A stretch of 32,593 bases of DNA from Candidatus Wildermuthbacteria bacterium RIFOXYD1_FULL_50_12 (GTDB lineage Bacteria; Patescibacteriota; Minisyncoccia; Minisyncoccales; UBA10102), in contig MHUO01000004.1 of the NCBI GenBank assembly GCA_001825035.1, positions 7,160 through 39,752 of the forward strand. The letters run 5' to 3'. Position 1 is the stretch's first letter. Each line of letters begins with the position of its first letter. The notes under the pieces are model-generated. The model was not told the DNA's origin. It did no database searches and saw nothing but the letters and a program-made list of their open reading frames with translations. Positions 1-32,593 of the stretch are shown here, piece by piece. Position numbers and translations under genes: made by a program.

Positions 1-126
1 CCTCCGGATGCGATTCCGCTCCACTGCGCGCTTGGCGACTTTCTTGCTCACCACAATCTTTATCTGCGGGCGCGCCGCCTGCGCCCCATTCTCTATCTTC
101 AAGAGAAGCCCGTCCTCCCGCGTCAT
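1..126 (-). CDS. rnpA: Ribonuclease P protein component, N-terminal part (runs off window start)
   Basis: Reverse strand reads [42 protein letters not shown]..., matching the RnpA 'VSKKVxKxAVxRNRIRR' signature; ATGA overlap with the rpmH stop; canonical rpmH-rnpA order. Confidence 0.9.
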
Positions 127-257
127 ACCGTAAGCTTTTTTCTTCCTTTTCTTCGCCGGCGCGCCAGGACATTCTTGCCACCCTTCGATTTGGCGCGTTT
201 CAGAAAACCATGGGTTCTCTTGCGCTTTTTCTTTCTGGGCTGATATGTAATACTCAT
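123..257 (-). CDS. rpmH: 50S ribosomal protein L34
   Basis: Reverse-strand 44 aa [44 protein letters not shown], classic L34. Confidence 0.96.
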
Positions 258-271
258 AAAGCCATAAGGGT

Positions 272-300
272 AGTATAGTAGAAAGTGGGGCAAAGGTCAA
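272..300 (-). promoter_or_regulatory. rpmH promoter (TTGACC-17-TATACT)
   Basis: On the minus strand, TTGACC (295-300), 17-nt spacer, TATACT (272-277), located 14 nt upstream of the rpmH ATG. Confidence 0.7.
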
Positions 301-345
301 TTTATCCAATTTTTACCCATGTTATCCACGCGTTATCAACAAGGG
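301..345. promoter_or_regulatory. DnaA-box-like cluster upstream of dnaA (putative origin, left part)
   Basis: TTATCCAAT (302-310), TTATCCACG (322-330) and TTATCAACA (333-341), each close to TTATNCACA, in the rpmH-dnaA intergenic region. Confidence 0.6.
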
Positions 346-382
346 CAAGTTTTTTGAGCTTATTTTTGCACCTTTGTTGGTA

Positions 383-391
383 TGCTATAAT
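383..391 (+). promoter_or_regulatory. Extended -10 promoter of dnaA (TGcTATAAT)
   Basis: TGCTATAAT ends 8 nt before the dnaA ATG at 400; the expected TSS is essentially at the start codon. Confidence 0.6.
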
Positions 392-399
392 AAGGTCCT

Positions 400-1764
400 A
401 TGAGCAACGAGGAGCTTTGGCAAGCCGTACTTGCGCAACTTCAGTTTCAGATATCGCCCGCAAACTTTGCCACCTGGCTCAAAAATACCTACATCCTCTC
501 GAAAAAAGACGGGGAGCTTCTCATTTCCGTCCCCAACAATTTCTCCAAGGAATGGCTTGAGAACAAGTATAACAAACCCATTTTCCGCATTATCCGCGAG
601 CTGGATGGGGAAATACGCGAACTCAGATATACGGTCGGCGCGCCTCCTCAGCAACCCAAACCCGCTCAACCGACGCAACGCGCTGCGGTGAGCGCTCCTC
701 CCACCCCTCAACTTGAGTTAGAGGAGCTTAAAATTGACCACGCGACCAACCTGAACCCAAAATATACGTTTGATACGTTTGTGGTTGGGCCGTTCAACGA
801 GCTGGCTCATGCGGCCTCTCTCGCCATTTGCAAAACCCCGGGCTCTGTTTACAATCCCTTTTTCGTATACGGTGGGGTGGGTCTTGGGAAGACCCACCTG
901 CTGCAGGCGATCGGCGGGAAAATCGCAGAGGGCTTTGCCGAAAAGCGAATACGGTATATGACCTCGGAGCGCTTCACCACGGGCGTGGTATCTGCAATCC
1001 GCAACCATGCCATGGACAATTTCCGTTCCCTCTACCGGGAACTTGATGTCCTCATCATAGATGATATCCAGTTTCTCGCGGGGAAAGACAAGACGCAAGA
1101 AGAGTTGTTCCACACGTTCAACGCCCTGTACGAAAGGGGTAAACAAATTATTTTTTCTTCGGACCGCCCGCCAAAATCAATCCCCGCCATGGAAGAACGT
1201 CTTCGCTCGCGTTTTGAGGGAGGGATGATCGCGGATATCAGCAACCCCGATTTTGAGTCGCGCCTCGCCATCCTAAAAACAAAGATCGCAGAATATAATA
1301 TAGAGGTTGCAGATGACGTATGCGAGTATATTGTGTCCCACATTCAGCGGAATATCCGAGAGCTGGAAGGAGCTCTTAACCGCCTCCTTGCTTTCCATCG
1401 GCTCAACAATAAAACCCCCACCCTCCAAGAAGCGCGCACCCTTCTGCGCAGCGTAATCCAGAACCCGAGCAGGGTGGTGAGCCCCAAAAAGATTATGCAA
1501 ACGGTTGCGGAGTTTTATGACTTAAAAGAAAGGGAGATCATCGCCATTTCCCGGAAAAAAGAGGTGGTAAGGCCGCGTCAAATTGCAATGTACCTGCTCA
1601 GAGAAGAGCTTAAAAGCTCCTATCCTCTAATCGGAAAGAGGTTCGGGGGGAAAGACCACACTACGGCCATTTATGCTTGCGAAAAGATTTCAAAGGAAAT
1701 ACAAGAGTCAGAATCCTTTTTTGACGAAATCAACTTAATAAAACAGCGGATATACAATGGATAG
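400..1764 (+). CDS. dnaA: Chromosomal replication initiator protein DnaA
   Basis: 454 aa; Walker A GGVGLGKTHL, Walker B LDVLIIDDIQFLAGK, C-terminal HTH signature FGGKDHTTAIYACEKI. Confidence 0.98.
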   Translation: MSNEELWQAVLAQLQFQISPANFATWLKNTYILSKKDGELLISVPNNFSKEWLENKYNKPIFRIIRELDGEIRELRYTVGAPPQQPKPAQPTQRAAVSAPPTPQLELEELKIDHATNLNPKYTFDTFVVGPFNELAHAASLAICKTPGSVYNPFFVYGGVGLGKTHLLQAIGGKIAEGFAEKRIRYMTSERFTTGVVSAIRNHAMDNFRSLYRELDVLIIDDIQFLAGKDKTQEELFHTFNALYERGKQIIFSSDRPPKSIPAMEERLRSRFEGGMIADISNPDFESRLAILKTKIAEYNIEVADDVCEYIVSHIQRNIRELEGALNRLLAFHRLNNKTPTLQEARTLLRSVIQNPSRVVSPKKIMQTVAEFYDLKEREIIAISRKKEVVRPRQIAMYLLREELKSSYPLIGKRFGGKDHTTAIYACEKISKEIQESESFFDEINLIKQRIYNG

Positions 1765-1941
1765 GGCTGTGGAGAAGGGGGGCGGCAGAATGTTTCCGTG
1801 GATCCCCTTACGGTATCCCTGTTTTATCCCCAACTACGCAGAGGCGTGCATAGCGCGGACAGCGAAGAACATTCCCTTTTTCCACAAATCCACAAACACA
1901 ACAACAACAAACAAGTTTAGATATCTTTATTACTATTTGTT
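1765..1941. promoter_or_regulatory. dnaA-dnaN intergenic region, putative origin unwinding region
   Basis: DnaA-box-like TTATCCCCA (1824-1832), TTTTCCACA (1878-1886), AAATCCACA (1886-1894), then a run of ACA trinucleotides (about 1898-1913) and an AT-rich tract (1915-1941). Confidence 0.5.
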
Positions 1942-3069
1942 ATGGAGACCACTGTGTTAAAAGCACTCCTCAAAGAAGGGCTTGAAATTGCCAATCGCAT
2001 CGCGGTGCGCTCTACTCAGCTTCCCATATTGAGCAATGTATTATTATCCGTGGAAAAAGAAAAAGTGCAGCTTTCTGCGACGGATTTGCAAATAGGCGTT
2101 GTGTACCGGTTTTTGGGAACAACACGCGCGGGAGGGGCAGTGGTATTCCCGGGGCACCCCCTATCTGCATTGCTGTCTATTTCTTCAGGCGAGCAGGTTT
2201 CTCTTTTATCCAAAGATCGGCGCTTGTCGGTTACAACTGGGGAGCATAGAGCAACTCTTCAAGCGCTTGACGCAGAAGAGTTCCCCATTATTCCATCTCC
2301 CCAGGAATCAGAGCTCCTTACGGAGATAGACACTGCAACCGTGTGCCGCGCCTTAAGCCAAGTGGTGGGGATGACGGGTCAAAGTCAAGCAAGGCCAGAA
2401 ATTTCTGGCGTCCTGTTTACGGTAATGGGGAAGACAGCTTCTGCGGCGGCAACTGACAGCTTTCGTTTGGCAGAGCGTAGGTTTTCCCTGGAGAAAGAGA
2501 CGGGCAGAGAGCAAAGCTTCATCTTGCCCGCAAAGACCGTCCGAGAGCTCATCACGATTTTGGGGGAGCGTCCCGGCAGGGCGGAGCTTTACCTCTCTCC
2601 TGCCCAGGTAGCGTTCGTGTACGAAGCAAAAGAAAACCCTTCCCGACTGCGCATCCAGATCGTATCGCGGCTCATTGAAGGGGAATACCCGCGCTATCAA
2701 GAGGTTATCCCCGCCTCTCACAAGACCCTGGTCTCCCTAGGGAAAAACGAATTCCTCAATCATTTGAGAGCCACAGGAATTTTTGCTGGTAAGGCCCAAG
2801 AGGTGCGGCTTCTCGCCGACCCCCGGAAAAAAGCAATAGAATTCTTCTCCGAAAACAAAGAGGCCGGAAGTCACCGCTCGGCGCTGAGGGCCGAGGTAGA
2901 GGGCGATTCTGTGGAGGTGGCGTTCAACTGGAGATTTTTGATGGAAGGATTGGTGCAAATGCGCGGCGAGCGCGTGGAGTTTGCATTAAACGGAGAAGAC
3001 GGAGCCGCTCTTCTGCGCCCCTCAGAGCAGGAAGGGTATCTCTACGTACTCATGCCCATCAAGGCGTAA
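1942..3069 (+). CDS. dnaN: DNA polymerase III beta subunit (sliding clamp)
   Basis: 375 aa following dnaA; beta-clamp sequence, e.g. SRLIEGEYPRYQEVIP; C-terminus YLYVLMPIKA. Confidence 0.96.
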   Translation: METTVLKALLKEGLEIANRIAVRSTQLPILSNVLLSVEKEKVQLSATDLQIGVVYRFLGTTRAGGAVVFPGHPLSALLSISSGEQVSLLSKDRRLSVTTGEHRATLQALDAEEFPIIPSPQESELLTEIDTATVCRALSQVVGMTGQSQARPEISGVLFTVMGKTASAAATDSFRLAERRFSLEKETGREQSFILPAKTVRELITILGERPGRAELYLSPAQVAFVYEAKENPSRLRIQIVSRLIEGEYPRYQEVIPASHKTLVSLGKNEFLNHLRATGIFAGKAQEVRLLADPRKKAIEFFSENKEAGSHRSALRAEVEGDSVEVAFNWRFLMEGLVQMRGERVEFALNGEDGAALLRPSEQEGYLYVLMPIKA

Positions 3070-5017
3070 TGCCGGCGGATCTCAAAGAGGGGGAGGCGAA
3101 GGCATAGGTCATAACCCGGTTCCATATGGGGGCCGCAAGCGCGACGCCCGGCTCCCGGAGCGTCGGCGAGTTGTCGTTATTCCCCGCCCAGACGCCCACC
3201 ACAAGGTTTGCGGTGTACCCGAGAGTCCATCCGTCGCGGAACTCCTGGGTAGTCCCGGTTTTAACGGCGACAGGAGCAGAGGCAGAGGGGATGAAGAGAA
3301 GGGAGCGTTCTCCAAAAACCGGCGCGCGGGCTTCGTTGTCGGACAAAATACCTGTAATAAGATGGGCGATCTCCGGAGGGAGAACGCGAATGGGAGTATT
3401 TTGGTTTTTCCCCAGCATGTTCCCACGAGCGTCTTGGATGGAAAGAATGGCTACGGGAGGAGTTTTCTGCCCTTCCGCGGCGAAAACTCCGTACGCAGAA
3501 GCCATATCAAGGAGCCGAACCTCCCCGCCTCCCAGCACGAGCGCTGGGCCGTAGAACGAGGGGTCGCGGAGCGTGCCAATTCCCAGGGTTTTTGCAAAAT
3601 CTACACTCTCCTGAACCCCCGCCATATCCACGAGCACCTTGATTGAAGGGATGTTGAGGGATTGAGCCAGGGCTTGACGCAACGTTACTTCTCCGCGAAA
3701 CCTTCCGTCATAGTTTTGGGGGATGTATTCTTTTCCGCCCCACACTCCGAAGTTCGTGGGCTCATCCACGACCACTGTTTCGTCGGTTGCGCCGTTCTGA
3801 AAGGCGAGCGCGTACACAAAGGGTTTAAACGCAGAGCCCGGCTGGCGTCCTTGCCGGTAGGTTGCCACATTCACCTTTGGGTCAAAGAGGCAATCCTTGC
3901 CCGACGCGCAGCCCTCCGGGTAAGAGGAAGCGAACCAGTCCTTGGAACCCACCATTGCCAAAATCTCCCCGTCCCGAGGGTTGAGCGCAACAAGAGCCGC
4001 GTTGTGCGCCCCGAACGCGACATTCTGTTGAGCCACCTCTTTCACTGCCTGCTCTGCTTGCTGCTGAAGTTCCCAATCCAAGGAAGTGATAACGCGTAGC
4101 CCCTGTTCTCGCACAAACTCTTCCCCATACCGCTTCATGAGGTCGTCCAGTACGTAGAGCACAAAGTGAGGGGCGCGAATGGTGATGGAGGCGTCTTGGA
4201 AGACGAGCGGCTCCGCTTTCGCCGCCTCCGCCTCTTCTTGCGCGGCAAAGCCCTCCTCTACCATGCGCGAGAGCACATGATCTTTGCGCGCGAGAAGAGT
4301 GTCTTTATGGGGGCCATATGGCGAATAATAGGTGGGTGCCTGGATAAGGGCGGCGAGCACGGCGGACTCCGCAAGGGTTAGGTCTTTTGGATGTTTTTGG
4401 AAGTAGAGCTCACTTGCCGCGCCAACGCCGTATGCGGTTGACCCGAAGGGAATTTGATTAAGGTAGAAAGTCAGGATTTCTTCTTTTGAGTATCGGCGCT
4501 CCAGTTCCAAAGCGAGAACCAGTTCGCGTATCTTTCTTGGGATCGTTTTTTCTTTCGTCAAAAAAGAATTGCGCGCAAGCTGCTGCGTGATGGTAGATCC
4601 GCCCGGCTTTTGGAATTGCGACTCGCGAAGCCCAAGATTTATCAAGAAAGCCCTTCCTATCCCCTTTAGACTTATGCCTTTGTGGCTGTAAAACTCCGCA
4701 TCCTCGATGGCAATGACCGCCTGCTGGAGATGAAGGGGGATATCTTTAAGAGGGACTACTTGCCGCTTCTCTTCTCCGTACACTTCGTATAAAAGAACTT
4801 TGCCCGCGCGGTCATAAATTTTCGTGGGTTGGGCAAGGACAGCCTCGCTGAGACGCTCTGGCCGGGGGAGATCTTTTGCATAGTAAATAAACGTACCAAA
4901 CCCTACCACGGGAATAATGAGGAGCGTAAAGACGGCTGCTTGGAGCATGATGAGGGCCCACTTTTTCTTTGGCGCCCCCTTTTGGTAGATTTTTTTGTAA
5001 TGGCGCGATTTTGACAT
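3059..5017 (-). CDS. Class A penicillin-binding protein (transglycosylase/transpeptidase, PBP1 family)
   Basis: GT51 motifs (AIEDAEFYSHKGIS, GGSTITQQLARN), transpeptidase SxxK in GSAFKPFVYA, KTGT in VAVKTGTTQEFRDGW; start taken at MSKSRHYKK (an alternative ATG exists at 5041). Confidence 0.93.
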   Translation of the reverse strand: MSKSRHYKKIYQKGAPKKKWALIMLQAAVFTLLIIPVVGFGTFIYYAKDLPRPERLSEAVLAQPTKIYDRAGKVLLYEVYGEEKRQVVPLKDIPLHLQQAVIAIEDAEFYSHKGISLKGIGRAFLINLGLRESQFQKPGGSTITQQLARNSFLTKEKTIPRKIRELVLALELERRYSKEEILTFYLNQIPFGSTAYGVGAASELYFQKHPKDLTLAESAVLAALIQAPTYYSPYGPHKDTLLARKDHVLSRMVEEGFAAQEEAEAAKAEPLVFQDASITIRAPHFVLYVLDDLMKRYGEEFVREQGLRVITSLDWELQQQAEQAVKEVAQQNVAFGAHNAALVALNPRDGEILAMVGSKDWFASSYPEGCASGKDCLFDPKVNVATYRQGRQPGSAFKPFVYALAFQNGATDETVVVDEPTNFGVWGGKEYIPQNYDGRFRGEVTLRQALAQSLNIPSIKVLVDMAGVQESVDFAKTLGIGTLRDPSFYGPALVLGGGEVRLLDMASAYGVFAAEGQKTPPVAILSIQDARGNMLGKNQNTPIRVLPPEIAHLITGILSDNEARAPVFGERSLLFIPSASAPVAVKTGTTQEFRDGWTLGYTANLVVGVWAGNNDNSPTLREPGVALAAPIWNRVMTYAFASPSLRSAGITP

Positions 5018-5094
5018 GGTTGCCTGTTTTATGCGTAGCATTTTTTCCCGCCCCTTTCAAGCGCGCGTTTTATAATTTATGATACACTAATCGT

Positions 5095-6297
5095 ATGGGA
5101 AAGCGTCGTCTGACAATATCGGAGGTTTTAACTCGGGGGGTGGAACGCATTTATCCTAGCTACAATGCGCTGGGGAGTGTTTTGGGGGCCGGTAAAAAAC
5201 TTAGGATTTACCACGGCATTGACCCGACAGGCAAGCTGCACATAGGGCATTTGGTGAGCTTAAGAAAGTTGCGTGAATTTCAAGACTTAGGGCACGAGAT
5301 TATTGTGCTGATAGGTGATTTTACGGCCACGATTGGAGACCCAACCGGCAAAGGAATGACGAGGAAGCCGCTTACCCGCGCGCAGGTTTTGGCGTACGCC
5401 AAGGGCTACAAGAAACAGATTGGCAAAATTCTAGACCTTCAAAAATCAAACATCAGGTTTTTACACAATGAACAGTGGGCCAGCAAGCTAAAACCCAAAG
5501 ACATGCTTGAGTTGGCCTCCAAATTTACTGTTGCGGGACTGCTCGAAAGAGACATGTTCCAAGAAAGAATAAAAGCCGGGAAAGACATTCGTGTCCACGA
5601 GTTTTTGTATCCAATATTTCAGGCCTACGACAGCGTGACAATGGATGTTGATCTTGAGGTGGGAGGGAACGATCAAACGTTCAATATGTTAGCGGGTAGG
5701 GCGCTATTGAAAAAAGTAAAAAACAAAGAAAAATTTGTCTTGGCCCTAAAACTATTAACCGATTCATCTGGTAAAAAAATGGGGAAAAGCGAAGGCAATT
5801 TAATATCCCTTGATGAGAAACCCGGCGAAATGTATGGCAAAATTATGGCCTGGCCTGACGAACGCATTGTATTGGGACTCGAGGTTCTTACCGATATTCC
5901 CCAGAAAGAGATTGGAGAGATGCAGCAGCGGATTAAATCAAAAAAACTTAATCCGCGCGAAGCAAAGGCCAGACTAGCTAGGGAAGTTGTTGCTACTTGC
6001 CACGGTCCCAGAGTAGCTTCTCTGGCAGAAAAAGAATTTGCACGGGTGTTCCGGCTAAAACAAACCCCGAGGAATATTCCAGCCCACTTCCTTACAAAAA
6101 AGAAACTAAAACTTGTTGAACTTCTTACGCAAACGAAACTCGCCTCCTCGAAGTCAGAGGCGAGACGACTCGTGTTGCAGGGGGGAGTGAAGATCGATGG
6201 CGTTGTTCAAAACGACTGGGATAAAATCATTGCTTCCGTAAAGGGTGCGGTGTTGCAGGTGGGGAAGAGGAGGTTTGTAAGAATTTCCAAGGGGTAG
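5095..6297 (+). CDS. tyrS: Tyrosyl-tRNA synthetase
   Basis: 400 aa; GIDPTGKLHIGHLVSL (HIGH motif), KKMGKSEGN (KMSKS-type), QAYDSVTMDVDLEVGGNDQ, C-terminal S4-like domain. Confidence 0.95.
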   Translation: MGKRRLTISEVLTRGVERIYPSYNALGSVLGAGKKLRIYHGIDPTGKLHIGHLVSLRKLREFQDLGHEIIVLIGDFTATIGDPTGKGMTRKPLTRAQVLAYAKGYKKQIGKILDLQKSNIRFLHNEQWASKLKPKDMLELASKFTVAGLLERDMFQERIKAGKDIRVHEFLYPIFQAYDSVTMDVDLEVGGNDQTFNMLAGRALLKKVKNKEKFVLALKLLTDSSGKKMGKSEGNLISLDEKPGEMYGKIMAWPDERIVLGLEVLTDIPQKEIGEMQQRIKSKKLNPREAKARLAREVVATCHGPRVASLAEKEFARVFRLKQTPRNIPAHFLTKKKLKLVELLTQTKLASSKSEARRLVLQGGVKIDGVVQNDWDKIIASVKGAVLQVGKRRFVRISKG

Positions 6298-6310
6298 GGG
6301 GGAGAACAAA

Positions 6311-6340
6311 GAGAAAAGCGCCCGCACGGGCGCTTTTCTC
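6311..6340. terminator. Intrinsic terminator hairpin between tyrS and the convergent small ORF
   Basis: Perfect inverted repeat GAGAAAAGCGCCC-gcac-GGGCGCTTTTCTC, T-rich on both strands (possibly bidirectional). Confidence 0.75.
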
Positions 6341-6355
6341 TTCTTGAGTCAGAAA

Positions 6356-6508
6356 CTACGCAGCTTCTTTGCTGTCGCCCTCTTTCTCGCCATCTAGAAG
6401 GGCTTCTGGAGCAGGAGTTTCTTTTTCTTCACTCTCTTCGCCATCCAAGCGGCCGGAGGGCTTAGTTCCTCCTTCTTCACCATCAAGAGAAAAGATTGTC
6501 TCAATCAT
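6356..6508 (-). CDS. Small acidic repeat protein, hypothetical (50 aa)
   Basis: Not in the ORF track; minus-strand ATG...TAG gives MIETIFSLDGEEGGTKPSGRLDGEESEEKETPAPEALLDGEKEGDSKEAA with three LDGE(E/K) repeats; sits between a terminator (6311-6340) and a TTGACA-17-TACCAT promoter-like sequence at the ruvC stop. Confidence 0.5.
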   Translation of the reverse strand: MIETIFSLDGEEGGTKPSGRLDGEESEEKETPAPEALLDGEKEGDSKEAA

Positions 6509-6593
6509 AGTGTTTCTTCAGCTAAAATTAACAAACAGACCTTTCTCGAAATCTGCCCCCTATGGTAGCTCTTTTGGGAAGGGCTGTCAACCC

Positions 6594-7070
6594 TCAGCCC
6601 CTGAGCGCAAGAGAGCAGGCGATTGCCACGGCAAGGCCGTCTGCCGCATCATCTGGTTTCGGGATTGCCTCAAGGCGCAAAATCTCCTTCACCATATACT
6701 GCACCTGCTTCTTTTCCGCTCTTCCATACCCTGCGACAGCCATTTTTATCTGAAGAGGGGAAAACTCATAAGCCGGAATTTTGCGCTTCGCGAGCGCGAG
6801 AAGAGCTACGCCCCGGGCTTCGCTTACCGGCATTGCGGTTTTGAGGTTCTTAAAGAAGAATAAGCTTTCCACGGCCCCCGCGTCCGGTTTGGTCTTCACA
6901 AGGAGCGAAGACAGCTTTCGCTCTAAAATCAGAAGACGTTCTGCCCTGCTCTTTGTCCGGGGGGTCACGATACAGCCGTATTCGAGGCACTTGAGTTTGG
7001 TTCGAGGAAGCTTTTCAACCACGCCATAGCCGGTTCGTTCAGATCCCGGGTCAATCCCAAAAATGGTCAT
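6594..7070 (-). CDS. ruvC: Crossover junction endodeoxyribonuclease RuvC
   Basis: 158 aa; MTIFGIDPGSERTGYGVVE, AVESLFFFKNLKTAMPVSEARGVALLAL, DDAADGLAVAIA. Confidence 0.96.
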   Translation of the reverse strand: MTIFGIDPGSERTGYGVVEKLPRTKLKCLEYGCIVTPRTKSRAERLLILERKLSSLLVKTKPDAGAVESLFFFKNLKTAMPVSEARGVALLALAKRKIPAYEFSPLQIKMAVAGYGRAEKKQVQYMVKEILRLEAIPKPDDAADGLAVAIACSLALRG

Positions 7071-7783
7071 AGGTTTGAGTAAATGTCTTGAACGTCCTCT
7101 TGGTCATCCAGCGCCTCAAAAAGCCGTTCCGCAGCAGCTTGATCTTCCTCTGATATCCGAATATGCTCTTTGGGGACCCAATCCAAAGAGCTCGCGGCTT
7201 CCAGGCCCTTTTCTTGGAGTTTTTCTCTAATAGAGGCGAGAGCCGACGGATCTGCATATAAATCAAGGGCGTTATCGTGCCAATAAAGATCTTCGGCGCC
7301 GGCCTCTATCGCAAAAAGCTCTAATGCTTCCCGAGAGGATGGGCTTGTTTCTTTGAGCTCTACGGTGACCACGCCCCGGCGCTCAAACATCCAGCGTACC
7401 GCCCCTCCCTCCACCACCTTCCCAAGATTTCTTTGGAGGAGCTGCTTAATCTCCCCTATGGTGCGGTTCTTGTTGTCGGTGATTACTGAAATCAATAAGG
7501 CGATTCCTCCTGGCCCGTATGCCTCAATGAGCATTTCCTGAAGCTGTCCTACGCCTTCTCCCGCAGCCCGTTTCAGGGCTCTTTCCACGTTTTCTGTGGG
7601 CATGTTCGCAACCCTCGCTTTTTCTATAACGGTACGAAGCCGCGGGTTAGTCATAGGGTCGCTGCCGCCCTCTTTGGCTGCTATGGTGAGCTCTCTTGCC
7701 AATTTGGAAAACAGCTGACTTCGCTTTGCGTCAGCCAGCCCCTTCTTATGTTTAATTCCTGCCCAGTGGGAATGTCCGCTCAT
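7067..7783 (-). CDS. yebC: YebC/PmpR family protein
   Basis: MSGHSHWAGIKHKKGLADAKRSQLFSKLARELTIAAKEGGSDPMTNPRLRTVIEKAR; typical YebC; overlaps ruvC by 4 bp. Confidence 0.95.
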   Translation of the reverse strand: MSGHSHWAGIKHKKGLADAKRSQLFSKLARELTIAAKEGGSDPMTNPRLRTVIEKARVANMPTENVERALKRAAGEGVGQLQEMLIEAYGPGGIALLISVITDNKNRTIGEIKQLLQRNLGKVVEGGAVRWMFERRGVVTVELKETSPSSREALELFAIEAGAEDLYWHDNALDLYADPSALASIREKLQEKGLEAASSLDWVPKEHIRISEEDQAAAERLFEALDDQEDVQDIYSNL

Positions 7784-7791
7784 ACGTTATT

Positions 7792-8784
7792 TTATAACAA
7801 TTCTGGTCGGGGAGGGGAGATGTGAAGATGACGGAATGCCAAAGGAGTTGCGACTCTCCCTCGGGGCGTCCTTTCCAAAAGCCCGAGCTGGAGAAGATAG
7901 GGTTCGTTGAGGTCCAAAATAGTATCTGCGTCTTCAGACGCCGCCGAAGCCAACGCCTGGATTCCCACTGGCCTCCCGGCAAATTTATGGATGAGGGTTT
8001 CGAGGATTTTCCGGTCCGCGGGCTCCAAGCCCAGCTCGTCTATTCCGAGAAAAGAAAAGGCCTTTTCTGCGATCTCCCTTGTAATAGTACCCGATCCCTC
8101 TATTGTTGCAAAGTCGCGCACCCTTCTTAAAATACGATTTGCGATGCGGGGAGTATAGCGAGAACGCGCCGATATAAGGTGGAGGGCGTCTTCGTCAACG
8201 GGCATGCGCAGGAGCGAAGAAGAGCGACGAAGGATTTGTTTGATTTCCTCCTGGCTATAAAATTGGAGCTGGAAAATCGCGCCGAATCTATTTCGGAAAG
8301 GCGAGGGCAAAAGAGCCATACGCGTGGTGGCGCCAATCAGGGTGAAGCGCGGAAGGTCAAGGTCCATGGTGCGGGCCATGGGGCCCCTTCCCATGACAAG
8401 ATGGAGTTGGAACTCTTCAAGGGCCGGATAGAGCATTTCCATTACTGATTTTTGCATCCGATGACATTCATCCAAAAAGAGAATGTCTCCTTCTTCCAGG
8501 TTCGTGAGGAGAGACGCAAGATCGCCCGCCTTCTCAAGCGTGGGGCCTGTGCAGGTCTTTATGTGCGCTCCCAACTCATTTGCAATAACATGCGCAAGGG
8601 TGGTTTTCCCAAGACCGGGACTTCCGTAAAAAAGGAGGTGCTCAAGAGTATCCCGCCGCTTTTTCGCGGCCTCAATGATAACCCTGAGGTTATCTTTTAC
8701 CCCCTTTTGTCCTAGGTATTCGTCCCATCTCTGGGGGCGGAGATTTCTCTCCAGCGCCTCTTCCGCAGGGTCCTTGACAAACAT
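7792..8784 (-). CDS. ruvB: Holliday junction branch migration ATPase RuvB
   Basis: LRPQRWDEYLGQ, GSPGLGKTTLAHVIANELG, DILFLDECHR, IGATTRMALLPSPFRNRFG. Confidence 0.97.
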   Translation of the reverse strand: MFVKDPAEEALERNLRPQRWDEYLGQKGVKDNLRVIIEAAKKRRDTLEHLLFYGSPGLGKTTLAHVIANELGAHIKTCTGPTLEKAGDLASLLTNLEEGDILFLDECHRMQKSVMEMLYPALEEFQLHLVMGRGPMARTMDLDLPRFTLIGATTRMALLPSPFRNRFGAIFQLQFYSQEEIKQILRRSSSLLRMPVDEDALHLISARSRYTPRIANRILRRVRDFATIEGSGTITREIAEKAFSFLGIDELGLEPADRKILETLIHKFAGRPVGIQALASAASEDADTILDLNEPYLLQLGLLERTPRGRVATPLAFRHLHISPPRPELL

Positions 8785-8808
8785 TTTAGGATGGTTTATA
8801 ATAAGGAG

Positions 8809-8828
8809 GAATAGGACATGTCCTATTC
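8809..8828. promoter_or_regulatory. 20-bp perfect palindrome, operator candidate upstream of ruvB
   Basis: GAATAGGACATGTCCTATTC equals its own reverse complement; 24 bp lie between it and the ruvB ATG, overlapping the expected promoter. Confidence 0.55.
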
Positions 8829-8834
8829 TCTGTA

Positions 8835-8963
8835 ATAACCCCTCAAAGCTGGGGACCTGGAATTATTTTTGATGGGTAGCCCGGGTAATGCTGAGCTATT
8901 CCTCAAGATAACTCCACATTTGCGTTCCGAACACCAAATGGTCCCCGGCTTTGAGGGGTTTAT
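8835..8963. repeat. Structured inverted-repeat element (about 129 bp) between pilB and ruvB
   Basis: Left arm ATAACCCCTCAAAGCTGGGGACC (8835-8857) is the near-perfect reverse complement of right arm GGTCCCCGGCTTTGAGGGGTTTAT (8940-8963); the interior contains a second hairpin, CATTTGgTGTT-CGG-AACGCAAATG on the minus strand. Confidence 0.65.
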
Positions 8964-10315
8964 GTTCTCTCTTTTCCCGTTACTCGTGCTAATTCTTCTA
9001 ACGTGGTAATTCCTTGCATTACTTTCAAGAGTCCGTCTTGATAAAGGGGAGTCATTCCTTGGGCAATTGCAAATTTCCTAAGGGCGGAGGCGGCGGGCTT
9101 TTGGAGAATAAACTCTTCCATGGCTCCGTTCATAGGCATAACCTCAAATAGGCCAATCTGTCCTCTGTATCCGGTTGCATTGCATTCTGGGCACCCTTGA
9201 ACTCGCGCGAGCTTCAGCGCCTTGGGGGACAGGGAGGATTCCGCTTCTTTCATCCCCTGGAGTCCCCGCTTAATCTGCGCAAGCTCTGACGGGGTTGCTT
9301 TTGTGAAGGTGGCGCATTGGGGGCAGATCTTTCTTACTAAACGCTGTCCGATAATTACGTTTGAGGCGGCCCCGATGTTTACGGGTTTAGCGCCCAAACT
9401 CACAAGCCGGGAAATGGTGCCGGGCGCGTCGTTTGTGTGGAGAGTGGAAAATACAAGGTGGCCGGTAAGCGCAGCCTGAAGCGCGATCTGAGCGGTTTCT
9501 TTGTCACGAATCTCGCCCACTAAGATAATATCTGGGTCTTGACGCACGATCGCCTGCAACCCCGTAGCAAAGTCGTATCCTTTTTCCGGGTGAACCTGGG
9601 TTTGCGAAATCCCCGGCAAGTGATATTCAATCGGGTCCTCAATGGTAATGATTTTGATTTCCGGCCTCTGAACTTCTCTTAAGAATGCGTACAGCGTCGT
9701 GGTCTTCCCGGACCCGGTTGGCCCGGTGGCTACAATCATGCCGTTCGGTTTTTTGAGTTCGCGGCGCAGGATTGAAAGAAGCTCAGGGCGCAAGCCCAGC
9801 TCTTCTATCGCAATTAAATTCTTTGGGTTGAGGACGCGGAGTACTATTGCCTCTCCATATTCTGCCGGCAACGTGGCAACGCGCGCCTCCACAACCGTTT
9901 CCCCAAGAGCGAGAGAGAAGCGTCCATCCTGAGGCCTGTCGGGCACATTAAGCTTTATGCGAGCGGTAAGTTTAATTCGGGAAAGGAGCGCTTCGTAGAC
10001 AGAAAGGGGGATGTTGATTATGTCGTGGAGGAGTCCATCAATGCGCAATCTGATTTTTGCTCCGTTTTCTTCCGGCTCAATATGAGCGTCGGAAGCGTCC
10101 AGGAGTAAAGTTGCAACGAGCAACGTGTGAAGAAAATTAGTTATCCCATCCGGCGCGATTCCCGAAAGTCGTTCGGAAAGCTGAGCGAGGTTTCGCACGC
10201 TCGCGCGCATTTCTTCAATCAGGGAAGCTGGAATCTGGATTTGCCCGGTAAGCTGGGTCCGCCCTTCTTCCTGTTCCTGGGCAGCTTGCGGACTTGGGTT
10301 AGGATAAGAAGGCAT
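8960..10315 (-). CDS. Type IV pilus/type II secretion assembly ATPase (PilB/GspE family)
   Basis: ATGPTGSGKTTTLYAFLREV, IITIEDPIEYHLPGISQTQVHPEKGYDFATGLQAIVRQDPDIILVGEIRDKETA, zinc motif CPQC/CPEC; start reassigned to MPSYPNPSP (451 aa). Confidence 0.93.
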   Translation of the reverse strand: MPSYPNPSPQAAQEQEEGRTQLTGQIQIPASLIEEMRASVRNLAQLSERLSGIAPDGITNFLHTLLVATLLLDASDAHIEPEENGAKIRLRIDGLLHDIINIPLSVYEALLSRIKLTARIKLNVPDRPQDGRFSLALGETVVEARVATLPAEYGEAIVLRVLNPKNLIAIEELGLRPELLSILRRELKKPNGMIVATGPTGSGKTTTLYAFLREVQRPEIKIITIEDPIEYHLPGISQTQVHPEKGYDFATGLQAIVRQDPDIILVGEIRDKETAQIALQAALTGHLVFSTLHTNDAPGTISRLVSLGAKPVNIGAASNVIIGQRLVRKICPQCATFTKATPSELAQIKRGLQGMKEAESSLSPKALKLARVQGCPECNATGYRGQIGLFEVMPMNGAMEEFILQKPAASALRKFAIAQGMTPLYQDGLLKVMQGITTLEELARVTGKERT

Positions 10316-10889
10316 GTTTGAGCTGTTCACTTGATAATGGGGCGGGACGGAGGAGAACCCAGGGTCCCTTCTGCTGGCCGCCCGCAATGTTCTGGAATTT
10401 TGCCCGCAATGAGGGAGAGCGACTCCACAGAATGCCCTGCGCCCCGTAGGGAGAATCAAGAAGGAAAAGATACGATGATTGTTCGCCAAAAGCGTCTTTG
10501 AGTTCTGAAATCACCGAGGGAAGAATTTTCTCTTCTGCCTGCGCGCTCAAAAAATCCTCTTTGGAGAGAAGGGCACTGAGGACCTCAAAACGATGAGCAT
10601 ATTCAAGCTTCGATAAAACGGCGCCCAAAAGCCGTGCTTGAGGATTTCCGTGCGATTTGAGAAGATTGATGAGAAGGGATTTGGCGCCGCCGAGAGCAAT
10701 GCCGTTTGGGCGGATGAGGTGATTCTGAGCCTCAATAGAAATGGCTTCCCGGGGGATTTTTTCTCCCTCGCGCAAAACGAAATGAAGCTTCAAATCCCCC
10801 TCGTCCTTTTCGTAGCGAACGGAAACTATGCGATGGGCGACTCCCTTCAGCGAGACGACAAAGCTTTTTTCTTGTTGCGTCCCAATCAT
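10299..10889 (-). CDS. Hypothetical protein, coupled to the PilB/GspE gene
   Basis: Open frame from MIGTQQEKSFVVSLKGVAHRIVSVRYEKDEGD (196 aa); the last 17 bp overlap the downstream ATPase gene; no family recognised. Confidence 0.65.
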   Translation of the reverse strand: MIGTQQEKSFVVSLKGVAHRIVSVRYEKDEGDLKLHFVLREGEKIPREAISIEAQNHLIRPNGIALGGAKSLLINLLKSHGNPQARLLGAVLSKLEYAHRFEVLSALLSKEDFLSAQAEEKILPSVISELKDAFGEQSSYLFLLDSPYGAQGILWSRSPSLRAKFQNIAGGQQKGPWVLLRPAPLSSEQLKHAFLS

Positions 10890-10911
10890 GGCTTTACCGT
10901 AGCGAATCTTT

Positions 10912-11403
10912 ATGAAAAAGTCAACGACAAAAATTGAGACGCGTTCATCAGAAGAAACAAAAAAAGTTGCGCGGCAGTTTGTAAAACAACTTTTCGAAAA
11001 GCAACCAAAGGCAGAGAGAGCCCGTGTGATCGCCTTACAAGGCGAGCTCGGAAGCGGCAAGACCACCTTTATCCAAAGCGTTGCTCGCGGCCTCGGCATA
11101 AAAGAGAAAGTCCTTTCTCCCACATTCGTGATTGTAAAATCATACTCCCTTTCCCGTGCGGCATACGGCATACGAAACTTGTATCACGTCGATTGTTATC
11201 GCTTAAAAGGGCCCAAAGAATTAAAAGAGCTCGGATGGGACAGCATCGTGTCCGATCCTCGCAACCTCATCCTCATTGAATGGCCCGAGCGGATCCTAAA
11301 GATTTTACCAGAAGATATCACGATACTGAAATTTCTGATAAAGGGAGAAAAAGAGCGGGAAATAGCAATATGGCGGAAAAACGGAAAATACTCATCGTTA
11401 TAG
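10912..11403 (+). CDS. tsaE: tRNA threonylcarbamoyladenosine biosynthesis ATPase TsaE
   Basis: 163 aa; VIALQGELGSGKTTFIQSVARGLGI, LSPTFVIVKSY, LYHVDCYRL, LILIEWPERI. Confidence 0.94.
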   Translation: MKKSTTKIETRSSEETKKVARQFVKQLFEKQPKAERARVIALQGELGSGKTTFIQSVARGLGIKEKVLSPTFVIVKSYSLSRAAYGIRNLYHVDCYRLKGPKELKELGWDSIVSDPRNLILIEWPERILKILPEDITILKFLIKGEKEREIAIWRKNGKYSSL

Positions 11404-13574
11404 ACGCAAACTCTCTGATTCACCGGGCATATCACGCCCTGCCCCCCTTGACGACTCCGAAGGGCGAGGCGGTAAACGCGGTATACGGATTTTTCTTGAT
11501 TTTTTTCAAGATTCTGAAGGAATTCAAACCAGAGTATATCGCCGCCGCCTTTGATGCGCCCGGTCCTACCGAGCGAAAGAAAAAATTTGAAGAATATAAA
11601 GCAAAGCGGCAGAAGGCGCCAGACGAATTGTATGGCCAGATTCCAAAAATACAGGAAGCGCTGGAGACATTAGGTGTTCCTTACTACGCGAAAGAAGGGT
11701 TTGAAGCAGACGATATTATCGGCACCATTGCAAACACTATTCCCAAAAGACAAGCGTATCCGCAAGTAGAGGTCCTCATGATTAGCTCAGATATGGACCT
11801 TGTGCAACTCATCAACGAAAGGACGCGGCTGTATTATGCCAAGGGCTCGCAACAAGCTGCGCTCTATGACAGGGCTGCAGTGAGAAAAAAGTTCGGGGGC
11901 TTGGGGCCCGAGCGGATCACCGATTACAAGGCATTACGCGGTGATCCTTCAGATAACATACCGGGGGTAACCGGCATTGGAGAAAAAACCGCGATTGAAC
12001 TGTTGAACGAATTTGGCTCTTTGGACAATTTGTATAAGCTGCTCGCGGCGGGGGAGTTAGGGGGGAGAGTGAAGCCGAGAACCGCGCAGTTGCTTTGCGA
12101 TTACAAAGAGCAGGCATTTTTAAGCCGACAGTTGGCCACCATTGAGAAAAAGGTGCCTATTGAGATACGGCTGGATGACTTGAGATGGAATGAGGACGCC
12201 TCAAAGATACAAGAAATCCTTGAGCGGTTTGGGTTTCGCTCCCTGGTGCAGAGGCAGGAGACAATCTACGAAAAAATTGAGCAGCTGTATCGCGAGCGCG
12301 TGCTCCCAAGGCAAATCTATGAACTGGAGAAACGGTTGGTTCCTGTGGTGCGGAAGATGGAAGAAAGGGGAATTAAAATAGACAGAAAGTATTTTCAGGA
12401 ACTTCAGCGAGAAATGGAGCAAGCGCTTGCTCGTCTGAGGGGGAATATTCATGCGACAGCCGGCAAGGAGTTTAACGTAAATTCAACCCAGCAACTGTCT
12501 GAAGTATTGTTCAAAGACCTTGCGCTTCCGGTGAAAGGACTGAAAAAAACTCCCAAGGGAGTGATTTCTACTGCTTCTCCTGAGCTGGAAAAGCTGGCGG
12601 GGGTTCACCCTATCATAGAAGATGTTTTGAGGCATCGGGAAATCCAAAAACTTCTCACAACATATGCGAGGCCCCTCCCACTGTTAGCAGACGAGAAAGA
12701 CAGAGTGCATACCCATTTTGACCAGCTGGGGACTGCGACGGGGCGCATTTCCTCATCGGAGCCCAACCTGCAGAATATTCCCAATCAGGGAGAATGGGGA
12801 AAGCGCATTCGCCGAGGGTTTGTTGCAGAGAAAGGGTTTTCATTGGTTTCCTTTGATTACTCTCAAATGGAGTTGCGCATAGCGGCTCACCTGTCAGGGG
12901 ATAGCACCATGCAGAAGTTTTTCCTTGAGGGGGCAGATATCCATACCATGACTGCTTCATCCGTGTTCGGGGTTCCAAGCAAAGACATAAGTCCAGAGAT
13001 GCGATTTCGCGCCAAAGCGCTGAACTTCGGCGTGCTCTACGGCATGGGAGCGCATGGATTTGCCAGGTCTGCCGGTATTCCCTTGGAGGAAGCCCGCGAT
13101 TTCATTGAGCAGTACTTCGCGCGCTTTCCCGGAGTATATGCCTTTATGGAGAAAACGAAAGAATTCGCCAGAACCCACGGATACGTAGAAACCATGTTTG
13201 GAAGGCGGAGATATCTCCCTGACGCAAACTCAAGCACGCCTCAGCTGCGCGCCGCGGCAGAACGCATGGCGCAGAATCATCCCATTCAGGGAAGTTTGGC
13301 AGACATCGTGAAGATGGCAATGGTGAAGATACAAGAGAACCTCGGTTTCTCAGAGGAGGATACCCGCATGCTTTTGCAAATCCACGACGAGTTGCTATTC
13401 GAAATAGCGGATGATAAAGTGGAGGAAAGGGGGCGCTCCATAAAAGAACTCATGGAGCACATAACACCCTTGGTGGTGCCCCTGCAGGTAGATGTAAGGA
13501 AGGGGAAAAACTGGGATGATGTGGAAAAAGTTCTCTTGCCGTCTTCTCTTGTCCCCAAAAGCGAGATAGGATAG
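11370..13574 (+). CDS. polA: DNA polymerase I (5' nuclease + polymerase domains, no 3'-5' exonuclease domain)
   Basis: 734 aa from MAEKRKILIVIDANSLIHRAYHAL; TATGRISSSEPNLQNIP, DYSQMELRIAAHLSGD, FRAKALNFGVLYGMGAHG, LLQIHDELLFE. Confidence 0.95.
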   Translation: MAEKRKILIVIDANSLIHRAYHALPPLTTPKGEAVNAVYGFFLIFFKILKEFKPEYIAAAFDAPGPTERKKKFEEYKAKRQKAPDELYGQIPKIQEALETLGVPYYAKEGFEADDIIGTIANTIPKRQAYPQVEVLMISSDMDLVQLINERTRLYYAKGSQQAALYDRAAVRKKFGGLGPERITDYKALRGDPSDNIPGVTGIGEKTAIELLNEFGSLDNLYKLLAAGELGGRVKPRTAQLLCDYKEQAFLSRQLATIEKKVPIEIRLDDLRWNEDASKIQEILERFGFRSLVQRQETIYEKIEQLYRERVLPRQIYELEKRLVPVVRKMEERGIKIDRKYFQELQREMEQALARLRGNIHATAGKEFNVNSTQQLSEVLFKDLALPVKGLKKTPKGVISTASPELEKLAGVHPIIEDVLRHREIQKLLTTYARPLPLLADEKDRVHTHFDQLGTATGRISSSEPNLQNIPNQGEWGKRIRRGFVAEKGFSLVSFDYSQMELRIAAHLSGDSTMQKFFLEGADIHTMTASSVFGVPSKDISPEMRFRAKALNFGVLYGMGAHGFARSAGIPLEEARDFIEQYFARFPGVYAFMEKTKEFARTHGYVETMFGRRRYLPDANSSTPQLRAAAERMAQNHPIQGSLADIVKMAMVKIQENLGFSEEDTRMLLQIHDELLFEIADDKVEERGRSIKELMEHITPLVVPLQVDVRKGKNWDDVEKVLLPSSLVPKSEIG

Positions 13575-13583
13575 AATAAAGAA

Positions 13584-13958
13584 ATGAAAAAGGTTTTGGT
13601 GGTGGAGGACGAACAGCTCATTGCCGACTTGCTGCAGAAGAAATTAATAAAAGAAGGGTACTATGCGTTTGCGGCAGGAGACGGAGAAGCGGCTTTACAA
13701 CAGATCAGGGAAGAGCGCCCCGACATTGTACTTTTAGATATTGTGCTCCCCCGGATGAATGGCTTTGAGGTATTGGCAGAGTTGAGGAAGGACGAGGAGT
13801 TGCGGAAGATCCCCGTTATTATAATTTCAAACTCGGGTCAGCCGGCGGAGATTGAAAAAGCAAGGGAGGCGGGGGTTCGCGATTGGCTGATAAAGACCGA
13901 GTTTGACCCGCAAGAAGTGTTAGAAAAAGTGCGGCGGCAGGTTGGGCCGCCCCAATAA
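13584..13958 (+). CDS. Stand-alone response regulator receiver protein (1)
   Basis: 124 aa MKKVLVVEDEQLIADLL...DIVLLDIVLPRMNGFEVL...IPVIIISNSG...DWLIKTEF; receiver domain only. Confidence 0.92.
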   Translation: MKKVLVVEDEQLIADLLQKKLIKEGYYAFAAGDGEAALQQIREERPDIVLLDIVLPRMNGFEVLAELRKDEELRKIPVIIISNSGQPAEIEKAREAGVRDWLIKTEFDPQEVLEKVRRQVGPPQ

Positions 13959-13969
13959 TATTTCCTCCT

Positions 13970-14356
13970 ATGGAGAAAATTTTACTTATTGAAGACGATA
14001 AATTTCTGAGAGAGCTTATCATTCAGAAGCTCGGGAAAGAAGGATATGAGGTGGTTGAGGCGGCGGAAGGAGAGACGGGGCTCGCAAAAATGAAAGAGGA
14101 GAAGCCGAATCTCGTTTTGCTGGATCTTATTTTGCCTGGCATCGACGGCTTTGAAGTGTTGAGCCGCATCAAGAAGGATCCCAGCTTGGTGCAAATACCC
14201 GTTATTATTCTTTCCAATCTCGGCCAGAGAGACGATATGGAAAAGGGGATTGCCTTGGGCGCGCGGGATTACCTTATCAAGGCGCACTTCACCCCGGGAG
14301 AGATTGTGGAAAAAATTAGAGCTACCCTGCAGCCGCAAAAAGCGCAAAGTCAATGA
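13970..14356 (+). CDS. Stand-alone response regulator receiver protein (2)
   Basis: 128 aa MEKILLIEDDKFLRELI...NLVLLDLILPGIDGFEVL...IPVIILSNLGQ...DYLIKAHF; tandem paralog of the previous gene. Confidence 0.92.
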   Translation: MEKILLIEDDKFLRELIIQKLGKEGYEVVEAAEGETGLAKMKEEKPNLVLLDLILPGIDGFEVLSRIKKDPSLVQIPVIILSNLGQRDDMEKGIALGARDYLIKAHFTPGEIVEKIRATLQPQKAQSQ

Positions 14357-15321
14357 TTTTCTTTCTGCACGGTCCGGATACCTATCGGGCCCGGCAAAAA
14401 CTCAAGGAGATTCGGGAGAAGTATCAAGCAACCTACCTGCACGCAGTCAACGTGCAGGATTTTGATTGCGCGGAAACAGAGATTCAGGAAGCGAAAAATG
14501 CGCTGAGCACCATTTCTATGTTTGAGCAGAAGAAATTGCTGATTTTTAAAAATGTGTTCGGCAATAAGGCATTTGAGGACTTTTTGTTTGCCCAGAGGGT
14601 TCAACTGGAGAGAAGCGACGAGATCGTCGTTGTGGTGTTTGGGGCAGGGACGGTGAAAGAGAAGGGAGTGCACCCCCTCTATCAATGGCTTAAAAAAAAT
14701 GCTCGGCAGCAAGAATTTCTGCCCATCTCGCCTTCCAAGCTTAAGCTCTGGATCGTGCGGGAGTTTGCCTGCTACAATCTCAAAGCGACCCTTGTCGCTC
14801 AAGAGGCCTTGGCTCAGGCCGTGGGGAACGATCTTTGGCGGCTTTCCAATGAAGTAAAAAAAATCGCCGCGTGGAAAAGTGGTGCGCGAGCATCCATCTC
14901 CGATTCCGGCCGGGTGAAGGAGTCAGATGTGACCTTGTTCCTGAGCGTAGACGAGGAGGCAGATGTGTTCTCTACAGTTGAGGCCGTTGCCGCGAAAAAC
15001 AAAAAGCGGGCGCTTTCATTTCTCTATCGCCATCTCCAGAAAGGCGACTCGCCTGCATATCTCTTGAGCATGCTGCACTATCAATTCAGAACCATTCTGC
15101 AGATTCAGGACATGAGAGAAAAGGGGTTCTCGCAAGGCGCAATACTGCAGAAAACGAAACTGCACCCTTACGTGCTTAAAAAAGGGTTGCAGCTTGCACA
15201 GACATTTTCGCTGCCAGAGTTGAAAGCTATATACGAGCGCCTGTTTACGGCTGAAAAAAATATAAAGACAGGCGCAAGAGAGCCAGAAGCAGTCCTTGAC
15301 CTTCTCGTGGCTACGCTGTAG
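14353..15321 (+). CDS. holA: DNA polymerase III delta subunit
   Basis: 322 aa MIFFLHGPDTYRARQKLKEI...; HolA-like C-terminus (LLSMLHYQFRTILQIQDMREKG...KLHPYVLKKGLQLAQTFS); 4-bp ATGA overlap with receiver 2. Confidence 0.88.
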   Translation: MIFFLHGPDTYRARQKLKEIREKYQATYLHAVNVQDFDCAETEIQEAKNALSTISMFEQKKLLIFKNVFGNKAFEDFLFAQRVQLERSDEIVVVVFGAGTVKEKGVHPLYQWLKKNARQQEFLPISPSKLKLWIVREFACYNLKATLVAQEALAQAVGNDLWRLSNEVKKIAAWKSGARASISDSGRVKESDVTLFLSVDEEADVFSTVEAVAAKNKKRALSFLYRHLQKGDSPAYLLSMLHYQFRTILQIQDMREKGFSQGAILQKTKLHPYVLKKGLQLAQTFSLPELKAIYERLFTAEKNIKTGAREPEAVLDLLVATL

Positions 15322-15604
15322 GGATTGCTGAGGTTTTGCCGGCAGCACTCTTCTGGATGAGTTTGGCAAAGCGAGCTTTTTTTCTCGCTGCAGTATTCGG
15401 CTCCAACACGCCTCCGCGGACCGCCTTGTCTAAGGCCCTGGAGAGTTGGGGGAAGAGCCGTTGTGCCTCCTCAAGGTTTTTTTTAGCAATAAAGCCCTCC
15501 GCCTGCTTTACCAAGTTGCGGTAGTCCCGTTTTCTTTTGAGGTTTCGCACCCTTCCTTTGGCGCTCTGCCTTAAAGCCTTTTTCGCCGATTTAGTAATTG
15601 GCAT
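15311..15604 (-). CDS. rpsT: 30S ribosomal protein S20
   Basis: 97 aa from MPITKSAKKALRQSAKGRVRNLKRKRDYRNLVKQ; S20 pattern. Confidence 0.93.
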   Translation of the reverse strand: MPITKSAKKALRQSAKGRVRNLKRKRDYRNLVKQAEGFIAKKNLEEAQRLFPQLSRALDKAVRGGVLEPNTAARKKARFAKLIQKSAAGKTSAIPTA

Positions 15605-15653
15605 ACGAAGGAAGTGTAAAACGGAAAGAGAAAAATGTAAAGAGCAGCGCTTT

Positions 15654-17597
15654 TTATGCTTCACTCGGCGCCCCCAGCTTTTTTATGAGGTCTCTAATTT
15701 GGGCGGCACGCTCAAAGTCGAGGTTCCGGGCAGCGTCCCTCATCTCTCTTTGGAGAAGCTCAATGTCTTTGATGGGACCGAATTCTGCGACAGTTGTCGC
15801 TTTTGCGTCGGCAAACCCCCATGGTCTGATATCCTTGCGCACGGGCTGGGGAATAATACGATACTTTTTATTGTATGTCTCCTGGATGCGCTTTCTTCGT
15901 TCAATCTCTTTGATGGCGTTTTTGAGCGAAAACGTAAGCGTGTCTGCGTATAGAATTGCCTTGCCTTCAGGGTGTCGAGCGGCTCTTCCCATGGTTTGGA
16001 TAAGCGTGGTCTCATTTCTGAGGAAGCCCTCCTTGTCTGCATCAAGAATTGCCACGAGCGCGACCTCGGGCAGATCAAGGCCTTCCCGCAAAAGGTTAAT
16101 CCCCACGATCGCGTCGTACGTCCCCCGGCGGAAATCTTCCAAAAGTTTTGGCCGTTCAAGCGTCTTTACCTCAGAATGGAGCCATTGAGCGGAGATGCCC
16201 CGCTGCGCCAGATACTCTGCGATGTCTTCTGCCAAGCGCTTGGTGAGCGTGAGCACAAGTACTCGCTGTTTTTTTGCTTTATGCTTCTCAATTTCTTTAA
16301 TTACATCTTGAATTTGGTGTACGGTTGGGCGAATTTCAATGGAGGGTTCCAGCAATCCCGTCGGACGGATAAGCTGTTCTGCGATATGCGGTTTTGATTT
16401 TTGCATTTCGTAATCGCCGGGCGTCGCAGAAACGTACACTGCTTGGGGAATGCGCTCAAACGCTTCCTCAAACGTGAGCGGGCGATTGTCCACGGCCGAA
16501 GGCAGGCGGAAGCCGTATTCAATGAGGGCGAGTTTACGCGCCCGGTCCTGCACCGCCATGGCGCGCATTTGAGGAAGCGTAAGGTGACTTTCGTCAACGA
16601 ACACCAAGAAATCTCCCTGAAAGTAATCCAACAGCGTAAAGGGAGGAGAGCCCGGCGCGCGAAATTCCAGGTGCCGGGAATAATTCTCAATTCCGTGGCA
16701 GTATCCGGATTCTTCTATGAGTTCCAAATCGTAGTTGGTGCGCTGTTCCAGGCGCTGCGCCTCCAAGAGCTTCTCCACTTTCCGCAATTCTTGCAAGCTC
16801 TCTTGAAGCTCGGCGCGTACATTCTCCATTGCGATGGCAAGTTTATCTTGCGGCGTCACCCAAAATTTCGCGGGGAAGAAACGATAGCTGTCCGCCGTAT
16901 TCCAAGAGGGCTGGATGATGTTCTGAGAAACGGCGAGTTCCTCAACGCGGTCCCCGGTCATCTCTATGCGCACCAGTTCCGTTCCTGTTACGCTGAAAAT
17001 TTCAATGCTGTCGCCGCGCACCCGAAAAGTGCCCGGCGCAAAATCCATATCATTCCTTTGGTATTGGAGCGACGCAAGATGGGCGAGCAAATTCCGCCGC
17101 TGAATTTTTTGACCCTTTGTGAGATCAAGGGCGATATCCTGGTAATCCTCGGGAGAGCCGATATTGTAGAGGCAGGAAACGGATGCTACGACAATGGTGT
17201 CTTTGCGCGAAAGAGCGTCTTGCACGGCTTCGTGGCGCATGCGGTCAATTGTCTCGTTTATTTTCGCGTCCTTTTCAATGTAGGTATCGGTCTGAGGGAT
17301 GTAGGCCTCGGGCTGATAGTAGTCGTAATACGAAACAAAATAATGCACGGCGTTTTGCGGGAAGAATTCTCTAAATTCTTGGTAGAGCTGAGCAGCCAGG
17401 GTTTTGTTCGGGGAGATTACGAGGGTCGGTTTTTGCGTTCTCTCTATGACGCCGGCCATGGTGAAGGTTTTGCCAGATCCAGTTACGCCCAGAAGAACCT
17501 GGTGCCTTACTTTTGACCCTATGCCGGCCACGAGCTTTTCAATGGCTTTTGGCTGGTCGCCGGTCGGCTTGAATTTTGATACGAGGCGGAATTTCAT
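15654..17597 (-). CDS. uvrB: Excinuclease ABC subunit B
   Basis: 647 aa; FKPTGDQPKAIEKLVAGI, LLGVTGSGKTFTMA, YYDYYQPEAYIPQTDTYIEKDAKIN, VFVDESHLTLPQ, VYVSATPGDYE, NLLREGLDLPEVALVAILDADKEGFLR. Confidence 0.97.
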   Translation of the reverse strand: MKFRLVSKFKPTGDQPKAIEKLVAGIGSKVRHQVLLGVTGSGKTFTMAGVIERTQKPTLVISPNKTLAAQLYQEFREFFPQNAVHYFVSYYDYYQPEAYIPQTDTYIEKDAKINETIDRMRHEAVQDALSRKDTIVVASVSCLYNIGSPEDYQDIALDLTKGQKIQRRNLLAHLASLQYQRNDMDFAPGTFRVRGDSIEIFSVTGTELVRIEMTGDRVEELAVSQNIIQPSWNTADSYRFFPAKFWVTPQDKLAIAMENVRAELQESLQELRKVEKLLEAQRLEQRTNYDLELIEESGYCHGIENYSRHLEFRAPGSPPFTLLDYFQGDFLVFVDESHLTLPQMRAMAVQDRARKLALIEYGFRLPSAVDNRPLTFEEAFERIPQAVYVSATPGDYEMQKSKPHIAEQLIRPTGLLEPSIEIRPTVHQIQDVIKEIEKHKAKKQRVLVLTLTKRLAEDIAEYLAQRGISAQWLHSEVKTLERPKLLEDFRRGTYDAIVGINLLREGLDLPEVALVAILDADKEGFLRNETTLIQTMGRAARHPEGKAILYADTLTFSLKNAIKEIERRKRIQETYNKKYRIIPQPVRKDIRPWGFADAKATTVAEFGPIKDIELLQREMRDAARNLDFERAAQIRDLIKKLGAPSEA

Positions 17598-17610
17598 TTA
17601 CTATGAAAGT

Positions 17611-18177
17611 ATGATCTCTCATATTAGAGGCAAGGTTTTATGCAAGGGCTCTGAGTATATCATACTTGAAACAAACGGAGTAGGGTACAAGGTATTTTTG
17701 CCAGAAGCGCTGCGGGCGCAATTTACGGAAGGGCAAGAGCAGGCAGAAATCTTCTGCGCGCTTCAGGTGCGAAAAGACGAAACATTGGAGCTGTACGGCC
17801 TACCCTCTTTTGAGGCGCTAAAGCTCTTTGAGGTATTTCGCGATGTTTCCGGTATAGGGCCCAAAGCAGCCATGGTTTTAGCTTCTTTGGGGAAACCGGA
17901 AGATATCAGAAAGGCAATTGCGTCCCGCAATACCGGGTTTTTCCGTGGCATTAAAGGAATTGGGGAAAAGAAAATCCAGAAAGTTATTGTGGAACTTACC
18001 GGAAAGCTCGGTGTCTTTGAGGAGCCGCGGTCTTCAGGAGATGAGGCCGTGGACTCGCTTGTTTCGCTCGGATTTTCCAGGGCGGAAGCGCGGAACGCTC
18101 TTTCCCGCGTTGCGCCGGAAATAACGGATCTGCAGGCAAAAATAAAAGAAGCACTCAAATTCCTCGGGCGCCGTTAA
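17611..18177 (+). CDS. ruvA: Holliday junction branch migration complex subunit RuvA
   Basis: 188 aa from MISHIRGKVLCKGSEYIILETNGVGYKV; VSGIGPKAAMVLAS, GIGEKKIQKVIVELTGKL; C-terminal domain III. Confidence 0.95.
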   Translation: MISHIRGKVLCKGSEYIILETNGVGYKVFLPEALRAQFTEGQEQAEIFCALQVRKDETLELYGLPSFEALKLFEVFRDVSGIGPKAAMVLASLGKPEDIRKAIASRNTGFFRGIKGIGEKKIQKVIVELTGKLGVFEEPRSSGDEAVDSLVSLGFSRAEARNALSRVAPEITDLQAKIKEALKFLGRR

Positions 18178-18216
18178 TCCCTTTATTTCCGGGCAAAAAG
18201 CGGCTATAGTTGGAGG

Positions 18217-19515
18217 ATGATGGCAACGGGAAAAAATCTTTTGCGGCGCGCGCTGCCCGCATTCCTTTTGAGCTGGTATCACTTTGTATGGGCGGTTTTG
18301 GGCGCGGTTCTCTGCGGGTTTCCCGCCCGGCGCATGACTGTGATTGGAGTAACGGGCACGGACGGCAAGAGCACCACCGTGGAAATGGTTACGCGCATTT
18401 TGAAAGAGGCAGGGCGCAAGGCGTGTTCTACCTCTTCTGTGTGGCTTCAAATCGGAGACACGAGAGAGAAAAACGCTCTTAAGATGGGGATGCCGGGTCG
18501 CATGTTCCTCCAGAGGTTTTTGCGCCAAGCTCTCAGAGAGGGGTGTACTCATACGGTCATTGAAGTGAGCTCTGAAGGAATTCTCCAGCATCGCCACCGT
18601 TTTTTGAATTTTCATACCGCCGTTATCACCAATCTTTCTCCAGAGCACATTGAGCGTCACGGTTCCTTTGAAAATTATCGCAAAAGCAAGCAGAAGTTGT
18701 TTTTAGTTGCCAAGAACACGCACGTTGTGAACGGAGACGACGAGAACGCAGAATATTTTCTCCGGCTCCCCGCAAACCGTACGTATGTGTACGGATTGCA
18801 AAAAGTGCCGAATTTGCCGGAAATTACAGCGTATCTTACCGCGATAGATATTCAAGAACATCGGAGCGGCACCAGCTTTCAAGTGCGAGGAACGCAATTC
18901 AATCTTCAGCTTATCGGGGGGTTCAACGCCTATAACGCGCTCGCCGCGATTTGTGTTGGTTTGACTCACGGGATTTCGCTTGAGACCTGCAAAGAAGCAC
19001 TGGAGAAAATGCCGCGGATGCCAGGCCGTACCGAGCCCGTGATTACAAAACCCTTTTTGGCGATGATTGATTATGCCGTAACTCCCAAGGCCTTAGAGAA
19101 CTTGTATCGGGGAATTCGACGCCTGTTTGAGCCAAAGAAGCTCATTTGCGTGTTCGGAGCTTGCGGCGGCGGCCGCGACAAATGGAAGCGCCCGGTGCTC
19201 GGCAGTATTGCCTCTTCCTATTGCGACGAAATTATCCTTACGAACGAAGATCCGTACGATGAAGACCCGGAAACAATTATCAAAAACATTGCAGAAGGCG
19301 CGCATCACCCCGTCCAAAAGACAATAGACCGGCGAGAAGCAATTCGTGCCGCGCTTTCCATGGCGGAAGAGGGGGATGCGGTCGTGGTGAGCGGAAAGGG
19401 GTCTGAAGATGTAATTGCTGTGGCCGGTGGCAAAAAAATTCCGTGGGACGAGCGGAAAGTGGTGGAGGAGGAATTCGCAAAACTTTCTGGCGGAAAAGGA
19501 AAGGCCACGCGCTAA
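18217..19515 (+). CDS. MurE-like Mur ligase lacking the N-terminal UDP-binding domain
   Basis: VIGVTGTDGKSTTVEMV (P-loop), VIEVSSEGI, NLSPEHIERHGSFENYRKSKQKLF, MIDYAVTPKALENLYRG, LTNEDPYDEDPETIIKNI. Confidence 0.85.
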   Translation: MMATGKNLLRRALPAFLLSWYHFVWAVLGAVLCGFPARRMTVIGVTGTDGKSTTVEMVTRILKEAGRKACSTSSVWLQIGDTREKNALKMGMPGRMFLQRFLRQALREGCTHTVIEVSSEGILQHRHRFLNFHTAVITNLSPEHIERHGSFENYRKSKQKLFLVAKNTHVVNGDDENAEYFLRLPANRTYVYGLQKVPNLPEITAYLTAIDIQEHRSGTSFQVRGTQFNLQLIGGFNAYNALAAICVGLTHGISLETCKEALEKMPRMPGRTEPVITKPFLAMIDYAVTPKALENLYRGIRRLFEPKKLICVFGACGGGRDKWKRPVLGSIASSYCDEIILTNEDPYDEDPETIIKNIAEGAHHPVQKTIDRREAIRAALSMAEEGDAVVVSGKGSEDVIAVAGGKKIPWDERKVVEEEFAKLSGGKGKATR

Positions 19516-19525
19516 AGGCGTGGCC
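19503..19525. terminator. Hairpin overlapping the Mur ligase stop codon
   Basis: GGCCACGC-gctaaag-GCGTGGCC, 8-bp perfect stem with the TAA in the loop; no strong T tract. Confidence 0.45.
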
Positions 19526-19550
19526 GGCTTACATGAGACGGGAGCGGGGG

Positions 19551-19829
19551 TTAGAGGTGGGTTGCCTGCAGTGCCTCCCACTTTCTACTGACGGCCTTCT
19601 TAATCTCCTCCTGCGATGGGCAGGGGAAACCATAGGCCCTGCAGTATCCCTGTATAGCGTGGGCCGTGGATTGCATGAGGCCCTCGGGAGGAACCACGAG
19701 GTCTCCGGTTTCGCCAGAGAACTGTTGCCAGTTATCGAACGCCTGTCGCCAAGCGATTTCGCATAGGCGTTCCCCTGGATCTTTCCGGGGCCCAAACTGT
19801 ATCTTTAACCAGAGGTCTCGGATTTTCAC
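19551..19829 (-). CDS. Hypothetical protein (92 aa)
   Basis: GTG start preceded by GGCAAAGGAGGATAGCA; upstream TTGACT-17-TAAAGT promoter; MKIRDLWLKIQFGPRKDPGERLCEIAWRQAFDNWQQFSGETGD... Confidence 0.65.
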   Translation of the reverse strand: MKIRDLWLKIQFGPRKDPGERLCEIAWRQAFDNWQQFSGETGDLVVPPEGLMQSTAHAIQGYCRAYGFPCPSQEEIKKAVSRKWEALQATHL

Positions 19830-19850
19830 TGCTATCCTCCTTTGCCAAAT

Positions 19851-19879
19851 ACTTTACGGTATTTTCAGGGTAAAGTCAA
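19851..19879 (-). promoter_or_regulatory. Sigma70-type promoter with a dyad for the 92-aa gene
   Basis: Minus strand TTGACT (19874-19879), 17-nt spacer, TAAAGT (19851-19856); the dyad ACTTTAC-N12-GTAAAGT (19851-19876) spans it. Confidence 0.6.
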
Positions 19880-19944
19880 GCCCCACGGCTGGACAATTTT
19901 CGGGCAAAATGATACCCTTAAAAAGTTATCAACCTTGTATTTTT

Positions 19945-20160
19945 ATGAGTTTGCCAAAGAGCACAAGGAAATATATTCGCAGAGAAAAAGCTCGCATTCG
20001 ACGGGAAGTTTCAGATAGCGCAGAGCAGAAAAAGCGCATAGAAGAGCTTCTGCAAAAATTCGTAAAAAAGGAAGAAAAACAGCCAGCAGGGCCGGAAACG
20101 AAAAAATCTGTCCCGTCGGCAAAGAAGAAACAAGAGCTCGTAACCCCCATCAAGGAATGA
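19945..20160 (+). CDS. Small basic hypothetical protein (71 aa)
   Basis: MSLPKSTRKYIRREKARIRREVSDSAEQKKRIEELLQKF...; ATGA-coupled to the NIF3-family gene. Confidence 0.65.
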   Translation: MSLPKSTRKYIRREKARIRREVSDSAEQKKRIEELLQKFVKKEEKQPAGPETKKSVPSAKKKQELVTPIKE

Positions 20161-21116
20161 TGAAAATAGAGGACATCTACGCATTATCCATACGAAAAGG
20201 GATTGAGGCGGATCCTCGAGGGGAGGAGCGCGTGCAAAAATCGCTTGAGCGAAAGCGCGAGAAGTTTGAAAAACTTGCAGGGCATGAAAAGGAGGAGTTT
20301 GATCAGGAGTCGCTTAAGAATCCTTACTCTGACACGCGCGTGCTTTACGTGGCAGAGGACAAGGAGATAAAAAAAGTGCTCGTGGGCATAGACATTGAGG
20401 CGGCAGAAATTCTGCTCGCAAAAGAACTCGGCGACATTGACTTGGTCGTGGCGCACCACCCTTCGGGCCGCGCCATTCAGGATTTGCACGAAGTTATGGA
20501 TATGCAGGCAGACATTTTGTATTCCTACGGCGTGCCTATCAATGTGGCAGAGGGTCTTATGAGGGAGCGCAAGTCCGAAGTGTTTCGTACGTGGAACCCT
20601 CGGAATAACTGGAGGGCGGTGGATGCCGCCCGCCTGCTCGGCGTGAACTTTCTGTGCATGCACACGGCAACAGACAATCAGGCGGCGAAGTTTCTGCGCG
20701 AAAAAATTGAGGCAGAAGGGCCGGAGCGGGTGGAGGACGTGATGAACGCACTCCGCGCCATTGAAGAATACAAAAAAGCAATTGAGATGGGGGCGGGGCC
20801 GGTGATTCTTTCCGGCAAGCCGGAAAACCGATGCGGCACTGTGTACGTGGGGATGACCGGGGGAACCGAGCCCCCGCCCAAGCTCTATGAGAAAATGGCG
20901 CAGGCGGGCATTGGCACCATTGTGGATATGCACATTGGAGAAGAGCACAAGAAAGAGGTGGAAGCCGCCAGCATGAACATTGTGGTAACCGGGCACATGT
21001 CCTCTGACTCTATTGGTATGAACCTTATTTTAGACGAGCTGGAAAAGCAGGGGATTGAAATTGTGCCCTGCTCCGGGCTCATCCGTGTCTCCCGCAACGC
21101 AACCCAGATGCTATAA
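20157..21116 (+). CDS. NIF3/GTP cyclohydrolase I type 2-like family protein
   Basis: 319 aa; LVVAHHPSGRAIQDLHEVM, LLGVNFLCMHTATDN, metal-binding-style His/Glu positions; remote but recognisable NIF3 style. Confidence 0.7.
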   Translation: MMKIEDIYALSIRKGIEADPRGEERVQKSLERKREKFEKLAGHEKEEFDQESLKNPYSDTRVLYVAEDKEIKKVLVGIDIEAAEILLAKELGDIDLVVAHHPSGRAIQDLHEVMDMQADILYSYGVPINVAEGLMRERKSEVFRTWNPRNNWRAVDAARLLGVNFLCMHTATDNQAAKFLREKIEAEGPERVEDVMNALRAIEEYKKAIEMGAGPVILSGKPENRCGTVYVGMTGGTEPPPKLYEKMAQAGIGTIVDMHIGEEHKKEVEAASMNIVVTGHMSSDSIGMNLILDELEKQGIEIVPCSGLIRVSRNATQML

Positions 21117-21117
21117 T
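21112..21117 (+). promoter_or_regulatory. -10 box (TGcTATAAT) of tRNA-Arg, overlapping the upstream TAA stop
   Basis: TATAAT at 21112-21117 with TG at 21109-21110; the NIF3-family TAA is 21114-21116; tRNA starts at 21129. Confidence 0.6.
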
Positions 21118-21128
21118 GGGACTGTGAT

Positions 21129-21202
21129 GTCTCCGTAGCTCAATTGGATAGAGCGTTGGCCTCCGGAGCCAAAGATTGCGCGTTCAAGTCGCGCCGGAGA
21201 CA
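21129..21202 (+). tRNA. tRNA-Arg (anticodon CCG)
   Basis: GTCTCCG...CGGAGAC acceptor stem; D arm GCTCAATTGGATAGAGC; anticodon arm TTGGC-CTCCGGA-GCCAA; T arm GCGCG-TTCAAGT-CGCGC; 3' CCA not fully encoded. Confidence 0.93.
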
Positions 21203-21229
21203 CCCTAACCCTAGTAGGGGCCACCAACA

Positions 21230-21259
21230 AAAACCACGGCAATTCTCTGCCGCGGTTTT
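21230..21259 (+). terminator. Intrinsic terminator downstream of tRNA-Arg
   Basis: AAAACCACGGCA-attctc-TGCCGCGGTTTT, 12-bp stem with one mismatch ending in TTTT. Confidence 0.7.
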
Positions 21260-21276
21260 GTGATATACTCTAAGGC

Positions 21277-22422
21277 ATGGGAGGGCTGTTCAACAATCCT
21301 TTTGCACTCGCATTGGCCACGCTCGTGGGCACCATAGTGGGAGCTGGCATCTTTGGATTGCCCTACGTTACGGCAAAAGCCGGCGTGGCGCTCGGAGTAT
21401 TCTACCTTGTGCTGCTGGGAGTTGTGGTGATGCTGCTGCACTTAATGTTTGGGGAAATCGCCCTGCGCACGCAGGCAAAGTGCCGCCTCATCGGATATGC
21501 TTCCCTGTATCTTGGCGGCTGGGCAAAGAAATTGGTAACGCTCTCCACGGTGGTGGGAATAGTAGGCGCCTTGCTTGCTTACACGATTCTCGGCGGGGAC
21601 TTTTTGCGTATTGCTCTCGGATCCTTTATCCCCATTCCCAATTTCGCCTTTGCGATTGTGTTCTGGCTCATCTTCTCGCTTTTTATCCTGCGCGGCATCC
21701 AGACAATCGCGAGAATGGAGCTGTTTTTCAACATCGCGCTCTTTTTGGTGGTGGGAGCTATCTTTGTCTTTGCATTTCCGTATATCCAAACAAAAAACCT
21801 TATTCTCTTAGATTTCTCGTATCCGCTTCTTCCATATGGCGTGGTGTTGTTTGCGTATTTGGGATTGTCTGCTATTCCGGAAACTGCAGAACTCTTTAAG
21901 CGTAGCTCAGAAAAGCAACATCTGGACAATCTTATCGTGTGGGCGTCTATCATTTCAGGTGCGCTCTTTTTGGTTTTTACGCTTGTTGTGGTTGGGGTTT
22001 CGGGCGCGGCAACTTCGCAAGATGCTTTAACGGGGCTTATTCCGTTTCTTGGAGAAAAGGTAGCGGTGCTCGGAGCCTTGTTCGGCTTGATTGTCATAGC
22101 TACCTCGTTTCTCGTGTTGGGCAATTATTTAAAAAATTCTTTGAGGTACGATTATCACATGCCCTACGGACTGGCTTGCGCGCTCACGATTTTCCCGCCC
22201 ATCTTCCTTTTTCTGATTGGCTTGCGGGAATTTATTTTGGTAATCGGACTAGTGGGGGCGCTGGTGGCGGCTTTGGAGGGTTCGGTAATCGCACTTGTCT
22301 ATCGAATAGCGAAAAAGAAGGGGGATCGTGAGCCAGAATACAGTTTGAGCATCCCGCGGCCCTTGCTCTTTACTATGGTAGCGTTGCTTCTGCTTGGAGC
22401 CGTTTTTGAATTTTTCTTCTGA
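21277..22422 (+). CDS. Amino acid permease, aromatic amino acid/APC-type (11-12 TM helices)
   Basis: NPFALALATLVGTIVGAGIFGLPYVTAKAGVALG is the APC/Trp-Tyr permease TM1 signature; hydrophobic throughout. Confidence 0.85.
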   Translation: MGGLFNNPFALALATLVGTIVGAGIFGLPYVTAKAGVALGVFYLVLLGVVVMLLHLMFGEIALRTQAKCRLIGYASLYLGGWAKKLVTLSTVVGIVGALLAYTILGGDFLRIALGSFIPIPNFAFAIVFWLIFSLFILRGIQTIARMELFFNIALFLVVGAIFVFAFPYIQTKNLILLDFSYPLLPYGVVLFAYLGLSAIPETAELFKRSSEKQHLDNLIVWASIISGALFLVFTLVVVGVSGAATSQDALTGLIPFLGEKVAVLGALFGLIVIATSFLVLGNYLKNSLRYDYHMPYGLACALTIFPPIFLFLIGLREFILVIGLVGALVAALEGSVIALVYRIAKKKGDREPEYSLSIPRPLLFTMVALLLLGAVFEFFF

Positions 22423-22431
22423 TAAAATCGT

Positions 22432-22719
22432 ATGGAGAAGATGCGGGTTCATCTATTTGTCTATGGCCGCGTGCAGGGTGTGTTTTTCCGCGCGGGCGCC
22501 CAAAAGCGCGCCCGCAAGCTCGGTCTTACCGGCTGGGCCCACAATCTCATAGACGGCAGAGTTGAACTAGTCGCAGAGGGAGAGAAGGGGGCTGCGGAGC
22601 AATTTGTACAATGGTGCCGCGAAGGTACGCCGCTCGCAAAGGTGGATCGGGTGGATGTGCGGCAAGAGAAGTGCACGGGCGAGTTTGAGGATTTCTCCAT
22701 CCACGAGTTTGGATTTTAG
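22432..22719 (+). CDS. acyP: Acylphosphatase
   Basis: VHLFVYGRVQGVFFRAGAQKRARKLGLTGWAHNLIDGRVELVAEG; VxGRVQGVxFR and GWxxNxxDGxVE motifs. The start may be the ATG at 22441. Confidence 0.95.
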   Translation: MEKMRVHLFVYGRVQGVFFRAGAQKRARKLGLTGWAHNLIDGRVELVAEGEKGAAEQFVQWCREGTPLAKVDRVDVRQEKCTGEFEDFSIHEFGF

Positions 22720-22776
22720 CGCGCACCCGGCGCGGGAATTTTGTTTCGCCGTATTTTGTAGTATAGTCAAATCAAA

Positions 22777-23565
22777 ATGGCAGATGAAAAACTTCAGTTA
22801 GAGCGAAAGAAAAAAGAGCGTTACCTTGCCTTGCGCGAGAACCGAAAACATAAAGAGGCGGAGGAACTGTGGCATCGGCTCCGTCAAGGCACCTACATTG
22901 GAGATTTTGTGTACGGTGCAAACGACGGTATTGTTACAACCTTCGCCGTTGTTTCAGCGGCGGCGGGAGCGGCGCTTTCTCCCGGGGTCGTCATTATCTT
23001 GGGTTTTGCGAATTTGTTGGCAGATGGGTTCTCCATGGGGGCTTCAAACTTCCTTTCTTTGCGATCGGGGAAAGAGTTCGTGCGGATGCAGAGGGGGAAA
23101 GAAGAATGGGAAGTGGAGAATTTTCCTGAAATTGAGAAAGAAGAAATACGGGATATTCTGCGTACGTGGAGTGTGCCGCGGCAATACATCGAGCCATCTA
23201 CAGCAGCAATTGTGCGGGATAAGAAACGGTGGGTTGATTTGATGATGAGAGAGGAGCTGCATATCATAGAGGAAGATGCGGCGAATCCGATAAAACACGC
23301 AATGGCAACTTTCCTTGCATTTCTCGCGGCCGGCGCAGTCCCGCTTGTTCCCTATCTGTTTGCATTTTCTCCGTATATTCAATTTGAGCTCGCCACTTTT
23401 TTCGCCGCCATCGCGTTCTTCGCGGTGGGGGCTTCACGCACCTTGGTTACGGGAGCGAACCCATGGAGGGCTGGCCTTGAAATTCTCCTGGTGGGAGGAT
23501 TTGCGGCCACGGTTGCTTATGGTGCAGGATGGGGAGTGAAAACGTTATTCGGCATAGCGATATAA
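22777..23565 (+). CDS. VIT1/CCC1 family transporter-like membrane protein
   Basis: YIGDFVYGANDGIVTTFAVVSAAAGAALSPGVVIILGFANLLADGFSMGASNFLS, VIT-family signature. Confidence 0.9.
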   Translation: MADEKLQLERKKKERYLALRENRKHKEAEELWHRLRQGTYIGDFVYGANDGIVTTFAVVSAAAGAALSPGVVIILGFANLLADGFSMGASNFLSLRSGKEFVRMQRGKEEWEVENFPEIEKEEIRDILRTWSVPRQYIEPSTAAIVRDKKRWVDLMMREELHIIEEDAANPIKHAMATFLAFLAAGAVPLVPYLFAFSPYIQFELATFFAAIAFFAVGASRTLVTGANPWRAGLEILLVGGFAATVAYGAGWGVKTLFGIAI

Positions 23566-23570
23566 TCAGT

Positions 23571-24320
23571 ATGACCGCTGATTTGTTTAAAGAAAAATTC
23601 GGATACGAGATTGAAGGCGTGTGGTTTCCTCGCGTAACCTCCATTACTTCGCCCCTGCAGAAAAAGTGGTGGGGGATGAGAAGGGCGGCAGAGTGGGGCA
23701 CGCTTATTCATGAAACCGTGGAGGATATGTTGAGGGGAGAAAACGTAAGCCCCGATGCCAAGTGCGCAGTGGCCATTGAAACGTTTCTGCGCTGGCAGAG
23801 CGAGTACCCAATGCGCATTGCAGATCCTGTCAACGATATTGAAAAAAGAGTATGGGATCCGGAGTACGGATATGCCGGAACCGTAGATATTATTGCGGAA
23901 GTGGAAGGAGTGCGCGGCATTATTGATGTGAAAACGAGCACCGCGGTGGTAAAAGAGCACTATTTGCAGACGGCGGCGTATTTATATGCCTACAACAAGA
24001 CAAGCGGGACAAATCGCCCCTGCCAAACGCGCTGGATCTTGCGTATAGACCAGTATCAAGAATGCAGGGGGTGTTTGGCAAAACTTCGGATAAAGTATGG
24101 GTCTCAAAGTATAAACGGGGGGAAATCCGCCAATTGGCGGATATGCAATCATCAGTGGGGTGCCGCGAAAGGAGAAATTGAGTTTCAGGAGCTCAAAGGG
24201 TACGAGCGCGACTTAGCCCTGTTTTTTGATTTAAAAGAGCGGTGGGAGTGGGCGAACAAAGAATGGCTTGCCCGAATTCCCAATTATGAGAAAAATATTC
24301 GTCAGCATGCGCTATTATGA
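23571..24320 (+). CDS. PD-(D/E)XK nuclease superfamily protein (RecB-like)
   Basis: WGTLIHETVEDML, GYAGTVDIIAEVEGVRGIIDVKTS, LQTAAYLYAYN = nuclease core with QxxxY motif; internal CxxC...CxH cluster. Confidence 0.85.
   Translation: MTADLFKEKFGYEIEGVWFPRVTSITSPLQKKWWGMRRAAEWGTLIHETVEDMLRGENVSPDAKCAVAIETFLRWQSEYPMRIADPVNDIEKRVWDPEYGYAGTVDIIAEVEGVRGIIDVKTSTAVVKEHYLQTAAYLYAYNKTSGTNRPCQTRWILRIDQYQECRGCLAKLRIKYGSQSINGGKSANWRICNHQWGAAKGEIEFQELKGYERDLALFFDLKERWEWANKEWLARIPNYEKNIRQHALL
24125..24142. repeat. 18-bp perfect palindrome inside the nuclease CDS
   Basis: ATCCGCCAATTGGCGGAT equals its own reverse complement. Confidence 0.75.
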
Positions 24321-25579
24321 AATTCGTAGGGGACTTTCACATCCACTCGCACTTTTCGAGGGCAACCTCCAAAGAATTGACCATTCCCAATCTTGACCGC
24401 TGGGCTGCCGTGAAAGGGATCACGGTGATGGGCACTGGTGACTTTACGTATCCTGCGTGGGTGCAGGAGATGAAGCAGAATCTGGAGCTGGCCGAAGAAG
24501 GGTTGTATAAGCTGAAGGGGAAAGATACGCCCACGCGATTTCTGCTGTCGAGCGAAATCAGTTGCATTTACAGCAAAGGGGGAGCCGTACGAAGAATCCA
24601 TTTAGTTGTGTTGGCTCCTTCGTTTGAAATCGTGGAGAAAATCAACGCTCATCTGGGGGTACGCGGAAACCTAAAATCAGACGGCAGGCCCATCTTGGGC
24701 ATTGATGCCAAAGAAATCGTAAAAATAGCTCTCGACGCCTCCCCAGAGTGCATGGTGATTCCGGCGCACGCCTGGACCCCGTGGTTTTCGGTGTTTGGGT
24801 CAAAATCGGGATTCAACTCTTTGGGAGAATGCTTTGACGAGTACACCAAATATATCTACGCAATTGAGACGGGCCTATCTTCGGATCCCGCAATGAACTG
24901 GCGTCTATCGGCGCTTGATTCCATCGCGCTCATTTCAAATTCAGACAGCCATTCGCTCGCAAAAATTGGGAGAGAAGCGAACGTATTTGATACAGAACTC
25001 AGCTATGCTGGCATCGCAGAGGCTATTCGCGCAAAAGACCCAAAGAAGTTCCTTTTTACCGTGGAGTTTTTTCCGGAAGAAGGAAAGTATCATTACGACG
25101 GCCACCGGCTTTGCGGGGTGAGCATGCAGCCGGAAGAATCAAAGCGCCACAACAATATCTGCCCCAAATGCAAAAGGCCCCTAACGATTGGCGTTCTGAA
25201 CCGCGTGGCAGAACTTGCAGATCGGCCCGCCTTTGATAAATCCTCGGCGGGCAAGCCCGGAGGGGCGATTCCATTTAAGAGCTTGATCCCATTGGAAGAA
25301 ATTATCGCGGACGCTTTAGGTATTGGCGTAATTTCCAAAAGAGTGAGGGACGAATACGAAAAGCTGGTAGGCGCTTTGGGCAGCGAGTTTGAGGTTTTGC
25401 TCAATGCAGATCAATCATCTCTCCAATCTGCGACCTTGCCAGAAATCGCAGAAGGAATTATGCGAGTAAGGGAAGGAAGGGTGCATATTGAGCCAGGGTA
25501 CGACGGAGAATACGGCAAAATCAAAATCTTTCAGGAGGGAGAACAGCAAGCCCTCACCACGCAAAAAAGTTTATTTTAG
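24317..25579 (+). CDS. PHP-domain phosphoesterase, endonuclease Q (EndoQ)-like
   Basis: MKFVGDFHIHSHFSRATSKEL, MGTGDFTYPAW, MVIPAHAWTPWFSVFGSKSGF, ISNSDSHSLAKIGREANVF, GKYHYDGHRLCGV...NNICPKCKRPLTIGVLNRVAELADR, resembling the EndoQ/TIGR00375-type architecture. Confidence 0.82.
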   Translation: MKFVGDFHIHSHFSRATSKELTIPNLDRWAAVKGITVMGTGDFTYPAWVQEMKQNLELAEEGLYKLKGKDTPTRFLLSSEISCIYSKGGAVRRIHLVVLAPSFEIVEKINAHLGVRGNLKSDGRPILGIDAKEIVKIALDASPECMVIPAHAWTPWFSVFGSKSGFNSLGECFDEYTKYIYAIETGLSSDPAMNWRLSALDSIALISNSDSHSLAKIGREANVFDTELSYAGIAEAIRAKDPKKFLFTVEFFPEEGKYHYDGHRLCGVSMQPEESKRHNNICPKCKRPLTIGVLNRVAELADRPAFDKSSAGKPGGAIPFKSLIPLEEIIADALGIGVISKRVRDEYEKLVGALGSEFEVLLNADQSSLQSATLPEIAEGIMRVREGRVHIEPGYDGEYGKIKIFQEGEQQALTTQKSLF

Positions 25580-25582
25580 ATT

Positions 25583-26566
25583 ATGGCAGGGCGTTCCGAC
25601 CACACCGTCCTTAGGCAGCTCTTCCGAGATTGGGGGAGGCCTCTTGCAAAAATAAGAAAAGCAGGAGGACAGACTAATCGGAACTACAGGGTATTAACCA
25701 AGAAGGGAGAAAAATTTTTTGTTCGTCTTCCTTGGAAGCAGGAAGATATGGTAGACCGGACGGCAGAAGGAAAGAATATACAAGCAATTTTGGAAAACAA
25801 AAAAACGGCTTCCCTCGTGCCGCGAGCGTTTGTGTACGTGCTGAGCACAAGGAACATCCTCAACTCAAAAGATGAACTTCGCTATCAGGCGCCCGATGGC
25901 ACGATGATTTCAGAATATATTGAGGGAAGAGAGTTTACCACTGCGGATTTTCAGAAAGGGCGATATCAAGTTGCGCTTGCCAACCTCTTGCATCGGTTCC
26001 ACGCGAGCGGAGTTCGTTTCGCAAATCCATATAACGTTTTTCGCGATGAGGTCCGCAAATACCGCGTAAAAGCTCTGCGCCATCCTTGGAAACAGCTTTT
26101 GGATGCTGCCACCGCTGCGCAGCTCAAAACGCTTGAGAGGGAGGCAGAGCAACGCCTCCGCGCATACGGGCGAGGAGTATCTACACACAACGATGTTATC
26201 TTCCAAAATATCCTTGTCGCAAAGGACGGCAATCTCTATCTTTTGGACTTTGAATATGCGGGGCTGAATACGAAAGGAGGAATTTTTTACGATCTTGGCT
26301 ATGTCCTGCGCGACAGCTTTTTTAATCCCCCTCGAATGAGGATGCAGATGTTTGAACAATTTCTTTTACGAGCAGACAAGACGCATAAGAAGCATCTTGA
26401 TCGCGAACAAATTTACTGGTCGGTTATTGCGGCATTGCTTGTGGGGATTTGGTGGGGAGTTCTGCGCTATTTCAGCGTACCTCAAAAAGAGCGGGCGTAT
26501 TTTCGCCGGTATATTCAAAGAGGCGTGCGCGGAGTTAAAGAGATGAAAGCCCTCTTGAGGGTGTAA
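25583..26566 (+). CDS. Choline/ethanolamine kinase-like (APH-fold) phosphotransferase
   Basis: GGQTNRNYRVLTKKGEKFFVRLP, STHNDVIFQNILVAKDGNLYLLDFEYAGLNTKGGIFYDLGYVL. Confidence 0.82.
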   Translation: MAGRSDHTVLRQLFRDWGRPLAKIRKAGGQTNRNYRVLTKKGEKFFVRLPWKQEDMVDRTAEGKNIQAILENKKTASLVPRAFVYVLSTRNILNSKDELRYQAPDGTMISEYIEGREFTTADFQKGRYQVALANLLHRFHASGVRFANPYNVFRDEVRKYRVKALRHPWKQLLDAATAAQLKTLEREAEQRLRAYGRGVSTHNDVIFQNILVAKDGNLYLLDFEYAGLNTKGGIFYDLGYVLRDSFFNPPRMRMQMFEQFLLRADKTHKKHLDREQIYWSVIAALLVGIWWGVLRYFSVPQKERAYFRRYIQRGVRGVKEMKALLRV

Positions 26567-26574
26567 ATACAGTT

Positions 26575-26599
26575 GAGCCGGAACGCGAGGTTCCGGCTC
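26575..26599. terminator. Hairpin terminator between convergent genes
   Basis: GAGCCGGAAC-gcgag-GTTCCGGCTC, 10-bp perfect stem. Confidence 0.65.
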
Positions 26600-26614
26600 T
26601 TGATGCCTTGAGTG

Positions 26615-27340
26615 CTATTGTTCAAAAGGAGGAGCGAAGAAGTCAATCGCTTCGCAAGCCCCTAAGATGAGGGGCTTGGAAAGCAGTTTGCCCCCTTGCC
26701 CGTCAACCCACTTTTTGAGTTCCTCGTCTGCGTTTGAGACGGCCGCCACTCTGGTCCCGAGGAGCTTGAGCCACGAAATATCTGTTTCGGAGTCCGCGAC
26801 TCCGAAACATCGCTCAAGGTCCAATCCCGGGAACCGTCCGAGCGCGAGTCCTTTGTCAAGACACGGGGGCCAGACATCCGCGGCGATGCTTGACGCAGTA
26901 ATGTTCCCGGGATATCCGCGCCACTCCTCTCGAATGCGGTCTCGAAGTTGTACAGGGGACATCCACCTTGGCGGGTATGCCGTAAGGCAGATGCTTTTTC
27001 CGGGATAAACAATCCCCCCTATGCCCTTGACGAATCGCTCAAAGTCCTGCGGAGGAATGCGGTCTCCTGTCTTAAGTCCCTCCAAAAGCGGGCTGGGGAC
27101 GATAATTTCCTGCTCGGCGTCGAGGATGAACCAGGCGCCGTGCTCTGCGACCCCTCCTCTAAGGCCTAGGATACGGGCAGCCGCGAGGAAGAATCCTACA
27201 TCCCGACCCGTGCAACCCAGTGCTTCCTCGAGCCTCTCGACCCTCAGGTCAATGAACTGCTTAATATGAGAGCCGCCGTTTACGATGGGGAATAGGACAC
27301 CGTCGAAATCAAAGATGCCAGTGGGCTTTTGAGATACCAT
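26615..27340 (-). CDS. HAD-superfamily phosphatase
   Basis: GIFDFDGVLFP (DxDGVL), CLTAYPP, DKGLALGRFPGLDLERCFGVADSETDISWLKLLG; preceded by AAAGGAGGG. Confidence 0.82.
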   Translation of the reverse strand: MVSQKPTGIFDFDGVLFPIVNGGSHIKQFIDLRVERLEEALGCTGRDVGFFLAAARILGLRGGVAEHGAWFILDAEQEIIVPSPLLEGLKTGDRIPPQDFERFVKGIGGIVYPGKSICLTAYPPRWMSPVQLRDRIREEWRGYPGNITASSIAADVWPPCLDKGLALGRFPGLDLERCFGVADSETDISWLKLLGTRVAAVSNADEELKKWVDGQGGKLLSKPLILGACEAIDFFAPPFEQ

Positions 27341-27420
27341 AATAATCCCTCCTTTGGAGATTGTTAATGGGGTGCCACCATTGTCAGCAAATCATAGATT
27401 GCGTCGTCTGTCAAAACAAA

Positions 27421-27453
27421 GAGGGTCAAGGCAATATCATTGCTCTGACCCTC
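27421..27453 (-). terminator. Terminator of hisB on the minus strand
   Basis: GAGGGTCAAGGCAAT-atc-ATTGCTCTGACCCTC imperfect 15-bp stem; on the minus strand followed by TTTGTTTT. Confidence 0.6.
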
Positions 27454-27477
27454 GTCCCGAAGGACTGGCTCCCTTTC

Positions 27478-28086
27478 TCATGAAAGGGTTCCTTTGGTAC
27501 TTGGCACTTGGCCAGCGGCGTGGGAATCTGGTTCGTGGGCTTCCCGCAGGGCTCGCGCTAAAGCCTTGAACACTGCTTCGGCCTTATGGTGCGGGTTCTT
27601 GCCATACAGGACCTTGGCGTGGAGAGTGATTCGGGCCTCAGTCGCGAAGGTTTCTAGGAAGTGCCGAACAAGATCTCCTGGCAGAACGCCCTCTAGCATA
27701 ACGTCGGGATCAATAGAGGTATCAACCACAGCGTAGGGACGGCCGCTGCAATCCACCACCACTCGGGCCAAAGTTTCGTCCAGGGGAGCATGTTTATCTC
27801 CCATGCGGCGGATGCCTCGCCCCTCGCCGCGAGCCTGTAAGAAGGCTCTTCCCAGTACAATGGCCGTGTCCTCAGTGACGTGGTGCCAGCTTATATGGAT
27901 GTCGCCGCGAGGGATTCCCACGGTGATATCGAACATCCCATGACGAGCCAATTGCGCCAGCAGGTGGTCCGAGAATCCGTTGCCGGTGGAGCCAGAGAAA
28001 TTGCCCTGTCCGTCAAGGTTGACGGTTACGGCAATTTTCGTTTCATTCGTTTCGCGCTCCACCGAGGCGAAGCGCTTCTCTTCCAT
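27478..28086 (-). CDS. hisB: Imidazoleglycerol-phosphate dehydratase, solitary
   Basis: ASVERETNETKIAVTVNLDG, TGNGFSDHLLAQLARHGMFDI, SWHHVTEDTAIVLGRAF, GIRRMGDKHAPLDETLARVVVDCSGRPYAV, GKNPHHKAEAVFKALARALREA; SD GAGGAGG. Confidence 0.93.
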   Translation of the reverse strand: MEEKRFASVERETNETKIAVTVNLDGQGNFSGSTGNGFSDHLLAQLARHGMFDITVGIPRGDIHISWHHVTEDTAIVLGRAFLQARGEGRGIRRMGDKHAPLDETLARVVVDCSGRPYAVVDTSIDPDVMLEGVLPGDLVRHFLETFATEARITLHAKVLYGKNPHHKAEAVFKALARALREAHEPDSHAAGQVPSTKGTLS

Positions 28087-28190
28087 GTTCTTTCCTCCTC
28101 AAAGATATTTGTTCGATCGATCCCTCCGTCCAAGGGCCGTTCTGCTCTTGCAACGCTACCAGAAAAAGTGTTTAATGTAAAGAGAGGCAT

Positions 28191-29060
28191 ATGCCAATTC
28201 AAAAAAGCATTTTTGATTTTGAACCAGTTCAGACGTTCCTCAAAGTTCTCGGGAAAGATATTGAGCAATATTTTGGCGCGGAAAAGGGCGCCCTTGTCTA
28301 CCTGAAACCCGACGGCGTGTGGTACGCAGAGGCCTTGTATCAGTGGCTCAAAGGAAAAAAGAAGGACATCACCATCAGCTCAATGGAGGATGACGGAACG
28401 GACTTGGAAGAAGGGAAGGTGCGGGATAGGAAGGTACTCATTGTTGTCAATGAGAGCTTCACCGGGAAGGCGCATAAGCGCTCTACCGAAGCGATGCGCG
28501 CGCGCAAGGGACATTTGAACATCAAAGCCATCAAATTTGCTGCGTACCGGGATCGACCGGGAACTGCGGATTTTGCCGTGGATCAGTATTCTGCAGAAAT
28601 GATTTGGCGCAAAGGAGACATAGACGCTCTGGATTTAAAAATCATTAAGCTTTTGGAACAAGATGGAAGATCTTCCCTTTCTTCTATTGCGGGAAAGACC
28701 AATTTAAGCTCTGTGGCGGTTAAAAATAGAGTGGAGCGCCTTCTGGGCAGGAAAATCTTGAAAGTGCAAGGCGCCCTGAACATGGATCGTTTCTACAGCT
28801 TTGTCGCACATCTTCATATAGAGGCAGACGACGAGGCCATTCACAATCTTATTGAACGGCTCGAGAAGTTCCAAGAAGTGTATCAGATGGTCCGCATGGT
28901 AGGCGGCGTGAAATTGTTAGTGTGCATACTCGTCCAGAATTTAGAAAACGTTGATGAGTTTATTGAGAGGGAAATCCGGCCGGTGTCCAGGGTTAAAGAT
29001 ATCAGGGTGGAGATCGGGGAGCTTCCTGTGTTGCCAAAGACATTTGCGCCCAAGATTTGA
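28191..29060 (+). CDS. Putative PRTase-like domain fused to Lrp/AsnC-type HTH + ligand-binding domain
   Basis: N-terminal half (ALVYLKPDGVWYAEALYQWLKG...DRKVLIVVNESFTGKAHKRSTEAMRARK) resembles a degenerate type I PRTase; C-terminal half IDALDLKIIKLLEQDGRSSLSSIAGKTNLSSVAVKNRVERLLGRKILKVQGALNM + FVAHLHIEADDEA... is Lrp/AsnC-like. Confidence 0.7.
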   Translation: MPIQKSIFDFEPVQTFLKVLGKDIEQYFGAEKGALVYLKPDGVWYAEALYQWLKGKKKDITISSMEDDGTDLEEGKVRDRKVLIVVNESFTGKAHKRSTEAMRARKGHLNIKAIKFAAYRDRPGTADFAVDQYSAEMIWRKGDIDALDLKIIKLLEQDGRSSLSSIAGKTNLSSVAVKNRVERLLGRKILKVQGALNMDRFYSFVAHLHIEADDEAIHNLIERLEKFQEVYQMVRMVGGVKLLVCILVQNLENVDEFIEREIRPVSRVKDIRVEIGELPVLPKTFAPKI

Positions 29061-29133
29061 CCCCCTCATTTTGCGAAAAATGCTTTAAAATCTGAATAGA
29101 ATAAGCAAAAAACATTAAAAAACTAAAGAGGCA

Positions 29134-29161
29134 TTGACAAACATTCTTGGTCCTCTATAAT
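29134..29161 (+). promoter_or_regulatory. Near-consensus sigma70 promoter of the greA leader (TTGACA-16-TATAAT)
   Basis: TTGACA 29134-29139, TATAAT 29156-29161. Confidence 0.85.
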
Positions 29162-29179
29162 AAAAATGCATCTTATCCT

Positions 29180-29254
29180 ATGGAAAATGTGAACACGTTG
29201 CTTCAGACGATTTGCAATCCCTTTCAAAAAGCCATTTCCTATGACAGTGGCTAG
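29180..29254 (+). CDS. Putative leader peptide upstream of greA (24 aa)
   Basis: ATG...TAG encodes MENVNTLLQTICNPFQKAISYDSG; begins about 12 nt after the predicted TSS; its stop codon lies in the 5' arm of the antiterminator-like stem. Confidence 0.4.
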   Translation: MENVNTLLQTICNPFQKAISYDSG

Positions 29255-29326
29255 ATTCATTGAATTATCCAAAGCATCACGATCACGAGGAATCAATGAA
29301 TCTGGCCAAGCGGAAGCCAGATTTTT
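29248..29326 (+). promoter_or_regulatory. Attenuator-like alternative hairpins in the greA leader
   Basis: Stem 1: 29248-29262 (TGGCTAGATTCATTG) pairs with 29294-29308 (CAATGAATCTGGCCA), 15 bp including one G.U. Stem 2: AATCTGGC (29299-29306) pairs with GCCAGATT (29316-29323), followed by a T run (29322-29326). The two are mutually exclusive. Confidence 0.6.
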
Positions 29327-29342
29327 CATCAAGAACACTATT

Positions 29343-29822
29343 ATGACTGCGACACTCAACAAGTTCTACGTAACGAAGGAAGGATTAGAGAAGATACAAG
29401 CAGAGTACGAAAAGCTGCGGGATTTCAAGCATCAAAAAACAATGGACGGCACGCCCAACCTTCTGCATTCGGAAGAAGCGAATCCTGAATACTTGGCATT
29501 TCAGGAAGATATGAGTTTGCTTGACGCACGCCTCGCAGAATACGAAAACATCCTCCAAAACGCAGAACTTATCGTGCGTCCTCTGAGAAGCAAGCAGAAT
29601 GTCGTCGATCTTGGGGCAAGAGTAACCGTAGAAGTGGCTGGTCAATCTGATGAGTTCGAAATTGTTGGAACGTTGGAAGCAAATCCGTCTGTGGGCCGCA
29701 TTTCTAACGAATCTCCGGTGGGGAGAGCGCTTTTGGGTCGCAAGGTTGGAGATGCGATTGAGATCTCATCTCCTACAACGACCGTGTACCGCATCAAGAA
29801 AATTCGGTATGTCGCTGATTAG
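29343..29822 (+). CDS. greA: Transcription elongation factor GreA
   Basis: 159 aa from MTATLNKFYVTKEGLEKIQAEYEKLRDFKHQ; VDLGARVTVEVAGQSDEFEIVGTLEANPSVGRISNESPVGRALLGRKVGDAIEI. In-frame upstream ATG at 29241 is possible but less likely. Confidence 0.93.
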   Translation: MTATLNKFYVTKEGLEKIQAEYEKLRDFKHQKTMDGTPNLLHSEEANPEYLAFQEDMSLLDARLAEYENILQNAELIVRPLRSKQNVVDLGARVTVEVAGQSDEFEIVGTLEANPSVGRISNESPVGRALLGRKVGDAIEISSPTTTVYRIKKIRYVAD

Positions 29823-29866
29823 GCGCGCGAAAGTACGTTGCTTTTCTGTACGGGTTGTAGTAGCAT

Positions 29867-29893
29867 CCAAGGGCTTATTCCCCTTGGTTTTTT
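29867..29893 (+). terminator. Intrinsic terminator of greA
   Basis: CCAAGGG-cttattc-CCCTTGG followed by TTTTTT. Confidence 0.85.
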
Positions 29894-29901
29894 AACGGCG
29901 T

Positions 29902-30468
29902 ATGGCATTGAAGGTAGGAATTATAGGGCCGACAAACATGCGCAAGCTCGTCAAGCTGACCGGGAAGTCGGAGCAGTTTTTTCTTAAAAAAGCGGATACC
30001 GTGGGGAAAATGCTTGCTGCTCACAGATGTGAGCTCTGGGTAAACAGTGATGGAGGGATGATTAGGGAGGTAGCTGTCGCCTATAAGAATGCGGGAGGAG
30101 GCCGACTTGTGATGCTCTATCCTAAGAAGGGGGAGCCGTGGCCGAATAAACATGTGAAGTCCCACACAAGGATAGCAAATAAGCTGAACAGGCAGCAAAA
30201 CTGGTTCTGGACGAATTATCAGGTTGTCTCCATCCCAGAGCTTGTCGTATGTGTAGGACTGAGCGCCGGCACCCTCAGCGAGTTGGCGTATATTAAGTGG
30301 AATCGCCAGTTTAAGCGGGGCAACCTCAAACGACTAATCGTTCTTCAGGAATTGGTGCGAGGCAAAAGGATCCCGCCGGAAATCGAAGTTGAAATAAAGG
30401 GGATTCTTGTGTATCTTAAAAAAACCGAAGAGCTTAAGCGCATCATTTCGCAATACCTTAAAAATTAA
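29902..30468 (+). CDS. LOG/SLOG-like Rossmann-fold nucleotide-binding protein, paralog A
   Basis: VGIIGPTNMRKLVK, ELWVNSDGGMIREVAVAYKNAGG, PELVVCVGLSAGTLSELAYIKWN (LOG-type GxxGTxxE-like motif); clear paralog of 31215-31808. Confidence 0.65.
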   Translation: MALKVGIIGPTNMRKLVKLTGKSEQFFLKKADTVGKMLAAHRCELWVNSDGGMIREVAVAYKNAGGGRLVMLYPKKGEPWPNKHVKSHTRIANKLNRQQNWFWTNYQVVSIPELVVCVGLSAGTLSELAYIKWNRQFKRGNLKRLIVLQELVRGKRIPPEIEVEIKGILVYLKKTEELKRIISQYLKN

Positions 30469-30477
30469 CAGCGTTTT

Positions 30478-31161
30478 ATGTATTCTTTCCTCCAGTTTCT
30501 CAAAACAATCAGGCAGTTGAAAGACATTAAGCGGCAAGGCATTCTTTACTATGGCGTCAAAGAAAAAGACGTGGATAGCGCAGTTGATCACAGCTTTCGC
30601 CTTGCTGTCATGATTTGGCTCTTGGGACAGGGGAAGAAGATGAATTTAGCTAAGGCAATGAAATTGGCTCTTGTGCACGATCTCTGCAAGGTGTACACGG
30701 GGGACATTACCCCCTACCAGGGGCTGTTTCCGAAGAAAGATAAAGGATTTCGTCTCGCATGGCGATGGAGGCGTCTCTCTCTCAAGGAGAAAGAGAAACG
30801 GCACAAAGAAAAGTTTCAAAAAGAGCAGGCCGCAATGAAAAAACTTACCGCTAACCTCCCTCCCGCTATGCAGGGGGACATCATGAATGTGTGGGCTGAC
30901 TATCAAAAGATGGAAAGCCCGGAAGCGAAATTTGTTCTGCAAGTTGACAGAATTGAAAATCTTTTGGAAGCATTAGAGTGTTTTGAAAACGATCCCAATT
31001 TCCCGACACAGCCCTGGTGGGAACACGCCGATGAAGTTGTTGCTGATAAAGAGCTTCTTTCCCTGATAGATGAGATTTCCAGCGAAGAGGAGCGGATTTC
31101 GAATAAAAGACGGAAGGGGAAAGGGGAAACATCAAAAATAAGAAAAAAGAAATTAGCATAG
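30478..31161 (+). CDS. HD-domain hydrolase (YfbR/HDDC2-like 5'-nucleotidase type)
   Basis: KDVDSAVDHSFRLAVMIWLL, MKLALVHDLCKVYTGDITPYQGL (H...HD...), VLQVDRIENLLEALECFE. Confidence 0.85.
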   Translation: MYSFLQFLKTIRQLKDIKRQGILYYGVKEKDVDSAVDHSFRLAVMIWLLGQGKKMNLAKAMKLALVHDLCKVYTGDITPYQGLFPKKDKGFRLAWRWRRLSLKEKEKRHKEKFQKEQAAMKKLTANLPPAMQGDIMNVWADYQKMESPEAKFVLQVDRIENLLEALECFENDPNFPTQPWWEHADEVVADKELLSLIDEISSEEERISNKRRKGKGETSKIRKKKLA

Positions 31162-31214
31162 TTCTTTCATGCCTAAGGCGATGACTTGACTCTCGTTCGA
31201 AAGGAGGTAAGAGC

Positions 31215-31808
31215 ATGAGAGTCGGCATCATCGGACCTACCGACGTAGCCCAGCTGGCGCAGTTCCTCAATCGTCCCCAGGAATTCTTGCTTGAGCGCGG
31301 AAAACTTGTGGGACGCATCCTTGCGGAGACCGACAAGGAGCTTTGGGTGAACGCGGACGGCGGCATGCTGTACGCGGTAGCCCAAGGATATAAGGACGCT
31401 GGTGGCAAGAAGCTCGTTATGCTCTTGCCGTTGCATGGCGATCCTTGGCCCATTGAGCACGCTCGTCCATATACCGTGCTAGCGGACGAGGTGAGACGTC
31501 CGGCAAATTGGCTCCGGGCGAATCTGGAAGTGGTTTCTCTTCCCGAGCTCGTTGTGTGCGTGGGACTGAGCGCCGGTACGTATTCTGAGCTCTCCTACAT
31601 CCGTTGGAATATTGAGCATTCCGGGAACGGAAAGGAGAGCAACCACCGCCCGCGGCCTTTGGTAGCAATCCGCGAGTTCATTCGGGGCGGAGAGGTCCCG
31701 CCGGAGTTCAAGCAAGTGCTTGCGCCGGTTCTTCGATACATCCCTGTGGTGGAAGGCCTCAGAGAAGTTCTCGAAGCTCTCCAAAATGGCACACCGTCGC
31801 CGTTGTAA
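31215..31808 (+). CDS. LOG/SLOG-like Rossmann-fold nucleotide-binding protein, paralog B
   Basis: MRVGIIGPTDVAQLAQ, ELWVNADGGMLYAVAQGYKDAGG, PELVVCVGLSAGTYSELSYIRWN; strong SD AAAGGAGG upstream. Confidence 0.68.
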   Translation: MRVGIIGPTDVAQLAQFLNRPQEFLLERGKLVGRILAETDKELWVNADGGMLYAVAQGYKDAGGKKLVMLLPLHGDPWPIEHARPYTVLADEVRRPANWLRANLEVVSLPELVVCVGLSAGTYSELSYIRWNIEHSGNGKESNHRPRPLVAIREFIRGGEVPPEFKQVLAPVLRYIPVVEGLREVLEALQNGTPSPL

Positions 31809-31809
31809 A

Positions 31810-31852
31810 GCCGCCTTCTTCCGTTTCAAGATGAGGAAGGCGGCCTTCTTTT
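31810..31852 (+). terminator. Intrinsic terminator after paralog B
   Basis: GCCGCCTTC...GAAGGCGGC 9-bp stem followed by CTTCTTTT. Confidence 0.75.
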
Positions 31853-31897
31853 AGGAGATTTCAAGAAGTCCACGCATTTGGTATAATAGGGCATTCT

Positions 31898-32593
31898 ATG
31901 AAACAATTGGTCCTCTTTTTGGGGGCGCTTGGGGCAGGAGTTTTGCTTTTCGGCGTTTTGATTTCGGGCGTTGGCTGGAATGAAATATGGGAGGTGCTCC
32001 GGGACTTTTCCTTTTCCCACGCCCTTTTTGTGTTTTTGCTTACTCTCGCCTTCCTTTCTGCGAGCGTCTTGCGTTGGTATTTTATTTTGAAGAGGCAAGG
32101 ATGCGCCATTTCGTTTGGAGCCGCATGGAAGACGTATCTCGCAGGATTTTCCCTTTGGTTTTTTGTACCAATGTTTCCGTTTGCCAACGAGCTTCTTCGA
32201 GCCTCTTTGCTAAAAGAGCGATACCACGTAGAACTTCCCAAGGGAATGGCTTCGGTTATTACAGACCGCATCCTTGAGGTTACTTCAAATCTTCTGATGG
32301 TGTTGGTAGGAGGGATTATTTTTCTGCTCTTGGGCGACCGCGTTTCCTATTCTTCCAAGACCATTGCCGTCATGCTGTTTGTTGGCATTTGGGTTCTTCT
32401 CCTTTTGCTTTTGTACATGCGCTTGTTTCAGAAAAGGAGTATTGTGCGGCTGTTTTGGAAAGAGAATGGAGGAGCGCAAGAGGCGGAACAGGAGGTGTTT
32501 CGTTTCTTTCAGGTGCGCAAGGCAACTTTTTGGGAGGGGATTGGGTTGTCCCTACTCAAAGGCATTATAGGAATTGTGCGGGCGGCAGTAATC
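31898..32593 (+). CDS. Lysylphosphatidylglycerol synthase TM-region (UPF0104-like) membrane protein, partial (runs off window end)
   Basis: Open to the window end; MKQLVLFLGALGAGVLLFGVLISGVGWNEIWEVLRDFSFSHALFVFLLTLAFLSASVLRWYFILKRQG...KTYLAGFSLWFFVPMFPFANELLRASLLK; preceded by TGgTATAAT. Confidence 0.8.
   Translation, partial: MKQLVLFLGALGAGVLLFGVLISGVGWNEIWEVLRDFSFSHALFVFLLTLAFLSASVLRWYFILKRQGCAISFGAAWKTYLAGFSLWFFVPMFPFANELLRASLLKERYHVELPKGMASVITDRILEVTSNLLMVLVGGIIFLLLGDRVSYSSKTIAVMLFVGIWVLLLLLLYMRLFQKRSIVRLFWKENGGAQEAEQEVFRFFQVRKATFWEGIGLSLLKGIIGIVRAAVI

Follow-up and report, generated by a model that had tools for sequence, protein, structure and literature searches.

The genomes of Patescibacteria are very small, and these bacteria probably depend on nucleotides that they acquire. 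Not many of the enzymes with which they handle nucleotides are known to have been characterised. In the window analysed here, a 32,593-nucleotide stretch of contig MHUO01000004.1 from Candidatus Wildermuthbacteria bacterium RIFOXYD1_FULL_50_12, an HD-domain gene lies between two related genes of SLOG proteins. The question is whether these neighbours make one functional unit and, if so, on what chemistry.

Gene organisation of the locus

The first-pass annotation had described two related paralogs flanking an HD gene on the same strand, bounded by terminators. The open reading frames confirm the coordinates and strand of the three genes, and the features of the locus are as follows.

29860..29896, + strand: terminator-like hairpin with a T6 tract, between a GreA-like gene and gene A
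29902..30468, + strand: SLOG paralog A (188 aa), LDcluster4 subfamily, with GLSAGTLSE replacing PGGxGTxxE
30478..31161, + strand: HD_3 phosphohydrolase (227 aa), HDxxK variant, with active-site residues R19, H38, H67, D68, K71, D76, W97-R98-R99 and D157
31199..31207, + strand: Shine-Dalgarno sequence of B, GAAAGGAGG, kept in most B-type genes
31215..31808, + strand: SLOG paralog B (197 aa), a probable duplicate of A, found only in the window's family
31810..31852, + strand: terminator hairpin 3′ of B

A and B are clearly paralogs, with 44% identity over 187 aa (E 2e-60). Both bounding hairpins fold as well, the upstream one at 29867-29887 with −10.4 kcal/mol (z −1.9), ahead of T6, and the downstream one at about 31810-31844 with −22.2 kcal/mol (z −3.3). 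In all three genes dN is low against a near-saturated dS, so they appear to be under purifying selection.

The upstream hairpin with its T6 tract lies 8 nt 5′ of the A start codon and is preceded by a −10-like box, TAGCAT. Hairpins also lie directly 5′ of A in G751, G748 and G753 and 5′ of HD in G755. The −10-like box directly 5′ of the hairpin is TATAAT in G751 and TATAGT in G755, and is weaker in G000 and G748. The hairpin and the box may be a terminator that overlaps the promoter of the module, or an attenuator. Rfam gave a single sub-threshold sRNA match at the hairpin, which we take as chance. The Shine-Dalgarno sequence of B (AAAGGAGG) is conserved across most genomes, and none is obvious at A or HD in the window.

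The SLOG-HD pair is conserved within one order

An SLOG profile was searched against 247 genomes of the same order and found a clear member in 14 of them, with two further marginal matches. Single-protein searches of the class and the phylum missed most relatives, which the order-level profile recovered. The SLOG gene adjoins an intact HD gene of the lysine-bearing type (K-type, see below) in 12 of the 14 genomes. In the 13th (G710), the HD gene after A is internally deleted and its C-terminal end survives in another frame, and G556 has A alone without a K-type HD.

SLOG and K-type HD thus occur together in 12/14 versus 0/233 genomes (Fisher p 1e-18, with related genomes not being independent). 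The layout is A-HD-B in four genomes (G000, G748, G751 and G753, G748 being a Wildermuthbacteria contig), A-HD in five (G575, G574, G607, G706 and G766) and HD-B in three (G757, G756 and G755). The core unit is one SLOG with HD, of which the arrangement with both paralogs is just one variant. The conservation of the neighbourhood, put forward earlier as a check, holds for the SLOG-HD linkage, including one deleted HD copy; both paralogs are present in the four A-HD-B genomes.

A and HD are separated by about 2–30 nt, or they overlap. The pair is found in at least four unrelated gene contexts. Since the neighbours outside the window's family are different (G575, G574, G706 and G710), the linkage is not merely synteny. 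Beyond the order, the sampled 354 genomes of the class and 380 of the phylum gave distant SLOG relatives only.

The two-to-three-gene module is real, conserved, built from known parts and apparently undescribed, and it carries a specific and unusual change in an active site. The literature searched, with few subscription journals and without the main SLOG survey, contained no description of it. An origin from phages or plasmids was considered and rejected, as tblastn gave no matches in phage records with B or in plasmid records with A, and viral contigs had none. A defence system was likewise dropped, PADLOC giving no match up to E 1.

Both SLOG proteins lack the LOG catalytic residues

A matches Pfam LDcluster4 (SLOG cluster 4, PF18306) above the cut-off (E 2.7e-7), and B falls just below it (E 1.5e-5). 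A PDB sequence search with the SLOG profile returned chance matches only, so fold comparison was required. In the PDB, the AlphaFold model of A, at pLDDT 90, has its best matches in the Moco carrier proteins, followed by DprA and the LOGs. The Rossmann-like SLOG fold suggested earlier is thus borne out for A by profile and model and for B by its 44% identity to A.

The catalytic pair of LOG enzymes consists of an Arg, Arg155 in CgLOGII, and the Glu of PGGxGTxxE, and the Moco carriers, being without these, are excluded from LOG (PMC5379747). We aligned 18 A/B-type SLOGs with RoMCP and with true LOGs, among them that of the window genome itself. The catalytic Arg column, as placed by sequence alignment and not by superposition, is non-Arg in 18/18 SLOGs, mostly Thr, Ala or Ser. 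The window genome encodes a separate true LOG, which keeps FFIRK at this column.

PGG is missing in all 18 too, and GLS(A/S)GTxSE or a close variant stands instead of PGGxGTxxE. The SLOGs share the fold and the catalytic Glu (E127) with the LOG phosphoribohydrolases (PF03641), and nearly all of them also share the GT. The proposal that A or B is a LOG-type hydrolase is not supported, since no member has the catalytic Arg or the PGG. A and B are identical in state at the LOG positions and neither is distinguished there from the other. The proposed split into an enzyme and a sensor has no ground in the sequences, because both lack the catalytic Arg.

The conserved SLOG residues include several Trp, His84, Asn105 and Glu127. 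These proteins resemble the binding SLOGs of the Moco carrier type. The carriers CrMCP and RoMCP are the closest folds of A, also lack the LOG PGG and have a similar GxxxGTLSE loop. A nevertheless differs from them by an identity of just 15–18%, by its conserved pocket and by a genome without MoeA.

In a tree in which most branches are not starred, B groups with the HD-B genomes of the window's family, and the B group has the upstream SLOG of G766 close to it. Because of this clustering, B suits a lineage-specific duplicate of A that would have arisen within or near the window's family.

A lysine replaces the metal-B glutamate in the linked HD proteins

The HD protein belongs to Pfam HD_3 (E 1.6e-30) and is YfbR-like (E 3e-10). 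Its closest solved relatives in sequence and fold are the HDDC2/YGK1/YfbR 5′-deoxynucleotidases, human HDDC2 being the nearest. PHROGs gave a weak match to a dATP triphosphohydrolase family and nothing else. The predicted model is of low confidence around residues 18-33 and 77-95. HD_3 genes are common, with matches in 137/247 genomes of the order.

Key residues were compared between 11 SLOG-linked HDs and 68 intact HD domains without the linkage. Four residues beyond the His of the HD pair, at position 71, Lys stands in 11/11 linked HDs, whereas the unlinked ones have Glu (63), Ala (4) or Arg (1) and never Lys. The truncated HD of G607 also carries Lys there. Position 98 is Arg in all 11 linked versus 0/68 unlinked HDs, and position 22 is Val or Ile in 11/11 versus 3/68, the unlinked ones having mostly Trp. 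This Trp may correspond to W19 of YfbR, the ribose gate.

The linked HDs retain the metal A ligands H38, H67, D68 and D157, the phosphate-binding R19 and also D76. The ligands, the Arg and the Asp77 equivalent are common to the window HD and the HDDC2/YGK1/YfbR enzymes. The differences are the invariant Lys for the metal-B Glu, the lost Trp22, the gained R98 and the pairing with SLOG.

The replaced residue corresponds to the metal-B or catalytic Glu, E72 of YfbR and E70 of DatZ. This Glu is a metal B ligand in DatZ and HDDC2 and strictly conserved among the compared HD phosphohydrolase structures, and exchanging it for Ala abolished activity (PMC8065100). The first-pass assignment to YfbR-type dNMP phosphatases therefore stands for the family but not for the plain form of the enzyme, as an invariant Lys replaces the essential Glu.

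The position has also been equated with the HDxxK lysine of the HD-GYP phosphodiesterases and YfbR E72 (PMC3774798). The multinuclear HD phosphodiesterases carry the motif H...HD...H...HH...D with extra His ligands (PMC8177086). The linked HDs share the Lys with the HD-GYP enzymes, but have no conserved extra His between the HD and the last Asp and no GYP motif. HDxxK by itself does not make a diesterase here, because these extra His ligands are absent.

In this order, HD_3 proteins often come as HD-HD tandems or fusions with a length of about 440 aa (L085, L084, L091 and L093-L104), and one of the domains has often lost active-site residues. In a separate HD_3 clade of the window's family (L106, L109, L117 and L122), residue 71 is Ala or Arg and the phosphate Arg is replaced by Gln; the genomes of this clade gave no SLOG match.

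Origin of the pairing

The SLOG-linked HDs form one clade with support of 100/99. The closest non-Lys HDs, from G555, G641 and G715, lie in the same locus, where the SLOG gene is absent. This locus is arranged as GreA-HD...PolX-NUDIX-rplT-infC. All three genomes have the GreA-like gene with HD, two have PolX and NUDIX, and one has rplT and infC.

With the nearest non-Lys HDs in the same locus without SLOG, the residue change tracks the SLOG linkage. Most simply, a resident HD gene would first have lost the Trp and later acquired Lys71 and Arg98 alongside the linkage. Since K71 and the linkage have one origin each, their association makes a strong signature but amounts to a single evolutionary observation. 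For annotation, the signature of the pair is HDxxK and WRR beside GLSxGTxSE.

A possible two-part unit and its alternatives

The linkage, the co-inheritance and the paired active-site changes point to a nucleotide-handling pair, which agrees with the nucleotide-related theme first assigned to the module. The favoured reading, plausible if not quite probable, is that SLOG and HD are a two-part unit in which a nucleotide-binding SLOG serves a one-metal HD phosphohydrolase acting on a substrate other than a dNMP.

The SLOG would be a non-hydrolytic binding protein with a predicted Trp-rich pocket of W80, W101 and W133 with H84, N105 and E127. Its ligand would be nucleotide-like, either substrate or product of the HD or else a signal that acts allosterically. 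The HD would hold metal A by H38/H67/D68/D157 and contact the phosphate by R19. K71 may substitute for the metal-B glutamate as an acid or a charge, with R98 added, and the enzyme would remove phosphate from something other than the usual dNMP. In contact with it, the SLOG would either gate the HD as an allosteric partner or feed it as a substrate presenter.

A fuller version, possible but doubtful, is that of an SLOG-gated HD phosphohydrolase peculiar to a single order of Patescibacteria. An old resident HD nucleotidase would have gained an SLOG, exchanged Glu for Lys and taken up a novel nucleotide-like substrate or signal. The module would be a clean and testable example of how the chemistry or the substrate of an enzyme family shifts along with its binding partner. 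The residue switched here is catalytic and otherwise kept in bacteria and humans alike.

The same two proteins can be read in other ways. They could be a carrier or storage pair, the SLOGs holding a labile cofactor-like phosphate compound that HD trims or releases. The Moco carriers are the best structural matches of A, the RoMCP loop GIGLGTLSE is close to GLSAGTLSE and these carriers are reported without the LOG Arg, but the low identity to them and the lack of MoeA in a 98.8%-complete genome make this unlikely. Moco itself is unlikely as the literal ligand, and a literal Moco carrier was set aside, since MoeA is absent. Nucleotide salvage or sanitisation, by A or B as a LOG-type phosphoribohydrolase and HD as a YfbR/HDDC2-type dNMP phosphatase, is distinctly unlikely. 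The SLOG fold, the HD_3 family, the retained E127 and GT, and a PRTase-AsnC-like gene upstream in G000, G748 and G751 speak for it, whereas the loss of the catalytic Arg and PGG in 18/18 SLOGs, K71 in place of the essential Glu and the separate true LOG speak against it.

Sensory SLOG domains are known from bacterial systems such as Thoeris and, with HDxxK being the HD-GYP motif, would fit a second-messenger circuit in which the SLOGs sense a nucleotide signal and HD degrades it. However, the extra His ligands of a two-metal diesterase site are absent, PADLOC has no match and neither a DisA-type c-di-AMP synthase nor a RelA/SpoT synthetase domain was found in the genome, so such a circuit is very unlikely. 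A ppGpp or c-di-AMP circuit was rejected on the missing RelA/SpoT synthetase and DAC domains. HD as a regulatory pseudo-enzyme, its catalysis abolished by K71 and the SLOGs acting as ligand sensors, would accord with the death of YfbR upon losing the equivalent Glu and with the frequent degenerate domain in the HD-HD tandems. This is highly improbable, for the linked HDs, unlike degenerate domains, all conserve the metal A ligands, R19 and D76, and their K71 and R98 are fixed and not drifting.

Neighbouring and distantly related genes

Directly upstream of the GreA-like gene, positions 28191-29060 of the window encode a fusion of an apparently PRTase-like N-terminus (VLIVVNESFTGKA) to an AsnC/Lrp regulator, with homologues at the same place in L013 and L014. 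An imidazoleglycerol-phosphate dehydratase gene lies at 27478-28086, in a genome of 677 kb.

The distant SLOG relatives L049 (G431) and L052 (G066) share GxSxGxxxE and LPxE motifs. They sit in another conserved cluster, with a Flavoprotein-Aldolase_II fusion, methyltransferases and a pyridine nucleotide-disulphide oxidoreductase. In G710, less than 1 kb from A and the deleted HD, an LDcluster4 SLOG is fused to an alpha/beta hydrolase (L036 7987-9312).
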